The notes beneath the pieces were generated by a model. The model was not told the origin of the DNA. It worked only from the letters and a program-made list of their open reading frames with translations, and made no database searches. Below are positions 1 through 64,000 of a stretch of 64,000 bases of DNA, in pieces. Position numbers and translations under genes: made by a program. The number at the start of each line of letters is the position of its first letter. The first letter of the stretch is position 1. Origin of the DNA: Aureibaculum algae (GTDB lineage: Bacteria > Bacteroidota > Bacteroidia > Flavobacteriales > Flavobacteriaceae); assembly GCF_006065315.1 (NCBI RefSeq), contig NZ_CP040749.1, forward strand, positions 3,052,501 through 3,116,500, read 5' to 3'.

Positions 1-2321
1 TCAACAGTGTATTCAATTTCTGGATCAAAATCAATGTTAGCAACAGTTGTTGTTGTACAACCATTCGCATCTTTTACTGTGATCGTATGATCTCCTTCTG
101 TAGAAACTTCGAAAATGTTAGAATCTTGATAACTTGTACCATTATTGATACTATATTGATACGGTGGCGTACCTCCTGTTCCCGTAGCATCTATTCTTCC
201 GCTTAGGGCATTACCATTACACGGCATAATATTATCTAAAACACTATTCGTAGCTTGTAATAAAGTTGGTTCACCAATGGTAAAGTTGAATACATCAAAA
301 CAACCATCAGTGTTCGTAACTTTAACTGAATAGTCTCCAATATCTAATCCTGTAAAATCAAATGATTTCGCTGCTGTAGGCCCTTCCGTTGCAATAACAC
401 TACCAGCTTGTGATAATTCATAAGTAAAAGTAGCTGCATCATCAGTTATAGTAACATTAACCTTACCATCTTCACTATCCTTACATAAGGCATCAGAAGG
501 AGTGAATGCAACATCTAAACCAAGAACTGTTATTGTTCGAGTAGTTATCGTACAACCTATTTTTGTTTGTGTAACAGTATAAACACCAGGTCCATTAATT
601 GAAATCGTTTGACCGGTACCTAAATCATTACCATTCTGGTCTACCCATTCATAAACATTATAACCATCATGACCAGAAATTGTTAACGTATTATTACAAT
701 ACTCTTCAGTACTATCAAATTGACAAGAACTAGTATCTACATATAAATCCATAGAACCAACATTTGGCAATCCACAGCCATTAACTCCTATTAAACCTGG
801 TTGATCTGAAACATTTTCACCAGAAGTTACCCCTCCATATGATGAGCTGATTGTATTTTGTAATAAATTAGTACATGCATCTGTATAATCAAAACAATTA
901 TCAGAAGCAGTTACTTGATATCTTATATTATATGAATCTGAAGCACTATTTCTTAAGACTAGTGTATCATCAATAGTAAACGTTATTTGTCTGGTAGCAG
1001 CATTAAATGTATGTGTAATTAAACCAGCGGCCAATGGTGTGCCTGATGCATCTAAAAATTCAAATGTAGTATCATCTAAAGTTACATTTAGAGGTAACGT
1101 GTTAGTCACCACCGTGCTTGTAGCATCATCAGTACCAATATTTTTAAAATTAACATTATACCAAACTGTTTCACCTAGTTGTACTGGTGAATTATAGGTT
1201 ATTGGATTGTTAGAAGTATCTTCAACACTAGTTAGTACTTGTAATACAGGCTCAATTATATTTATTGAAAAAGTATTTAAAAAAGTAAAGATATGATCTC
1301 CACCTACATTATTTGTTACCCGTACAGTTGCTCCAGTTTCACCATTTCCAATTAGCACATTACCCCCATTTAATGGTGTGAAATCTAATATTTTCTGATC
1401 CCATCCTAACGTGTTAGAACTATTTAAATTTCTATCGGTGTCTACAACTCCATCATGAGTAATATTACTACTGAAAAAATTATTGATATCATTTGCATCA
1501 TCATATAATGAAGTAAAACTAGTTTTTCCATCTGCCTTAAACTGCATATGATCACCATACAAACCTAAATCTCCTTCTAAGGCTGCAACCCCCACTTTAC
1601 CCTCAACAGGACCTGATGGTGGAGTTGTAAAACCTGAATAACTAAAATCAACTACGTTGTTTGGTGAATTTCTAACCGCAGACATACCATCAAACGTACT
1701 GATGTACTTTCGTGGCTCAGATGGATCTTCATATACAATAACTAAAGACCAACCTGCGGCATTATTTGTACCAACATTTGTACTTAAGTCAGCTACATAG
1801 TAATCTCCATTAGGGTTGGTAATAGAAGTTACAATACTTGTAACATCTTTATAGAACACTAAATCTAAATCTTCTCTTTTAGAGACGTCTGTTATATCGG
1901 CTGTTATTAGCTGATAGGCACCTCCAGGTATTTTAAATTTAACTTCATTAGGAGCCGGAGTTGAAGGAGCTCCCACTGCACCCCAATATAAACCAGCATA
2001 AACAACTCGGTTACAAGAACCTGTTGTAAATTTAGCACTACTTGAATTAAAAGTATTAGTATCACCATCAATATCAACAAAAACCATATCAATATCATTG
2101 TTACGATCTGTACCATTGTAAGGTTGATCACTAGTTTCTCCTAAAATGGAATTTCCGATAATTGTTAATTCTCCATTTATTCCAGTAGATTCAAATCTCT
2201 TTTCAAATGGAATTGTAGTTTGAGCACTGGAGATTAAAGGAAATATTAAAAGTGCCACTAATAATAAAAGCGTGATGTAAATAAAATTACACTTTTGTGT
2301 AGTTTGTTGGGTTGATTTCAT
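1..2321 (-). CDS. Large secreted adhesin-like protein, partial (C-terminal part beyond the left edge)
   Basis: The frame is open from an ATG at 2321-2319 to the window edge, giving 773 codons without a stop. The N-terminus has a basic start, a long Leu/Ile-rich hydrophobic stretch and a likely cleavage after SSAQ (about residues 1-35), so it is exported. Residues about 60-330 resemble the N-terminal region of flavobacterial surface proteins (VVYAGLYWGA, VIVYEDPSEPRKYISTFDG). Residues about 350-500 look like a DUF11-type repeat (GETVWYNVNFKNIGTDDAT). The rest is Cys-containing SprB/PKD-like repeats (PPYQYSINNG, TVKDANGC). Proteins of this build usually end in a T9SS type B sorting domain and serve as gliding or surface adhesins, but that end is outside the window. 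The exact function is not known. Confidence 0.85.
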   Translation of the reverse strand, partial: MKSTQQTTQKCNFIYITLLLLVALLIFPLISSAQTTIPFEKRFESTGINGELTIIGNSILGETSDQPYNGTDRNNDIDMVFVDIDGDTNTFNSSSAKFTTGSCNRVVYAGLYWGAVGAPSTPAPNEVKFKIPGGAYQLITADITDVSKREDLDLVFYKDVTSIVTSITNPNGDYYVADLSTNVGTNNAAGWSLVIVYEDPSEPRKYISTFDGMSAVRNSPNNVVDFSYSGFTTPPSGPVEGKVGVAALEGDLGLYGDHMQFKADGKTSFTSLYDDANDINNFFSSNITHDGVVDTDRNLNSSNTLGWDQKILDFTPLNGGNVLIGNGETGATVRVTNNVGGDHIFTFLNTFSINIIEPVLQVLTSVEDTSNNPITYNSPVQLGETVWYNVNFKNIGTDDATSTVVTNTLPLNVTLDDTTFEFLDASGTPLAAGLITHTFNAATRQITFTIDDTLVLRNSASDSYNIRYQVTASDNCFDYTDACTNLLQNTISSSYGGVTSGENVSDQPGLIGVNGCGLPNVGSMDLYVDTSSCQFDSTEEYCNNTLTISGHDGYNVYEWVDQNGNDLGTGQTISINGPGVYTVTQTKIGCTITTRTITVLGLDVAFTPSDALCKDSEDGKVNVTITDDAATFTYELSQAGSVIATEGPTAAKSFDFTGLDIGDYSVKVTNTDGCFDVFNFTIGEPTLLQATNSVLDNIMPCNGNALSGRIDATGTGGTPPYQYSINNGTSYQDSNIFEVSTEGDHTITVKDANGCTTTTVANIDFDPEIEYTV

Positions 2322-2559
2322 TTTGTACAAGTATTTAGCGAATGAATAAGTAAAACGCGAGTTTATGTTCTTTAGTATACACATAACAACTAATGAACAA
2401 AAATTCCTACCCTAATTATTAAAATAAACTATTATTGCACTAAAAATGAAGAACTTGGAAGGCATTAAATTTTCTTTTAAAATGTGTTCTTTTTTATAAA
2501 AAATCTTTCAAAATTGAAAATTAAAACGCAAACGTCTTGCCAGAAAAACTTTGGAGTAT

Positions 2560-3330
2560 TTAATTGTTTTTTATACTGTTTTTTACAATAGATAACAATA
2601 CGTATAATACTATTATTAAAGGGATTGCGTAGATGTAAAAGAACACTACGAGTACTGTAGAAATTACCAAAAAGGAAAGTTCTATATAATTATTGCTTAA
2701 AGAAAAGTTTTTAAATTTTAAAGAGAAAAGTGGAATTTCCGTATTCATTAAAAAACTAAAGAGAAGGGTAACAACAATTAAAAAATAGGGATTTGATACA
2801 AGATTAAAAATAAAATCATTATTACCAAAAGCTAAAATTACAGGTAGGCTGAGAACGAATAAAGCCATAGCCGGAGTTGGTAACCCTATAAACGAAGAAG
2901 TTTGACGATCATCCAAATTAAATTTCGCCAATCTATAGGCTGCTGCCAATGTTAAAATTATTCCTACAAATGGTAAGAGTTGTACTGTGTGAATTTTAAA
3001 ACCAATCCAATTTAAAGATTCCGTTTTCTCAAACATCGAGACTTCAAACGAATCATGATTTAAAGAACTTAAAATCAACTGAAACATTACAATACCTGGC
3101 ACTACTCCACTTGTTACAACATCGGCTAAGGAATCTAATTGCAAACCTAATTCACTCTGAACATTTAATAATCGTGCCGCCAAGCCATCAAAAAAGTCAA
3201 AAAAGATACCCAGCAACACAAAAATGGCTGCAGTTACTAAGTCATTATTTGCGGCAAATAGCACAGCAATGACACCAGAAAACAAGTTTAATAATGTTAT
3301 AATATTTGGAATATGTTTTTTAATGACGAT
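2560..3330 (-). CDS. pssA: CDP-diacylglycerol--serine O-phosphatidyltransferase
   Basis: This membrane enzyme makes phosphatidylserine from CDP-diacylglycerol and L-serine, the first step to phosphatidylethanolamine. The CDP-alcohol phosphotransferase signature D-G-x2-A-R-x8-G-x3-D-x3-D is complete (FFDGLAARLL through QLDSLADV), and several hydrophobic segments follow. The start is unusual. No ATG or GTG exists between the upstream in-frame stop (3339-3337) and the conserved N-terminal helix KKHIPNIITLLNLFSG. A TTG at 3285 would cut off that helix. The ATC at 3330 aligns best with the usual family N-terminus; ATT at 3324 is the alternative. A candidate -7 box lies just upstream at 3354-3347. 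It is divergent from parE. The function is secure and the start is inferred. Confidence 0.9.
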   Translation of the reverse strand: MVIKKHIPNIITLLNLFSGVIAVLFAANNDLVTAAIFVLLGIFFDFFDGLAARLLNVQSELGLQLDSLADVVTSGVVPGIVMFQLILSSLNHDSFEVSMFEKTESLNWIGFKIHTVQLLPFVGIILTLAAAYRLAKFNLDDRQTSSFIGLPTPAMALFVLSLPVILAFGNNDFIFNLVSNPYFLIVVTLLFSFLMNTEIPLFSLKFKNFSLSNNYIELSFLVISTVLVVFFYIYAIPLIIVLYVLLSIVKNSIKNN

Positions 3331-3346
3331 AGGGTTTTAGGGTAAA

Positions 3347-3354
3347 CAAATTTA
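3347..3354 (-). promoter_or_regulatory. Candidate -7 box for pssA
   Basis: The minus strand reads TAAATTTG, a perfect match to the Bacteroidetes TAnnTTTG element. Transcription would start near 3341, about 10 nt before the ATC at 3330, which suits a start codon at 3330 or 3324. No clear -33 TTG sits at the usual distance. Confidence 0.4.
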
Positions 3355-3424
3355 GAGAAATATTAATAAATTTACTTTAAACAATTAAATATATAATTAT
3401 GTTAATAAAATATAGGGATAGTTT

Positions 3425-3454
3425 TTTGTAATTTATTATGATTTCTTACTTTAG
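3425..3454 (+). promoter_or_regulatory. Candidate parE-parC promoter
   Basis: TTTG at 3425-3428 and TACTTTAG at 3447-3454 (7 of 8 to TAnnTTTG) are 18 nt apart. The predicted transcript starts near 3461, which excludes the upstream ATG at 3438 and supports the start at 3483. Confidence 0.4.
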
Positions 3455-3482
3455 CAAACATACAAAAATCCCAAGCAACTTA

Positions 3483-5339
3483 ATGTCAGAACAAACCAAA
3501 TATACTGAAGATAATATTAGATCACTAGATTGGAAAGAGCATATCCGTATGCGTCCGGGTATGTATATTGGTAAATTAGGTGATGGCTCTTCGGCTGATG
3601 ATGGTATTTACATCCTTATAAAAGAGGTCATTGACAATTCTATTGATGAATATGTAATGGGTGCTGGAAAAACCATAGAAATTTCTGTGAAAGACAAAGT
3701 GGTGACTGTAAGAGATTATGGTCGTGGTATTCCGCTTGGTAAGGTGGTTGATGTAGTATCTAAAATGAATACGGGTGGCAAGTACGATTCTAGAGCTTTT
3801 AAAAAATCAGTGGGTCTAAATGGAGTGGGTACAAAAGCAGTAAATGCGTTATCATCTCACTTTAAAGTGCAATCGGTTCGTGACAATAAGTCGAAAATTG
3901 CTGAATTTGAACAAGGAAACTTGACTTTAGATGATAAAATTCAAGATTCTTCTTTACGAAAAGGTACTAAAGTCAGTTTTACACCTGACGAAATTATTTT
4001 TAACAATTACAAATACAGAAACGAGTATATCATAAAAATGATTAAAAATTATGTCTATCTCAATACGGGATTGACGATACTTTTTAATGGTGAAAAATAT
4101 TATTCTGAAAATGGCTTAAAAGATTTATTGGAAGAAAATATTGCTGAAGAAGATATGGTTTACCCAATCATACATTTACAAGGTGATGATATAGAAATTG
4201 CTTTAACCCATAGTAAATCGCAATACAGTGAAGAATTTCACTCTTTTGTAAATGGGCAACACACCACACAGGGTGGTACACACCAAAATGCCTTTAGAGA
4301 AGCGGTTGTAAAAACGGTTCGTGATTTTTTTGGAAAGAACTATGAGGCATCAGATGTTAGAAAATCAGTAGTCTCTGCCATTAGCGTAAAGGTAATGGAA
4401 CCTGTTTTTGAGAGTCAAACCAAAACAAAATTGGGATCCACAGAAATGGGTGGAAAATTACCCACAGTACGGACTTTTATACTTGATTTTGTAAAGCGAA
4501 ACCTTGACAATTATTTGCACAAAAATCCAGCTACGGCTGAACAAATGCAAAAGAAAATCTTACAAGCAGAACGTGAGCGTAAAGATTTGTCTGGAATTAG
4601 AAAACTAGCCAGAGACCGAGCCAAGAAAGCTAATTTACACAATAAGAAATTACGAGATTGCCGTGTACATTTAGGTGATATGAAAAAAGACAATCGTTTG
4701 GATAGTACTTTGTTTATTACGGAGGGAGATTCAGCGAGTGGTTCTATTACTAAATCTAGAAATGTAAATACGCAGGCAGTATTTAGTTTAAGAGGTAAGC
4801 CTCTGAATTCCTTCGGTATGAGCAAAAAAATTGTTTATGAAAATGAAGAATTCAATTTATTACAGGCGGCTTTAAATATTGAAGATGGAATAGAGAATTT
4901 AAGATATAATAACATTGTAATTGCTACTGATGCGGATGTTGATGGTATGCATATTCGATTATTATTGATTACTTTTTTCTTACAGTTTTTTCCAGAATTG
5001 ATAAAAGAAGGTCATTTATTCATTTTAGATACGCCACTCTTTAGGGTGAGAGACAAAAAAGAAACCTTTTATTGTTATTCAGAAACGGAAAAACAAAATG
5101 CTATTAAAAAATTAAGAGGTAAGCCAGAAATGACAAGGTTTAAAGGATTGGGAGAGATATCACCTGACGAATTTGCAAACTTCATTGGAGATAGTATTCG
5201 CTTAGACCCTGTTATGCTTGACAAAGAAATGTCTATAGAACAATTGTTGACTTTTTATATGGGTAAAAACACCCCAGACCGTCAAAAATTTATAATTAAT
5301 AATCTAAAAGTTGAACTTGATTTAGTTGAAGAAGTATAA
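3483..5339 (+). CDS. parE: DNA topoisomerase IV subunit B
   Basis: This is the ATPase subunit of topoisomerase IV, which unlinks daughter chromosomes together with ParC. The 618-residue protein has the GHKL ATPase motifs [10 protein letters not shown] and GRGIP, the phosphate-binding [13 protein letters not shown] loop, and a TOPRIM domain with EGDSASG (about residue 413) and DADVDG (about residue 482). A longer frame opens at 3438, but [17 protein letters not shown] is the usual flavobacterial N-terminus and the candidate promoter lies inside the longer frame. The short length and the pairing with an 875-residue ParC argue for topo IV rather than gyrase. The stop codon overlaps the parC ATG by one base, so the two are translationally coupled. 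Confidence 0.95.
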
Positions 5340-7966
5340 TGCAAGAAGAAGAAGAAATCCAACCCGAAAATAATCAAGAAAACCTTTCAGACGAGACCAT
5401 AACTAAGGTCTCAGGCATGTATAAAGATTGGTTTTTAGACTATGCCTCATATGTAATATTAGAACGTGCAGTACCAGCCATTGATGATGGTTTAAAACCT
5501 GTACAGCGGCGAATTATGCAGTCTATGAAAGATTTAGACGACGGTCGTTACAACAAAGTTGCCAATTTAGTGGGTCACACCATGCAGTACCATCCGCATG
5601 GAGATGCTAGTATTGCTGATGCCATGGTACAACTTGGCCAAAAAGAATTACTTATTGATATGCAGGGAAACTGGGGTAATATCCTTACTGGGGATAGAGC
5701 TGCAGCTTCGAGATATATAGAAGCTAGGTTATCCAAATTTGCCTTAGAAGTTGTTTTTAATCCGAAAACTACGGAGTGGCAAGCGTCGTACGATGGTCGT
5801 CGTAAGGAACCCATAGATTTACCTGTTAAATTCCCTTTATTATTAGCTCAAGGTGCTGAAGGTATCGCCGTTGGTTTATCTACAAAAATACTACCGCATA
5901 ATTTTAATGAACTTATTGATGCCTCTATAAAGCATCTCAAAGGAAAAAGCTTCGTACTTCTTCCTGATTTTTTAACAGGAGGTATTGCGGATGTTACAAA
6001 CTATAACGAAGGCAAACGAGGAGGCAAAGTTAGGGTACGTTCAAAAATATCTCAATTTGACAAAAACACACTAGTTATCAATGAGATACCTTTTGGAACC
6101 ACAACCTCTTCTTTAATTGACTCTGTACTTAAAGCTAACGACAAAGGCAAAATAAAAATAAAGAAAATAGAAGATAATACCGCTGCTACAGTTGAAATAT
6201 TAGTGCATTTACCAAATGGCGTTTCGCCAGATAAAACGATTGATGCCCTCTATGCTTTTACCAATTGCGAGGTTTCTATTTCACCACTGTGCTGTATTAT
6301 TGAAAATAATAAACCGATTTTTATCGGGGTTAATGAAATGCTACGTAAATCTACCGATCACACGGTAGCATTATTAAAACAAGAGCTTGAAATTCAACTT
6401 CAAGAATTAGAAGAACAGTGGCATTTTGCTTCATTAGAACGCATTTTTATTGAAAACAGGATTTATCGCGACATTGAAGAAGAAGAAACTTGGAAAGGCG
6501 TTATTGCCGCTATTGACAAAGGTTTAAAACCACATACAAAACATTTAAAACGAAAGGTTACTGAAGAAGATATTGTTCGTTTAACGGAAATAAGAATTAA
6601 AAAAATATCAAAATTTGATATTGACAAAGCTAAACAGTTTATAGAAAGTCTTGAAGAAAAAATTGCTGAAGTAAAACATCATTTAGCAAATTTAATAGTA
6701 TTTGCTATTGATTACTTTAAAAACTTAAAGGAAAAATACGGTAAAGACAAAGATAGAAAAACTGAAATTAGAATCTTTGAAGACATTGTAGCCACTAAGG
6801 TTGCCATGAAAAATGCTAAACTTTATGTCAACCGGAAAGAAGGGTTTTTCGGAACATCTTTACGTAAAGATGAATTTGTAGCCGATTGTGCAGACATCGA
6901 TGACATTATTGTTTTTCTTGAAGATGGTAGAATGGTCGTTTCAAAAATAGATTCCAAAACTTTTGTCGGTAAAAATATTATACATATTGCTGTTTTTAAG
7001 AAAAAAGACAAGCGTACGGTTTACAATATGATTTATCGTGATGGAAAGGCTGGCCCAACGTATATGAAACGCTTTTCTGTAACCAGTATCACCAGAGATA
7101 AAGATTATGATCTAACTGCGGGCAACAAAGGCTCTAGTGTGCTCTATTTCTCTGCAAATCCAAATGGTGAAGCAGAAGTGGTAATGGTTTATTTAAGAGC
7201 TTTAGGCAATGTAAAAAAATTAAAATGGGAAATTGATTTTGCAGATTTAGCAATAAAAGGTCGTGGTAGTAAAGGGAATACTGTTACAAAACATGCTGTT
7301 AAAAAAATAGAACTTAAAGAAAGAGGAATCTCTACACTTAAACCACGTAAAATTTGGTTTGACGATACCGTACAAAGGCTGAATGTTGAAAACAGAGGTG
7401 ATTTATTAGGTGAATTTACGGCTGAAGATCGTTTGCTAATTATCACACAATCGGGAACAGTAAAAACGATAATGCCTGAACTTTCTGCTCATTTTGATGA
7501 TGACATGATTATTCTAGAAAAATGGATTCCAAATAAACCTATTTCTGCAATTCATTATGATGGCGAAAAAGAACGTTATTATGTCAAGCGTTTTATGATT
7601 GACAATCCTAACAAGGAGGAAATATTCATTTCTGAACATCCAAAATCGCAACTTGAAATTGTAGCCACTGATTTCAGACCTATCGCCGAAGTTATTTTCT
7701 CTAAACGTGCTTTAGAAAACGAAACAGTTAACTTTGAAGAATTTATTGCAGTAAAAGGCATTAAGGCGATTGGAAATCAACTAACTACAGATAAAATAAA
7801 ACAAGTAAACCTACTTGAACCTCTTCCTTATATAGAACCAGAGGTAAACACAGTTGATGTAGTTGAGGAAGTAGAAATAGACAACACTAAACCTGAATCA
7901 AAACCAGAAGTTAATAACGATGAAGACGCCTCTGAAGATGATGATGGACAAATCACATTGTTTTAG
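5339..7966 (+). CDS. parC: DNA topoisomerase IV subunit A
   Basis: This is the DNA-cleaving subunit of topoisomerase IV. The 875-residue protein has the winged-helix/tower domain with the catalytic Tyr126 in AAASRYIEARLS and the HPHGD motif at 85-89. In the quinolone region the residues aligned with E. coli ParC Ser80 and Glu84 are Ala90 and Asp94. A C-terminal beta-pinwheel-like half follows (for example KGRGSKGNTVTKHA). The tail after about residue 830 is acidic and low-complexity (EDASEDDDGQITLF). It forms an operon with parE (one-base overlap) and converges on the redoxin gene 15 nt downstream. Confidence 0.95.
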   Translation: MQEEEEIQPENNQENLSDETITKVSGMYKDWFLDYASYVILERAVPAIDDGLKPVQRRIMQSMKDLDDGRYNKVANLVGHTMQYHPHGDASIADAMVQLGQKELLIDMQGNWGNILTGDRAAASRYIEARLSKFALEVVFNPKTTEWQASYDGRRKEPIDLPVKFPLLLAQGAEGIAVGLSTKILPHNFNELIDASIKHLKGKSFVLLPDFLTGGIADVTNYNEGKRGGKVRVRSKISQFDKNTLVINEIPFGTTTSSLIDSVLKANDKGKIKIKKIEDNTAATVEILVHLPNGVSPDKTIDALYAFTNCEVSISPLCCIIENNKPIFIGVNEMLRKSTDHTVALLKQELEIQLQELEEQWHFASLERIFIENRIYRDIEEEETWKGVIAAIDKGLKPHTKHLKRKVTEEDIVRLTEIRIKKISKFDIDKAKQFIESLEEKIAEVKHHLANLIVFAIDYFKNLKEKYGKDKDRKTEIRIFEDIVATKVAMKNAKLYVNRKEGFFGTSLRKDEFVADCADIDDIIVFLEDGRMVVSKIDSKTFVGKNIIHIAVFKKKDKRTVYNMIYRDGKAGPTYMKRFSVTSITRDKDYDLTAGNKGSSVLYFSANPNGEAEVVMVYLRALGNVKKLKWEIDFADLAIKGRGSKGNTVTKHAVKKIELKERGISTLKPRKIWFDDTVQRLNVENRGDLLGEFTAEDRLLIITQSGTVKTIMPELSAHFDDDMIILEKWIPNKPISAIHYDGEKERYYVKRFMIDNPNKEEIFISEHPKSQLEIVATDFRPIAEVIFSKRALENETVNFEEFIAVKGIKAIGNQLTTDKIKQVNLLEPLPYIEPEVNTVDVVEEVEIDNTKPESKPEVNNDEDASEDDDGQITLF

Positions 7967-7981
7967 ATAAACCCTGATAAA

Positions 7982-8539
7982 CTATTTTTTCCATTTAATC
8001 CCACAACCAATACTGGGCTTCTGAATAGATTCATTGTCTTTATTAGTCAATAGGCAGTCTAAAGCATGACGTAAATCGCTACCCGTTACCGCTAACCCAT
8101 TACCAGGTCTGGAATCGTCAAATTGTCCACGATAGGCCAATTTTAAATCCGTATCAAAAACATACAAATCAGGAGTACAGGCCGCATCATACGTTTTAGC
8201 CACCTCTTGGGTTTCGTCATACAAATAAGGAAAAGGATATTTTAATTCTTTAGCTACTTTTTTCATTAAATAGGGAGCATCCTGTGGGTAATTTTCTACA
8301 TCATTGGAAGAAATAGCAATAAATGATATTCCATTACTGATATAATCATTTGCAACCTTTACCAGCTCCTCATTTATATGGATAACAAATGGGCAATGAT
8401 TACAAATAAATAGCATAACAGTCCCCTTTTCCCCTTTTAAATTAGTCAATGACAACGACTGGTCAGTCACTGTATCTTTTAAATTAAATTTAGGTGCTTT
8501 TGTTCCTAAAGGAATCATATTTGAGGGTGTTCTCGCCAT
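7982..8539 (-). CDS. Thioredoxin-like/redoxin family protein
   Basis: A 185-residue AhpC/TSA-redoxin fold protein. The redox motif is C46-N-H-C49 in MLFICNHCPFV, followed by typical strands (ISFIAISSNDVENYPQD) and the cis-Pro region DAACTPDLYVFD. It has no signal peptide, so it should be cytoplasmic. This subgroup is widespread in Bacteroidota and is usually called thioredoxin family protein; its substrate is unknown. The CNHC motif differs from the CGPC of thioredoxin, so a peroxidase or disulfide-exchange role is only an inference. It is transcribed divergently from the CsaA-like gene. Confidence 0.85.
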   Translation of the reverse strand: MARTPSNMIPLGTKAPKFNLKDTVTDQSLSLTNLKGEKGTVMLFICNHCPFVIHINEELVKVANDYISNGISFIAISSNDVENYPQDAPYLMKKVAKELKYPFPYLYDETQEVAKTYDAACTPDLYVFDTDLKLAYRGQFDDSRPGNGLAVTGSDLRHALDCLLTNKDNESIQKPSIGCGIKWKK

Positions 8540-8586
8540 TATTTTAGATTATATTTGTAGTTTTATAGCATAAAATTACTAAAAAT

Positions 8587-8925
8587 ATGTCAGACATAAT
8601 TTCTTTTGAAGATTTCACTAAAATAGACATCAGAACAGGTACTATTATTGAAGTGAATGACTTTCCAAAAGCAAAAAAACCCGCGTATCAACTTACTATA
8701 GATTTCGGGAAATTAGGAATTAAAAAATCCAGTGCACAAATAACAGATCTCTATTCAAAAGAAGACTTACTAAATAAACAAATAACGGCCGTTGTCAATT
8801 TTAAACCGAAACAAATTGCCAATTTCGTCAGCGAATGTTTGGTGCTAGGTATTGAAAACAACAATAAAGAAGTGGTACTCTTAAAATCAACTATAAAAAC
8901 TATTAACGGTACGCCAATTAATTAA
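8587..8925 (+). CDS. csaA: tRNA-binding domain protein, CsaA-like
   Basis: A 112-residue single OB-fold protein of the EMAP-II/Trbp111 class. The start FEDFTKIDIRTGTIIEVNDFPKAKKPAYQLTIDFG and the middle SSAQITDLY match the CsaA family, dimeric tRNA-binding chaperone-like proteins. The length equals that of the family. The next gene starts 1 nt after its stop, so the pair is probably co-transcribed, although no functional link is apparent. Confidence 0.88.
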   Translation: MSDIISFEDFTKIDIRTGTIIEVNDFPKAKKPAYQLTIDFGKLGIKKSSAQITDLYSKEDLLNKQITAVVNFKPKQIANFVSECLVLGIENNNKEVVLLKSTIKTINGTPIN

Positions 8926-8926
8926 T

Positions 8927-11854
8927 ATGTCATTAACAACCACAAAATCAAATTTAAACGGATTAGCAAACAAGCTTAAAGGAGAACTTTTCTTTGACGA
9001 TTTATATAAAAGTATTTACGCTACAGATGCTTCTGTTTACCGAAAAATACCACTAGCGGTCGCTTTTCCAAAAGATGATAACGACCTTAAATTACTGATT
9101 GACTTCGCACTGCAACATCAAATTACCTTAATTCCTAGAGCTGCCGGTACTTCATTGGCAGGACAATGTGTTGGAGACGGTTTAGTTGTTGATATTTCTA
9201 AACATTTTACTTCTATTTTGGCATTTGATGAAAAAGCTAAAACAGTCACGGTACAACCAGGAATAGTAAGAGATGAATTGAACCAATATCTTAAACCGTA
9301 TGGTCTATTTTTTGGTCCCAATACCTCTACCAGTAATCGCTGCATGATTGGCGGAATGGTAGGTAACAATTCTTCAGGAACCACTTCAATACAATTTGGT
9401 GTAACAAGAGATAAGGTTATTGAGTTAAAAACCTTATTGTCAGATGGTTCAAAAGCAGTATTTAAAGCTATAAGTAACGAAGAATTTAAACAGAAATGTG
9501 TTGGAAATAGTTTAGAAAATAAAATTTACAAAACCATTTTTGAAGAATTATCTGATAAGGCAAAACAACAAGAAATACGAAATGAATTTCCTAAAAAATC
9601 CATTCATAGAAGAAATACGGGCTATGCCGTTGATGAATTATTAAATACTTCTACTTTTTCAACTTCTAATGAAAATATTAACATTTCGAAATTACTTTGC
9701 GGAAGTGAAGGTACCTTAGCATTTACAACTGAAATCACTATACAATTAGATGATTTACCACCAACACAGAGTTTAGTTGTTGCGGCACATTTTACGAGTA
9801 TACAAGAAAGTTTACAAGCTACAGTCGTGGCTATGAAGCATAATTTGTATACCTGTGAGTTAATGGACAAAACAATACTTGATTGTACCAAAAAAAACCG
9901 TGAACAGCTTAAAAACAGATATTTTATAGAAGGTGATCCCAAAGCCATCTTATTACTTGAAATTAAAGCAGCTACCGATAAAGAAACCGAAGCTTTAGCT
10001 GATCAATTAATTGCAGACTTAGAACAACATAATTTTGGCTATTCCTATCCCAAATTATTTAATGCAGATAGCGAAAAAGCTGCCGAACTCCGTAAAGCCG
10101 GATTAGGGCTATTAGGAAATATTGTAGGAGATAATAAAGCTGTAGCGTGTATTGAGGATACTGCCGTTGACTTACAAGATTTACCTGCGTATATTAAAGA
10201 GTTCACGGCTATGATGGATAGTTACGGACAGGAAGCAGTGTACTACGCACATGCAGGTGCTGGTGAACTCCACCTCCGCCCTATCTTAAATTTAAAAAAA
10301 GCGGAAGATGTAGTTCTTTTTAAGACGATAACTACTGAAACCGCCAAGCTTGTTAAGAAATATAAAGGTTCTTTTAGTGGTGAACATGGAGACGGCATCG
10401 TTCGAGGCGAATTTATTCCACTTATGATAGGTGATAAAAATTATGACCTTCTTAGACGCATAAAACAAGTTTTTGACCCTAATAATATTTTTAACAAAGG
10501 AAAAATAGTAGATGCTTTTCCTATGGATACATCTTTTCGTTATGAAGTGGACCGAAATGAGCCTGACATAAAAACCATAATGGATTTTTCAGATTCAGAA
10601 GGCATATTAAAAGCTGCTGAAAAATGTAATGGTTCTGGCGACTGCCGCAAATCAACCGATGCAGGCGGCATGATGTGCCCAAGCTATAGAGCCACTTTAA
10701 ACGAAAAAGACACTACTCGAGCAAGAGCAAATGCCTTACGTGAGTTTTTAACTAATAGTGACGAGAAAAGGAATAAATTTGATCATGAAGAACTTAAAAA
10801 AGTATTTGATCTTTGCTTAAGCTGTAAAGCTTGTGCTAGTGAGTGCCCTAGCAATGTAGATGTTGCTAGCTTTAAGGCTGAATTCTTACATCAATATCAA
10901 AAGTTAAACAAACCTTCTTTCAGAACAAAAATGTTTGCTAATAATGTTAAATACAATAAGCTCGGTAGTATTTTCCCAAGTTTGACCAATGTTATCCTAA
11001 ACACCTCATTGACAAAAAAAATAATGGGTATTGCTATTGAACGTAGTATACCCAAATTAGCACCTCAAACATTGCGAAAATGGATCAAAAAGAACAAATC
11101 AAAACTGCAACCATCACAACCTTTAAAAGGTGAATTAACTTTATTTTGCGATGAGTTCACTAACTTTTACGATTTAAATGTGGGTATTGACACCATTCAA
11201 TTATTAACCAAATTAGGTTATCAAATTAATTTTATTGATCACACCGAAAGCGGTAGAAGTCATATCTCTAAAGGGTTTTTAGATGAAGCAAAGGAATTAG
11301 CAAATAAAAACATTGCCATTTTTAAAGATAAAATCAATAAGAACAATCCAATTATTGGAATGGAACCATCAGCAATTTTATCGTTTAGAGATGAATATGT
11401 ACGATTGGCAGATGATAAAGAGGCTGCTAAGTTTTTGGCACTACATGCCTATACTATTGAAGAATTTTTAAATAATGAAATAAATGCAGGCAACATCAAT
11501 TCTTCTCAATTTACAGACGAGCGTAAAGAAATAAAAATCCATGGTCATTGCCATCAAAAATCATTATCTACAACTTCGGCTACCTTTGCGATGTTAAACC
11601 TTCCTAAAAACTATAACGTAACCATAATTAATTCAGGTTGTTGTGGTATGGCTGGATCTTTTGGTTATGAAAAAGAGCATTATGAATTGAGTATGCAAGT
11701 AGGAGAACAATCATTATTCTCAAAAATTAGAAAATTTAAGCCCAACACTGAAATTTCTGCTGCGGGTACTAGTTGCCGTCACCAAATTTATGATGGTACG
11801 AAAAAAGTGGCATTGCACCCGGCTCAGTTGTTGTTGAAGGCTTTGGTTAACTAA
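8927..11854 (+). CDS. FAD-binding and 4Fe-4S oxidoreductase (YdiJ/GlcD-GlcF-like)
   Basis: A 975-residue fusion of a flavin dehydrogenase with an iron-sulfur subunit. An FAD-binding PCMH domain (LIPRAAGTSLAGQCVGDGLVVDIS, residues about 40-220) is followed by an FAD-oxidase C-terminal domain with GEHGDGIVRGEF. Cys-rich motifs come next: CNGSGDC...MMCP and CLSCKACASECP (about residues 560-660). The C-terminus carries a CCG-type domain with HGHCHQKS and NSGCCGMAGSFG (about residue 905). The architecture is that of E. coli YdiJ, which oxidises D-2-hydroxyacids such as D-2-hydroxyglutarate or D-lactate. The substrate here is inferred from the family only. Confidence 0.9.
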   Translation: MSLTTTKSNLNGLANKLKGELFFDDLYKSIYATDASVYRKIPLAVAFPKDDNDLKLLIDFALQHQITLIPRAAGTSLAGQCVGDGLVVDISKHFTSILAFDEKAKTVTVQPGIVRDELNQYLKPYGLFFGPNTSTSNRCMIGGMVGNNSSGTTSIQFGVTRDKVIELKTLLSDGSKAVFKAISNEEFKQKCVGNSLENKIYKTIFEELSDKAKQQEIRNEFPKKSIHRRNTGYAVDELLNTSTFSTSNENINISKLLCGSEGTLAFTTEITIQLDDLPPTQSLVVAAHFTSIQESLQATVVAMKHNLYTCELMDKTILDCTKKNREQLKNRYFIEGDPKAILLLEIKAATDKETEALADQLIADLEQHNFGYSYPKLFNADSEKAAELRKAGLGLLGNIVGDNKAVACIEDTAVDLQDLPAYIKEFTAMMDSYGQEAVYYAHAGAGELHLRPILNLKKAEDVVLFKTITTETAKLVKKYKGSFSGEHGDGIVRGEFIPLMIGDKNYDLLRRIKQVFDPNNIFNKGKIVDAFPMDTSFRYEVDRNEPDIKTIMDFSDSEGILKAAEKCNGSGDCRKSTDAGGMMCPSYRATLNEKDTTRARANALREFLTNSDEKRNKFDHEELKKVFDLCLSCKACASECPSNVDVASFKAEFLHQYQKLNKPSFRTKMFANNVKYNKLGSIFPSLTNVILNTSLTKKIMGIAIERSIPKLAPQTLRKWIKKNKSKLQPSQPLKGELTLFCDEFTNFYDLNVGIDTIQLLTKLGYQINFIDHTESGRSHISKGFLDEAKELANKNIAIFKDKINKNNPIIGMEPSAILSFRDEYVRLADDKEAAKFLALHAYTIEEFLNNEINAGNINSSQFTDERKEIKIHGHCHQKSLSTTSATFAMLNLPKNYNVTIINSGCCGMAGSFGYEKEHYELSMQVGEQSLFSKIRKFKPNTEISAAGTSCRHQIYDGTKKVALHPAQLLLKALVN

Positions 11855-11909
11855 TTATTTTTTGATTCCTATTAAAGTTTAATTATATTGTAACTATAAA
11901 ATTAATAAA

Positions 11910-12077
11910 ATGGACAAAAACAAGGTATTATCAACTGTAGCTATAGCATTAATAATCTTAGGAATTGTAATGATATATATTGGCGGTTTTTATGCTCCAA
12001 AAGTAATGCTACCTCCAATTATTACAGGTGTTGGTTTCTTTTTAATTGCATGGGCCATAAATGCTTTAAAAGATTAA
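11910..12077 (+). CDS. Small membrane protein, 55 residues, unknown function
   Basis: An ATG at 11910 opens a 55-codon frame ending with TAA at 12075-12077. The protein has two hydrophobic segments (about 6-24 and 30-48) separated by GGFYAPKVML and ends in NALKD. It is a plausible two-helix inner-membrane protein. AT-rich sequence without a clear ribosome-binding site precedes it, as is common in this phylum. It abuts the convergent DUF6122 gene with no gap. No family was recognised, but the composition and clean fit between its neighbours support it as real. Confidence 0.65.
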   Translation: MDKNKVLSTVAIALIILGIVMIYIGGFYAPKVMLPPIITGVGFFLIAWAINALKD

Positions 12078-12398
12078 TTACAGCCAGAGACAATCCAAAA
12101 CATCTGTTATCAAGTGAAATAACAAGCCTACAGCTACTATTCTAGTCTTTTTGATAAGGAGCATTATAAAATAGATAAGAGCGGCAAAATAGCTGTGTAA
12201 AGGATGAAAGTTAATACTACACCTGTTAGGGTCGAAAATAGGTGTGGCCAATAGGTGGTCTAAATCAATAAGCATAGTGAGAATCATTATTAACCATGCT
12301 TTTATCCACATTGATGGAAATAAAACATAAGCTATAATTCCTGGAAATAGAAAATGCAACCCATAATGGAGTAACGTTCTAACAAGCTCTAAATCCAT
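12078..12398 (-). CDS. DUF6122 family membrane protein
   Basis: A 106-residue integral membrane protein with about three to four hydrophobic helices. The conserved motif D-LDHLLATPIFDPNRCSINFHPLHS has His and Asp residues placed like those of membrane metal-dependent hydrolases of the YdjM type. That resemblance is suggestive only and no activity is known. It follows the WbqC-like gene with a 10-nt overlap, so translation is probably coupled. Confidence 0.75.
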   Translation of the reverse strand: MDLELVRTLLHYGLHFLFPGIIAYVLFPSMWIKAWLIMILTMLIDLDHLLATPIFDPNRCSINFHPLHSYFAALIYFIMLLIKKTRIVAVGLLFHLITDVLDCLWL

Positions 12399-13003
12399 TC
12401 TATGTTTTGGTTTTCGAGATAATTAATAGCGTTTGGACCTTCCATAAACAACAGATCTAAGATACTAAGGTTCATAATAAAACCACGCTTATCAGAAAAC
12501 ACTTGGGTATATTCATTCAACTTATAACTTCTATTGGATTTTGCATCTACCAAAAAACGAAAATCAGCTTCGGCAGGATAGTCTTTATGAAACTCAATTG
12601 ATTTATTCGTTTGGATATCCAAAGGTAAGTTGTCAAAAATAAATTGTTGACAGTCCAAATTCAAATCGAGTAAATATTTATGTTTTTTTAAGAGTAAATC
12701 AATTAATTCATCTTCATAAAATTCGTAAAATGGCGAAGATTTGTACGCCGAAGCCATTGATTTTATATGTTGTTGTTGCCAACTTGTACTATTATCCAAC
12801 AAAACATCTTTAGTTCTTTGCTTACTGTTGGCTTGTAAAATAGGGACGTTCAGTAATTGCCTACCATTAGCTCCATAAATATAACAGCGAGTTCTATAGG
12901 TTTGCTTTTGATAATTATCTTCAACCTCAAAAGTAACACTACTACTATTTGCTAACGCGGTAAAGTGAATAATTGGAGAAAAATATGTTGGATATACTAA
13001 CAC
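12389..13003 (-). CDS. WbqC-like family protein
   Basis: A 204-residue protein with the family N-terminus (YPTYFSPIIHFTALANS), the block FEVEDNYQKQTYRTRCYIYGANG, and the mid-region SPFYEFYEDELIDLL. WbqC-like proteins occur in polysaccharide loci and as stand-alone genes, and their enzymatic role is uncertain. The start is a GTG at 13003. An in-frame stop lies two codons upstream, so no longer protein is possible. It belongs to the minus-strand run lepB - WbqC - DUF6122, which is conserved in flavobacteria. Confidence 0.82.
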   Translation of the reverse strand: MLVYPTYFSPIIHFTALANSSSVTFEVEDNYQKQTYRTRCYIYGANGRQLLNVPILQANSKQRTKDVLLDNSTSWQQQHIKSMASAYKSSPFYEFYEDELIDLLLKKHKYLLDLNLDCQQFIFDNLPLDIQTNKSIEFHKDYPAEADFRFLVDAKSNRSYKLNEYTQVFSDKRGFIMNLSILDLLFMEGPNAINYLENQNIEWI

Positions 13004-13140
13004 TTTTTAGTTTTTCTATTTGACTTTTCAGATTTCTTAGTACAAGATGATATTAGAATAGTAAAGGCTTCTCGTACACCATAAATGGCATTCAAAAAAA
13101 TAGTATCAACATTTTCCGTTAATAAATTTTCAACGGACAC
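12997..13140 (-). CDS. Possible small protein between lepB and the WbqC gene (47 residues)
   Basis: A GTG-started frame (13140) encodes 47 residues with a helical start (VENLLTENVDTIFLNAIYGVREAF) and a Lys-rich end. It overlaps the WbqC GTG start by 7 nt (GTGTTAG), an arrangement typical of translational coupling. It fills the otherwise empty 160-nt gap after lepB. No homologue was recognised and the start is not ATG, so it could be a chance frame. Confidence 0.3.
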   Translation of the reverse strand: MSVENLLTENVDTIFLNAIYGVREAFTILISSCTKKSEKSNRKTKKC

Positions 13141-13167
13141 TAAGTTTTTATGACTTCAAATTACACC

Positions 13168-14730
13168 TTAAGCTTTTTTTCTTTTTCTTACAAAATCAAA
13201 AACGAACCATAATACTAATAAACCAATAAACCATTTAAAATATGAAACTGGCTCTCCATTACCGCCTACTGTTGTGAAGAAACGTTCCCAACGTGGACTC
13301 ATACCTTCCCAACTCATCCAAATAAGCACAGGTTTACCAACCACATGGTCAAAAGGTACATACCCCCATCTACGAGCATCTAAAGAGTTTTGTCTGTTAT
13401 CACCCATCATCCAATAATAATCTTGTCTAAAGGTGTAACTGTCTGCATCTTTACCATTAATAAGAATTTCATCGCCATTTACAATCAAATCGTTATGCTC
13501 GTATTCACTAATCAACCTCTTATAAAAAGGCAGACTCTCTTTGGTCAATTTAACCGTTTCCCCTTTTTTAGGTATATAAATAGGTCCAAAATTATCCGTA
13601 TTCCAACCTAACGAAGGTACTTGAGGAAATACACCTCCATCTCTTCCTTTCGGCTGCATTGTTTTCGTTATGCTCTTTACTATCGGGTTTTTTGCCAATA
13701 ATGCAGCTTCATCATCTGTTAAGGTTAAATAATAATTTCCATCCTGCATCCTACCTCCCTCTCTAACATTATATCTATTTGCTAATGCTGCTGGGCTAAT
13801 AGCTTCTCCTCCAGTATTTACGTTAAAATTATACTGAATTTTGGCTCTATCGTTATAGGTTGTACGTTTTCCATTGATATAAATATAACCATCACGAATC
13901 TCTAAAGAATCTCCAGCAATAGCAACACATCGCTTAACTAAATTGGTTTTTTTATCGATAGGTTTGTAATAATTTCGATCTGGATAAAAGTCATTCATAT
14001 CCAACAAGGTATCTGCTGGCTGATTAAATACGACAATATCATTTCGTTTTATTTTTTGAAACCCTGGCAATCGCATATAAGGCAATTGTAGTTTATTTTT
14101 CCACGAAGTATCTTTCTTATCAATACGATCATCAAATAAATATGATTTACTTTTAGTTTTAGGGATTGTATCATGTACCATAGGTAAAGCTACCGTAGTC
14201 ATTGGCACTCTTGCTCCATAATGAAATTTACTAACAAAAAGAAAGTCACCAATTAAAAGTGTTTTTTCCAATGATGAGGAAGGAATTGTATACGGTTGCA
14301 TTACATAGGTATGCACTAACGTAGCTGCGATAATGGCAAAAACAATAGAACTTATCCATTCACCTGCAACCGTTCTTGGTTTTAAACTTCTGTCTTCAAT
14401 ATATTCGACATCTGCAACGTAATTCACATAGAAAATATACAAACCAAGTGTTAAAATAACCAATATCGTATCTAATCTTGAATTTTTACCAAAACTTCTT
14501 ATAGTCTCTACCCATATTACAGGAAACATCAATAAATTAACAATAGGAATAAATAACAAAATTATCCACCACCATGGGCGTTTGATAATTTTCATTAAAA
14601 TTACGGCATTGTAAACGGGTATTGCCGCTTCCCAAGCCTGTCTCCCTGCTTTAACATATAATTTCCAAGTTCCTAAAAAATGTATTACTTGTAATATTAG
14701 AAAAAATATAAACCATTGTGTAAATGTCAT
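13168..14730 (-). CDS. lepB: Signal peptidase I
   Basis: This inner-membrane protease removes signal peptides from exported proteins. The 520-residue protein begins with a three-helix membrane region of DUF5684 type (residues about 1-105), then a further anchor helix (125-145). The catalytic box has Ser153 in YTIPSSSLEKTLLIGD, and the general-base Lys266 lies in NLVKRCVAIAGDSLEI. Box E, WMMGDNRQNSLDARRWGYVP, is near residue 440. The roughly 170-residue insertion between the Lys box and box E and the extra N-terminal helices make it longer than E. coli LepB (324), a normal flavobacterial form. It lies downstream of dapB on the same strand. Confidence 0.93.
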   Translation of the reverse strand: MTFTQWFIFFLILQVIHFLGTWKLYVKAGRQAWEAAIPVYNAVILMKIIKRPWWWIILLFIPIVNLLMFPVIWVETIRSFGKNSRLDTILVILTLGLYIFYVNYVADVEYIEDRSLKPRTVAGEWISSIVFAIIAATLVHTYVMQPYTIPSSSLEKTLLIGDFLFVSKFHYGARVPMTTVALPMVHDTIPKTKSKSYLFDDRIDKKDTSWKNKLQLPYMRLPGFQKIKRNDIVVFNQPADTLLDMNDFYPDRNYYKPIDKKTNLVKRCVAIAGDSLEIRDGYIYINGKRTTYNDRAKIQYNFNVNTGGEAISPAALANRYNVREGGRMQDGNYYLTLTDDEAALLAKNPIVKSITKTMQPKGRDGGVFPQVPSLGWNTDNFGPIYIPKKGETVKLTKESLPFYKRLISEYEHNDLIVNGDEILINGKDADSYTFRQDYYWMMGDNRQNSLDARRWGYVPFDHVVGKPVLIWMSWEGMSPRWERFFTTVGGNGEPVSYFKWFIGLLVLWFVFDFVRKRKKA

Positions 14731-14765
14731 ATTTGCTACTTTTTATTTTGAACTATTATTATTAT

Positions 14766-15467
14766 TTAAATTCCTAAAACGTCTTTCATGGTAAAAACAC
14801 CTTTCTTGTCTTTTAACCATTCTGCAGCTATCACTGCACCTAAAGCAAAACCGTCTCTATTTTTGGCGGTATGTGTAATTTCAATTTCATCAACTTCAGA
14901 GGTGTACGAAGTTACATGTGTACCAGGTACATTTTCAATTCGTTTAGAAATTATTGGTATCGTTTTTTCGTCTTCTGTTACATCCAAACTCCATTTTTCT
15001 TTACTGGTTTGCTCAATTATTCCTTCTGCAAGTGTAATTGCCGTTCCGCTTGGAGCGTCTAATTTCTGGGTATGGTGCGTTTCTTCTAGACTAACTTTAT
15101 ACACATCAAATTTACGCATAAGCTTGGCAAGCTGCTTGTTTAATTCAAAAAACAAATTAACACCAAGGCTATAATTTGAGGCATAAATAAAAGCACCATT
15201 GCTTGTCTTGCAACTCGCTACAGCCTCTTCATATTTATCTAACCAACCTGTTGTACCTGAAACAATTGGAATATTATTTTTAAAGCATAAGGTTATATTG
15301 TTAAAAGCCTCTTTAGGAATACTAAAGTCAATCGCTACATCAGCTGAACTTAAATCATAATCTGTAGTATCAAAATCAATTTTAGCAACAATAGTATGGC
15401 CTCTTTCTAAGGCTATTCTTTCGATAGTTTTACCCATCTTACCATATCCGAATAATGCGATGTTCAT
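14766..15467 (-). CDS. dapB: 4-hydroxy-tetrahydrodipicolinate reductase
   Basis: DapB reduces 4-hydroxy-tetrahydrodipicolinate with NAD(P)H in the diaminopimelate/lysine pathway, feeding peptidoglycan and lysine synthesis. The 233-residue protein has the Rossmann motif GYGKMGKTIE at its start, the substrate loop EETHHTQKLDAPSGTA, the switch SGTTGW and the late HTAKNRDGFALGA. It is slightly shorter than proteobacterial forms, as is usual in Bacteroidota. It lies 9 nt after the DUF5683 gene, so it is probably in the parA-parB-DUF5683-dapB-lepB transcription unit. Confidence 0.95.
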   Translation of the reverse strand: MNIALFGYGKMGKTIERIALERGHTIVAKIDFDTTDYDLSSADVAIDFSIPKEAFNNITLCFKNNIPIVSGTTGWLDKYEEAVASCKTSNGAFIYASNYSLGVNLFFELNKQLAKLMRKFDVYKVSLEETHHTQKLDAPSGTAITLAEGIIEQTSKEKWSLDVTEDEKTIPIISKRIENVPGTHVTSYTSEVDEIEITHTAKNRDGFALGAVIAAEWLKDKKGVFTMKDVLGI

Positions 15468-15476
15468 GTTGCTAAA

Positions 15477-16055
15477 TTAAAAATTAAAACTGATTGTAGC
15501 TCCAAATCCCGTTTGATTTGTAGTTGGCATAGTAAAAATTGTAGGGTTAAATGAAATATTAGTATTTAACGCATTGTCAGGTAAGTGTGCATCTACATTC
15601 GCTTCAATAATATTTAGAATATATAAACCAATTGTAATAAAAAGCGATAAATCTCTATTTTTCTTGTAAAAAGTTTGAGCGGTTTGTAAACTTGTTTGCG
15701 TTAATTCAACATTATCTCCAGTACCATCAAACTCGTGCTCTCTACCAGCAAGTTCAGCTTTAAAAGCTTCTCTATATCTATTGTACTTATTATTATTATC
15801 TACATAAAAATAAACACCAGTTCCCACTGCCCCCCAAACTATGGGTGCTTTCCAATACTTCTTATTATAAATTTGACCTAAGCCAGGTAAAACGGCAGAA
15901 TAGAAAGCTGCTTTTGATGGAGCCAAAATATTAATTTCATCTGCTATAAAAGTGGTATCTATTTTAGTGACTTTTAAATCTGAAGGAACTTCTTGTGCAT
16001 AAATAGTTGCAAAAGAGCTTAAAAAAATAATACTATAGACACACCATTTGAACAT
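15477..16055 (-). CDS. DUF5683 domain protein, exported
   Basis: A 192-residue protein with an N-terminal signal peptide (hydrophobic residues 5-18, then YAQ). The DUF5683 core is AAFYSAVLPGLGQIYNKKYWKAPIVWGAVGTG, followed by a Tyr/Asn-rich NKYNRYREAFKAEL and a second hydrophobic segment near residue 140. The family is common in Bacteroidota beside parA/parB and has no established function; a membrane or envelope location is likely. It follows parB with no gap. Confidence 0.82.
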   Translation of the reverse strand: MFKWCVYSIIFLSSFATIYAQEVPSDLKVTKIDTTFIADEINILAPSKAAFYSAVLPGLGQIYNKKYWKAPIVWGAVGTGVYFYVDNNNKYNRYREAFKAELAGREHEFDGTGDNVELTQTSLQTAQTFYKKNRDLSLFITIGLYILNIIEANVDAHLPDNALNTNISFNPTIFTMPTTNQTGFGATISFNF

Positions 16056-16955
16056 CTATTTTAATAATTTTTTAATGCGATTAAAGTCTTCTTGAGAACT
16101 AAAAGGAATTTCAATTTTACCTTTATTTTCACCAGAAAGCTTAATTTTTACTTTATTACCTACAAAATCACTAATTTCTTTTGTGCTTTGTTTAATGTAT
16201 TCTGGAACCGTTTTACTAGGAGTTACATTAACTTTTTCAACGGAACCTCCATTGCGAACACTTTTTACAAGTTGTTCTGTTTGTCTTACAGAAAGATTGT
16301 TTTTGATAATTTTTTCATAAATATCTAACTGTTTCGCAAAATTATCAACACTTATTAAGGCCCTACCATGTCCCATTGATAAAAACCCATCACGCATACC
16401 TGTTTGGATGATTGGATCTAACTTTAACAATCTTAAATAGTTCGTAACTGTTGATCTGTCTTTACCTACTCGTTTACTCAGCTCTTCTTGAGTTAAGTTA
16501 ATCTCTTCTATTAAACGCTGGTATGACAAGGCAACCTCGATTGGATCAAGATCTCTTCGCTGAATGTTTTCAACCAATGCCATTTCTAGCATCTCTTGAT
16601 CATTAGCCAATCTTATATATGCAGGAATGGTTTTTGAACCAATAAGCTTTGATGCTCTAAAACGTCGTTCACCAGAAACTAATTGAAATTTGTTACCATC
16701 TAATTTACGAACTGTTATAGGCTGTATTACGCCAAGTTCTTTTATTGAATTTCCTAATTCTCTTAAATCGTCTTCATTAAAATAGGTTCTAGGTTGAAAA
16801 GGGTTTACTTCGATAGAAACCAAATCAATTTCAACAATACTTCCTACTAATTTATCAGCATTTTTATCTCCTACAGAGCGAATATCTTCAATTGGGTCTT
16901 TTAACAATGCAGATAAACCTCTTCCTAATGCTTGCTTTTTTACAGCTTTAGCCAT
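16056..16955 (-). CDS. parB: Chromosome-partitioning protein ParB (Spo0J family)
   Basis: ParB is a CTP-dependent DNA clamp that loads at parS and works with ParA to segregate the origin region. The 299-residue protein has the N-terminal tail KKQALGRGLSALL, the ParB/sulfiredoxin CTPase domain with GERRFRASKLIG (box II, about residue 95), a central helix-turn-helix (LSKRVGKDRSTVTNYLRLL, about 160-180) and a C-terminal dimer domain ending FNRIKKLLK. It overlaps the parA 3' end by 8 nt, so the two are co-translated. No parS-like palindrome was found nearby. Confidence 0.95.
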   Translation of the reverse strand: MAKAVKKQALGRGLSALLKDPIEDIRSVGDKNADKLVGSIVEIDLVSIEVNPFQPRTYFNEDDLRELGNSIKELGVIQPITVRKLDGNKFQLVSGERRFRASKLIGSKTIPAYIRLANDQEMLEMALVENIQRRDLDPIEVALSYQRLIEEINLTQEELSKRVGKDRSTVTNYLRLLKLDPIIQTGMRDGFLSMGHGRALISVDNFAKQLDIYEKIIKNNLSVRQTEQLVKSVRNGGSVEKVNVTPSKTVPEYIKQSTKEISDFVGNKVKIKLSGENKGKIEIPFSSQEDFNRIKKLLK

Positions 16956-17718
16956 TCTTGTTCTTTTTTAAAATTTCATGTGCTAAGTTAATATAATTTA
17001 CCGCACCTTTACTCGTAGCATCATATGCAATTATGCTTTCACCATAACTTGGAGCTTCACCTAAACGTATATTTCGTTGAATTATAGTTTTAAAAACCAT
17101 ATTTTGAAAATGCTTTTTCACTTCTGCTACCACTTGATTAGATAATCGTAAACGAGAATCGTACATGGTTAGCAATAAACCTTCAATATCTAAATCTGGA
17201 TTGTGAACTTTCTGAACACTTTTTATAGTATTCAATAATTTCCCTAATCCTTCAAGAGCATAATATTCACATTGAATTGGAATTATTACAGAGTCTGCTG
17301 CTGTTAAAGCATTCAAAGTGATTAAACCCAATGAAGGAGCACAATCAATTAATATATAATCGTAATCATCCCTTACTTCTTGAATTGCTTGTCTCAGCAT
17401 GTACTCGCGTTGCTCTTTATCAACCAATTCTAATTCAATGGCAACCAAATCTATATGAGATGGAATAATATCTACATTAGGTGAATTGGTAGCTACAATA
17501 GCTTCTTTAATATGTATTGAATGTTCTAACAATTGATAAGTACCATTACTCACCTCATCAACATTTATACCTAAACCAGAAGTTGCATTAGCTTGCGGAT
17601 CAGCATCTATTAACAAAACCTTATTTTCTAAAACGCCTAAAGCAGCAGCTAGATTAACTGTTGTGGTTGTTTTACCAACACCACCTTTTTGATTTGCAAC
17701 GGCTATAATTTTCCCCAT
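16948..17718 (-). CDS. parA: Chromosome-partitioning ATPase ParA (Soj family)
   Basis: ParA is the Walker-type ATPase that binds nucleoid DNA and drives ParB-parS movement. The 256-residue protein has the deviant Walker A motif KGGVGKTT at 10-17, the A' region LIDADPQANATSGLG and Walker B YILIDCAPSLG (about residue 120). The short N-terminus without a helix-turn-helix marks it as the chromosomal Soj type rather than a plasmid type Ia ParA. It heads the minus-strand run parA-parB-DUF5683-dapB-lepB. Confidence 0.95.
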   Translation of the reverse strand: MGKIIAVANQKGGVGKTTTTVNLAAALGVLENKVLLIDADPQANATSGLGINVDEVSNGTYQLLEHSIHIKEAIVATNSPNVDIIPSHIDLVAIELELVDKEQREYMLRQAIQEVRDDYDYILIDCAPSLGLITLNALTAADSVIIPIQCEYYALEGLGKLLNTIKSVQKVHNPDLDIEGLLLTMYDSRLRLSNQVVAEVKKHFQNMVFKTIIQRNIRLGEAPSYGESIIAYDATSKGAVNYINLAHEILKKNKNG

Positions 17719-17792
17719 TAAACTCGTTAAATTTTAGGCCATAAAAATACAACTATTTATGAGTTATTGAAATGAAGTTGTAAACAAAACAT

Positions 17793-17834
17793 AAAAAAAA
17801 CTGCCTTAATATTGTTTCCAATCTCTAAGGCAGT
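17793..17834 (-). terminator. Intrinsic terminator of the M16 peptidase gene
   Basis: A perfect 9-bp inverted repeat (17800-17808 with 17826-17834, arm ACTGCCTTA) is followed on the minus strand by eight T. It begins 22 nt after the stop codon at 17856. Confidence 0.85.
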
Positions 17835-17855
17835 CCTTTGTACTGTTAATAAGTT

Positions 17856-20669
17856 TTATTCTTTATCTTCAGGATATAAAATAGCTAATATATAGCCATC
17901 TGTAAGATATTTATTAGCAACTGCTTGAATTTTTTCTGCAGTAATGCTACCGATATCTTTTGTTTTACCTAAGATTTTTGAAGAATCTGATTTATTATAA
18001 TCTGAATTTTTAAGAGCACTAATCCAGTACTTATTTTTCTTTAAATTCTCTTTATAATCTAACAATTGGGCTTGCTTAACTTTTTCAACATCCTCTTCTG
18101 TTGGTCCATTTTCAATAATTTCTTGAACTTGTGCCAATGCAGCCTCTTTTAACTTCTCTACATTATCTGGTCCACATGGAAATGAAATTGTAAAACTATA
18201 AGAACCATAAGGCATTTTATCAAGTCCACCTCTAGCACCTACACCATAAACACCAGCTTCCTCTTCTCTCAATTTTTCAATTAATTTAATAGTTAATATC
18301 TCTCCAAGACTTTGCAACATATGATCATCCTTAGCATTGTATTTCGTTTCTCCTTTATATTGAATTAACACACTACTTTTAGGTTCTGAACCTTTTTTAA
18401 CTATTTTCTCATGTGATCCTGATAATGATCTGAATCCCAAATCTTTTATATCTTCTTTTACATTTGTACTTGGAAGACTTGCGATATATTGTTTTGAGAA
18501 TTCCCTTAGTTTGGCTTCATCAAAGTTTCCAACAAAATAAAACTTGAAGTCACCTGCATTTGCAAAACGCTCTTTATACTTTTCATACGCTAAATTATAA
18601 TCAGCAGCATCAAATTCTTCAGGGGTTGGAAAGCCCATATACCTTTCATTTTTTTCATTCATAAATTTCCCTAACTCAATTTGAAAATAGATGCTAGGAT
18701 TAGACATTATGCTACCTAAAAATGCTTTTTGCTTGCTCGCAAAAGAAGTAAATGCTTTTTCATCTTTATTTAATGAAGTAAAATTCAAATAAATTAACTG
18801 AAACAATGTTTCTAAATCTTTAGGCGTTGCATTACCTGACATACCTTCGCTTTCACTACCAATATAAGGTCTTACTCCAGCAATTTTACCGGTTAACATT
18901 TTACCTAAATCTGTTTTGTTAAACCCATTGACACCCGCTTCATTTAATCCGCCATTGGCTCTTGCTGTTTTTTTATAGGTCTCTAAGTCATATTCATTTG
19001 TTCCTCCATAACTAAAGGCTTCAAATAAGACTTCGTCATCTTTAAAATCTGTTTTTTTATAGACAACAGTTGCTCCATTAACGAACGTTAATGTTGTTGT
19101 TCCTAAATTCTCATCTTTAACCTCTTTTATAATGGCTCCTAGTTTTGGGATTTCAGTCATCAGTGCTTCACCTAAATCAGAATCTTGATATGGTTGAATA
19201 TCAGATTTCTCTACTTCTACCAACAAATCTGTTACTTGTTTTTCAGTAACTTTAGGAATACCTTCTTTTTCAGAACCGGTTATCACTACTACTCTATTAT
19301 CATCATGCAAATAATTCGCAATTAAACCGTTTACTTCATCTAATTGGATTGTTGGTAATGCCTTTTTGTAAAAATCATACTCCCATTCAATACCCGGAAT
19401 TGGTTCTTGTTCTAAGAAATTACGTACATATTCACCAACATATCGATCGGATTCATTTTTATCTTTGTTTTGAAATGCCTTATCCATTCTTGCAAGAATA
19501 GCTGTTTTAGCACGTTCAAATTCGCCTTTTTGAAACCCATGTCTTTTTACACGCTCATTTTCTTCTAACAATGTTTTTAAAGCTGTTAATTGACCTGTAG
19601 GACTTGTCATGGCAAAAGATTGATAAGCATTTTTACTTCTAGCATAAGTACCTCCATAATAGGTTGCCCCATAAACAAAAGGAGGATTTTCTCCGTTTGT
19701 TAACTCCTGCAGTCTATTATTCAACATTTGAGAAAACAAACCTTTTACAATTGAATTCCTATAATCTTCTAAATTAGTTTCAACTTCTTTAGGCTTACGA
19801 TCTTTATACAACAACTGTACTCTATTAAAAGTTGCTTCTTTATCTGTCTCTATAGCTACAAACGTTTCTTCATGATTTGGCACATCAAAAACTTTTCGCT
19901 CACGGGGATTCTTTTTAGCCTTCGCCTTAGTAAAATGTTCTTTTATTTTAGCTTCTAACTTATCCAAATCAACATCACCAACCGCAATTACAGCCATTAA
20001 ATCAGGCCGATACCAATCATCTCTAAACCTTTTAATAACTTCCGGCTTAAAAGTTTCAAGAATATTCTTTTTTCCTATAGGTAATCGCTCAGCGTATTGA
20101 GAATTATACATCATCTTAGGTAAGTAATTCGCTAACATACGTTTATCTGCACCTAAACCTATTCTATATTCCTCAAGAACAACGCCTCTTTCCTTATCAA
20201 TTTCATCATCAGTTAATAAGGCATTAAATGCCCAATCTTCAATAATTTGAAACCCTTTCTCTAATTTCTCTTCATTATCACTAGGGATGGGCAACATATA
20301 TACCGTTTCGTCAAAACTAGTATAAGCATTTAAGTGTGCTCCAAATTTTACACCAATACTTTGTAAATAATCGACTAATTCATTTTTTTTGAAGTTTTTA
20401 GTCCCATTAAAATTCATATGCTCCATAAAGTGAGCCAACCCTTGTTGATCATCATCTTCTAAAATGGACCCAGCATTAATGGCTAGTCTCAAAACTACTT
20501 TATCTTCTGGTTTACCATTATTACGCAGGTAATAGGTTAATCCATTTTCTAATTTACCTGTTCTAATATTCGGATCAGTAGGTATTTTAGAACTAAGGTC
20601 TATTGTTTCTTGTGCAAACATGTTGCCACTGGCTATTATCATAGCCAATGCAAAAATTAGTTTTCTCAT
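17856..20669 (-). CDS. Exported M16 (insulinase/pitrilysin) family metallopeptidase
   Basis: A 937-residue zinc peptidase with a signal peptide (MRKLIFALAMIIASGNMFAQ) and two M16 halves. The active N-terminal half has the inverted zinc motif H80-F-M-E83-H84 in GLAHFMEHMNFNGT and the downstream Glu in DKERGVVLEEYR. The second half is inactive in metal binding but keeps the fold (GEILTIKLIEKLREEEAGVYGVGARGG). Periplasmic M16 proteins of this size degrade peptides in Bacteroidota; the substrate is unknown. It stands alone, with its own terminator. Confidence 0.92.
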   Translation of the reverse strand: MRKLIFALAMIIASGNMFAQETIDLSSKIPTDPNIRTGKLENGLTYYLRNNGKPEDKVVLRLAINAGSILEDDDQQGLAHFMEHMNFNGTKNFKKNELVDYLQSIGVKFGAHLNAYTSFDETVYMLPIPSDNEEKLEKGFQIIEDWAFNALLTDDEIDKERGVVLEEYRIGLGADKRMLANYLPKMMYNSQYAERLPIGKKNILETFKPEVIKRFRDDWYRPDLMAVIAVGDVDLDKLEAKIKEHFTKAKAKKNPRERKVFDVPNHEETFVAIETDKEATFNRVQLLYKDRKPKEVETNLEDYRNSIVKGLFSQMLNNRLQELTNGENPPFVYGATYYGGTYARSKNAYQSFAMTSPTGQLTALKTLLEENERVKRHGFQKGEFERAKTAILARMDKAFQNKDKNESDRYVGEYVRNFLEQEPIPGIEWEYDFYKKALPTIQLDEVNGLIANYLHDDNRVVVITGSEKEGIPKVTEKQVTDLLVEVEKSDIQPYQDSDLGEALMTEIPKLGAIIKEVKDENLGTTTLTFVNGATVVYKKTDFKDDEVLFEAFSYGGTNEYDLETYKKTARANGGLNEAGVNGFNKTDLGKMLTGKIAGVRPYIGSESEGMSGNATPKDLETLFQLIYLNFTSLNKDEKAFTSFASKQKAFLGSIMSNPSIYFQIELGKFMNEKNERYMGFPTPEEFDAADYNLAYEKYKERFANAGDFKFYFVGNFDEAKLREFSKQYIASLPSTNVKEDIKDLGFRSLSGSHEKIVKKGSEPKSSVLIQYKGETKYNAKDDHMLQSLGEILTIKLIEKLREEEAGVYGVGARGGLDKMPYGSYSFTISFPCGPDNVEKLKEAALAQVQEIIENGPTEEDVEKVKQAQLLDYKENLKKNKYWISALKNSDYNKSDSSKILGKTKDIGSITAEKIQAVANKYLTDGYILAILYPEDKE

Positions 20670-20710
20670 TGTAGTTTTGGTTTTAATGTTCCTATTATAA
20701 TTACTATCGT

Positions 20711-21598
20711 TTAGCTTTTATTCTTTTTAGAGCGTATCATTGCTTCCAACATATCCCACATTTCTTGTGGTATCTCCTCCAACATATTAAACTGTCCTGC
20801 ACCCTGTAGCCATTCACCACCATCTATTGTAATTACTTCTCCGTTAACATAAGATGAAAAGTCAGACATTAAATAGGCTGCTAAATTTGCTAATTCTTGA
20901 TGCTCACCTACTCTTCGCAATGGCACTTTCTTTTTCATGTCAAATTTATCTTTCAAGTCACCTGGCAGCAATCTATCCCAAGCACCTTTCGTAGGAAAAG
21001 GTCCTGGAGCAATAGCATTAAACCTAATATTATATTTTGCCCATTCTACGGCTAAAGATCGTGTCATGGCCAATACACCTGCTTTAGCTGTTGCAGAAGG
21101 TACAACATAAGCAGAACCTGTCCACGCATATGTTGTTACTATATTTAATACTGTAGCTTTATCTTGTTTTTCAGCTATCCAATGCTTCCCAAAAGCCAAG
21201 GTGCAATTTTTTGTACCTCGCAAAACGATATCGATAATAGTATCAAAAGCGTTTGATGAAAGCCTTTCGGTTGGACTAATAAAATTACCAGCCGCATTAT
21301 TTAAAAGACCGTCTACTTTTCCATATTCATCCAAAGAAGCCTTTAACATGGCCTCTACTTCTTCATAATTTCTTACATCACATTGAACAGGTAAAACCTT
21401 ACCTCCTGTTTTCTCTTCCAATTCAACTTTTACAGCTTTCAGCTTATCAATATTTCTAGAAGTAATTACCACGTTGGCTCCTAATTCTAAAAAATAAGTT
21501 GTCATCGCTTTTCCTAGTCCGCTACCTCCACCTGTAATTACAATTGTATTCCCTTTTAAGCTTCCCTCTTTAAGCATGGGTTTTTGATATGTATTCAT
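20711..21598 (-). CDS. SDR family oxidoreductase, 2,4-dienoyl-CoA reductase-like
   Basis: A 295-residue short-chain dehydrogenase with the NADP-binding motif TGGGSGLGKA, the NNAAGN motif, and SATAKAGVLAMTRSLAVEWAKYNIRFNAIAPGPFPTKGA. The Lys of the usual Y-x3-K pair is present, but the Tyr position holds Ser. This is the pattern of the 2,4-dienoyl-CoA reductase branch (DECR/FadH-like SDRs), where a different Tyr serves. That branch acts on unsaturated fatty acyl-CoAs, so a role in fatty-acid oxidation is likely but inferred. It has a separate promoter region shared with the divergent rpmH. Confidence 0.85.
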   Translation of the reverse strand: MNTYQKPMLKEGSLKGNTIVITGGGSGLGKAMTTYFLELGANVVITSRNIDKLKAVKVELEEKTGGKVLPVQCDVRNYEEVEAMLKASLDEYGKVDGLLNNAAGNFISPTERLSSNAFDTIIDIVLRGTKNCTLAFGKHWIAEKQDKATVLNIVTTYAWTGSAYVVPSATAKAGVLAMTRSLAVEWAKYNIRFNAIAPGPFPTKGAWDRLLPGDLKDKFDMKKKVPLRRVGEHQELANLAAYLMSDFSSYVNGEVITIDGGEWLQGAGQFNMLEEIPQEMWDMLEAMIRSKKNKS

Positions 21599-21682
21599 CT
21601 TTTTTTTATTTTTTAGTAAAAATATTGAAAATTGCCAAAAATGGCTAGAATTAATCTCTTTATTTTTTTATTAAAAAAACTG

Positions 21683-21712
21683 TTGCAGAAAACAAAAGGA
21701 TTTGTATATTTG
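21683..21712 (+). promoter_or_regulatory. rpmH promoter
   Basis: TTG at 21683-21685, a 19-nt spacer and a perfect TATATTTG at 21705-21712 match the Bacteroidetes primary sigma consensus. The start codon of rpmH is 70 nt downstream. Confidence 0.75.
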
Positions 21713-21781
21713 CGTCCGATTTTAGCAAGGGCTTACAAAAAGCTAACATAACTGATAAGAAGATTTTTAAAGATATAGAAA

Positions 21782-21943
21782 ATGAGTAAAAGAACGTTCC
21801 AACCGTCAAAAAGAAAAAGAAAAAATAAGCACGGCTTTAGAGAAAGAATGGCTAGTGTTAACGGAAGAAAAGTTTTAGCACGTAGAAGAGCTAAAGGTAG
21901 AAAGAAACTTTCAGTTTCATCAGAAGCTAGTCCGAAAAAATAA
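21782..21943 (+). CDS. rpmH: 50S ribosomal protein L34
   Basis: A 53-residue, strongly basic protein. [23 protein letters not shown] and [18 protein letters not shown] are the hallmark L34 sequences. The C-terminal [10 protein letters not shown] tail is a usual flavobacterial extension. It has its own strong promoter and an intrinsic terminator, so it is a single-gene unit. In many other bacteria rpmH neighbours rnpA and dnaA, but here it neighbours carB. Confidence 0.97.
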
Positions 21944-21968
21944 TGATATTTAATTATATTCATATACA

Positions 21969-21999
21969 AGGTGTTACTTTTTAAGTAACACCTTTTTTT
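21969..21999 (+). terminator. Intrinsic terminator of rpmH
   Basis: A perfect 10-bp stem (21969-21978 with 21984-21993, arm AGGTGTTACT) with a 5-nt loop is followed by seven T. Confidence 0.9.
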
Positions 22000-22090
22000 A
22001 TATCTTCTTAATAAGTTTTTTAAATTATTAGAGGAATAAAAATAGAATTTTCAAATATTTGTATTCTTAAAAAAAAAATAAAATTATAAA

Positions 22091-24940
22091 ATGCCAAAGA
22101 ATCCAGCCATCAAGTCCGTTTTAATTATAGGTTCAGGTCCCATCATCATTGGTCAAGCCTGTGAGTTTGACTATTCAGGTAGCCAATCTATTCGGTCACT
22201 AAAAGAAGAAGGTATAGAAGTTACCTTGATAAATTCAAATCCTGCCACCATAATGACAGATCCTTCTTTGGCGGATAATGTGTATCTAAAACCACTGACT
22301 ACAAAATCTATTGTAGAAATATTACAAAACCATCCAAACATTGATGCTGTTTTACCAACCATGGGTGGACAAACAGCGTTAAATTTATGTATTGAAGCTC
22401 AAGATAAAGGGATTTGGGATGATTTTAATGTGGCCTTAATTGGTGTTGATATTGACGCCATTAATATTACAGAAGATAGAGAGCAGTTTAGAAAATTAAT
22501 GATTAAGATTGGTATTGGCCAAGCTCCGTCTACCACTGCAACTTCATTTTTAAAAGGAAAGGAAATAGCTCAAGAGTATGGTTTTCCTTTAGTAATTCGT
22601 CCTTCTTTTACCTTAGGAGGTTTTGGAGCCTCAATAGTTTATGATAAAAAAGATTTCGATGAATTATTGAGTCGCGGATTGGAAGCTTCACCTATTCATG
22701 AGGTAATAATTGACAAGGCTTTATTGGGTTGGAAAGAATATGAACTAGAATTATTAAGAGACAGAAACGATAATGTTGTTATTATCTGTACTATAGAAAA
22801 TATGGATCCAATGGGAATTCACACTGGTGATTCCATTACGGTTGCTCCTGCCATGACATTATCTGATAAAACATATCAAAGAATGCGTGATATGGCGATC
22901 CATATGATGCGTTCCATTGGTGATTTTGCCGGTGGATGTAATGTACAATTTGCGGTGAGTCCTGACGAGAAAGAGGATATCATTGCAATTGAAATTAATC
23001 CTCGTGTTTCACGTTCTTCAGCATTGGCATCAAAAGCTACCGGATATCCTATTGCAAAAATTGCTACTAAATTGGCAATTGGTTATCACTTAGATGAATT
23101 AGAAAATCAAATTACAAAAACTACATCAGCTTTATTTGAGCCCACATTAGATTACGTAATAGTAAAAATTCCACGTTGGAACTTCGATAAATTTGAAGGT
23201 TCCGATAGAACTTTAGGACTCCAAATGAAATCTGTTGGTGAAGTAATGGGTATTGGAAGGTCTTTCCAAGAAGCTTTACATAAAGCCACACAATCACTTG
23301 AAATTAAGCGTAATGGAATTGGTGCAGATGGTAAAGGAGAAAAAGATTACGATAAAATTGTTGACAAATTAAAAAATCCAAGTTGGGATCGGGTTTTTAT
23401 TATTTATGATGCTATTCAAATGGGGATGCCATTGAGTAGAATTCACGAAATTACTAAAATAGATATGTGGTTCTTACGTCAATATGAAGAACTACACTTT
23501 TTAGAAAAAGAAATATCAACGTATAGCTTAGAATCTTTACCCAAAGATTTATTGCTAGAAGCCAAACAAAAAGGTTATGGTGACAGGCAAATAGCTCACA
23601 TGATCGATTGTTATGAGAGTGAAGTATACAATAGACGTAAGGAACTTAACATTAATCGTGTTTATAAATTAGTTGACACGTGTGCTGCTGAATTTAAAGC
23701 ACAAACCCCTTACTACTACTCTACTTTTGAAAATAATAGTATTGTCAATGGTGTAGCTTCTGCTGAAAATGAATCTGTTGTCACAGATAAAAAGAAAGTG
23801 ATTGTATTAGGTTCTGGTCCTAATCGTATTGGACAAGGTATAGAATTTGATTATTGTTGCGTACATGGTGTTATCGCTGCAAAAGAGGCAGGTTATGAAA
23901 CCATAATGATTAACTGTAATCCAGAAACGGTTTCAACAGATTTTGATACTGCTGATAAATTATATTTTGAGCCAGTTTTTTGGGAGCACATTTATGATAT
24001 TATTCAACTTGAAAAACCAGAAGGTGTTATAGTTCAACTTGGTGGACAAACCGCGTTAAAACTAGCTGAAAAATTAGAAAAATACGGAGTAAAAATTATT
24101 GGAACTTCATTTGAAGCTTTAGATTTAGCAGAAGATAGAGGTCGTTTTTCACGATTGTTAGAAGAATTAGAAATTCCTTTCCCTCAATTTGGTACCGCCA
24201 CAACGGCTGATGAAGCGTTGGCTGTAGCCGACGAATTGGACTTCCCAATTTTGGTAAGACCTTCTTATGTATTGGGTGGTCAAGGGATGAAAATTGTTAT
24301 CAATAAGGAAGAATTAGAAAACCATGTGGTAGATTTATTACATAAAATTCCAAATAATGTTCTATTATTAGACCATTATTTAGATGGTGCTATTGAAGCG
24401 GAATCAGATTCTATTTGTGATGGCGAAGATGTGTATACCATTGGTATTATGGAACATATTGAACCTTGTGGTGTACACTCAGGTGATTCAAATGCTACGT
24501 TACCAGCATTTAATATTGGTGAATTTGTAATGCAACAAATAAAAGACCATACTGTAAAAATTGCAAAAGCATTAAAAACTGTTGGGCTTATTAATATCCA
24601 ATTTGCTATAAAAGACGATATTGTTTATATCATTGAAGCCAATCCAAGAGCTTCTAGAACTGTTCCTTTTATCGCAAAAGCCTACGGTGAACCTTATGTG
24701 AATTATGCTACAAAAGTAATGTTAGGTGATAAAAAAGTGAAGGATTTCACCTTTAATCCGCAATTAAAAGGTTTTGCTATCAAACAACCCGTGTTCTCAT
24801 TTAATAAATTTCCTAATGTGGATAAAAAACTAGGACCTGAAATGAAATCTACTGGTGAAAGTATCCTATTTATTGATAGTCTAAAAGATGACCAGTTTTA
24901 TGAGTTGTACTCTAGAAGGAAGATGTATTTGAGTAAGTAA
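22091..24940 (+). CDS. carB: Carbamoyl-phosphate synthase large subunit, lacking the C-terminal allosteric domain
   Basis: CarB uses two ATP, bicarbonate and ammonia from CarA to make carbamoyl phosphate for pyrimidines and arginine. Two homologous ATP-grasp halves are present: GSGPIIIGQACEFDYSG near residue 13 and GSGPNRIGQGIEFDYCC near residue 577. The oligomerisation domain lies between them (residues about 405-550). The protein stops at 949 residues, soon after GPEMKSTGESILF. E. coli CarB (1073) carries a further MGS-like domain of about 130 residues that binds UMP, IMP and ornithine. A 949-residue form appears normal for flavobacteria, so this is not a truncation by mutation. It has no carA neighbour. 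Confidence 0.95.
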   Translation: MPKNPAIKSVLIIGSGPIIIGQACEFDYSGSQSIRSLKEEGIEVTLINSNPATIMTDPSLADNVYLKPLTTKSIVEILQNHPNIDAVLPTMGGQTALNLCIEAQDKGIWDDFNVALIGVDIDAINITEDREQFRKLMIKIGIGQAPSTTATSFLKGKEIAQEYGFPLVIRPSFTLGGFGASIVYDKKDFDELLSRGLEASPIHEVIIDKALLGWKEYELELLRDRNDNVVIICTIENMDPMGIHTGDSITVAPAMTLSDKTYQRMRDMAIHMMRSIGDFAGGCNVQFAVSPDEKEDIIAIEINPRVSRSSALASKATGYPIAKIATKLAIGYHLDELENQITKTTSALFEPTLDYVIVKIPRWNFDKFEGSDRTLGLQMKSVGEVMGIGRSFQEALHKATQSLEIKRNGIGADGKGEKDYDKIVDKLKNPSWDRVFIIYDAIQMGMPLSRIHEITKIDMWFLRQYEELHFLEKEISTYSLESLPKDLLLEAKQKGYGDRQIAHMIDCYESEVYNRRKELNINRVYKLVDTCAAEFKAQTPYYYSTFENNSIVNGVASAENESVVTDKKKVIVLGSGPNRIGQGIEFDYCCVHGVIAAKEAGYETIMINCNPETVSTDFDTADKLYFEPVFWEHIYDIIQLEKPEGVIVQLGGQTALKLAEKLEKYGVKIIGTSFEALDLAEDRGRFSRLLEELEIPFPQFGTATTADEALAVADELDFPILVRPSYVLGGQGMKIVINKEELENHVVDLLHKIPNNVLLLDHYLDGAIEAESDSICDGEDVYTIGIMEHIEPCGVHSGDSNATLPAFNIGEFVMQQIKDHTVKIAKALKTVGLINIQFAIKDDIVYIIEANPRASRTVPFIAKAYGEPYVNYATKVMLGDKKVKDFTFNPQLKGFAIKQPVFSFNKFPNVDKKLGPEMKSTGESILFIDSLKDDQFYELYSRRKMYLSK

Positions 24941-24950
24941 TAACAAAACC

Positions 24951-25739
24951 ATGTTTAATAAATTCTTCAAAAAAAGTTCTGAAAAATCGTTGGAAATTAA
25001 ACAAGACTGGGCATCATACTTTACAAGAGTTGATGATAAGCCAGCAAGTATTCGTTTAAATTTGGGACTTAATTCTGTTGCTCCTATTGAAAAATATGAA
25101 CACAGAGTTTGGTTTTCAATACAACTTTTAAATGCTGATAGAAATGGATTTACAACAAGAGAAGAGTTCCCTAAAATATGTCAAATTGAAGATGATATTT
25201 CAGAAGCTTTAGAAAAAAAAGGTGCCATTGCAGCCGGTGCATTAAAAACCAATGGTACTTTTGATGTATACTTTTACATTTCAGAAACTATAGACATTGC
25301 TAATTTGGCTGCTGCCGTTATGCAAAATCATCCAGATTATAGATACGCAACAGATACCAAAATTGATACCAATTGGAGTGATTATTTTGATTTTCTATAC
25401 CCTGCAGAATTTGAATATCAAACAATTCTAAATCAAAGAGTACTTACAAATCTTGATAAAGAAGGAGATAACCCTGCAATTGAAAGAGCTGTAGATCATT
25501 GGTTATACTTTCAAACAGCAACTGATAGAGCAACTTTTATTACTGCCATTGAAAATATAGGATACAAAACCTTATCACAAGAAAAAGTAACCAAAGACAA
25601 TTATATCTTTCAACTAAATATTTCTAAAGTAAGCAATGTTAATTGGAATACGATTAATGATAATGTTTGGGAACTTATAACACTGGCCAAAGAAAACAAT
25701 GGTGTTTATGATGGCTGGGGCTGTCCAATTGCAAAATAA
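24951..25739 (+). CDS. DUF695 domain protein with RraB-like C-terminal domain
   Basis: A 262-residue soluble protein. The N-terminal two thirds match DUF695 (WASYFTRVDDKPASIRLNLGL through VYFYISETIDIANLAAAVM). The C-terminal third (DHWLYFQTATDRATFITAIENIGYKTLS through NGVYDGWGCPIAK) resembles RraB, a regulator of RNase E activity. The combination is known in bacteria but no role has been shown. It starts 10 nt after carB and may be read from the same transcript. Confidence 0.8.
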   Translation: MFNKFFKKSSEKSLEIKQDWASYFTRVDDKPASIRLNLGLNSVAPIEKYEHRVWFSIQLLNADRNGFTTREEFPKICQIEDDISEALEKKGAIAAGALKTNGTFDVYFYISETIDIANLAAAVMQNHPDYRYATDTKIDTNWSDYFDFLYPAEFEYQTILNQRVLTNLDKEGDNPAIERAVDHWLYFQTATDRATFITAIENIGYKTLSQEKVTKDNYIFQLNISKVSNVNWNTINDNVWELITLAKENNGVYDGWGCPIAK

Positions 25740-25835
25740 ATCTATTTTTAAAAATTCACAATTCCTCCTATTAATGTATTTTGTATTCGCAATTTTTCGA
25801 ATTTGATTGCGTTTTAACATAAAAACTAATAGGTT

Positions 25836-27350
25836 ATGGCAAAACGAATACTATCCTTACTTTCCTTCTTTTTTATTATTGTAAATACTGTTTCGGCCAC
25901 CGACTATTATGTTTCAAACTCAGGTAACAATTCCAACACTGGACTGTCCGAAAGTCAAGCATTTTTAACCATACAACATGCTGCAGATTTGGTCGTAGCC
26001 GGTGATGTTGTTTATGTTTTAAATGGCACTTACGCAGGTTTTGATGTAAGAGAAAAGAATGGCGAGGTTAATCAATACATTACGTTCAAAGCAAAGGATA
26101 ATAATGTAATTATCAATCAAAAAGGTCCAAAACGAAATGATGGTATTAACATTGAAAATTGCAATTACATTATTGTTGATGGATTCATCGTTAATAATAT
26201 GATCGGTAATGGTAATGGAATCCGTGTTGTCGTTTCCGACCATTGCATTGTGCGAAATAATCGTTGCGACAATAATGCGGAACGGGCTATTTTTACAGGA
26301 TTTACTGATGATATACTTATCGAAAACAATATTTGTTCAAATTCAATAGACGAGCATGGAATATATGTTTCCAATAGCTCCGATCGGCCGATTATCAGGT
26401 ATAATGAATGTTTCGGCAATAACAGTATTGGAATTCACATGAACGGAGATCTTTCAGTGGGTGGTGATGGAATTATAAGTGACCCTCAAATCTATGGTAA
26501 TATTATACATGACAACAATAAAGCCGCGGGTATCAACATGGATGGTGTTGAAAACCCTATCGTATATAATAACCTTATTTATAATAATCATAACGCTCAA
26601 GGCATTGCACTTTTTAAGGGTGATGGTGCTATTGTGACCAATGGTGCTAAAATTTATAATAATACTATAATTGTTCCTTCAGACGGCAGATGGGGTATTC
26701 TTGTTCAAGCAGGTGCAAATATAAATACAGAAATTTTTAACAATATTATTATTAACGAACATGCATGGAGAGGTTGTATTGCAGTAGCATCAACATTACA
26801 ATTTAAAAGTGATTATAATATTCTTAATGATAAAATGAGTAACAATGGTGATGGTTCATCCATTAGTTTGAGCGAATGGCAAGCGTTGGGTTTTGATACT
26901 AATTCATTAATAGCAAACAATTTATCATCAATTTTCGTTGCTCCTGAATCAAATAATTATCAATTAGTTGAGGGGTCACAAGCCATTGATAATGGTAGTA
27001 ATTTGGTAAATTCAGTCGTTACTTATGATATCAACAAAAACGACAGACCAGCAGGTTCAACCTATGATATTGGAGCTTATGAATTTAATGCAACAGCATC
27101 AATTGATGAAAATAATTTTAGTGAAGTAATCGTATTTCCAAATCCAACATCCGATTATCTTTCGATAAAAAATGGAAATAACTTAAATGATATTAAATAT
27201 ATTAATATTTACGATGGCGTAGGCAAACGCATTACATCCTATAATTCGCCCGAAATGATGGATGTCAGAAGTTTATCACCTGGATTGTATTTTTTAGAAT
27301 TACAAACCAATACAAATCAAATTATCAATAAAAAAGTAATCATTTACTAG
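25836..27350 (+). CDS. Secreted right-handed beta-helix protein with T9SS type A sorting domain
   Basis: A 504-residue protein with a signal peptide (residues 1-22, ending VSAT). DUF1565/beta-helix rungs begin at DYYVSNSGNNSNTGLSESQAFLTIQHAAD. Asn-rich parallel beta-helix repeats (NNICSN, NRCDNN, IYNNTII) run over about residues 90-330, and a cap resembling a choice-of-anchor segment (DKNDRPAG-like, YDIGAYEFN) follows near 400. The last 80 residues (VIVFPNPTSDYLSIKNG) are a T9SS type A sorting domain, so it is exported to the surface. Such folds include polysaccharide lyases and epimerases, but no catalytic signature was recognised. The neighbouring sulfatase suggests a polysaccharide substrate. 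Confidence 0.85.
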   Translation: MAKRILSLLSFFFIIVNTVSATDYYVSNSGNNSNTGLSESQAFLTIQHAADLVVAGDVVYVLNGTYAGFDVREKNGEVNQYITFKAKDNNVIINQKGPKRNDGINIENCNYIIVDGFIVNNMIGNGNGIRVVVSDHCIVRNNRCDNNAERAIFTGFTDDILIENNICSNSIDEHGIYVSNSSDRPIIRYNECFGNNSIGIHMNGDLSVGGDGIISDPQIYGNIIHDNNKAAGINMDGVENPIVYNNLIYNNHNAQGIALFKGDGAIVTNGAKIYNNTIIVPSDGRWGILVQAGANINTEIFNNIIINEHAWRGCIAVASTLQFKSDYNILNDKMSNNGDGSSISLSEWQALGFDTNSLIANNLSSIFVAPESNNYQLVEGSQAIDNGSNLVNSVVTYDINKNDRPAGSTYDIGAYEFNATASIDENNFSEVIVFPNPTSDYLSIKNGNNLNDIKYINIYDGVGKRITSYNSPEMMDVRSLSPGLYFLELQTNTNQIINKKVIIY

Positions 27351-27445
27351 ACTTTTTCTATCTTCGTAAGGTCCAATAAATTGGATTCCCCACGCGACAA
27401 AGTTTATACTTTGCATATCGTTACATACTATTAAAAGCTTAAAAA

Positions 27446-29203
27446 ATGAACCTTCAAAAAATAGCCATTGCTGTAATTTATTTGCTAGTATTTACTCAAA
27501 TTGGTATTGCACAAAGTAACGAACATCCCAATGTTATTATAATTATGACCGATGATCAGGGGTATGGAGATTTGGGTAGTACTGGAAATCCACACGTAAA
27601 AACACCGGTAATAGATGGCTTGGCCAAAGAAAGTTTAAGGTTCAATAATTTTTATGTCTCTCCAGTTTGTGCTCCTACTCGAGCTAGTTTAATGACTGGG
27701 CGGTATTCATTACGCACCGGTGTTAGAGATACTTATAATGGAGGTGCAACAATGGCTTCTAATGAAGTAACCATTGCAGAAATGCTTAAACAGGCTAATT
27801 ATACAACTGGAATTTTCGGAAAATGGCATTTAGGCGATAATTTCCCAAGCAGACCAAGCGATCAAGGTTTTGATGAATCTCTTATTCATCTTTCAGGAGG
27901 AATGGGCCAAGTTGGTGATTTTACAACTTATTTTAAAGGTGATAAGAGTTATTTTGACCCTATACTTTGGCATAATAATAAGAAAGAAGCTTATGATGGC
28001 TATTGTTCAGATATCTTTACGGATAATGCCATTGAGTTTATCGAAAAAAATAAAGAGACACCTTTTTTCTGTTACTTATCTTTTAACGCCCCCCATTCCC
28101 CGCTACAAGTTCCTGAGAAATACTATAAACAATATGCGAATATTGATCCATCCTCAGGTTTTAAAAATGATGACAGGCCATTTGTTAAAATGAATGAAAA
28201 AAATAAGGAAGATGCTCGTAAAGTTTATGCCATGGTTACCAATATTGATGATAACTTAGGTAAACTTTTTAAAAAACTTGATGATTTAAATATTGCCGAC
28301 AATACGTTAATTATATTTATGACCGACAATGGTCCACAACAACCAAGATACGTGGCCGGTATGCGTGGACGAAAGGGCAGTGTTTATAAAGGTGGTGTTA
28401 GAGTTCCTTTTTATATGAAGTATCCAATGGCATTTAAAGGAGATAAGGATATTGACAACTTAGCAACCCATATGGATGTTTTGCCAACACTTTCGCAGAT
28501 ATGTAATGTTGACTTACCCAAAGAAAAATCAATTGACGGAAAAAGTCTAGTACCTGTTATTAAGGGAGAATCAATAAACTGGGACCATAGACCTTTATTT
28601 TTTTATTGGTCGCGTCGTTACCCAGAGCTTTATAATAATATGGCGATACAAAAAGGAAATTACAAACTTGTTGGACATACTGATTATGATGCTGAAATTG
28701 AAAACTTCGAACTATTCAATATTCATGAAGACCCTTACGAGCAAAATAATATTATCTTAAATAATAAAAATACTGCGAATAACCTTAAGAAAGAACTTGA
28801 CTATACTTATAAAGAGCTCATAAACTCTGAAAACCTCGTTAATCAACCAAGAATTATAATTGGAAGTGATCATGAAAATCCTGTTATCTTAAATAGAAAT
28901 GATGCCAGTGGACAACGTGGTATTTGGGATCAAGAAGAAATTTATGGTAAGTGGAAAGTTAGTATAAAAGAAGGTACCTATAATATCCGATTTAAATTTA
29001 TAAAAAAGGTTAAGGCTAATGGAAAAATGTATTTGGAAACGAATACAATGGTAAACCAAATTGTAAATCAAATTGACGATACGGATATCATTGAGATGAA
29101 TAATATTCATTTTTCTGATATGGATTGTGACTTAATACCTTTTTATAACATAGGATCAAAAAAAATACTTCCATTTTGGGTAGAGCTTGAAAAAATTAAC
29201 TAA
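27446..29203 (+). CDS. Sulfatase, formylglycine-dependent (S1 family)
   Basis: A 585-residue exported sulfatase with signal peptide MNLQKIAIAVIYLLVFTQIGIAQ. The active-site motif C75-A-P-T-R holds the Cys to be converted to formylglycine, followed by SLMTGRYSLRTG. The metal ligands TDDQGYGD (about 35-42) and the later MTDNGPQ are present, and GKWHLGD is the usual support motif. The last 110 residues form an extra beta-rich domain. Flavobacterial S1 sulfatases remove sulfate from algal polysaccharides. Its position beside the secreted beta-helix protein fits that, but the sulfated substrate is unknown. The maturation enzyme is not in the window. Confidence 0.92.
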   Translation: MNLQKIAIAVIYLLVFTQIGIAQSNEHPNVIIIMTDDQGYGDLGSTGNPHVKTPVIDGLAKESLRFNNFYVSPVCAPTRASLMTGRYSLRTGVRDTYNGGATMASNEVTIAEMLKQANYTTGIFGKWHLGDNFPSRPSDQGFDESLIHLSGGMGQVGDFTTYFKGDKSYFDPILWHNNKKEAYDGYCSDIFTDNAIEFIEKNKETPFFCYLSFNAPHSPLQVPEKYYKQYANIDPSSGFKNDDRPFVKMNEKNKEDARKVYAMVTNIDDNLGKLFKKLDDLNIADNTLIIFMTDNGPQQPRYVAGMRGRKGSVYKGGVRVPFYMKYPMAFKGDKDIDNLATHMDVLPTLSQICNVDLPKEKSIDGKSLVPVIKGESINWDHRPLFFYWSRRYPELYNNMAIQKGNYKLVGHTDYDAEIENFELFNIHEDPYEQNNIILNNKNTANNLKKELDYTYKELINSENLVNQPRIIIGSDHENPVILNRNDASGQRGIWDQEEIYGKWKVSIKEGTYNIRFKFIKKVKANGKMYLETNTMVNQIVNQIDDTDIIEMNNIHFSDMDCDLIPFYNIGSKKILPFWVELEKIN

Positions 29204-29260
29204 CCTAAATATCTACCTTAACAATTAATGACTATTGCAGCATAGTTGAAAGACTTTTTC

Positions 29261-29268
29261 TATCTTCG
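29261..29268 (+). promoter_or_regulatory. Candidate -7 box of the PIF1-like helicase gene
   Basis: TATCTTCG (7 of 8 to TAnnTTTG) with TTG 23 nt upstream (29235-29237). It overlaps the TTG-initiated longer frame at 29246, which argues for translation from the ATG at 29273. That leaves a very short leader. The 18 nt ending here also occur exactly at 27349-27366. Confidence 0.4.
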
Positions 29269-29272
29269 CGGC

Positions 29273-30946
29273 ATGCAACAAGAAAAAGCCTTAGCGATTT
29301 TAAAATCTGGTAAAAACGTGTTTTTAACAGGTTCTGCAGGTACGGGTAAAACGTATGTCCTTAATGAATACATTAAGTATTTACGAGCCAGAAAAGTGCC
29401 TGTTGCTGTAACGGCTTCAACAGGAATTGCCGCGACACATATGAATGGTATGACCATTCATTCTTGGTCAGGCATTGGTGTTAAAGAACATCTTACTCAA
29501 GGGAATTTGGCAAGTATGAAAGCCAAAAAATACTTAAAAAAGAATTTAGGTAAAGCCGAAATATTAATTATTGATGAAATTTCAATGTTGCATAAGAACC
29601 AATTGAATTTGGTTGATAGAGTGTTACGTTATTTTAAAGATAATCAAGACCCATTTGGAGGCATTCAGGTGGTGCTTAGTGGTGACTTTTTTCAACTCCC
29701 TCCTATTGGTAAATACAATGAAAAAAGTAGAGATAAATTTTCTTTTATGTCTGAGGCCTGGGTAAATGCTAATTTTAATGTTTGCTATTTAACAGAACAA
29801 TACCGTCAAAGTGATTCTAGCCTTAACGATATTTTAAATGAAATTCGAACAGGTAACGTATCACAACAGAACTTACAAATTTTAAAAGAGGCCACCGAGC
29901 ACACGCTAGAAAAGAAAGAAGTACCTACTAAACTATTTACACATAATACAGATGTTGATAAGATAAATACGGAACATTTAGTAGAATTAGAAGGTAGAAC
30001 TAAAACTTTTAAAGCCACAGCTAAAGGGAATATAAAATTAATTGACACCTTAAAAAATTCAGTGTTGGCTAGCGAAAATTTACAATTAAAAATTGGAGCT
30101 AAAGTGATGTTCGTAAAAAACAATTCTGAAAAAGGATTTGTAAATGGTACCTTAGGTAAGGTAACAGGTTTTAATGCAGAAGGACACCCAAAAGTAAAAC
30201 TATCTGATAAAAGAATTATCACGGTTGAGAAAGAAGATTGGTCAATTCAGGATGATCATAATAAAGTGCTGGCTAGCTTCAGTCAATTTCCTTTACGCTT
30301 AGCTTGGGCAATCACGGTTCATAAATGTCAAGGAATGACTTTAGATGAAGCTGAAATTGATCTATCTAAAACCTTTGAACGCGGACAAGGTTATGTGGCT
30401 TTATCACGTTTAAAAAGAATAGAAAACCTTCAATTAAAAGGTTTCAATGAAATGGCGTTAATGGTTGACCAACTGGCACATAAGGCAGATCTTCGTTTTC
30501 AAGAACTTTCAATTAATGCCGATCAAAAATATACTCTAGATGAACTTAACAAAATGGCTCCTGCCTTTATAAGAAGTTGTGGTGGTACTACCAATATTAA
30601 GGATATTGATAAGAATAAGAAAAAAATAAAAGAAAAAAAAACAACAAAACAATCTACATACGACCTTACATTATCTTACTTACAGCAAAAGAAATCTATT
30701 GAAGAAATTGCGGAAGAAAGAGGCATGACAGCTGGTACAATTTCTGGTCATGTTATCAGACTTCGAAGTGATTATCCGAAAGAAGATTTAAGTTTTTACA
30801 AACCTAAAAAAGCTCTTTTTAATAAAGTAAAAAAAGTGTATGAGCTCCAATCTAAAGGTAATGAAATAAGCTCGAAAGTGATTTTTGACGCTTTAAATGG
30901 CGAAGTAAGCTACCAAGATATTAAACTCTGTATTGCTTTTCTATAA
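29273..30946 (+). CDS. PIF1-like/RecD2-type helicase with C-terminal helix-turn-helix domain
   Basis: A 557-residue superfamily 1 helicase. It has Walker A GSAGTGKTYVL (about residue 25), PIF1-type TASTGIAATHMNGMTIHSWSGI, Walker B IDEISML, and GDFFQLPP. Motifs of the 2B region follow, ending LAWAITVHKCQGMTLDEAEIDL and GQGYVALSRLK. Residues about 460-510 contain a helix-turn-helix of the HTH_40 type (SYLQQKKSIEEIAEERGMTAGTISGH), as in RecQ/PIF1 family proteins of Bacteroidota. A role in unwinding G4, R-loop or stalled-fork DNA is known for PIF1 and inferred here. A frame from TTG at 29246 is rejected because it overlaps the promoter. Confidence 0.9.
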   Translation: MQQEKALAILKSGKNVFLTGSAGTGKTYVLNEYIKYLRARKVPVAVTASTGIAATHMNGMTIHSWSGIGVKEHLTQGNLASMKAKKYLKKNLGKAEILIIDEISMLHKNQLNLVDRVLRYFKDNQDPFGGIQVVLSGDFFQLPPIGKYNEKSRDKFSFMSEAWVNANFNVCYLTEQYRQSDSSLNDILNEIRTGNVSQQNLQILKEATEHTLEKKEVPTKLFTHNTDVDKINTEHLVELEGRTKTFKATAKGNIKLIDTLKNSVLASENLQLKIGAKVMFVKNNSEKGFVNGTLGKVTGFNAEGHPKVKLSDKRIITVEKEDWSIQDDHNKVLASFSQFPLRLAWAITVHKCQGMTLDEAEIDLSKTFERGQGYVALSRLKRIENLQLKGFNEMALMVDQLAHKADLRFQELSINADQKYTLDELNKMAPAFIRSCGGTTNIKDIDKNKKKIKEKKTTKQSTYDLTLSYLQQKKSIEEIAEERGMTAGTISGHVIRLRSDYPKEDLSFYKPKKALFNKVKKVYELQSKGNEISSKVIFDALNGEVSYQDIKLCIAFL

Positions 30947-31006
30947 TCATAAATGGCGTTGCCCTTCCTTTAACAAGATTTTAAACCTTTTTATTCTCTT
31001 TTTGTT

Positions 31007-31014
31007 TAGTTTTG
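31007..31014 (+). promoter_or_regulatory. Candidate -7 box of the OstA-like gene
   Basis: TAGTTTTG is a perfect TAnnTTTG match, 16 nt before the TTG start codon at 31031. No convincing -33 TTG is present. Confidence 0.45.
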
Positions 31015-31030
31015 TAGCAAATCAATCAAT

Positions 31031-32605
31031 TTGAAAAAAGTTTTACTTTTACTAGTCTTTATCACAACCTTTGCATTACAAGCTCAGCAAAAGCGTATTG
31101 AAATATTACATGCCGACACTTCTATTGAAGATGATGAAAGATACCCAAATGGTACGGTTTTACTTGGCGATGTTTTTATAGAACATGAAGGTTTTACACT
31201 TCGCAGTAAAACAGCGGTACATTATAAACTACAGAATATCATAAGAGCCTATGGAAATGTAGTGCTAAATCAAGGTGACACCATAACGCAAACCAGTGAT
31301 TATGTGCAATATAATGGTAAGACAAAAAAAGCCAAATCTTGGGGTAAAGTAGTATTGACTGATCCTGTAATGACCTTGACCACAGACACACTAGACTTTG
31401 ATCGAATCAAGCAGTTGCTTTTTTATAAAAGTGGTGCAACTATTAAGGATACAGCTAATGTTTTAGTAAGTGAAAAGGGGAATTATTTTTTACAAACTTC
31501 AAAATTTCAAGCGTTATCTAAAGTCGTCTTGACAAATCCTGATTATGTGTTAGAATCTGACCATTTAGATTATTATACAAGTAATGGACAAGCGTTTCTA
31601 TATGGACCCTCCACCATTACTGGAGAAGACAACCACATTTATACCGAAAGTGGATTTTATGATACTCAAAAAAATATTTCTCATTTTACTAAAAACTCAG
31701 TGCTTACCTACCAAAATAGGTCTATTACTGCAGATAGTTTATATTATGATAGGAATTTAGCCTTTGCCTCAGCCACCAACAATATAAAGATGTTAGACAC
31801 ATTAAATAATGCCGTAATTCGCGGTAATTATGGTGAATTTTACCAAAAGTTAGATTCCGCTTTTGTGATAAACAAAGCCGTTGCCATAACGGAAATTGAG
31901 AAAGATTCAATGTATGTTCATGGGGACACCTTACTGGTTACAGGCAAACCAGAAAATAGAATAATAAGGGCGTATAATCGCGTAAAATTCTTCAAAAGTA
32001 ATTTAAGCGGTAAATGTGATTCTATTCATTCAAATCAAAAAACGGGACTTACACAAATGTTTAGAAATCCTGTATTATGGTCGCAAGAAAGTCAAATTAC
32101 TGGAGACACTATTCACTTACTTTCAAATTCCGAAACAGAGCAATTAGATAGTTTAAAAATATTACGTAATGCCTTTGTGATTCAAAAAGATTCTGCAGGT
32201 TATAATCAGATAAAAGGTAGGAATATATTGGGGAAATTTTTTGACAATGATTTAGAAGATGTTAATGTTGTGGGTAACGCAGAAAGCATATTTTATGTTA
32301 GAGATGATGAAGACAATCTTAATGGAATAGATAAAAGTACTTGTAGCTATATCAATTTTCAATTAAAAGATAAGAAAATCAAAAACATTACGTATTTCGT
32401 TAACCCTGAAGGAACTATTTATCCACCCTCTAAAATACCAAAAAGTGATCGTATTTTTCGTGGTTTTGTTTGGCGTGATAAAGAAAGACCAAAAAAAATG
32501 GAAGATATTTTTATAAAGGATGATGATGTAATTAAGGTTAAAAAAGACGAACAACGTACAGTAAATTCGCTAGAACTTATCAATAAAGATAGTGGACAAA
32601 AATAA
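31031..32605 (+). CDS. OstA-like (LptA/LptD N-terminal-like) periplasmic protein
   Basis: A 524-residue exported protein that starts at TTG (the encoded MKK leads straight into the signal peptide LLLLVFITTFALQAQ). OstA-like repeats fill most of it, with the N-terminal module ILHADTSIEDDERYPNGTVLLGDVFIEHEGFTLRSKTAVHY and repeated strands such as TQTSDYVQYNGKTKKAKSWGKV. Such beta-jellyroll proteins bind and bridge lipopolysaccharide across the periplasm. In Bacteroidota this long form is conserved but not characterised, so an LPS-transport role is inferred. The last residues are charged (KVKKDEQRTVNS). The aminotransferase gene starts 7 nt after its stop. Confidence 0.85.
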   Translation: MKKVLLLLVFITTFALQAQQKRIEILHADTSIEDDERYPNGTVLLGDVFIEHEGFTLRSKTAVHYKLQNIIRAYGNVVLNQGDTITQTSDYVQYNGKTKKAKSWGKVVLTDPVMTLTTDTLDFDRIKQLLFYKSGATIKDTANVLVSEKGNYFLQTSKFQALSKVVLTNPDYVLESDHLDYYTSNGQAFLYGPSTITGEDNHIYTESGFYDTQKNISHFTKNSVLTYQNRSITADSLYYDRNLAFASATNNIKMLDTLNNAVIRGNYGEFYQKLDSAFVINKAVAITEIEKDSMYVHGDTLLVTGKPENRIIRAYNRVKFFKSNLSGKCDSIHSNQKTGLTQMFRNPVLWSQESQITGDTIHLLSNSETEQLDSLKILRNAFVIQKDSAGYNQIKGRNILGKFFDNDLEDVNVVGNAESIFYVRDDEDNLNGIDKSTCSYINFQLKDKKIKNITYFVNPEGTIYPPSKIPKSDRIFRGFVWRDKERPKKMEDIFIKDDDVIKVKKDEQRTVNSLELINKDSGQK

Positions 32606-32612
32606 TTACCGT

Positions 32613-33800
32613 ATGCAATCAGACTTTATAAAATACCAAGCCCAAACATCTCCTCACCCATTAGCTTTAGAGATATCGCACGCCGAAGGAACTTTTGTTT
32701 ATGATACAAGGGGTAAAGAGTATCTCGATTTCATTGCAGGTGTTTCTGCCAATAGTTTAGGGCACAACCATCCTAAAGTCAAAAAAGCTATAATTGATCA
32801 GGTTAATGCCTATACGCATGTTATGGTTTATGGAGAGTTTGTTCAAAAACCAGCAGTTGAGCTCTGTAAACATTTAGCAGATTTGCTTCCTCAATCAAAA
32901 GAATGGTCAATCTATTTAACCAATTCTGGTACTGAGGCAACAGAAGGAGCTTTAAAATTAGCTAAAAAATTTACGGGTAGAACAGAAATAATAGCTGCCA
33001 AAAATGCTTACCATGGTAATACACAAGGTGCTATGAGTGTTTGCGGAAATGAGAATCAAAATAGAGCTTTTAGACCATTAGTTCCAGGCATTAAATTTAT
33101 CACTTTTAATAATGAAGAGGAATTAAAAAAAATTACTTCAAAAACAGCCGCCGTACTCTTAGAAACCATACAAGGTGGAGCTGGGTTCATTGTTCCAAAA
33201 AATGATTATTTAATAAAAGTCAAAAAACGTTGTGAAGAAGTTGGTGCACTGTTAATACTTGACGAAATACAAACAGGTATTGGCAGAACGGGTACATTCT
33301 TTGGTTTTGAAAATTACAACACCACTCCAGATATTATTATAACGGGAAAAGGTTTGGGTGGCGGCATGCCTATTGGAGCCTTTATTGCTCCTAATAACAT
33401 GATGTCAATTCTAAAAGATAATCCCAAATTAGGCCATATTACTACTTTTGGAGGGCATCCAGTAATAGCAGCTTCAGCCTTAGCGACAGTAAAGGAAATT
33501 AGTTCATCCAACTTAATGGCCGAGACTTTAGCAAAAGAAAAGTTGTTTAGAAAAAGATTACAACATACAGCGGTAAAAGAAATTAGAGGTAAAGGATTAC
33601 TATTAGCTTTAATTGTTGACACTCCAGAAATTGCCTCACAAATAATTTTAAAATCGTTAGAGAAAGGTTTATTACTATTTTGGTTACTTTTTGAAGGGCG
33701 TGCTGTTAGGATAACACCTCCTTTAAATATTTCAAATGAGGAAATAGAAAAAGGATGTGAAATTTTACTTAATGTAATTAATGAAGTATCGAAAGACTAG
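32613..33800 (+). CDS. Class III aminotransferase (aspartate aminotransferase family, ArgD/GABA-T-like)
   Basis: A 395-residue PLP enzyme. Visible motifs are TNSGTEATEGALKLA (cofactor phosphate loop), LLILDEIQTGIGRTG (cofactor Asp and base contacts), and the catalytic Lys in IITGKGLGGGMPIGAF. The PLP-III family includes acetylornithine, GABA and beta-alanine aminotransferases. No ornithine-biosynthesis neighbours are present, so the substrate is open. A frame from GTG at 32592 overlaps the OstA-like gene; the ATG at 32613 matches the conserved start MQSDFIKYQAQTSPHPL. It converges on the antiporter gene with a 4-nt overlap. Confidence 0.9.
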   Translation: MQSDFIKYQAQTSPHPLALEISHAEGTFVYDTRGKEYLDFIAGVSANSLGHNHPKVKKAIIDQVNAYTHVMVYGEFVQKPAVELCKHLADLLPQSKEWSIYLTNSGTEATEGALKLAKKFTGRTEIIAAKNAYHGNTQGAMSVCGNENQNRAFRPLVPGIKFITFNNEEELKKITSKTAAVLLETIQGGAGFIVPKNDYLIKVKKRCEEVGALLILDEIQTGIGRTGTFFGFENYNTTPDIIITGKGLGGGMPIGAFIAPNNMMSILKDNPKLGHITTFGGHPVIAASALATVKEISSSNLMAETLAKEKLFRKRLQHTAVKEIRGKGLLLALIVDTPEIASQIILKSLEKGLLLFWLLFEGRAVRITPPLNISNEEIEKGCEILLNVINEVSKD

Positions 33801-35140
33801 TGCTCAGTAGAAGGAAATCCATTGTCCTTATCTTCTGAAATTTCATTTTGCTTTATTTCGTCATTACGTTCTTCTAAGGCTTCTTGTTCGTTTAATACAT
33901 CTTCTGCTTCATTTCTTTGTTGTACTTCATCATCAATATCATCCAAAATAGTTCCAATTTTTTTCTTATCTTTTATCATTGCCCATGTCATTAATAGGCT
34001 TGTTGCAATAATTACAAATAGCAATATACCCGATTCGAAATTTTCAATTTGACCTTCTTTTGGGATGCTATAAAATAATAAAATAGTTATCAATCCACGT
34101 GGTGCAATAAATAATTGTGGAAAAATATCTTTACCAATAAAAATTCTTAAAATAACGAAACGAATTGCATAAATAGAAGCTATAATAAGGAGACTAATAC
34201 CTACGACGCTTATACTTACTAAAGAAGATAAAACAATAGTAAGCCCAAAAATGACAAAGAAAAATGTACGGATTACAAATGCCGTTTCCAAGGTAATAAT
34301 ATGTAATTCATGATAAATTTGGTCAATCTTATCTTTCTCTAAAAAGATGGCTGTCTTTCCGGGAAAGAATAATTTCACGTTTGCAATTACCAATCCGAAA
34401 ATCAATATAATTATTAATGAAGACAAATGAAACTTCTTACCAATAGCATACAGCAAAAGCAATACCGCTATTAACAAGAAAAGTTTGGCTTGGCTCTTAA
34501 TTTTTTGAAAAATTAAGATGATACCATAACTGGCTACAAGAGCAATAATAATGGTTAAAACCGTAGTTAGAGCAAATTCTCCTGCCCCAACAGCATGTTC
34601 CGGATCAAGACCTCCAATCATAAAATAAAACATCATAATTCCCATTATATCTGAGAAGGTACTTTCATATATATGAAATTCTTTCTTCTTATCTCCTAAC
34701 CCACTTACACTTGGTATAATAATAGCACTAGATAGTATGGACAACGGAATTGCGTATAACCAAGCAGAGGTCATTGACATTCCATCAACTGCATAATGCA
34801 GTATAAGTGCAGCTACCCATGCTGATGCCACTAAACCAATCAATGCTATTGCCATTGATTTTAAAATAGGTATAAGTTTCTCTCGTTTCAATTCTAATTC
34901 TAAGGCAGCTTCAAGAACAATCATAATTAACCCAATTGTGCCTAAAATTTCTAAGGAAGGTCTAAAATCTATTTCTTCTCCTACAAAATAATCCATTGCA
35001 AATTTTAAAACAACACCTAATACTATGAGCATTAAAACTGAAGGAATATTTGTTTTTTTCGATAGTCCCGTAAACCAAAAAGATAAAATAATTATTACAG
35101 AAGCTCCAATGATTAAATTATAAGAAGATAATATTTCCAT
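33797..35140 (-). CDS. Na+/H+ antiporter (CPA family)
   Basis: A 447-residue membrane protein with about 12 hydrophobic helices. Helix 1-3 features (LSFWFTGLSKKTNIPSVLMLIVLGVVL) and the acidic mid-membrane site (FHIYESTFSDIMGIMMFYFM) match sodium:proton antiporters of the KefB/NhaP class. The last 60 residues are a cytoplasmic acidic tail (DDIDDEVQQRNEAEDVLNEQEALEERNDE). The role is ion and pH homeostasis, typical of a marine lifestyle. The exact ion is not predictable from sequence. Confidence 0.88.
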   Translation of the reverse strand: MEILSSYNLIIGASVIIILSFWFTGLSKKTNIPSVLMLIVLGVVLKFAMDYFVGEEIDFRPSLEILGTIGLIMIVLEAALELELKREKLIPILKSMAIALIGLVASAWVAALILHYAVDGMSMTSAWLYAIPLSILSSAIIIPSVSGLGDKKKEFHIYESTFSDIMGIMMFYFMIGGLDPEHAVGAGEFALTTVLTIIIALVASYGIILIFQKIKSQAKLFLLIAVLLLLYAIGKKFHLSSLIIILIFGLVIANVKLFFPGKTAIFLEKDKIDQIYHELHIITLETAFVIRTFFFVIFGLTIVLSSLVSISVVGISLLIIASIYAIRFVILRIFIGKDIFPQLFIAPRGLITILLFYSIPKEGQIENFESGILLFVIIATSLLMTWAMIKDKKKIGTILDDIDDEVQQRNEAEDVLNEQEALEERNDEIKQNEISEDKDNGFPSTEH

Positions 35141-35493
35141 GTAGAATTAGTTTGGTTTAATTAGTTAAAAATACCATTTAAAAATTTATAATGTTATTTT
35201 TCATTGATAATAACGGATATAAGTTACAATTTGTTTGAATCCTACTAAAAAAAAAACATGATTGATTCTTCTCCTTCAGCAAAATACTTTCTTAAAACTA
35301 CTTTTAATTAGAACTTCATTAGAAAATACAGCTTAAAAACTGGGGTTTATGAATATTTAGGAAATTTTCAAATCAAATGTTAAAACTGTTAAGATGTGCC
35401 AAAATTTAGTTAAAATAAAAAATAACAGTAACAATTTGTCCTTCAAAAAGTCTATTAAGCATAACATAAAAATTAATCTAAAAAATATTTATC
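35141..35493 (+). other. Intergenic region, 353 nt, nothing recognised
   Basis: This AT-rich gap separates the divergent antiporter and small secreted protein genes. No small frame with good support, RNA gene, repeat or clear promoter was found. It ends 33 nt after a TTTG-containing stretch that may belong to the promoter of the secreted protein. Confidence 0.5.
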
Positions 35494-35841
35494 ATGAAAA
35501 AATTAAAATTAGTTTCTTTATCATTAGCATTATTTGTTGGGTCTTTAACGTATGCATCAAATGCAGAAGCAGATACCAAATCAGAAATTAGAAGTCAAAT
35601 TATTAGTCTATTAGATCAAAAGGAAGTCAACATTGATTCTGATGAATTAGTAGCTAAGGTATCATTTATGCTAAATGAAAAATCAGAACTTGTCATTATT
35701 TCTGTTAGATCAAAAAATGATAAAAAAAATAATTCTATAATTGATACTTATATTAAAAAACACTTGAATTATAAAAAAGTAAAGGTGAATAACTTAAAAG
35801 TTGGTAAAGTTTATGAGATGCCTTTTAAAATGGTAAAGTAA
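35494..35841 (+). CDS. Small secreted protein of unknown function
   Basis: A 115-residue protein with a clear signal peptide (MKKLKLVSLSLALFVGSLTYASNA). The mature part, about 90 residues, has the pattern VSFMLNEKSELVIISVRSKN...IIDTYIKKHLNYKKVKV, which resembles the C-terminal fold of TonB-like small periplasmic proteins in flavobacteria. That similarity is weak and no function is assigned. It stands alone and shares a bidirectional terminator with the convergent TlpA-like gene. Confidence 0.75.
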   Translation: MKKLKLVSLSLALFVGSLTYASNAEADTKSEIRSQIISLLDQKEVNIDSDELVAKVSFMLNEKSELVIISVRSKNDKKNNSIIDTYIKKHLNYKKVKVNNLKVGKVYEMPFKMVK

Positions 35842-35852
35842 TAAGTAATACA

Positions 35853-35898
35853 TAAAAAAAAAAGACCGTCTTTAAGTTAAAGACGGTCTTTTTTTTTT
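35853..35898. terminator. Bidirectional intrinsic terminator
   Basis: An 11-bp perfect stem (35864-35874 with 35878-35888, arm GACCGTCTTTA) with a 3-nt loop is flanked by A runs on the left and T runs on the right. It can stop both the plus-strand secreted-protein gene and the minus-strand TlpA-like gene. Confidence 0.93.
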
Positions 35899-35912
35899 AC
35901 AAAACTCATTAA

Positions 35913-36491
35913 TCATTCTTCAATTAATTTATCTAATAATTCTCTAATTGAATTACTGTTCCAATTGACAGCTCCATATTCTGACAATGCCACCTTTCCA
36001 TTTTTATCTAAAATAAAAGTTGTGGGAATTGTTGACACTTCTAATTGCAAAGGTGCTTTTGATAATTGATTATATGTAGGGAAGTTATAGTCATTCTTTC
36101 CATAAAATTTCTCTACTTTCTCTTTACTATCTGTAGTTACAAATAAAAATACCAATTTTTCATTATAATCTAAATATAGCTTATGTATCATCGGCATTTC
36201 TGCAATACAAGGTGGACACCATGTCGCCCAGTAGTTAATAAAAACTACCTTACCCCTTAATGACTCTAAGTTTATATCGTTCGCTGAGACAATACCTTCG
36301 AATTTTAAATCATAAGTATCTACTGTCAATCGCTTATCAATTTCCTCAACAGAAGGCGAAAATAGTAAGGTCTTTACATAGGTAATACCTTGGGTTAGCT
36401 TTGCTCTTGTACCCAAACCAAATGGTGTGAAAAGGAAAATAATAAATCCGAAAAATAGAATATTAGAAATTGTTTTTTTATTAAGTTTCAT
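35913..36491 (-). CDS. TlpA-like membrane-anchored thioredoxin
   Basis: A 192-residue protein with an N-terminal uncleaved anchor (about 10-27) and a thioredoxin domain. The redox motif is WATWCPPCIAEMP, and the cis-Pro follows in STIPTTFILDKNGK. TlpA/ResA proteins are periplasmic reductants for cytochrome c maturation or envelope disulfides. This role is inferred. A haem-protein locus lies 15 kb away, but no direct link is shown. It ends at the shared terminator. Confidence 0.88.
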   Translation of the reverse strand: MKLNKKTISNILFFGFIIFLFTPFGLGTRAKLTQGITYVKTLLFSPSVEEIDKRLTVDTYDLKFEGIVSANDINLESLRGKVVFINYWATWCPPCIAEMPMIHKLYLDYNEKLVFLFVTTDSKEKVEKFYGKNDYNFPTYNQLSKAPLQLEVSTIPTTFILDKNGKVALSEYGAVNWNSNSIRELLDKLIEE

Positions 36492-36533
36492 ATTGTATTA
36501 GTAGTATAATTCTTACAATCTTACAAAAATAAA

Positions 36534-36564
36534 TAAAAAAAAGGTGCAACAAATGTTACACCTT
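36534..36564 (-). terminator. Intrinsic terminator of the tandem-repeat lipoprotein gene
   Basis: A 10-bp stem with one mismatch (36541-36550 with 36555-36564) and a 4-nt loop is followed on the minus strand by about eight T. It lies just after the stop at 36591. Confidence 0.8.
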
Positions 36565-36590
36565 AAATAACTCAAAACACTAGAATCGTT

Positions 36591-37487
36591 TTACCTGTTC
36601 ACTGTCCCTGATGGGAAAGAAGCTCCATTAAAAGTTAAATCATATGTTGCTGGTGCGGTTTCATTACCAGCAGCACCCAATAAAGGTTTTAATAAAAAGG
36701 GTGTAGGTGAGTTATCTGGTGATGGTTCTACAGAAATCACTATCGTTCTTCCTCTAATATCTAATGGAAATGAAAATCCAGTTGGTGTGTTACTAAAAAA
36801 ATCTTCACCAGGAATTGGAGGGCCTGCATTTTCAATTCCACTGAAAGAAGTTGCACTTCCAGCATTGTCATCTGCAACATCAAATGCCGTAAATGTGCCC
36901 GTAGATAAAGGACCTTGACCATCTACTACAACCCAACCTTCGTATTTCCAACCGGCTTCCAATGTAGGTAATGTAAAAGCTGCTGTTGGTGGTGTACCTG
37001 GAGTACCAAACCAAATTCCGCTCTCATCGTTACCATTATTATCTGCAGATTCATCAGTTGGAGATCTCAAAAAGAATTTCCCTGCCGGTGTATCTGTGGT
37101 AAAATCACCAACTGTACCCACTGAAACTGTAGCACTACTCCCTGAAAAGTCTCCGACAACTAATTTAGTATCAGAAGGCGTTGCTGCCGCGGTACCCGTT
37201 TCTCCAGCAGGCTCTATACTTAATACAAATCTGGTAGCCGCATCTAATTCTTCAGCATCTACTGAAAAATTTTGACCTAATGAAATGTCTGAAAAAGTTC
37301 CTGTACTTACTGGAGCACCATCAACAATAATCCATCCTTCATAGACATAATCTGAACCCAAGTCTTCTAAACCTGCAACATTAATGGTTAAGTTTTTTGT
37401 TGAAGGCGAAAAGTGGTTATCATCGTCACATGACGTAAATAGCAGTCCAAAAACTGCAGTAACTAAAAATAAATTGTTTCTTGTCAT
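36591..37487 (-). CDS. Lipoprotein with two anti-sigma-K-like (RskA-C-like) repeats
   Basis: A 298-residue lipoprotein with lipobox LLFTSC (Cys20) followed by DDDN, the Bacteroidota surface-export type signal. Two repeats share the pattern YEGWxVVDGxPxSTGTF (about residues 49 and 180). Each ends with a segment about VLSIEP or VISVEPSPDN. That pattern recalls the C-terminal domain of anti-sigma-K factor RskA, but no transmembrane or sigma-binding part is present, so it is probably a structural or sensory surface protein. It sits just downstream of the Crp/Fnr regulator gene, separated by a perfect palindrome. Confidence 0.7.
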   Translation of the reverse strand: MTRNNLFLVTAVFGLLFTSCDDDNHFSPSTKNLTINVAGLEDLGSDYVYEGWIIVDGAPVSTGTFSDISLGQNFSVDAEELDAATRFVLSIEPAGETGTAAATPSDTKLVVGDFSGSSATVSVGTVGDFTTDTPAGKFFLRSPTDESADNNGNDESGIWFGTPGTPPTAAFTLPTLEAGWKYEGWVVVDGQGPLSTGTFTAFDVADDNAGSATSFSGIENAGPPIPGEDFFSNTPTGFSFPLDIRGRTIVISVEPSPDNSPTPFLLKPLLGAAGNETAPATYDLTFNGASFPSGTVNR

Positions 37488-37593
37488 AATAAAGTTTTTT
37501 ATATGTTAGTAATAGTGTTTTATTAGCATCAACCTTGAAACTAATAATTTGAGTAAACTTATATGACAAATATAAAAGAGCTATGTTTTATAA

Positions 37594-37613
37594 AGTGTTA
37601 GCTAGCTAACACT
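37594..37613. promoter_or_regulatory. Perfect 20-bp palindrome
   Basis: The half site AGTGTTAGCT is followed by its exact reverse complement with no spacer. It overlaps the 3' end of the Crp/Fnr gene (stop at 37612) and lies 107 nt upstream of the lipoprotein gene. It is not followed by a strong T run, so it is more likely an operator than a terminator. Confidence 0.5.
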
Positions 37614-38286
37614 ACGCTACTTTTTTAAGAATACGAATTTCCTTTTTATAAAAATCTAGGATTTTAGCTTGTTTTAGTTCGTTAATTATAATATTAAGTG
37701 TAGGTCTTGATGTCCCAATTAATGAAGCAATATCTTTTTGGGTATAAGGATGTTTGATAATTTTATCGCCTGTCTTTTCACAATCATATCCATAATCTTC
37801 ACACAGCTCATCTAAAAACTCTAACAGTCTGGTTTTTGCATCTTTAAATAGTAACAGTTGAATTCTTCGTTCTAACCTTTTAATACGTAGTCCAATGAAT
37901 TTATAAATTTTAAAGCTTACAGAAACATTATCTCTCATCAGTTCATAAAGTGTTTCTTTTGAAATCGGACAAATTGATGTTGTATTATCTATAGATTGAG
38001 CAAATTCATTTCTTTTATCAATTCCTAAAATGGCTTTTTCTCCGAACATTTCACCCTTAGTCAATATTGCTCTTACAATTTCTTTACCATCATCATTATA
38101 TTGACCAATTTTAACTTTACCTTTATTAATCAAATAAATTTTATTGGCAGAATCTTGCTCAAAATATATATAATCACTTTTTTTATAAGAACTAAATTTA
38201 TGGTTTGAAGAATACTCCGAATACTTATGAGGACATAAAATTTTAAAAAGATTTACATCATCAAAAAACCACATATTAGTGTTCAT
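37612..38286 (-). CDS. Crp/Fnr family transcriptional regulator
   Basis: A 224-residue regulator with an N-terminal cyclic-nucleotide-binding-type beta-barrel (YIYFEQDSANKIYLINKGKVKIG; GEMFGEKAILG) and a C-terminal winged helix (HPYTQKDIASLIGTSRPTLNIIINELKQ). It lacks the FNR Cys cluster and the Arg/Ser pair of the cAMP pocket is not evident, so the ligand is unknown. It follows rnpB on the same strand. A perfect palindrome overlaps its stop codon, which may be its own target. Confidence 0.88.
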   Translation of the reverse strand: MNTNMWFFDDVNLFKILCPHKYSEYSSNHKFSSYKKSDYIYFEQDSANKIYLINKGKVKIGQYNDDGKEIVRAILTKGEMFGEKAILGIDKRNEFAQSIDNTTSICPISKETLYELMRDNVSVSFKIYKFIGLRIKRLERRIQLLLFKDAKTRLLEFLDELCEDYGYDCEKTGDKIIKHPYTQKDIASLIGTSRPTLNIIINELKQAKILDFYKKEIRILKKVA

Positions 38287-38350
38287 AGCTATATTGTTTT
38301 GGTTGATGATTAAGTCGGTAGGTAGTTCTATTTCTTACAAAAGAAAAAAA

Positions 38351-38660
38351 AGTAGGCTATAAGCCGGATTCTGTAATTCAGTTGAACTGAAATCCTTATC
38401 ATTTATCTACGTTATACATTACTGCATAACTTTAGCTGTTTACCCCTTGGAATTGGACGCGTACCCTTACCCTTTCGGGACTCCAATATACGTAACATTG
38501 CATCTCATAGAGTTTACCTGGTTTCACTACAGCCTAACTGTACTTGCTTTCTGTTGCACTTGTCCTTGGCTTACGCCAGACGGATGTTATCCGCTATGAT
38601 TCGCTGTGATGTCCGGACTTTCCTATTCCACCAGAAGTGAAATCGATAAGGTAGCCTACT
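38351..38660 (-). ncRNA. rnpB: RNase P RNA, class A
   Basis: The minus strand, about 310 nt, carries the conserved core AGGAAAGTCCGGAC and the matching 5' and 3' ends AGTAGGCTAC and ATAGCCTACT, which pair to form P1. Internal features include the CCGAAAGG tetraloop region and ACAGAATCCGGCTTA near the 3' end. A T run at 38350-38341 terminates it. This is the catalytic RNA that trims the 5' leaders of tRNAs. Confidence 0.95.
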
Positions 38661-38708
38661 TTCTGCAAAAATAGTACTAATAAAAATGTGATTCTATAAT
38701 TATTGGAT

Positions 38709-38787
38709 AAAAAAAAATCCCACTCCTTATTTAAAAGGAGTGAGAAAATTGCTATGAAAAAGAAATATTACTGAACTATTGCTCAGC
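38709..38787 (-). ncRNA. Putative small RNA 1 of a tandem pair
   Basis: Minus strand: a perfect -7 box TATATTTG (38799-38792), a 5' hairpin TATTGCTGAGCAATA (38791-38777), a conserved linker TTTCTTTTTCATAGC then AATTTTC, and an 8-bp terminator stem (38721-38728 with 38735-38742) with a 9-nt T run. The predicted transcript is about 80 nt. The same order, linker and terminator type recur in the neighbour at 38916-38989, while the hairpins differ in sequence but pair perfectly. That is strong evidence for a transcribed RNA. No known family was identified from memory with certainty. Confidence 0.6.
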
Positions 38788-38915
38788 AATACAAATATAT
38801 AAACGCCGACTATATCGTTTTATTGCAACTTATAAGTAATTAATGATGAAATAAACAAAAATCAACATAACTACTTGACATACAAAAAGTTACAATATGT
38901 TAAAAATTTGTTATA

Positions 38916-38989
38916 TAAAAAAACCCACTCTAAATTAGAGTGGGAAAATTGCTATGAAAAAGAAAAAGTGTTGAATTTTACAATTCAAC
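38916..38989 (-). ncRNA. Putative small RNA 2 of a tandem pair
   Basis: Minus strand: a perfect -7 box TATATTTG (39001-38994), a 9-bp 5' hairpin (38982-38990 with 38969-38977), the shared linker CTTTTTCATAGC then AATTTTC, and a 9-bp terminator stem (38924-38932 with 38936-38944) followed by seven T. The predicted transcript is about 74 nt. It lies 125 nt upstream of copy 1, between dnaJ and rnpB. Confidence 0.6.
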
Positions 38990-39061
38990 ATCGCAAATAT
39001 ATAAATTTTATTAATAAAAACAGTGAAAAATTATCAAATATATGATTATTTTAAACTTATT

Positions 39062-40195
39062 TTATGAAAACATATCTTTGACCTTTTCAAAAAATGATTT
39101 ATCTGAATGTGTTGGTATTGGTGCAAAATGTTCATCATCTTTCATTGATTCGAAAAAAGCTTTTTGATCTTTTGACAAGTCCTTTGGAGTCCAAACATTA
39201 ACATGAATTAATAAGTCTCCTTTACCGTAACCTTCTAAACTTGGTAAACCTTTACCTCTTAATCGCAATATTTTTCCGGACTGTGTCCCTGCTTCTATTT
39301 TTATTCTGACTTTACCTGTTAAGGTATCAATTTCCATACTTTCACCAAGTACTGCATCAGGAATACTCACATACATATCATAGTGTAAGTTATTACCCTC
39401 ACGTTTTAACTTATCATGTGGAATTTCTTGGATAACGACCAATAAATCTCCAGATATACTATTTCCAGGAGCTTCATTACCTTTACCTGATACTTTTAAT
39501 TGAACACCATCTACAACTCCTGGTGGAATTTTAATAGAAACACTTTCTTCTTTCTCTATTAAACCTTGAGCATTTGAACCACTTGGTCTGTGATCTATCA
39601 TTTGACCAGCACCTTGACACGTAGGACAAGTAGTTGCTGTCTGCATTCTCCCTAATATAGTATTGGTAACTCTAGTAACTTGACCTTGACCATTACATGT
39701 ACTACAAGTCTTATAAGTAACTCCCTTGGCTTTAACCAAACGCTTTACTTTTACCTTTTTTTCGACACCATTAACAATTTCTTCTAATGTTAATTTGACA
39801 CGAATTCTAAGATTACTTCCTTTAACTCTAACGCCTCCTCTACTTTGACCACCTCCGCCAAAACCAGAAAATCCGCCGCCGCCGCCAAAAGCACCACCAA
39901 AAATATCTCCAAATTGACTAAAGATATCGTCCATGTTCATACCGCCACCGCCAAAGCCTCCACCTTGACCACCTTCAAATGCAGAATGTCCAAATTGATC
40001 GTAACGAGCTTTCTTATCAGCATTACCTAATATTTCATAAGCTTCTGCTGCTTTTTTAAATTTTTCTTCTGCCGTTTTATCATCAGGATTTTTATCTGGA
40101 TGATATTTAATAGCCTTCTTTCGATATGCTTTCTTTATCTCTGCAGGAGATGCACTTTTTTCAATTCCTAATATTATATAATAATCTTCCTTCAA
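39062..40195 (-). CDS. dnaJ: Molecular chaperone DnaJ with a reduced zinc-finger region
   Basis: DnaJ delivers unfolded proteins to DnaK and stimulates its ATPase. The 377-residue protein has the J domain with HPD in IKYHPDKNPDD, a Gly/Phe-rich linker (residues about 72-125) and the C-terminal substrate-binding domain (NNLHYDMYVSIPDAVLG). The zinc region has only two CxxCxGxG repeats (CSTCNGQG, CPTCQGAG) rather than four, so one zinc site rather than two is expected. This appears normal for the flavobacterial branch. It lies 30 nt after grpE in the same operon. Confidence 0.93.
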   Translation of the reverse strand: MKEDYYIILGIEKSASPAEIKKAYRKKAIKYHPDKNPDDKTAEEKFKKAAEAYEILGNADKKARYDQFGHSAFEGGQGGGFGGGGMNMDDIFSQFGDIFGGAFGGGGGFSGFGGGGQSRGGVRVKGSNLRIRVKLTLEEIVNGVEKKVKVKRLVKAKGVTYKTCSTCNGQGQVTRVTNTILGRMQTATTCPTCQGAGQMIDHRPSGSNAQGLIEKEESVSIKIPPGVVDGVQLKVSGKGNEAPGNSISGDLLVVIQEIPHDKLKREGNNLHYDMYVSIPDAVLGESMEIDTLTGKVRIKIEAGTQSGKILRLRGKGLPSLEGYGKGDLLIHVNVWTPKDLSKDQKAFFESMKDDEHFAPIPTHSDKSFFEKVKDMFS

Positions 40196-40225
40196 AATTT
40201 ATAATTTAATTACACTGAAAATAAT

Positions 40226-40774
40226 TTATTGACCAATAACTACTTTTGGATAACGAATAATTTTATCGCCCAACTTATATCCTTTTTCTGTTACGTCAAT
40301 AACCTTTCCTTTTAATTTTTTTGATGGAGCAGGTATTTGAGTAATAGCTTCATGTATTTCAGCATCAAATTTATCTCCTTGCTTCACCTCTACCTTAGTC
40401 AACCCCTTTTGCTCTAATGTTTTTAGAAGTTTCTGATAAATTAACAACACACCTTTACGTAATTCTTCTGCCTCTTTATCGTCTTCTGCATGCGTTAATG
40501 CACGCTCAAAATCGTCTAAAACTGGTATTAAAACAGTCATTAAGTCCTGATTTGCAGTTTTAAATAACTCTAATCTCTCCCTTGAAGTTCTTTTTTTATA
40601 ATTTTCAAACTCAGCAAATAAGCGTAAATACTTGTCTTTTTCCTTTTGAATTAAATCTTCAGTAGTCGGTTCGGCAGTATCATTCACTTCTTCTCCATTA
40701 ACTTCTGTCTGACCATCTTGAACATTTTCTGTATCTTGAATCTCTTCTTGATTTGTATTTTCTTCTGTACTCAT
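40226..40774 (-). CDS. grpE: Nucleotide exchange factor GrpE
   Basis: GrpE releases ADP from DnaK. The 182-residue protein has an acidic disordered start (residues 1-40), the long coiled-coil dimer helix KYLRLFAEFENYKKRTSRERLELF, and the C-terminal beta domain with DKFDAEIHEAITQIPAP and KGYKLGDKIIRYPKVVIGQ. It heads the grpE-dnaJ heat-shock operon. The upstream region has a sigma-54-like box and an inverted repeat (see 40807-40848). Confidence 0.95.
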   Translation of the reverse strand: MSTEENTNQEEIQDTENVQDGQTEVNGEEVNDTAEPTTEDLIQKEKDKYLRLFAEFENYKKRTSRERLELFKTANQDLMTVLIPVLDDFERALTHAEDDKEAEELRKGVLLIYQKLLKTLEQKGLTKVEVKQGDKFDAEIHEAITQIPAPSKKLKGKVIDVTEKGYKLGDKIIRYPKVVIGQ

Positions 40775-40806
40775 CTCTATGAATATTTAACATTAAAAAT
40801 TTAGTT

Positions 40807-40848
40807 TGCAAAAGTACTGCCAATTCCTCTAAAATGCCATAATGTCAG
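40807..40848 (-). promoter_or_regulatory. Heat-shock-type promoter region of grpE-dnaJ
   Basis: On the minus strand TGGCAG-N5-TTGCA (40822-40807) has the GG-N10-GC spacing of sigma-54 promoters, one base off consensus. TACTTTTG, a perfect primary -7 box, overlaps it. Upstream lies the imperfect inverted repeat CTGACA-N3-TGGCAT (40848-40834). The ATG of grpE is 33 nt downstream. Which sigma factor reads it is not known from sequence. Confidence 0.45.
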
Positions 40849-40953
40849 AAGAAAATTTTTTATAGAGAAAAATTACCCCCATAATTGCTAAAACAATAGT
40901 ACAAAACATGTTATAATTCTATGGAAAAGGATGAACGGACATCACTTTTAAAC

Positions 40954-40988
40954 AAAAAAAATCCAATTTTATCGAAATAAAATTGGAT
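40954..40988 (-). terminator. Intrinsic terminator of murA
   Basis: An 11-bp perfect stem (40961-40971 with 40978-40988) with a 6-nt loop is followed on the minus strand by about seven T. It lies 25 nt after the murA stop. Confidence 0.85.
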
Positions 40989-41013
40989 TTATAAATTTTT
41001 GAGATTTTTAAAA

Positions 41014-42324
41014 TTAATCTACTCTTATAATTTTAGCTCCAATAGCTTGCAAACGTTCATCTATACGTTCGTACCCTCTATCTATTTGCTCTATATTATG
41101 AATTGTTGAAGTTCCCTTAGCAGATAGTGCTGCAATCAGCAAAGAAACCCCTGCTCTAATATCCGGTGAAGTCATCGTTGTAGCTTGTAAGTCAGATTTA
41201 AAATCATGACCAATTACAGTGGCTCTATGTGGGTCACATAAAATAATTTTAGCTCCCATATCTATCAATTTATCAACGAAAAACAAACGACTTTCGAACA
41301 TTTTTTGATGAATTAATAAACTTCCATTTGCTTGTGTTGCCACAACCAAAATAATACTCAATAAATCTGGCGTAAATCCAGGCCATGGAGCATCAGATAT
41401 GGTAAGTATAGAACCATCTATAAAGCTCTGAACATTATATCCATCCTTATGTTCTGGTATATGAATATCATCACCTTGACGTTCTACTGTAATTCCTAAT
41501 TTTCTAAAAACGCTTGGTATGACTCCTAAATCATCCCAACTGACACCTTTAATTGTTAATTCACTTTTTGTCATTGCTGCCAAGCCAATCCAACTTCCAA
41601 TTTCAATCATATCAGGCAACATTCTGTGTGATGTACCACCTAATTCTTTAACCCCTTCTATATGCAACATGTTAGAACCTACCCCCGTAATTTTGGCTCC
41701 CATTCTATTCAACATTTTACATAATTGCTGTAAGTACGGTTCACAAGCAGCATTATATATGGTCGTTTTTCCTTCGGCCAATACCGCTGCCATTACAATG
41801 TTTGCTGTACCTGTAACAGAAGCTTCATCTAGTAACATATAAGCTCCTTTCAGAGTTTTAGCCTCTACACCATAAAAATGATCTTCTTTATTAAAGCGGA
41901 ACTTAGCTCCTAACTTCATAAAGCCCTCAAAATGTGTATCTAAACGTCTTCTTCCTATTTTATCTCCTCCCGGTTTAGGAATATACCCTTTTCCAAAACG
42001 TGCTAACAAAGGCCCCACAATCATAATTGACCCACGTAAACCACTACCATCTACCTTAAACCTTTCTGACTCTAAATATTCTAAATTAACATCATCTGCT
42101 TGAAAAGTATAGGATCCTTGACCATTTTTTTGAATTTTTACACCAAAATTCTCTAATAGATTAATAAGCTTGTTTACATCTACAATATCTGGAATATTTG
42201 AAATTACAACTTTTTCTGGTGTTAATAATACTGCACACAAAATTTGTAAGGCTTCATTTTTTGCTCCTTGAGGTGTAATTGAACCTTTTAGTTTATGACC
42301 GCCTTCTATTTTAAAAGTCCCCAT
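41014..42324 (-). CDS. murA: UDP-N-acetylglucosamine 1-carboxyvinyltransferase with Asp at the fosfomycin-target Cys
   Basis: MurA adds enolpyruvate from PEP to UDP-GlcNAc, the first committed step of peptidoglycan synthesis. The 436-residue protein has the catalytic Lys22 in GAKNEALQ, the GSGLRGSIMIVGPLLARFG loop, and the EPT-synthase fold with DLLSIILVVATQANG and FESRLFFVDKL. In the active-site loop the sequence is KPGGDKIGRRRLDTHF, so Asp121 occupies the place of E. coli Cys115. That change is known to make MurA insensitive to fosfomycin in other bacteria. The enzyme should remain active, since Asp works in Mycobacterium and Chlamydia. It lies downstream of the DUF4290 gene and has its own terminator. 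Confidence 0.95.
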   Translation of the reverse strand: MGTFKIEGGHKLKGSITPQGAKNEALQILCAVLLTPEKVVISNIPDIVDVNKLINLLENFGVKIQKNGQGSYTFQADDVNLEYLESERFKVDGSGLRGSIMIVGPLLARFGKGYIPKPGGDKIGRRRLDTHFEGFMKLGAKFRFNKEDHFYGVEAKTLKGAYMLLDEASVTGTANIVMAAVLAEGKTTIYNAACEPYLQQLCKMLNRMGAKITGVGSNMLHIEGVKELGGTSHRMLPDMIEIGSWIGLAAMTKSELTIKGVSWDDLGVIPSVFRKLGITVERQGDDIHIPEHKDGYNVQSFIDGSILTISDAPWPGFTPDLLSIILVVATQANGSLLIHQKMFESRLFFVDKLIDMGAKIILCDPHRATVIGHDFKSDLQATTMTSPDIRAGVSLLIAALSAKGTSTIHNIEQIDRGYERIDERLQAIGAKIIRVD

Positions 42325-42410
42325 TATTGATTGTTAGGTTTTTTAGTTGTGGTTATTCTATTTGATTTAATATGATAAATTAATAGGTTTATATAAACCT
42401 TTACATATCA

Positions 42411-43061
42411 TTATCTTTTCCTACGATTCTTATTTGAATTATTTTTATGCTTATTCGTAGGTTTATTTGTAGATTTATTTGTAGGCTTTTTCCTTAATAA
42501 ATTTTTAATTTCAGATAAAGTTTCATCTGAAGTACTTAAATTTATTTTTCCATGAGAAAGTTCTGCTAAATGTTTAAATATAACATCATCATCAACGGTA
42601 TCTTTATTCCAATTAAGAAAGCATTTTTTCATGTGGTTAGCAATCGTAAAAATAAGAGCTTCTTTAAGTTCTCCTTCTTCCCATGTCAATGCAGTATCTA
42701 TCATAGTCTGAATATTATGACCATAAAATTTATATTTTGATGCTGCTTTTGGATAATCTAACTTATCTGGTTTTGCTGTTAATTCAGCTTGCGATGGAGT
42801 TGTATAAGGAGAATCTGCATCCAACTTAAAATCAGACATGATAAAAAGCTGATCCCATAATTTATGTTTAAAATCTGGAACATCTCTTAAATGCGGTTGC
42901 AAATTACCCATTACATCAATAATGGCATTCGCCATTTCGTTACGTTTTTCTTTTGTTTCTAACTTAATACAATGGTTCACAAGCTTCTGTACATGTCTAC
43001 CATATTCCGGTATTATCAAATGCTCTCTCGCTGAATTGTATTCTAAATCGTAGTCAATCAT
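42411..43061 (-). CDS. DUF4290 domain protein
   Basis: A 216-residue protein of unknown function found throughout Bacteroidota. The family block is DYDLEYNSAREHLIIPEYGRHVQKLVNHC at the N-terminus, then WDQLFIMSDFKLDADSPY. The last 40 residues are Lys/Asn/Thr-rich and repetitive (NKPTNKHKNNSNKN), likely disordered. It sits upstream of murA, and the DUF4290-murA order is conserved in flavobacteria, which suggests co-transcription. Confidence 0.82.
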   Translation of the reverse strand: MIDYDLEYNSAREHLIIPEYGRHVQKLVNHCIKLETKEKRNEMANAIIDVMGNLQPHLRDVPDFKHKLWDQLFIMSDFKLDADSPYTTPSQAELTAKPDKLDYPKAASKYKFYGHNIQTMIDTALTWEEGELKEALIFTIANHMKKCFLNWNKDTVDDDVIFKHLAELSHGKINLSTSDETLSEIKNLLRKKPTNKSTNKPTNKHKNNSNKNRRKR

Positions 43062-43153
43062 AGTAATATATATGTAGTACCCTAACGGATATTTTTAAAA
43101 AGTATTTTTATAGTATGCACAAAGAAACAATTATTTGTTTAAAGCATAGTGTT

Positions 43154-45505
43154 TTAACCTAAAATTTTAAGTTTGGCAAATTGTAATAGTAATTTTTTAC
43201 TTCCAACTGAATCAAAGTTTATTTCAGCTTTCTTATTAGAACCAACACCTTCTAAGTTAACAACTTCACCCTTACCGAACTTGGTATGCTCAACTACATT
43301 ACCAACGGTAATATTGCTATCAAATAGATTTTGGTTAATATTACTTACCTTTTTTAGGTTTTTTGGTGTACTTATCTGTATCGTTTCTGGAGTTGATTTT
43401 TGTTTACCTTTAGGTTTAACCACCTCTCTTTTTACAGGTTTTTTAAAGCGAACTTTATCTTGAGGAACATCACCAAAAATATCTTCATTAATAAATTTAT
43501 TAATATTTGGAGAAACCTTTGGCGTCATAAAATCGATATACTTATCGTCTATTTCTTCTAAGAATCGGCTTGGTTCACAATCTACTAGTTTACCCCATCG
43601 GTATCTTGAATGTGCATATGATAAATAGGCCTGTTTTTCAGCCCTAGTTAGAGCTACATAAAACAAACGACGCTCTTCTTCCAGTTCACTTCGCGTGTTC
43701 ATACTCATCGCTGAAGGAAATAAGTTTTCTTCCAAACCAACAATATATACATATTGAAACTCTAATCCCTTTGCCATGTGCACAGTCATTAAAGAAACAC
43801 TATCAACATCCTTGTTTTTTTCATTATCTAAATCAGTAGCTAAGGCCACATCTTCAAGAAAGTAAGCAAGTGAAGTATCTGTTTTTCTTTCTTCTCCGTC
43901 TTCTTTTTCCTCGTTTTGCTCGTCAATAAAATCTTTAATTCCGTTTAATAATTCTTGAACATTTTCAACTTTACTAACCGCTTCTGGAGCTTCATCCTTT
44001 TCTAACTCCTTAATTATTTTGGTTTGTTTTACAACAAAATCAGCAACTTCAAACGCATTCTTAGTTTCTGCTTCTATCTGAAAAGTCTTCACCATCGTTA
44101 CAAAATTATGTAGTTTTAATTTTGTACTTGCATTAATTTTCACATCGACTTTATCGATATTTTCAAGAATTTCAAAAATAGATTTTTTATAATGATTAGC
44201 AGCAACACTTAATCTTTCAATTGTAGTTTGACCCACTCCCCTTGCCGGATAATTTATTACACGTTTTAAGGCTTCTTCATCATTAGGATTTACAATTAAG
44301 CGTAAATAAGACAATATATCTTTAATTTCTTTACGTTGATAAAAGGATAATCCACCAAATATTCTATAGGTAATATCTTTTTTTCGTAAAGCATCTTCAA
44401 TAGCTCTTGATTGAGAATTCGTTCGATACAAAATGGCAAAGTCTTCATTTTTGAGTTGATGATTCATCTTATTATCAAAAATTGAATTCGCCACAAAACG
44501 ACCTTCTTCCCCTTCTGAAAGGGTACGCATTATTTTTACTTTTTCCCCCTTATCATTATCTGTCCAAATTTCTTTATCTAATTTGGTTTTATTTTTATCA
44601 ATAACACTATTGGCAGCTTCTACAATATTACTAGTAGATCTATAATTTTGCTCTAATTTAAAAATCTTAACCTCTTCGTAATCCCGTTGGAAATTTAAAA
44701 TATTTTGAATATTTGCTCCCCTAAAAGCATAAATACTTTGAGAATCATCACCAACTACACAAATATTTTGAAACCGATCTGCTAAGGCTCTCACAATTAA
44801 ATATTGAGAGTGATTGGTATCTTGATACTCATCAACCATTATATATCTAAATCTATCTTGATACTTCGCCAAGACATCAGGAAAACGTGTTAAAAGCTCA
44901 TTGGTTCTCAACAATAAATCGTCAAAATCCATCGCACCTGCTTTAAAACAACGATCTACATACTGCTGATAAATCTCACCTATTTTAGGACGATTTGCCA
45001 TTTTATCTGTCTCTTGCAATTCAGAATTAGCATAATAGGCCTTTACTGTAATAAGACTGTTTTTAAAAGAAGAAATACGGCTCAACACTTGTTTTGACTT
45101 ATATCTATCTTTGTCTAACTGCATTTCTTTTATAATCGTAGAAATCAGTCTAACAGAATCTTGCGTATCGTAAATAGTAAAATTTCTAGGAAAGCCTAAT
45201 TTATCTGCTTCTGATCGTAAAATTCGAGCAAAAACAGAGTGAAAAGTACCCATCCATAAATTTTTAGCTTCACTATCTCCCACCATTTTGGCAATTCTAT
45301 TCTTCATTTCACGGGCCGCCTTATTTGTAAAGGTTAATGCCAAAATGCTGAAAGAGTCCACTCCTTGCTTCATCAAATGAGCAATTCTGTACGTCAAAAC
45401 ACGGGTTTTTCCAGAGCCGGCACCCGCTATAATAATCATAGCACCATCTTTTTGTACAACGGCAGCTCGCTGAGCTTCATTTAATTCTTCTAGGTAGTTC
45501 GTCAC
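43154..45505 (-). CDS. ATP-dependent DNA helicase UvrD/PcrA/Rep family
   Basis: A 783-residue superfamily 1A helicase for DNA repair and displacement of bound proteins. It has Walker A AGAGSGKTRVLTYRIA, Walker B MVDEYQDTN, GDDSQSIYAFRGA, QNYRST, VSLMTVHMAKGLEF and VALTRAEK. The C-terminal domain ends in the Tudor-like fold NVVEHTKFGKGEVVNLEG seen in PcrA. A frame opens at a TTG (45529), but that codon lies within the -7 box, so the GTG at 45505, giving MTNYLEELNEAQRAAV, is the real start. Confidence 0.93.
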   Translation of the reverse strand: MTNYLEELNEAQRAAVVQKDGAMIIIAGAGSGKTRVLTYRIAHLMKQGVDSFSILALTFTNKAAREMKNRIAKMVGDSEAKNLWMGTFHSVFARILRSEADKLGFPRNFTIYDTQDSVRLISTIIKEMQLDKDRYKSKQVLSRISSFKNSLITVKAYYANSELQETDKMANRPKIGEIYQQYVDRCFKAGAMDFDDLLLRTNELLTRFPDVLAKYQDRFRYIMVDEYQDTNHSQYLIVRALADRFQNICVVGDDSQSIYAFRGANIQNILNFQRDYEEVKIFKLEQNYRSTSNIVEAANSVIDKNKTKLDKEIWTDNDKGEKVKIMRTLSEGEEGRFVANSIFDNKMNHQLKNEDFAILYRTNSQSRAIEDALRKKDITYRIFGGLSFYQRKEIKDILSYLRLIVNPNDEEALKRVINYPARGVGQTTIERLSVAANHYKKSIFEILENIDKVDVKINASTKLKLHNFVTMVKTFQIEAETKNAFEVADFVVKQTKIIKELEKDEAPEAVSKVENVQELLNGIKDFIDEQNEEKEDGEERKTDTSLAYFLEDVALATDLDNEKNKDVDSVSLMTVHMAKGLEFQYVYIVGLEENLFPSAMSMNTRSELEEERRLFYVALTRAEKQAYLSYAHSRYRWGKLVDCEPSRFLEEIDDKYIDFMTPKVSPNINKFINEDIFGDVPQDKVRFKKPVKREVVKPKGKQKSTPETIQISTPKNLKKVSNINQNLFDSNITVGNVVEHTKFGKGEVVNLEGVGSNKKAEINFDSVGSKKLLLQFAKLKILG

Positions 45506-45510
45506 AAAGT

Positions 45511-45535
45511 GTATTTTTGAGTGCCTCAAAAATAC
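45511..45535. promoter_or_regulatory. Perfect 11-bp inverted repeat with TATTTTTG on both strands
   Basis: GTATTTTTGAG at 45511-45521 and its exact complement CTCAAAAATAC at 45525-45535 flank a 3-nt spacer. The -7 box of the helicase gene (45534-45527, minus strand) is inside one arm, and the same box occurs on the plus strand in the other. It could be an operator or a symmetric bidirectional promoter. Confidence 0.5.
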
Positions 45536-45557
45536 AATTGTAATTGCTTTATAGCAA
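45527..45557 (-). promoter_or_regulatory. Promoter of the UvrD/PcrA helicase gene
   Basis: The minus strand has TTG (45557-45555), a 20-nt spacer and a perfect TATTTTTG (45534-45527). Transcription near 45520 leaves a leader of about 15 nt to the GTG start at 45505. Confidence 0.65.
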
Positions 45558-45707
45558 TAATATCGAGTTAAAATTATGAATAATGATTTATGTAAAACAA
45601 TTATTTAAAAATTTAACAAAAAAAAGCATAACCACAAGCTAAACTAAATGTTTATATACCAACTGGTTACACTTTTTAAAACATAATAAACATATTAAAA
45701 AAAAATG

Positions 45708-47192
45708 CTATCTAATTATCTTGTCTATCTTGAATGTCCATGCATAATTACTTTTAGGGTTACTTCTCAGTTTCTCTGGAATAATTACTTTAAACCCTTT
45801 ATCTAATTTTTCCCATTTAAGCCTTGTGTTTGAGCCTAACATTGTGATTTTAGCACCTCTTTTAGGGGTAATTGATGTAACTATTATCTCACTAGGCATT
45901 GTACTCTCATTTTCCTCTGCCAAATAAAAGAAAAAGACATTTTCCTTTTTATTTTGCGTAAAGCAAATATTATTTTCTTTAAAAGGAGCAATAGGCTTGG
46001 TATTATAAATGGCTGAACCGTTAACATCAATCCAATCTTCATATTCTTTAAGTAAATCATATGCTCCCTGTTGCCAAGTTCCATCAGGACCTGGAGCTAT
46101 ATTCAATAATAAATTACCTCCTTTCGCAACTATATCAACTAACATTTGAACTCCTTCTCTTCCACTTTTATAGGTTGCATTGAAAGTATGTGACCAACCA
46201 CCACCAGATATAATACATGACTCCCATGGGTAAGGTAATGTTTTATCAGGAACTCTGTTTTCTGGAGTTAAATAATTTTGATTTTTACTGTGAACGGCTC
46301 TATCCACAACAATTAATCCTGGTTGTTTTTGTCTTGCTTTAACAACCAACTCATCCATTTTAATGTCTTGATTAACAATGCGGTTTTTAAGAAACCCATT
46401 ACCTGATTTGTTCTCTTCAAATTTAGCTAAGTAATGTTTTTTCACATCTTCATCTGTTAATTTCTCAACCCATCCACCATCTAGCCAAAGTATATCAACC
46501 TTTCCATAATCTGTTAATAATTCTAAAATCTGATTGTGGGTGAAATCAACATATTTTTGCCATTTTTCTGGATATTCCTCCGGATCATAATTTACATTTC
46601 TATCAAAAGGTGGGTAATAAGGATCCCAATAATTTTCATGATTCCAATCAGGTTTTGAAAAATAAGCACCTATCCAAAAATCTTGAGCTCTAAAAGCATT
46701 AAAAACTTCCTTAGTGATATTGGCACGTGGATTTGTACTAAAAGCACATTCTGGGTCAGTTACTTTATAATCTGTATACTTAGAGTCAAACATTGAGAAA
46801 CCATCATGATGTTTTGTAGTAAAAACCATATATTTCATTCCCGCTTTCTTTGCTGCATTTGCCCATTTTTCAGGATTAAATTCAGTAGGGTTAAAAGTGT
46901 TTTTCAGACCTTCATATTCCTTTTTATATTCAAAATAATTATTAGCGTTTTTACCTTTCTTACGTTCCGTCCATCCATAATCTTCAGGACTAAGTGACCA
47001 TGATTCTACAATACCCCATTGACTGTATGAACCCCAGTGCATTAACAATCCAAACTTTTTATCTTGCCATTCGTCTAATTTTTCTAAAACTAACGGATCA
47101 GTTTCTGGAATATATCTTTCATCCTCATATATAGCTTGCGAAAAGCTAGCGGTTGATATTAACAATAGTAATGTTAAAAAATTTAATTTCAT
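45708..47192 (-). CDS. Alpha-L-fucosidase, GH29
   Basis: A 494-residue exported glycosidase that hydrolyses terminal alpha-L-fucose. The signal peptide is MKLNFLTLLLLISTASFSQA. GH29 motifs are FGLLMHWGSYSQWG, YMVFTTKHHDGFSMFDSKYTDY, and the nucleophile Asp238 in VDILWLDGGWVE. A C-terminal beta domain (about 400-494) follows. It is the last gene of the GH92/cytochrome run, 11 nt after the GH92 gene. The linked fucose/mannose specificity points to fucosylated glycans or glycoproteins, which is inferred. Confidence 0.92.
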   Translation of the reverse strand: MKLNFLTLLLLISTASFSQAIYEDERYIPETDPLVLEKLDEWQDKKFGLLMHWGSYSQWGIVESWSLSPEDYGWTERKKGKNANNYFEYKKEYEGLKNTFNPTEFNPEKWANAAKKAGMKYMVFTTKHHDGFSMFDSKYTDYKVTDPECAFSTNPRANITKEVFNAFRAQDFWIGAYFSKPDWNHENYWDPYYPPFDRNVNYDPEEYPEKWQKYVDFTHNQILELLTDYGKVDILWLDGGWVEKLTDEDVKKHYLAKFEENKSGNGFLKNRIVNQDIKMDELVVKARQKQPGLIVVDRAVHSKNQNYLTPENRVPDKTLPYPWESCIISGGGWSHTFNATYKSGREGVQMLVDIVAKGGNLLLNIAPGPDGTWQQGAYDLLKEYEDWIDVNGSAIYNTKPIAPFKENNICFTQNKKENVFFFYLAEENESTMPSEIIVTSITPKRGAKITMLGSNTRLKWEKLDKGFKVIIPEKLRSNPKSNYAWTFKIDKIIR

Positions 47193-47203
47193 GATTAATT
47201 TAT

Positions 47204-49546
47204 TTATTTAATGTTTAATAGTTTACTTTTTTGAGCTGTGCTCACTGAGTATGGTGTATTTTCTGGTTTACTTGCCCAATCATTATTTGGTGTATTGCCC
47301 ATACTAAATTTGAGTTCACCTCCTTTTTGCAAATCATCAAATTTTAAAAAACTGTTTTGGTAATCAGTTCCGTTAAGACTCGCTTTTTGAATGTAAAAAT
47401 TATGCTTACCATTATTATCTGCTTCAACAATAAAAGTATTTCCATTTTCAAGATGTAGTGTAGCTTTATCAAATAAAGGACTACCAATCACATATTCATC
47501 AGCTCCAGGAGTTACTGGGTAAAACCCTAAAGCACTAAAAACATACCAAGCTGACGTTTGACCATTATCTTCGTCACCACAATACCCATCTGGTGTTGCT
47601 GAATACAATGTTGTTAATACTTTCCTTATTTTCTCTTGTGCTTTATAAGATTTGTTAGCATAATTATAGAGATAAATCATATGTTGTATTGGTTGATTTC
47701 CATGTGCATAATTCCCCATATTTACAATTTGCATTTCTCTAATTTCATGGATTGTAAATCCATAATAAGAGGCATCAAAAACTGGAGGCATATTGAAAAC
47801 CTCGTCTAATTTTTCATCAAACTTATCTTTACCTCCCATCAATTCGATTAATCCATCCACATCATGAAAAACAGACCATGTATAATGGACACTATTCCCT
47901 TCTGTAAATGCATCTCCCCATTTTAGTGGATTAAATGGTGTTTGAAATTTACCGTCTTTATTTTTACCTCGCATCCAAGAAGTTTCCGGATCAAAAAGGT
48001 TCTTATAATTCATTGATTTTTTATAATATGTATCTGCTATTTCAGTTTTACCTAACTTTTCAGCCATTTTTGCTATGGTAAAATCTGCATAAGCATATTC
48101 TAACGTTCTGGCAGCATTTTCATTAATTCCTACATCATATGGAACATATCCCAAATCATTGTAATAATCTACTCCTGCCCTACCTACAGAATTTACTGGT
48201 CTCCCTTCACTAACCGTTGCATTTTTTATCAAAGCCTCCATAAGTAGATCAGTATCTAAATCTTTGGCACCTTTTAAAAAAGCATCAGCAATAATTGGTG
48301 CAGAATTTGAACCAATCATACAATCACGATGGCCAGGACTAGCCCATTCTGGCAACCATCCTGATTCTTTATAAGTATTTTCAAGACCTTGAACTATTTT
48401 ACTATTCAAATCTGGATACATCATATTAAAGAAAGGAAATACCGCTCTAAAGGTATCCCAAAAACCATTGTCAGTAAACATATAACCAGGCAGTACTTCT
48501 CCATTGTATGGACTGTAATGTACTACTTCATTAGCTGCATCAAATTCATAAAATTTTCTAGGGAAAAGCAACACGCGATATAGACTTGAGTAAAAAGTTC
48601 TAATGTTATCTATATTTTGATCTTCAATTTGAATTCTATTTAGTTCTGTATTCCAAGCCTGTTTTGCTTTTTCTTTAGTTTGCTCAAAACTATCCTTTCC
48701 AATTTCTCTATCTAAGGTTATTTGAGCTTGCTCAGGACTTATAAATGAAGATGCAACTTTTACATTGACAGTCTCCCCTTTTTTTGTTTTAAACCCAATA
48801 ATTGCACCCACATGCTTCCCTTCACTTTCCGTAACATTCTCCAATAATTTCCAATCATCAGTCCACGTATGATTGATTTCGAAATCTTTATCAAATTCTG
48901 CTACAAAATAATTGTGAAAATTTTCAGGAACACCACCACTATTATTTCGACAATACCCAATAATTTTGCGTTCTTTAGGTAATATTTTAACCATAGATCC
49001 TTTAAAAAAAGCATCTAACATTATGTATGACTTTTCAGATTCTGGAAATGTAAATTTAAAATGAGCTGCTCTTTCGGTTGGAGAAACTTCAGCGGTTACA
49101 TCATAATCTGCCAAATACACTTTGTAATGATATGGTTTAACAGTTTCTGCCTTATGCGAAAACCAAGAAGCACGTTCATCTTCTTGAAATTTTAAATCGC
49201 CTGTAGTTGCCATAAAAGAAAATGCCGCATAATCATTAATCCACGGACTAGGTTGATGTGTCTGCTTTATCCCTCTAATTTTATTTTCATCGTATTTGTA
49301 GGTCCATCCATCACCCATTTTAGAGGTCATTGGTGTCCAGAAATTCATTGCCCAAGGTGTCGCTATAGCTGGATACGTATTACCATTAGACAAACTAAAA
49401 TCAGAATCAGTACCCATCAGTGGATTCACATAATCTACTAAGTCTATATTTTGTTTTGTTTTCGATTCTATGCTACCATTATCCATTTCCTTTTTACAAG
49501 AAATAATGGTCATTAATAAGGATACTGCTATAATTTTAATTTTCAT
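47204..49546 (-). CDS. Alpha-mannosidase-like lipoprotein, GH92
   Basis: A 780-residue glycosidase of family GH92 (calcium-dependent, inverting exo-alpha-mannosidases). It has a lipoprotein signal with MTIISCKKE (Cys17). Family blocks are DYVNPLMGTDSDFSLSNGNTYPA at the N-terminal beta domain, ENAARTLEYAYADFTIAKMA in the (alpha/alpha)6 barrel, and GYCGDEDNGQTSAWYVFSALGFYPVTPG. GH92 enzymes trim mannose from N-glycans or mannans. The gene lies 110 nt after the cytochrome/LRR gene, so it may have a second promoter within the run. Confidence 0.92.
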   Translation of the reverse strand: MKIKIIAVSLLMTIISCKKEMDNGSIESKTKQNIDLVDYVNPLMGTDSDFSLSNGNTYPAIATPWAMNFWTPMTSKMGDGWTYKYDENKIRGIKQTHQPSPWINDYAAFSFMATTGDLKFQEDERASWFSHKAETVKPYHYKVYLADYDVTAEVSPTERAAHFKFTFPESEKSYIMLDAFFKGSMVKILPKERKIIGYCRNNSGGVPENFHNYFVAEFDKDFEINHTWTDDWKLLENVTESEGKHVGAIIGFKTKKGETVNVKVASSFISPEQAQITLDREIGKDSFEQTKEKAKQAWNTELNRIQIEDQNIDNIRTFYSSLYRVLLFPRKFYEFDAANEVVHYSPYNGEVLPGYMFTDNGFWDTFRAVFPFFNMMYPDLNSKIVQGLENTYKESGWLPEWASPGHRDCMIGSNSAPIIADAFLKGAKDLDTDLLMEALIKNATVSEGRPVNSVGRAGVDYYNDLGYVPYDVGINENAARTLEYAYADFTIAKMAEKLGKTEIADTYYKKSMNYKNLFDPETSWMRGKNKDGKFQTPFNPLKWGDAFTEGNSVHYTWSVFHDVDGLIELMGGKDKFDEKLDEVFNMPPVFDASYYGFTIHEIREMQIVNMGNYAHGNQPIQHMIYLYNYANKSYKAQEKIRKVLTTLYSATPDGYCGDEDNGQTSAWYVFSALGFYPVTPGADEYVIGSPLFDKATLHLENGNTFIVEADNNGKHNFYIQKASLNGTDYQNSFLKFDDLQKGGELKFSMGNTPNNDWASKPENTPYSVSTAQKSKLLNIK

Positions 49547-49656
49547 ATTTGATATATAATTTTATCTTATTATTTGCACTTACTACGTAAACCAAAGTCA
49601 TATTTTAAAACATTATAGACTTCTTTGGCTCTTAATCAATTTAATTAAGCTCAAAT

Positions 49657-51783
49657 TTACCACACAAAAATTTCATCTACAAAAATCCATGAGTCATTTC
49701 CTGCACCCTCATGCCATTTTGGTAATACCTTTGGATTTTCAACTATTACTTTAAAAAATCGAGCTTCTGTTTTTGGAATATTTACGGTGAATTTTTTTCT
49801 TTTAGTAATTCTTTCTTTATCTGTTCTAATAATCTTTAGTTCACCAACAGGTTTAAAAACCCCGTTTTTAGTATTAGAAACTAATACTTTTAGCTTTGTG
49901 GGAAACAATATCCAACTTCCAATATCTTCTAAGCAATTCACAGAAATATTGTCAACTTTTTTTACTGCACCTAAATCAAGAGTAGTATTGACATCATAAC
50001 CTAAATACCCAGTCCAATTTCCATCTTTAAAAGATAAACCTCCTTCTTTTAAATCGAATAATTTACTAGCATCGGGATACCGCTTTTCAGGCTTATCTTT
50101 AATTGTATAATTTGTGATACGGTCATTAACTTTAAAATAATCCTTTTGCAACACGTTGCTTGTTAACCATCCTTTTTTAAACACCCTTGTCTTTAAGGTT
50201 TTTGTCTTATTTATAAGAATTGGTTCATTAAAAATTGCTGATGTTGAATCTGGATCTTCACCGTTGAGTGTATATCTAACTGTAACATCCTTAAATTTAC
50301 TCTCAATAGAAAGGGTTATTGTATCAATAAACAAGGTTTTTTCTGGAATAATTGTTGGCTCTTCTAACTGACTCATTTCGACAAAACCTTCTTTTAATCC
50401 ACTATGAATACTCACTTCATGCTCTTTTTCAAGTGTCATTGCCATTTCTTTAGTAACACCTGTTTGCCAAACATAAATATGATTAGGTTGAATTTCTTTA
50501 AATAATTCTTTCAATCCATTATTAGTAACCGCTGTATTAAAAAGGTTTAGGACTTCTAAACTTTTAATACTTTTTATATTTCTTATAACCTCATCCGTCA
50601 CTTTTGTATTGTCTAATCTGAGCATTTTTAAATGCTGCATTTTTTTTAAAACGCCGGTCATGTTATCTGTAATATTTGAATTGCTAAAATCAAGTTCTAT
50701 AATTTGTTCACTTAAGGCAGACAAACTACTCACTTGAGATTTTGTAATGTCTTTACGTATTGCTTTAACGCTTAACTCTGGCTCTCCTGGAACTAATTCT
50801 AAGACCATGAAGCCTGCCTCGGTTACCTCGGAAATGGCTGACCTTGTTGCTTTGGGAATTACTATTTTATTAAAAACCAAATACTTTTTAAGCAACTTAT
50901 TTAGGGTGTCATTTTGAGTAATGTTTTCATAATTACCCTCAAATTTCAATCCACTATCTATCCAATGTTTTAGCAACCAAATCTCATCTTTTGTCAATTG
51001 CGACTTACCTTCTGGTGGCATATGCTCATCATCAGAAATTGGTAACAATAATTGCTTATATAACAAACTGCCATGTGCATTATTTGCTTCTATAGCAATA
51101 CCACTTTCTCCCCCTTTTAAAATAACATCTTTAGAAATTAAGGACAGCTCTCCCTTTGTTTTAGTAGGATTATGACATTGAATACATTTATCATCTAAGA
51201 TCTTAAAAACAACATCATTAAATACTTGTAAACTATCCACCACCTCAATAGTTCGCCCTTTCTTAGCTGGACCAGCATATTCAGTTAAAAAATTATCCCC
51301 ATGGGTTAATACGCTTCCATAATGACCTGCTATGGTTAAACTAAATAGTGTAGCCACAAAAACAGGAAACACTATTTTTTTAGCCGTAATAGTATTTTTT
51401 GAACTTAAATAAAAAAGTAAAGATGCTAAGATTGCAGTTAAGATTCCTGTATAAAAATGAATGTCTAAAACCTTTTTACCATAACCGCCTTCAAGTGATA
51501 AAAAATAGCCCAAGATACAGGCCAAAATTGCTGAAACTGCTGAAAAACCTAAAGCATACGTTATAATTTGATGCGGATAGTTCTTTTTTACACGACCAAC
51601 AATATCAATAAAAAACGTAAGTAGTAAAGCTCCTATTGGCAAATGTAAAACAACGGGATGAAACCTGCCAAAGAATAGTAAAATTCTTGGAGCCTCTTCA
51701 TTGTTCTGAGCATTAACTACCAATCCACTTAGCAATAAGCAAAGTAGTATGAGATACTGTTTATGTGTTTTTTTTATATTCAT
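49657..51783 (-). CDS. DUF2231/cytochrome c membrane protein with leucine-rich-like repeats and chitobiase-C-like end
   Basis: A 708-residue composite. It has a signal peptide (1-25), then four membrane helices of DUF2231 type (FFGRFHPVVLHLPIGALLLTF, residues about 35-155), then a Planctomycete-type cytochrome c domain with the haem motif C200-I-Q-C-H204 and the MPPEGKSQL ligand region. Leucine-rich-like repeats follow (about 355-450, MLRLDNTKVTDEVIRNIKSIKSLEVLNLFNTAVT). It ends in a beta-hexosaminidase-C-type module (SKFKDVTVRYTLNGEDPDS) and a distal region ending WHEGAGNDSWIFVDEIFVW. It probably passes electrons at the membrane while binding glycan outside. It starts in a 1-nt overlap with its upstream gene. 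Confidence 0.8.
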   Translation of the reverse strand: MNIKKTHKQYLILLCLLLSGLVVNAQNNEEAPRILLFFGRFHPVVLHLPIGALLLTFFIDIVGRVKKNYPHQIITYALGFSAVSAILACILGYFLSLEGGYGKKVLDIHFYTGILTAILASLLFYLSSKNTITAKKIVFPVFVATLFSLTIAGHYGSVLTHGDNFLTEYAGPAKKGRTIEVVDSLQVFNDVVFKILDDKCIQCHNPTKTKGELSLISKDVILKGGESGIAIEANNAHGSLLYKQLLLPISDDEHMPPEGKSQLTKDEIWLLKHWIDSGLKFEGNYENITQNDTLNKLLKKYLVFNKIVIPKATRSAISEVTEAGFMVLELVPGEPELSVKAIRKDITKSQVSSLSALSEQIIELDFSNSNITDNMTGVLKKMQHLKMLRLDNTKVTDEVIRNIKSIKSLEVLNLFNTAVTNNGLKELFKEIQPNHIYVWQTGVTKEMAMTLEKEHEVSIHSGLKEGFVEMSQLEEPTIIPEKTLFIDTITLSIESKFKDVTVRYTLNGEDPDSTSAIFNEPILINKTKTLKTRVFKKGWLTSNVLQKDYFKVNDRITNYTIKDKPEKRYPDASKLFDLKEGGLSFKDGNWTGYLGYDVNTTLDLGAVKKVDNISVNCLEDIGSWILFPTKLKVLVSNTKNGVFKPVGELKIIRTDKERITKRKKFTVNIPKTEARFFKVIVENPKVLPKWHEGAGNDSWIFVDEIFVW

Positions 51784-52577
51784 CAGTTAAAAATCCATTC
51801 ATCCATAAATAACCACGCTTTATTTCCATTACCATCGTGCCAAAAGGGAATTTGTTGAACATTTTTTACAGAAATGCTTATGGTGTTTACCATTTGATTT
51901 ATAGGTATGGAAAAATCCATCATGGCTCTATCAGTAACCTCAGCCAATGGTTCAAGTTGAAAACTAAGCTTTTCTTTATTATTTACTATTACCTCAATTT
52001 CAGAGGGTGGAAAAATCCACGAAGCTGGATCGTTTAAATAGCCAATATCAATACTCTTCAACTCGATATTTTTATCAAAATCAACAGTTGCTTTTGCGAT
52101 GGTGTCAAAACCAACCCATTGCGAATTACTATACTCTAGCGTTGCTTTTTGTCCATTAATTAAAGTAATATTACCTACCCCTTTATATTTTTTATTAGAA
52201 TTTGTATGCCATTCAATTGCACTAGCGGAATACCCTTTCTTATATAATTTTACGACAGCGACTTCACTAGCTTTATACGTATTATGAAAAGCTTTAAATT
52301 TAAGTTCACACGGTTCACTAATTCTTAGTTCTTTGTTAAATTTAAGTGATTTCTTTGTGGGGTCAGAACCATCAACTGAGTAAAAAACCTCGGCTCCATC
52401 AATATTTCTATCGGTTTTTATGGTAACAAAAGAATCAATAACTGTATTTGAAGCGATAATTCTAGGCTGAACTAGTTGTACATTTTCATTTTGCAAAAAC
52501 AATTCTATGGTTTCTTTATTTTTACAACTAAAGATTAGCATACTTAAAAACACCACTACAAATATTCTATGTATCAT
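51783..52577 (-). CDS. Lipoprotein with chitobiase/beta-hexosaminidase C-terminal-type domain
   Basis: A 264-residue lipoprotein (lipobox LIFSCKNKE). A beta-hexosaminidase-C domain (DRNIDGAEVFYSVDGSDPTKKSLKFNKELRIS) is followed by a C-terminal region ending PFWHDGNGNKAWLFMDEWIFN, which is clearly related to the end of the downstream 708-residue protein. A longer frame opens at 52619, but the ATG at 52577, in an ATGA overlap with the upstream stop, gives a clean lipoprotein signal. No catalytic residues were recognised; a glycan-binding or scaffold role is inferred. Confidence 0.75.
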   Translation of the reverse strand: MIHRIFVVVFLSMLIFSCKNKETIELFLQNENVQLVQPRIIASNTVIDSFVTIKTDRNIDGAEVFYSVDGSDPTKKSLKFNKELRISEPCELKFKAFHNTYKASEVAVVKLYKKGYSASAIEWHTNSNKKYKGVGNITLINGQKATLEYSNSQWVGFDTIAKATVDFDKNIELKSIDIGYLNDPASWIFPPSEIEVIVNNKEKLSFQLEPLAEVTDRAMMDFSIPINQMVNTISISVKNVQQIPFWHDGNGNKAWLFMDEWIFN

Positions 52578-53629
52578 ACACGTGTTAATTTTATAGGATA
52601 GGTTTGTCCTGAATTCCATTGTGCAACATAAACATTTTCATCTTCGTCTATACAAACATCGTGTGGGTACTGAAATAACCTAATAGTCTGATACAACTCG
52701 TTTAATTCATTATTTTTATAGGAAGGTGCAGTTGCTCCAGGACAGGAAACCACTTCGTTTTTTTCGTTCATGATCAACAAAAATCCTGAATCTGCATTTG
52801 GAGATTCTTTCGATTTTAATACTGCAAAATAAATTTCCTTTTTATGAATTACAGGTCTACAAATTAATGCTCCGGTAACATTAATAGATTCTATAAATTT
52901 ACCTTCTAAACTAAAGCGTTTTAAAATGTTCATTTCTCGAGCTGAAATCAATAAACTCGGATTTTTAGCATCTCTATCATCCAAACAAATTCCATGAGCA
53001 TTCAAAAATTGCCCATCATCGGTCCCTTTTCCGCCAAAAGAATTTAAAATATCTCCTTTATGATTGTAATGTGTAATGTATTGATTTCCATAACCATCAG
53101 CCACATAAAAATCTCCATTTTCTAACACTGTTGTTTCTGTAGGCTTATATTCTTCTTTATTTTTATAGTTACCGGTATCGGCAGGATAATCCAATTCAAA
53201 AATCACCTTTCCATCTATCGTTGTTTTTATAATTTGATGGCGTTCATAATCAGTAATTAATAAGAAATCTTCACCATTTTCCTTTACCAAAGTTAACCCA
53301 TGTGCTCCAGGATATTCCGTGCCCCAAGTTTCCAATAACTTCCCTGACTTGTCGTAAATAATTACATTGTTTTTGGTATGATTTGTTAACAAAACAATTC
53401 TTCCTTTAGAATCTTGTACCATTTCATGACAATCTTGTACTGGAGTCTTTAGAGGGTTTAAATTGCCCCATTTCATATTCACTTTATATTGATGTGAATT
53501 GTGTCCAATAATTAAATCGTCATATTTATCAGTATTAAAAGCACTCGAAAACGTAGGATATGCCATAATACCTAAGGATAGACAAGAGGATTGCTTTAAA
53601 AATTTTCTTCGACTAGAGTTGTGGAGCAT
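52574..53629 (-). CDS. Tat-exported NHL-type beta-propeller protein
   Basis: A 351-residue protein with a twin-arginine signal (SRRKFLKQSSCLSLGIMAYP). The mature part has NHL/6-bladed propeller repeats (DSKGRIVLLTNHTKNNVIIYDKSGKLLETWGTEYPGAHGL; SFGGKGTDDGQFLNAHGICLDD; YPHDVCIDEDENVYVAQWNSG). The propeller may be an enzyme of the peptidylglycine-lyase or lactonase fold or a binding platform; no catalytic residues are certain. It overlaps the next lipoprotein gene by ATGA and follows the DUF1501 gene after 24 nt, in the same operon. Confidence 0.82.
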   Translation of the reverse strand: MLHNSSRRKFLKQSSCLSLGIMAYPTFSSAFNTDKYDDLIIGHNSHQYKVNMKWGNLNPLKTPVQDCHEMVQDSKGRIVLLTNHTKNNVIIYDKSGKLLETWGTEYPGAHGLTLVKENGEDFLLITDYERHQIIKTTIDGKVIFELDYPADTGNYKNKEEYKPTETTVLENGDFYVADGYGNQYITHYNHKGDILNSFGGKGTDDGQFLNAHGICLDDRDAKNPSLLISAREMNILKRFSLEGKFIESINVTGALICRPVIHKKEIYFAVLKSKESPNADSGFLLIMNEKNEVVSCPGATAPSYKNNELNELYQTIRLFQYPHDVCIDEDENVYVAQWNSGQTYPIKLTRV

Positions 53630-53653
53630 AAAGGGTTAATTGTTATATTTTTA

Positions 53654-55111
53654 TTAAGCTAAAACATCATGAACTACATGGCCCGAAACGTCCGTCAATC
53701 TATATCTTCTACCTTGATGTTTATGTGTGAATTTTGTATGGTCAACCCCCATTAAATGCATCATTGTTGCTTGTAAGTCATGTACATGCATAGGATCTTT
53801 TACAATATTATACCCAAAATCGTCTGTTTCTCCATAGGTAAACCCTGGTTTAACACCGCCACCTGCCATAAACATGGTAAAACATTTTGGATGATGATCT
53901 CTACCGTAATTTGTATCTGTTAATGTTCCTTGACTATAATTTGTACGACCAAATTCACCTCCCCAAACCACCAGAGTATCTTCTAATAAACCACGTTGTT
54001 TTAAATCCATTATCAAAGCCGCTGTTGCTTGATCTACATCTTTCGATTGCCCTGCAATTTGAGTTGGTAAATTTTCGTGTTGGTCCCATCCCATATGATA
54101 CAACTGCACAAAACGAACATCTCGTTCTACCAATCGTCTTGCCAATAAACAGTTTGCGGCATATGTACCCGGTACAGTTGCATTGGCACCATACATTTGA
54201 ATGATATGTTCTGGTTCATCCTCAATATTCATGGTTCCAGGAACAGAAGTTTGCATTCTGTATGCCATTTCATATTGTGCAATTCTACTATTAATTTCAG
54301 GATCGCCAAATTCTTCTTCTTGTTTATGATTGAGTTCACTAATATGATCTAACATTTTTCTACGCTCTTGACGCGACATACCTTCTGGATCTTTTAAATA
54401 CAATACAGGGTCCTTTCCAGATCTAAATTGCACACCTTGATGTAATGAACTTAAAAAGCCATTACCCCAAAGTCTAGAATATAATGGTTGCGAAAAGGGC
54501 CTCCCTGTTCCTCTTGATAATAATACTGTAAATGTGGGCAAATTGTTATTTAAACTGCCTAAACCATAACTAAACCAAGAGCCGATACTCGGTCTTCCCG
54601 GTTGTTGAGAACCTGTTTGAAAAAATGTAATTGCAGGATCGTGATTTATTGCCTCTGTATGCATTGACTTTACAAAACACAATTCATCAACAATTTTTGA
54701 AGTATAAGGCATCAATTCGCTTACCCACGCTCTTGATTCTCCATATTGTTTGAATTTAAAATTACCACCTACTAAAGGGAAATTGGCTTGACCTGATGTC
54801 ATTCCTGTAAGTCGTTGTCCTTTTCTGACAGAATCTGGCAATTCTTGACCTCTCATTTTATTGAGTAAAGGTTTATGATCAAACAAATCTAATTGAGAAG
54901 GCCCACCACTTTGGAACAAATAAATTACACGTTTTGCTTTAGGAGCAAAATGAGGTAAATTCATTCCTGCTAAAGGGGAACCTTCTGCCTCAACAATTGA
55001 GGAAAACGGATCTAATAAAGAAGCTGCAGCTAAGCCCCCAATTCCTAATCCTAATTTTTTCAAAAAATGTCTTCTATTATTATTTAAAAAATGTTTCGAA
55101 AGTTCTTCCAT
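53654..55111 (-). CDS. DUF1501 family protein, Tat-exported
   Basis: A 485-residue protein of the DUF1501 family (alkaline-phosphatase-like fold). The Tat signal is NNRRHFLKKLGLGIGGLAAASLLDPF. Family blocks are VIYLFQSGGPSQLDLFDHKP, SMHTEAINHDPAITFFQTGSQQPGRPSIGSW and VVWGGEFGRTNYSQG...GRDHHPKCFTMFMAGGGVKPG. Genes of this type nearly always pair with DUF1549/DUF1553 cytochrome proteins, first noted in Planctomycetes. The enzymatic activity is unknown, though metal-binding acidic and His residues suggest a hydrolase. It follows the DUF1553 gene after 4 nt. Confidence 0.88.
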   Translation of the reverse strand: MEELSKHFLNNNRRHFLKKLGLGIGGLAAASLLDPFSSIVEAEGSPLAGMNLPHFAPKAKRVIYLFQSGGPSQLDLFDHKPLLNKMRGQELPDSVRKGQRLTGMTSGQANFPLVGGNFKFKQYGESRAWVSELMPYTSKIVDELCFVKSMHTEAINHDPAITFFQTGSQQPGRPSIGSWFSYGLGSLNNNLPTFTVLLSRGTGRPFSQPLYSRLWGNGFLSSLHQGVQFRSGKDPVLYLKDPEGMSRQERRKMLDHISELNHKQEEEFGDPEINSRIAQYEMAYRMQTSVPGTMNIEDEPEHIIQMYGANATVPGTYAANCLLARRLVERDVRFVQLYHMGWDQHENLPTQIAGQSKDVDQATAALIMDLKQRGLLEDTLVVWGGEFGRTNYSQGTLTDTNYGRDHHPKCFTMFMAGGGVKPGFTYGETDDFGYNIVKDPMHVHDLQATMMHLMGVDHTKFTHKHQGRRYRLTDVSGHVVHDVLA

Positions 55112-55115
55112 ATCG

Positions 55116-57479
55116 TTATGCTTTTACAATGGCTTCATCAAGGTTAAAAACCAGACTTGTTAATACAGATAAACCATATAATTTTTCCGCTTTAATTGAT
55201 TGATTCACTTTGATTAGTTCATTTATTTTTTGTGCTTCTTTTTCGTTATATTCTTGCTCTGCATTTTTCAAAAATGTCAATAATTTTTCTTTTTCTTCAG
55301 GGTCTGGAGTTCGTGAAGTTAATTTTCTAAATATATGTACTATTCGTTCCTCATCTGTCTTTGCCTCTCCCTCTTTTAACGTATTTAAGGCCATAACTTG
55401 AGCTGCTTCTATTAAAACTGGATCGTTTAACATAACTAATGCCTGCAAAGGCGTACTTGTTTTCTGACGTTCTACTGTACATAAATCGCGACCAGCAGCA
55501 TCAAAGGTCATCATAGCTGGTGGTGGCACTGTCCGTTTCCAGAATGTGTATAAACTCCTTCTGTATTGATTACCACCGCTATCTACAAAGTATTTTGTTA
55601 ATCCTTGACCTGATGTTGTTTCTTCCCAAATACCAGGGGGCTGATACGGTTTAACACTCGGACCTCCTACCTTTTCAACCAACAAACCACTCACCGATAA
55701 TGCATTATCTCTAATCATTTCTGCAGTTAGTTTATCTCTAGAATTTCGTGCTAAATATGAATTATTAGGATCTAATTCTAACAACTTTTCGTTGGTTTTA
55801 GACGTTTGTTGATAGGTATAAGAAAGCACCATTCGCTTCATCATTTTTTTCATATCCCACCCCTCTTCTCGAAAAGTAATGGCTAGCCAATCTAGCAATT
55901 CTGGATGCGATGGTAACGCTCCCTGATTTCCAAAATCAGCACTACTGGAAACTATTCCTACACCAAATATTTGCTGCCACATTCTATTAACGGCAACTCG
56001 AGCTGTGAGACTATTTTCTTCACTAAAAAGCCATTTTACTAATCCTAATCTATTTCTTTCATATCTTCCTTCGAAAGGAGCTACCATTTCAGGAGCTGCC
56101 AATTGCACTTCATCAGTTGGAGCATCATATGCACCACGATTTAAAATATACGTTTTTCGCTGTGCTTTATTATCTCGCATAACCATAGGCTTGGCTTCTT
56201 TTATACTGTCTGGCATATTAACAAAGCTGAGGGCTTCTTCTATTTCTTTTTGAGTAATTGTAATATTAGGCTCTGGAATTTCATCATAACCTATCAATCC
56301 CTTTTCATCAACATGATTAAAAAAACCATAAAAACTATAATATTCCCTTTGTGATATTGGATCATATTTGTGATCATGACATTGAGCACATTCCATTGTT
56401 AATCCCAATAAAGCTTTTGAGGTTGTATTAGCTCTATCCAAGACATATTCAACACGATATTCTTCATCAATAACACCACCTTCTTGGGTTATTTTATGAT
56501 TTCTATTAAAACCCGTTGCTAAAATTTGTTCTAAACTAGCATCAGGTAATAAGTCACCAGCCAACTGCCATTCAATAAAATCATTATAAGGTAAATTTCT
56601 ATTGAAAGCACTAATTACCCAATCTCTCCAAGGCCACATCACACGCTCTAAATCATCTTGATAGCCATGCGTGTCTGCATATCTAGCAATATCTAACCAA
56701 TTGGCAGACATATGTTCTCCATAGGCGGTTGACGCTAACAATTTATCGACTACTTTTTCATAAGCATCAGAACTTTTATCATTTAAAAAACTATCCAACG
56801 CATCAATACTTGGTGGTAAACCAGTCAAATCAAATGACACACGTCTTATTAGTTTTTCTTTACTCGCCTTTTCAGAAGGTTTCAATCCTTTCTGCTCTAG
56901 TGTTTTTAAAATGAAATTATCTATTTCATTTGCTACCAATTCTGAATTACTCACCTTTGGTATATCGCTTTTTACGGGAGGAACAAAGGCCCAATGATCT
57001 TTCCAAACAGCACCTTGTTGAATCCATTTCGTCAATACTTTACGTTCGTAATCAGTTAGGGATAAATTTGATGTTAATGGAGGCATCCTTTTTTCAACAT
57101 CTGGATTATTAATACGATAAACCATTTGACTATTAATGGTGTCACCAGGAATAATGGCATGTCTATCTAATTCCTTACCAATGGCTGCATATGCATTTTC
57201 CTTTATATCTAATCTAAGTCCTGCTTCTCTAGTACCTTCGTCTGGACCATGACACAAATAACATCGATCTGATAAAATAGGTTTTACATCAAAAATATAA
57301 TCTACGTTATCTGGCACTTTCATCTCAGCAGTATCGTAGTTGTTTTCTGAAGTACTACTTAACTTGTTATATCCTTCATTCTTATCTTTTGAAATGTATT
57401 TAAAAAGTAATACAAGTAAAAATGGTACAATAAAATAAAGTAACCATTTGGCAGATTTACTCTTGTTCTTTTTAGACAT
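55116..57479 (-). CDS. Planctomycete-type cytochrome c protein (PSCyt1-DUF1549-DUF1553)
   Basis: A 787-residue membrane-anchored protein (helix about 11-27). The N-terminal PSCyt1 domain has the haem motif C73-Y-L-C-H77, with RMPPLTSNLSLTDYE as the likely Met-ligand region. DUF1549 (residues about 185-390) carries a second haem motif, C364-A-Q-C-H368, in GLTMECAQCHDHKYDP. DUF1553 covers about 480-740 (LVKWLFSEENSLTARVAVNRMWQQIFG). It is a predicted di-haem periplasmic protein heading the operon. Its function is not established. Confidence 0.88.
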   Translation of the reverse strand: MSKKNKSKSAKWLLYFIVPFLLVLLFKYISKDKNEGYNKLSSTSENNYDTAEMKVPDNVDYIFDVKPILSDRCYLCHGPDEGTREAGLRLDIKENAYAAIGKELDRHAIIPGDTINSQMVYRINNPDVEKRMPPLTSNLSLTDYERKVLTKWIQQGAVWKDHWAFVPPVKSDIPKVSNSELVANEIDNFILKTLEQKGLKPSEKASKEKLIRRVSFDLTGLPPSIDALDSFLNDKSSDAYEKVVDKLLASTAYGEHMSANWLDIARYADTHGYQDDLERVMWPWRDWVISAFNRNLPYNDFIEWQLAGDLLPDASLEQILATGFNRNHKITQEGGVIDEEYRVEYVLDRANTTSKALLGLTMECAQCHDHKYDPISQREYYSFYGFFNHVDEKGLIGYDEIPEPNITITQKEIEEALSFVNMPDSIKEAKPMVMRDNKAQRKTYILNRGAYDAPTDEVQLAAPEMVAPFEGRYERNRLGLVKWLFSEENSLTARVAVNRMWQQIFGVGIVSSSADFGNQGALPSHPELLDWLAITFREEGWDMKKMMKRMVLSYTYQQTSKTNEKLLELDPNNSYLARNSRDKLTAEMIRDNALSVSGLLVEKVGGPSVKPYQPPGIWEETTSGQGLTKYFVDSGGNQYRRSLYTFWKRTVPPPAMMTFDAAGRDLCTVERQKTSTPLQALVMLNDPVLIEAAQVMALNTLKEGEAKTDEERIVHIFRKLTSRTPDPEEKEKLLTFLKNAEQEYNEKEAQKINELIKVNQSIKAEKLYGLSVLTSLVFNLDEAIVKA

Positions 57480-57894
57480 ACCTTTAGAATTTGACAGCAG
57501 TTTAGTAATAATTTTGAATATATCACATTTTTTTCGACGAATGTATTGATTTTCACATTTAAAGATATGAATTATTGATTAAAATATAGTACTAAAGATC
57601 TCGTCTATCCAACCTTTATCTCAAAAAAAAACATAAAACATTTTTTTAATATGTTCTTTAGATTACTATTAAGCGTGCATTTAAGAATTCAGAACAGGTT
57701 TAACAAATCTTAACTCATATTTATTCAATAATTAAGTATATTAATTCATTTATATTTTAAAATTGAACTACAATTAAAAAAAACAAATCTCTTTTGTTTT
57801 TCAATTTAAATTACAATATATCAATTGATTATATTATTTTTTAAGTATTTATTAGGATATTTGCTTACTTTTAGCATAAAAATTGCACATTTTA
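57480..57894. other. Intergenic region of about 415 nt between divergent genes
   Basis: The gap between the divergent DUF1553 and T9SS type B genes is very AT-rich. It has an AAAGG ribosome-binding-like sequence before the DUF1553 ATG, a 9-bp A/T hairpin (57779-57787 with 57793-57801) and a TACTTTTA -7-like box at 57866-57873 upstream of the plus-strand gene. No reading frame or RNA gene was recognised. Confidence 0.45.
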
Positions 57895-59940
57895 ATGTTT
57901 AAAAAGTCAAACTACTATTTCCTTTTTTTATTCTTAATCTCTTTTTTTGGGGTTGCACAAAATGCTCAAATGAATAATGCGGCATTGAATAGGCAAGCAT
58001 ACTGTCCATTATCAGAAATTAAAATTGCACCTGCATATAGTATAGAAAATAAAAAAAGTGTAATAAATACAGTAAGTATAAAAGTTACGAGCGGCTATCA
58101 AAAAGCACATGATATGTTAAAATTGACCAATGCCTTATTGCATTTGACAATTTCTACAAATTGGAATGTGGCTGAAGGCAAGTTAATACTAACCAGTAGT
58201 AAAGATAAACCATTGTCAACAGCCGAATGGACATCAGCAGTTAAGGATGTCGCTTACATTAACAACAGTGCTTCGGTTTCAGGTGAACGAACATTTTCAG
58301 TTTTTATAAATAACAACAGTAAGAACACAGTAAATACACATATTTTTGTTCCGACAATATCTGAAGTGATTGCAAATGAAAGATGTGGTTCAGGTAGTTT
58401 AAAATTATCTGCAAAAGCCACGGGAGATGTTTATTGGTATGATTCCCCCTCATTAGGAATACCAATTTTTAAAGGTGAAAATTTTATAACACCTATGCTA
58501 ACTACTACGACCACTTATTATGTAGTTGCCGGTACTGAAGGGTGCCTAGATGGAAAGCGAATCCCAATTACTGCAACGGTTTTTAACCTACCCACAGCTC
58601 AGAAAAAAACAGCATTAATAAATTGCGATGAAGATGGGAAACCAGATGGTTTAACATTCTTTAATTTAAAAGAAGCTACAGAATATATGACATTAGGATA
58701 TGTTGATGATGTTGATATAAGCTACTATATATCAGAAGCCGATGCCATAACCCAAAGGAATGCAATTATTAATCCTGATAATTTTAGTAATGATAAAGCA
58801 ATTACCGTTTATGCAAGAATAGAAAATAAAGCTCATTGTTATTTTATTGCGGATTTAGTTTTAAATGTTTCTACAACTGCTTTTCCAGAGGGTTATCAAA
58901 GAGAATTAGTTGGTTGCGATGGAGACATGGTAAATGACGGAATAACTGCTTTTGATTTAACTATGGCAGGAACCGATTTTATGGCACAATTCCCAAAAGA
59001 ACAAAATTTAGAAGTTTCTTTTTTCAGAAGTTATAATGACGCTTTATTAGAAAACAATAAAATTTTAAATGAAACCAATTATTTTAATAAAACTCCATTT
59101 AAAGAAACATTGTATGTTAGAGTTGAAAATAAGGATAATGGAGCATGTTATGGAATCGGAGCTCATTTAGTTTTAACGGTAATGCCAACACCTGAATTTA
59201 AAGTAAAACCAACTGCTATTTTATGTTGGGAAGAAGGATCAACTAAATTAGAAACATTTGAAGCCGATGATAATTATCGTTATGAATGGACTAAAGATGG
59301 TGTTTTTATCGGTAACACAAGGTCCTTAGAAGTTAAATACGGAGGAGAATATAAAGTAGTAGGTATTTCTACTTACGGTTGTAGATCTATACCACGCACA
59401 ATTACTGTTAGGGAAGTAAATACTGCCGTACCTTATATGGAAGACATTTCAATTAAAGATGGTTCTTCAGATAATAATACAATAATCTTAAAAGATAAAA
59501 ACTTAGGATTGGGCGATTACGAATACGCACTAGATTCTTTAAAAGGTCCTTATCAACCTAAACCCTTGTTTAAAAACGTCACATCTGGCGTGCATACTAT
59601 TTTTATTAGAGAAAAGCATAATTGCGGCACTTCTAGTATTAAATTTTTCGTATTTGAATATCCACAAAGCTTCACGCCTAATAATGATGGAATTAATGAT
59701 TTTTGGAATATAACTGAAGGTCTAGATGATATAGCCCCATATAGTGTTACGATGCTATCTATTTTTAACTCGTCAGGACAATTAGTAACAACTATTAATC
59801 CATTTGATACCGGATGGGATGGAACTGATAATAAAGATAAAGCAATGCCAGAAGGGGCATATAGTTTTACACTTAACCTAATTGATAAAGAAGGTAAAAA
59901 ATTAGAAAGAAAAGGAAATTTTCATTTGAAGAGAGAATAA
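57895..59940 (+). CDS. Secreted protein with Ig-like repeats and T9SS type B (CHU_C) sorting domain
   Basis: A 681-residue secreted protein with signal peptide MFKKSNYYFLFLFLISFFGVAQ. The N-terminal domain (about 30-150) is not recognised. An Ig-like domain (VYWYDSPSLGIPIFKG...TTYYVVAGTEGC) follows, then two copies of a repeat that begins CDEDGKPDGLTFFNL and CDGDMVNDGITAFDL. The C-terminal FTPNNDGINDFWNITEG...GWDGTDNKDKAMPEGAYSF is the CHU_C type B sorting domain, so it crosses the outer membrane by T9SS and stays attached or is shed. A longer frame from TTG at 57883 is less likely than the ATG at 57895. It may be an adhesin. Confidence 0.85.
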   Translation: MFKKSNYYFLFLFLISFFGVAQNAQMNNAALNRQAYCPLSEIKIAPAYSIENKKSVINTVSIKVTSGYQKAHDMLKLTNALLHLTISTNWNVAEGKLILTSSKDKPLSTAEWTSAVKDVAYINNSASVSGERTFSVFINNNSKNTVNTHIFVPTISEVIANERCGSGSLKLSAKATGDVYWYDSPSLGIPIFKGENFITPMLTTTTTYYVVAGTEGCLDGKRIPITATVFNLPTAQKKTALINCDEDGKPDGLTFFNLKEATEYMTLGYVDDVDISYYISEADAITQRNAIINPDNFSNDKAITVYARIENKAHCYFIADLVLNVSTTAFPEGYQRELVGCDGDMVNDGITAFDLTMAGTDFMAQFPKEQNLEVSFFRSYNDALLENNKILNETNYFNKTPFKETLYVRVENKDNGACYGIGAHLVLTVMPTPEFKVKPTAILCWEEGSTKLETFEADDNYRYEWTKDGVFIGNTRSLEVKYGGEYKVVGISTYGCRSIPRTITVREVNTAVPYMEDISIKDGSSDNNTIILKDKNLGLGDYEYALDSLKGPYQPKPLFKNVTSGVHTIFIREKHNCGTSSIKFFVFEYPQSFTPNNDGINDFWNITEGLDDIAPYSVTMLSIFNSSGQLVTTINPFDTGWDGTDNKDKAMPEGAYSFTLNLIDKEGKKLERKGNFHLKRE

Positions 59941-60036
59941 GTTTTAACAAATAAAGGTCTAATTATTTAATTCCAATTTTTATAATTTATGTTCTCGTTC
60001 AAATTCTATAGTATTTTGTTTATCGATATCAATGGG

Positions 60037-61542
60037 TTATTCCCAATCAGGCATTACACTTTTTTCAAATAATAATGATCTTTCACCATCTAAGATGGTT
60101 TGAGTATAAATATCTTTTTGAGAAATACCGTCGTTCGAAGTATTTACAAAAATTACCGAAGCTTCATTCGGAGAAAATCGCACATCTAAATCATTAGTTC
60201 CATCGGCTTTATTATCTAATGATAAATCAGAAACGGTATCTGTAGTCAGATTATAAATAAAAATATGTGAATCTAGTTGTCTACCTGACACATCTTCAAA
60301 ACCTGAAATATCTCGTGTATATAATATATTTTGACCATCTACAGATATATTTAATCCTCCAGCTGCACCAGTAACTCCACTAACAATAGTTTTCAAAACT
60401 GAACCGCTCATATCAATAGTAAATATATTTACACCATAACCAATTACATTATTGGTTTTTAAGGCTATAAAACTCTCATCAAAACTCCAATCGACTTCTG
60501 TTATAAAACTCCCATCAGTGGTTTGATAAACTTGTTGTAAACCACTACCATCTTTATTAATTACGTATAATTTATCAAAATGAGGGTATAAAAATCGATC
60601 TCCATTTGCAGACCAAGCAAAATCTATTTCATTGTAATTATAACCTGCAACTGAAACCGCAGAAGTTACTTTTGTAACGTTTGAACCATCTGGTTGCATT
60701 GTAAATAAATGAGATTCAGAATTCACTGTTCTTAAAAAACTAATTAAACCCGCAGCTTGACTGGTTCTTGGTCTCCAACTATTTTGATTGTTTGTGGTTA
60801 GTGCTATTGCTGAAGTACCATCTTGATTATTTGAATAAATAATATTGTTTTGATTTATGGAGTCTTGTCTAACATAAAACAATCTATTTTCAGGAAATTG
60901 ATTGATTTGGAATTTACCTACAGGTGTTAAAACATCATCATTAACGCCATCTGAAACAGTAATTTGCCAAAAATACTTTGCACCATATTTCAAATCCGTT
61001 AACGTATACGTGGTGTCTATAATACTTTCTATAAAAATTACACTATCATCAAAATCATTTTTTACCGTAATGTCATAGACCAATTCGTCATTTTCATCAG
61101 GGTCTTCAGATGAAAACCATATTAATGGTACGTCAATAGGCAAACCGACAGCATTATCTAAAGGACTATCAATAATTGGAGCTGTTGGTGGCTTGTTTAA
61201 GGCATCAGCATCCTCCATTTCAAAAACCAAATTAATGGTATTGTCAGTTGTAACTGTTGCTGCTTCTATTTTCGCTAAAAAACCATCCTTTTCGGCTTGT
61301 GCAGAATAGTCTCCTGAGGGCACATCAATTAATATGAAATTCCCTGTAGAATCGGTAAATACCGTATTATTAGTTGGACTTAGCGATACTTTTACATTCG
61401 CTATAGGTTCAAAACTTTTTGCTTTAACCACCTTACCTGTAATGGTACCTTCTCCAATAGGATTCACCTGATCTTCAGAACATGCGGTAACTAGTAACCC
61501 AGTCACTATAAAAATAATTGCTATTTTGTATAAACTTTTCAT
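60037..61542 (-). CDS. Lipoprotein with regulatory-like, fibronectin-like and TolB-like propeller domains
   Basis: A 501-residue lipoprotein (lipobox GLLVTACSED, Cys21). A carboxypeptidase-regulatory-like domain (GTITGKVVKAKSFEPIANVKVSLSP, about 30-115) is followed by a fibronectin-like domain (PPTAPIIDSPLDNAVGLPIDVPLIWF, about 118-225). A WD40-like TolB-type propeller runs to the end (PRTSQAAGLISFLRTVNSESHLFTMQPDGSNVTKV, WSANGDRFLYPHFDKLYVINKDG). It lies 26 nt after csgG in the same direction, so it is probably the last gene of the curli-type operon and may serve fibre assembly or anchoring. That role is inferred. Confidence 0.78.
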   Translation of the reverse strand: MKSLYKIAIIFIVTGLLVTACSEDQVNPIGEGTITGKVVKAKSFEPIANVKVSLSPTNNTVFTDSTGNFILIDVPSGDYSAQAEKDGFLAKIEAATVTTDNTINLVFEMEDADALNKPPTAPIIDSPLDNAVGLPIDVPLIWFSSEDPDENDELVYDITVKNDFDDSVIFIESIIDTTYTLTDLKYGAKYFWQITVSDGVNDDVLTPVGKFQINQFPENRLFYVRQDSINQNNIIYSNNQDGTSAIALTTNNQNSWRPRTSQAAGLISFLRTVNSESHLFTMQPDGSNVTKVTSAVSVAGYNYNEIDFAWSANGDRFLYPHFDKLYVINKDGSGLQQVYQTTDGSFITEVDWSFDESFIALKTNNVIGYGVNIFTIDMSGSVLKTIVSGVTGAAGGLNISVDGQNILYTRDISGFEDVSGRQLDSHIFIYNLTTDTVSDLSLDNKADGTNDLDVRFSPNEASVIFVNTSNDGISQKDIYTQTILDGERSLLFEKSVMPDWE

Positions 61543-61568
61543 TTAGTCCGTTTTTTAATCCTTTATTT

Positions 61569-62954
61569 TTAATATTTGGTTTTTGCTTTATTATAAGTTT
61601 GCCCTAAATAAACAGTGACTCCAAGTCCAAATCTCCAAAAGAAATCATCTCTTTTACCTGCCACTAATCCATCAAGATCATCGTCAAAAAGCACGCTATT
61701 TTCCCCATATACTTTAAGCCCAATTTTCTTTGTGAGTAAATATTCTAATCCCGCACCATATTGCACTTTTGGGGCTTCAAAATCTTTATTAAGTATTATT
61801 CCACCACCAGCATAAACGAAAGGACTTAAACGATCATAAGGCAACACAACATACTCTAAATTAGCATCCAGAGCCGTAAATGTTTTATTAAAAATATTTT
61901 TATTTCTCAATTTAAATATACCTCCATTAACTCCAAAACTAAAATTAGGTCCAAAAAGAAAACTCTTAAACCCAAATGTGGTTTGTAATCCCATTTGCGG
62001 GTCGGCATAATCGCCATCCATTAAAGAGGTTCCTGCCATGAAATCAAAACCAGTTTTCCCTCTACTATCTCTAAAATTCCTGTCCAATAACTTCGTAGAT
62101 TCAGCTATTGCAGATTCACTTTCATATTCTGCCTTTACTTTGTCGATTACCTTTTGCCCACCTTTAGGTTGCCACAAGCCATCTATAATACCCTCAACAA
62201 TAAGATTTTCCACTGCTTTTTCAATAGCTTCTTTAACAGCCATTTGAGCAGGTTCATTCTGTGTTACTCCAGTTTCAATTTCTAAAAGTCTTTTCACGTT
62301 TACATATCTAAATAAACTAACATCAATGGCTTGAGAAAGAATAGTTTTTGAAATATAAACTGTTTTTAATATTTTACCATTTGATGTTGAAACTGCTCTT
62401 AAATATATAGAAATGATGTCTTGTCTGTATTGTGTAGAAGCACCAGCACCAAAATATCGAGCTCCAGCACCACCAGTAATCATATTAGAATCATAAGAAA
62501 TAATACCACCTTCTAATAATATCCCCGCAAAAAGTAATGGAGGTAAGCTGCCTGTTTCATCAACTGGTAGATTATTCTTTCGATTATATTCTTGTCTTGT
62601 TGACCGTATAATCTGTCTTTCATTTAACAGATTACTCACATTTTCTCTTTCAATTGGAGTAAACCATTTAGAATCATCTAAGGCTTTTATTAGAATTGAA
62701 GTCGCCCCTTGAGTAACTGCCGTACTATAACTAACACCACCTTCAACTAACTTATACTGCCCTGTTTGATCTCTAAATTTATAAACTCCAACTTCTATTG
62801 GTTTTATAGGGCTTATATCATTCAATTCACTTTTAAAACTCGTTTCTCCTATACGAGCAGGTTGCGTCGTTAGGGGTTGGTTCATATAAGCTCCACAACC
62901 AATCAATACCATTATCATCGCCCAAAGCGATCCTATTTTAAGTTTATTAACCAT
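61569..62954 (-). CDS. csgG: CsgG family curli secretion channel
   Basis: CsgG forms the outer-membrane pore for curli-type amyloid subunits. The 461-residue protein has a lipoprotein signal (MVLIGCGAYMNQP), the CsgG block IEVGVYKFRDQTGQYKLVEGGVSYSTAVTQGATSILIKALDDSKWFTPIERENVSNLLNERQII, and GGIISYDSNMITGGAGARYFG. E. coli CsgG has 277 residues, so the C-terminal part of about 180 residues is extra and looks like an outer-membrane beta-barrel-type region (LGVTVYLGQTYNKAK). A longer frame from 63050 overlaps csgF and is rejected for the ATG at 62954, just after the csgF stop. Confidence 0.9.
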   Translation of the reverse strand: MVNKLKIGSLWAMIMVLIGCGAYMNQPLTTQPARIGETSFKSELNDISPIKPIEVGVYKFRDQTGQYKLVEGGVSYSTAVTQGATSILIKALDDSKWFTPIERENVSNLLNERQIIRSTRQEYNRKNNLPVDETGSLPPLLFAGILLEGGIISYDSNMITGGAGARYFGAGASTQYRQDIISIYLRAVSTSNGKILKTVYISKTILSQAIDVSLFRYVNVKRLLEIETGVTQNEPAQMAVKEAIEKAVENLIVEGIIDGLWQPKGGQKVIDKVKAEYESESAIAESTKLLDRNFRDSRGKTGFDFMAGTSLMDGDYADPQMGLQTTFGFKSFLFGPNFSFGVNGGIFKLRNKNIFNKTFTALDANLEYVVLPYDRLSPFVYAGGGIILNKDFEAPKVQYGAGLEYLLTKKIGLKVYGENSVLFDDDLDGLVAGKRDDFFWRFGLGVTVYLGQTYNKAKTKY

Positions 62955-62961
62955 TAATTTT

Positions 62962-63363
62962 TTAATTTGGAATGAATATATTGGACTGTTCTCCGGTAGT
63001 TGTATCCAAAATACCGATAGATAAACCTGTAGTTGTTGGCACAAGATCAACTACTAAACTACCAAAAGTAAAGGTCCCCTCTTTAAATGATTCATCTCCG
63101 AAAGTATTATTAAATAAATCATTGGTTAATGAACTCAGTAATTGACGATTTAAACTCGCGGTAAATTGTTCTAATTCTGTCGCTTGTTCGCCACTACCAT
63201 CATCTTCTTTAAACTTATTTTGAGATTCTGCCGAACTTAATAGCCACGAAGCATTGAAAGGATTTCCACCCAAAAATGAAGGGTTCGTTGGACTATAGAC
63301 TAATTGTTGTGCCGCTATTATACCAGGTATAAAAAACAGTAAAAAAGGGGTTAATTTTTTCAT
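62962..63363 (-). CDS. csgF: CsgF family curli assembly factor
   Basis: CsgF is the surface-exposed accessory that inserts its N-terminus in the CsgG pore and helps nucleate fibres. The 133-residue protein has a signal peptide (MKKLTPFLLFFIPGIIAA) and the hallmark QLVYSPTNPSFLGGNPFNASWLLSSAESQNKF directly at the mature N-terminus, the part that enters the pore in E. coli CsgG-CsgF. The length matches E. coli CsgF (138). It lies 11 nt after csgE and 7 nt before csgG. Confidence 0.92.
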   Translation of the reverse strand: MKKLTPFLLFFIPGIIAAQQLVYSPTNPSFLGGNPFNASWLLSSAESQNKFKEDDGSGEQATELEQFTASLNRQLLSSLTNDLFNNTFGDESFKEGTFTFGSLVVDLVPTTTGLSIGILDTTTGEQSNIFIPN

Positions 63364-63374
63364 TTTGTTTCGGT

Positions 63375-64000
63375 TTAAAATCTTATTTTTCTCTTGGCTA
63401 ATAATAAGCGTTTCTGAGCATAGGTATTTATGGCAAAAATTGCCTGTTGTGCCATAATTTCTAAATATTCTTGATTCGGGTTTGTAGTTGTTTTATAAAC
63501 ATCTGTATCATCTATAGTTATTGTAATTTCACTATTAATACCAATCATAGGTTTTTCATTTACATTGATAATGAAAGGGTATTTTAAACTACTTGAACTG
63601 TATTTTTGATAAAAATAATCGTAAAAATCTTTGCCTAATTTCGTTATAACATCATCGACAACTAAACCCATTATTTCAAAATTTTCAGCTTCTGCTTGAT
63701 TGAATTCAGTTTTTTTTTTATTTGATATAACTAGCGTGTCTTTCGAAATTAAAAGTTTTTCTTTTCGTATGTACAAAAACAATTTAATTTCTTCATTTGG
63801 TTGAATATTAATTTTTAGCGTTGATAATTTTTGACTTTCATTTGGTGAAAGTGAAAATATACCCGCTTGAGAGTTTTTAGAAAGATTACCATTTTTTCCA
63901 TATTTAAGAGATAATAATAAATATTCGAGATCAGATTGATAGATATTGTCTGTATTTTCCGCATACCCATCAATATTAATCAACCCTTCTGAATTTTCTA
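63375..64000 (-). CDS. csgE: CsgE family protein fused to a CsgH-like domain, 5' end outside window
   Basis: The frame stays open from 64000 to the stop at 63375, so the gene begins to the right of the window; the TTG at 63983 is not needed as a start. The C-terminal half (IMGLVVDDVITKLGKDFYDYFYQKYSSSSLKYPFIINVNEKPMIGINSEITITIDDTDVY, ending MAQQAIFAINTYAQKR) is CsgE, the chaperone that caps CsgG and delivers subunits. The visible N-terminal half (YLLLSLKYGKNGNLSKNSQAGIFSLSPNESQKLSTLKINI) resembles CsgH, an inhibitor of premature amyloid formation. The fused form would hold subunits soluble and deliver them in one protein. Confidence 0.85.
   Translation of the reverse strand, partial: ENSEGLINIDGYAENTDNIYQSDLEYLLLSLKYGKNGNLSKNSQAGIFSLSPNESQKLSTLKINIQPNEEIKLFLYIRKEKLLISKDTLVISNKKKTEFNQAEAENFEIMGLVVDDVITKLGKDFYDYFYQKYSSSSLKYPFIINVNEKPMIGINSEITITIDDTDVYKTTTNPNQEYLEIMAQQAIFAINTYAQKRLLLAKRKIRF

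Follow-up and report, generated by a model that had tools for sequence, protein, structure and literature searches.

A small RNA family beside dnaJ in Flavobacteriaceae: an invariant 18-base linker mirrored at start codons and gene ends suggests that stress and cell-surface proteins share a switch

Introduction

What are the two similar small units that lie between dnaJ and rnpB in Aureibaculum algae, and on which genes, if any, do they act? The question arose in a window, by which we mean the whole stretch of DNA analysed here (64,000 nucleotides, positions 3052501-3116500 of a source genome of 5.17 Mb in one contig). Flavobacteriaceae are a major group in oceans and soils, and to our knowledge their post-transcriptional control has been little mapped. 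The small RNA (sRNA) family described below is present in most sampled genomes of this family; since candidate targets and candidate sponges can be named for it, it is directly testable.

Two units between dnaJ and rnpB

The dnaJ-rnpB interval holds two homologous minus-strand units of 75-85 nt each, 200 nt apart, at the place where an earlier note on this DNA had put a tandem pair. In both copies a TATATTTG box comes first; a 5' hairpin and then the linker CTTTTTCATAGCAATTTT follow, and a terminator with a T run closes the unit. The features are as follows, where the boxes fit TAnnTTTG, which we take to be the -7 promoter consensus, and the ORF at 39062-40195 is presumed to be dnaJ.

38345..38662, minus strand: rnpB (RNase P RNA, bacterial class A), downstream neighbour; Rfam RF00010, 194.9 bits
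38710..38745, minus strand: terminator hairpin and T run, rnpB-proximal copy; fold
38712..38792, minus strand: sRNA, rnpB-proximal copy; covariance model match E 1e-13, copy in the model's seed set
38744..38762, minus strand: linker, putative seed CTTTTTCATAGCAATTTTC, rnpB-proximal copy; same in both copies, predicted fold
38765..38792, minus strand: 5' hairpin of 12 bp, rnpB-proximal copy; predicted fold
38792..38799, minus strand: putative -7 promoter box TATATTTG, rnpB-proximal copy; sequence
38917..38944, minus strand: terminator hairpin CCCACTC..GAGTGGG and T run, dnaJ-proximal copy; fold, helix 2 covaries
38917..38994, minus strand: sRNA, dnaJ-proximal copy; covariance model match E 8.1e-16, copy in the model's seed set
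38944..38962, minus strand: linker, putative seed CTTTTTCATAGCAATTTTC, dnaJ-proximal copy; same in both copies, mostly unpaired in the predicted fold
38969..38990, minus strand: 5' hairpin of 9 bp, dnaJ-proximal copy; fold, helix 1 covaries in the family
38994..39001, minus strand: putative -7 promoter box TATATTTG, dnaJ-proximal copy; sequence
39062..40195, minus strand: presumed dnaJ, upstream syntenic neighbour; ORF

Several parts of the earlier description hold: the box is perfect in each unit (38994-39001 and 38792-38799); the common linker is CTTTTTCATAGCAATTTTC, identical in both (38944-38962 and 38744-38762 in plus-strand numbering); and the CCCACTC-type terminator stem with its T run is present in both, the 5' arm being CTCACTCC with a G-U pair in one of the two copies. 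The 5' hairpins had been given as 7 bp and 9 bp; the 9 bp of the dnaJ-proximal copy stand, but the predicted fold of the rnpB-proximal copy has 12 bp instead of 7. Nor are the hairpin arms completely different between the copies, as had been written, because TG, TGA and TTCA are common to both in the alignment.

The fold z-scores against shuffled sequences are -8.2 and -5.3 for the two sRNAs. With up to three mismatches, GAAAATTGCTATGAAAAAG occurs three times in the window (the two sRNA linkers exactly), where 100 shuffles gave 0.17 on average, so the recurrence of the linker there is not chance. The transcript of the dnaJ-proximal sRNA perhaps starts near 38991, and no minus-strand ORF of at least 40 aa was found in the interval. 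Judged by sequence, the units thus show what is generally expected of a trans-acting sRNA, namely a promoter of their own, an intrinsic terminator and no ORF; a conserved accessible seed and mRNA complements above chance, which are also expected, are treated below. The locus titled Aureibaculum luteum (L094) is closely similar to the A. algae window, with rnpB 99% and DnaJ 98.9% identical.

Identity and distribution of the family

The RNA had been put forward, from taxonomy, as a possible member of the Rfam family Flavo-1, and the likeness lies in the taxonomic range that this name suggests; the difference is that there is no covariance model match. In the dnaJ-rnpB interval neither Flavo-1 nor any other Rfam family reached its gathering score, and among the 13 matches listed there at E <=10 none was near its family threshold and Flavo-1 was absent. 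Flavo-1 and the other Rfam families were accordingly rejected as the identity of the units, and we regard the chance of Flavo-1 membership as negligible. In the whole 64-kb window the gathering score was reached by RNase P alone. The other option of the earlier note, a new family, fits these results: the family is unrecorded, in that it matches no Rfam 15 family in the searches made, and a literature search of largely open-access work, with bioRxiv preprints outside its scope, found no publication on this RNA among the papers listed.

An exact search for CTTTTTCATAGCAATTTTC in the contigs of named genomes gave at least 118 stretches; among the matches listed, 80 are titled, mostly as Lutibacter, Tenacibaculum, Polaribacter, Flavicella, Aureibaculum, Lutimonas and other Flavobacteriaceae, with a few outsiders. 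In the loci collected, TTTTTCATAGCAATTTT stands at 166 distinct places, 150 of which satisfy a simple sRNA rule, while the remaining 16 include RNA B (see below) and unrelated loci. A covariance model, R1, was built from 32 type-I members. At E <=0.01 it has a match in 257 of the 299 family genomes (226/249 of good quality), mostly one per genome. In a wider sample of the order, 14 of 148 genomes matched, comprising 12 family genomes and two weak matches outside the family, and of the ten genomes of genus g146 among those listed, nine have no R1 match. The A. algae genome also holds a third, weaker member (R1 E 0.0028). This member (L008/L158, G000:C1:5168751-5168819, minus strand) has a CCCGTT-type terminator and orthologous-looking copies in the genus, and RNAs B and C carry an extension, AAAACGGG, to which the arm of its terminator is similar. 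Two metagenome bins, titled Saprospiraceae (L054) and Cryomorphaceae (L099), carry full sRNA-like units with box, hairpin, linker and terminator; either the range is wider than Flavobacteriaceae or these contigs are misbinned.

As for genomic position, dnaJ or rnpB is nearby in 46 of 122 exact-linker loci, and of the 54 loci found by the model, each some 3 kb long, 36 contain a DnaJ homologue, distant genera included; given these neighbours, the ancestral gene probably stood immediately 3' of dnaJ, and additional copies are dispersed in some genera. The same proximity to dnaJ in many genera, together with copies that are tandem or scattered in some, would suit a different reading, in which the units belong to the dnaJ mRNA as its 3' end or its terminators, or else form a dispersed repeat, and have no function in trans. 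We consider this highly improbable: 107 of 150 family copies have TAnnTTTG at a distance of 28-50 nt upstream of the linker (mean 4.8 and maximum 12 in 200 shuffles), the 5' hairpin covaries around an invariant linker, and copies without a nearby dnaJ retain the full architecture.

Covariation of the hairpins and constancy of the linker

To measure covariation, 98 model matches drawn from 76 sources were aligned, the alignment being fitted to the model; 92.6% of its cells pair, and two-sided changes affect 8/8 pairs of helix 1 and 7/9 pairs of helix 2. In this fitted alignment there are 442 double-change cells against 137 after shuffling, and the covariation score is 0.69 against 0.21 shuffled (none of 500 shuffles reaching it) and at most 0.14 with slid partners. 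The unfitted MAFFT alignment A4 agrees, with a covariation of 0.389 against 0.199 shuffled. Meanwhile, the linker columns are 100% conserved in alignment A6, for which some loci had been picked by their linker, and 46 of the 54 loci found by the model, some of which share one genome, also keep the linker exactly. A 5' hairpin that covaries beside a linker that stays fixed is the pattern of a structured RNA with a conserved middle, predicted to be unpaired.

Some copies vary in ways of their own. In the 5' hairpin region, TTCATAGC is repeated in 10 of 150 copies from 8 loci, 7 of them titled Lutibacter, against a shuffled mean of 0.09. AGACGT or AGACGC, a second conserved element, is found in the 5' hairpin of 25 sRNA copies from 20 loci (L039, L042, L045, L062, L100, L112 and others), and the 14 of these loci with listed titles are all Tenacibaculum. 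In addition, an sRNA-like copy in L327 (G086:C34, about 42.8 kb) repeats TATAGCAATTTTT, a second version of the seed, in its terminator loop.

Sites complementary to the linker

The complement of the linker, AAATTGCTATGAAAA, was counted in 15 genomes, giving 45 matches against 3 for the reversed pattern, and in 79 more genomes, giving 134 matches against 8. The 134 comprise 82 at model-found sRNA genes, 8 at further sRNA-like copies and 44 other sites. By scripted classes (ORF of at least 60 codons; at most 20 nt before a terminator; a simple hairpin rule), the 44 divide into 28 at ATGs that could open ORFs, of which L285 and L294 are doubtful and may be internal ATGs, 5 by terminators and 11 elsewhere without a clear role. 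In the same 79 genomes, the one-base variants gave 16, 7 and 9 matches for A, C and T at -3, and 18, 9 and 20 for A, G and T at -2. The reversed forms of two three-variant patterns total 53 and 29, or 10-18 per sequence, which is above the 8 of the reversed complement, so that some 8 to 20 matches to a 15-mer of this type can be expected by chance. Every one-base variant and every reversed count per sequence falls short of the 44 non-sRNA sites; the Poisson P is 2e-11 for a mean of 13.2 and 2e-6 for a mean of 20, both too small and to be taken as indicative only, because the genomes are related and not independent. For the same reason, sites in G093/G312, G321/G108 and G320/G107, which share a genus, and in G234/G156, which have matching targets, do not count as independent. 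In a weaker view of 23 non-family genomes, with at most one mismatch, there were 16 complement matches against 10 reversed ones.

It could be argued that the complementary sites function alone, as a translation-start or mRNA-end motif, and that the sRNA is a by-product or mimic. ATGAAAA is typical of flavobacterial starts, the searched 15-mer contains it, and 28 of the 44 sites lie at ORF starts, so composition could explain part of the start-codon excess. However, no one-base variant reaches the count obtained with G at -3 and C at -2 (44, vs 16 for A at -3), and these variant counts, although they are totals without position classes, argue against composition; moreover, the copies in 3'UTRs and loops are left unexplained by such a motif. 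We hold this explanation to be quite unlikely. Another reading, unlikely in our judgement, has a protein, perhaps of the RRM type, bind the linker, so that the RNA would serve as its scaffold or decoy. An invariant unpaired stretch of 16-18 nt between covarying hairpins would look the same, and a protein site could coexist with pairing; yet it predicts no exact complements at start codons, before terminators, in loops or in RNAs B and C, all of which occur.

The linker looks like a base-pairing seed, as judged from these counts and from its predicted duplexes with five tested sites, which range from -21 to -33 kcal/mol, a single mismatch costing about 7 kcal/mol. Covariation, distribution and complementary sites thus support what had been surmised at the outset, that the units are structured sRNAs with a conserved unpaired linker as target-pairing seed. 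In the A. algae genome itself, the exact 12-mer TTTTCATAGCAA has no complement at any evident start codon.

Candidate target genes

Genes for YceI, DUF5777 and fasciclin proteins recur at the complementary sites, which may stand at the beginning of the gene or at its end. In YceI genes (PF04264) the site is at the start codon in L296 and L298, which belong to one genus, and in L387, and in the 3'UTR, 4 nt past the stop codon, in L315. DUF5777 genes have it nearby in three genera: L268 and L372 show it behind the gene, whereas at L292 it forms the start codon of the next gene; PF19089 was scanned for L268 only and the L292 and L372 genes were matched to it by eye. For fasciclin (PF02469), the site is in the 3'UTR in L310, L312, L248 and L264, with L313 alike by sequence, and at the start codon in L299 and L269, which are of the same genus. 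The other start-codon genes encode GTP cyclohydrolase I, HlyD, a luciferase-like monooxygenase, MsrA, hemerythrin, thioredoxin, rhodopsin, a lipocalin-like protein, DUF2147 and others; 11 of the 30 scanned start-codon ORFs have no Pfam family, and one more, L279, has a sub-threshold match only. A crude rule finds a lipobox-like cysteine in 16 of the 31 proteins with the site at their start codon. In the genus of the window, the complement also lies between stop codon and terminator in L007, L198 and L229, the first two being 3'UTR-like sites, and L236 looks similar.

The recurrence was compared with 30 genomes taken blind to the pattern. The best YceI gene has the site at its own start codon in 1/30 (L387), and in L372, from the same set, the site follows the DUF5777 neighbour of YceI; the best fasciclin gene has the site in 0/30. 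A complement stretch of at least 10 nt is present in 3/30 best-YceI loci and 2/30 best-fasciclin loci, with meaningful placement in L387 and L372 only, and in one of the fasciclin loci, L355, the stretch belongs to the sRNA gene. The idea that fasciclin is targeted universally was therefore dropped, being unsupported in these 30 independent genomes, in each of which the best gene was considered.

Complementary RNAs and candidate sponges

Two further noncoding RNAs of the A. algae genome carry the complement of the linker.

L001:980-2060 (G000:C1, about 208.9-210.0 kb), minus strand: RNA B, structured, tandem copies
L003:1390-1720 (G000:C1, about 490.5 kb): RNA C, also in L025, L230 and L232

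RNA B is about 200 nt long, lies on the opposite strand, recurs at about 450 bp and ends in a terminator of its own. Within it, AACGGGAAAATTGCTATGAAAAAG is complementary over 21 nt to the dnaJ-proximal linker and the start of its terminator, exactly so in two tandem copies beside a third, diverged copy. RNA B is conserved throughout the genus; no Rfam family matches it at gathering score, and a sub-threshold rimP-leader match (30.2 bits, cut-off 47) overlaps its 3' part in L028. RNA C has a terminator and three linker-complement sites, TTTGCTATGAAAG, GTTGCTGTGAAG and GGGAAAATTGCTATGAAAAG, the longest of 19 nt; it is conserved in two aligned species (L003, L025), with L230 and L232 showing two more genomes, and is convergent with a neighbouring gene that we take to be DoxX-like. 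A chance match in a coding region was considered for L003/L025 and rejected, because the frames are full of stops, the three complement sites are conserved and a terminator is present. Across twelve further loci, including those of B and C, no Rfam family reached its gathering score.

At least two small RNAs present the complement in a hairpin loop. The one at L252:1501 (G018, minus strand) has a TATATTTG box, the complement in a hairpin loop and a terminator, and that at L246:1007 (G018, minus strand) has it in the loop of the terminator hairpin itself; both are candidate dedicated sponges. L265 and L316 are similar, less clear cases. Upstream of the complement in L291, L303, L321 and the target locus L282 stands GCAACC/AAACCT...TCTA/ACTA, presumably an ECF-sigma-like promoter, which suggests that some sponges may be stress-induced; the idea that such a promoter precedes every complement site was discarded, as it was seen at these four only. 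L317 (G156:C20, about 205.0-205.4 kb) has three tandem complement sites; a hairpin of the GCAGGGG/GCAGAGG type and an identical lead, ataaccaact, stand before every one of them.

Proposed mode of action and comparison with known systems

Computation shows the sRNA gene, how it is built, where it occurs, and that complementary sites are in excess and placed as described; from these we infer expression, repression and sponge action. The explanation that we favour, and consider likely, is that the two units are paralogues in a family of trans-acting base-pairing sRNAs that mask start codons and are titrated by sponges. The ancestral gene would follow dnaJ immediately on its 3' side and have a promoter of its own and an intrinsic terminator; the 5' hairpin and the terminator would need only to keep their pairing, and the 18-nt single-stranded linker between them would be the seed. 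This seed may pair with about 15-19 nt across the target start codon (AAAAUUGCU-AUG-AAAA), and the pairing would most likely block translation initiation by occluding the start codon. The putative targets appear enriched for envelope and stress proteins, namely YceI, the DUF5777 operon, fasciclin and lipoproteins. The complements before terminators, in loops and in RNAs B and C may be a second kind of target site or sponges that titrate the sRNA. Taken further, one 18-nt seed might serve unchanged across Flavobacteriaceae in a stress and envelope regulon whose site moves, from genus to genus, between start codon and 3' end of the same genes, with sponges feeding back in a family-wide RNA-RNA network, some from an ECF-like promoter and some by a complement presented in a loop; we offer this joint reading tentatively, with rather less than even confidence.

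It has been reported, in the available text of the source, that FopS/GibS of Bacteroides are multicopy sRNAs with a shared seed, a standard promoter and an intrinsic terminator, that in FopS a single-stranded seed at the 5' end comes before a lone terminator hairpin, that its pairing near the start codons of susC-like transporter mRNAs represses their translation, that RbpB binding is a FopS/GibS trait, and that FopS was deposited in Rfam (PMC11697453). As far as that description extends, the dnaJ-linked sRNA resembles FopS in phylum, shared seed and start-codon complements, the latter here from sequence alone; unlike FopS, it has a 5' hairpin before the seed, and most genomes have one copy. 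SusC was not found among the Pfam-scanned ORFs with exact 15-nt complements (30/31 start-codon, 10/14 upstream), and no Rfam match to FopS was found in the interval, which bears on FopS only if the Rfam copy used contains its model. Similarly, Rfp18 of Flavobacterium psychrophilum is described, in the portion of its report available, as a structured sRNA affecting secreted-protein mRNAs, with three stem-loops, pairing by the third and metalloprotease targets (PMC9723704). Compared by that description, the dnaJ-linked RNA is likewise a structured flavobacterial sRNA but has two hairpins and a mostly unpaired seed linker, and there was no protease among the Pfam-scanned candidate targets.

Enterobacterial start-region repressor sRNAs use a seed that pairs at translation starts and are titrated by sponges derived from 3'UTRs or tRNAs. 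No homology between them and the dnaJ-linked sRNA is expected, and what sets the latter apart is that the same gene families carry its site at the start codon in one genus and in the 3'UTR in another; if the site truly moves between the two, it would amount to a natural experiment on position in sRNA control.
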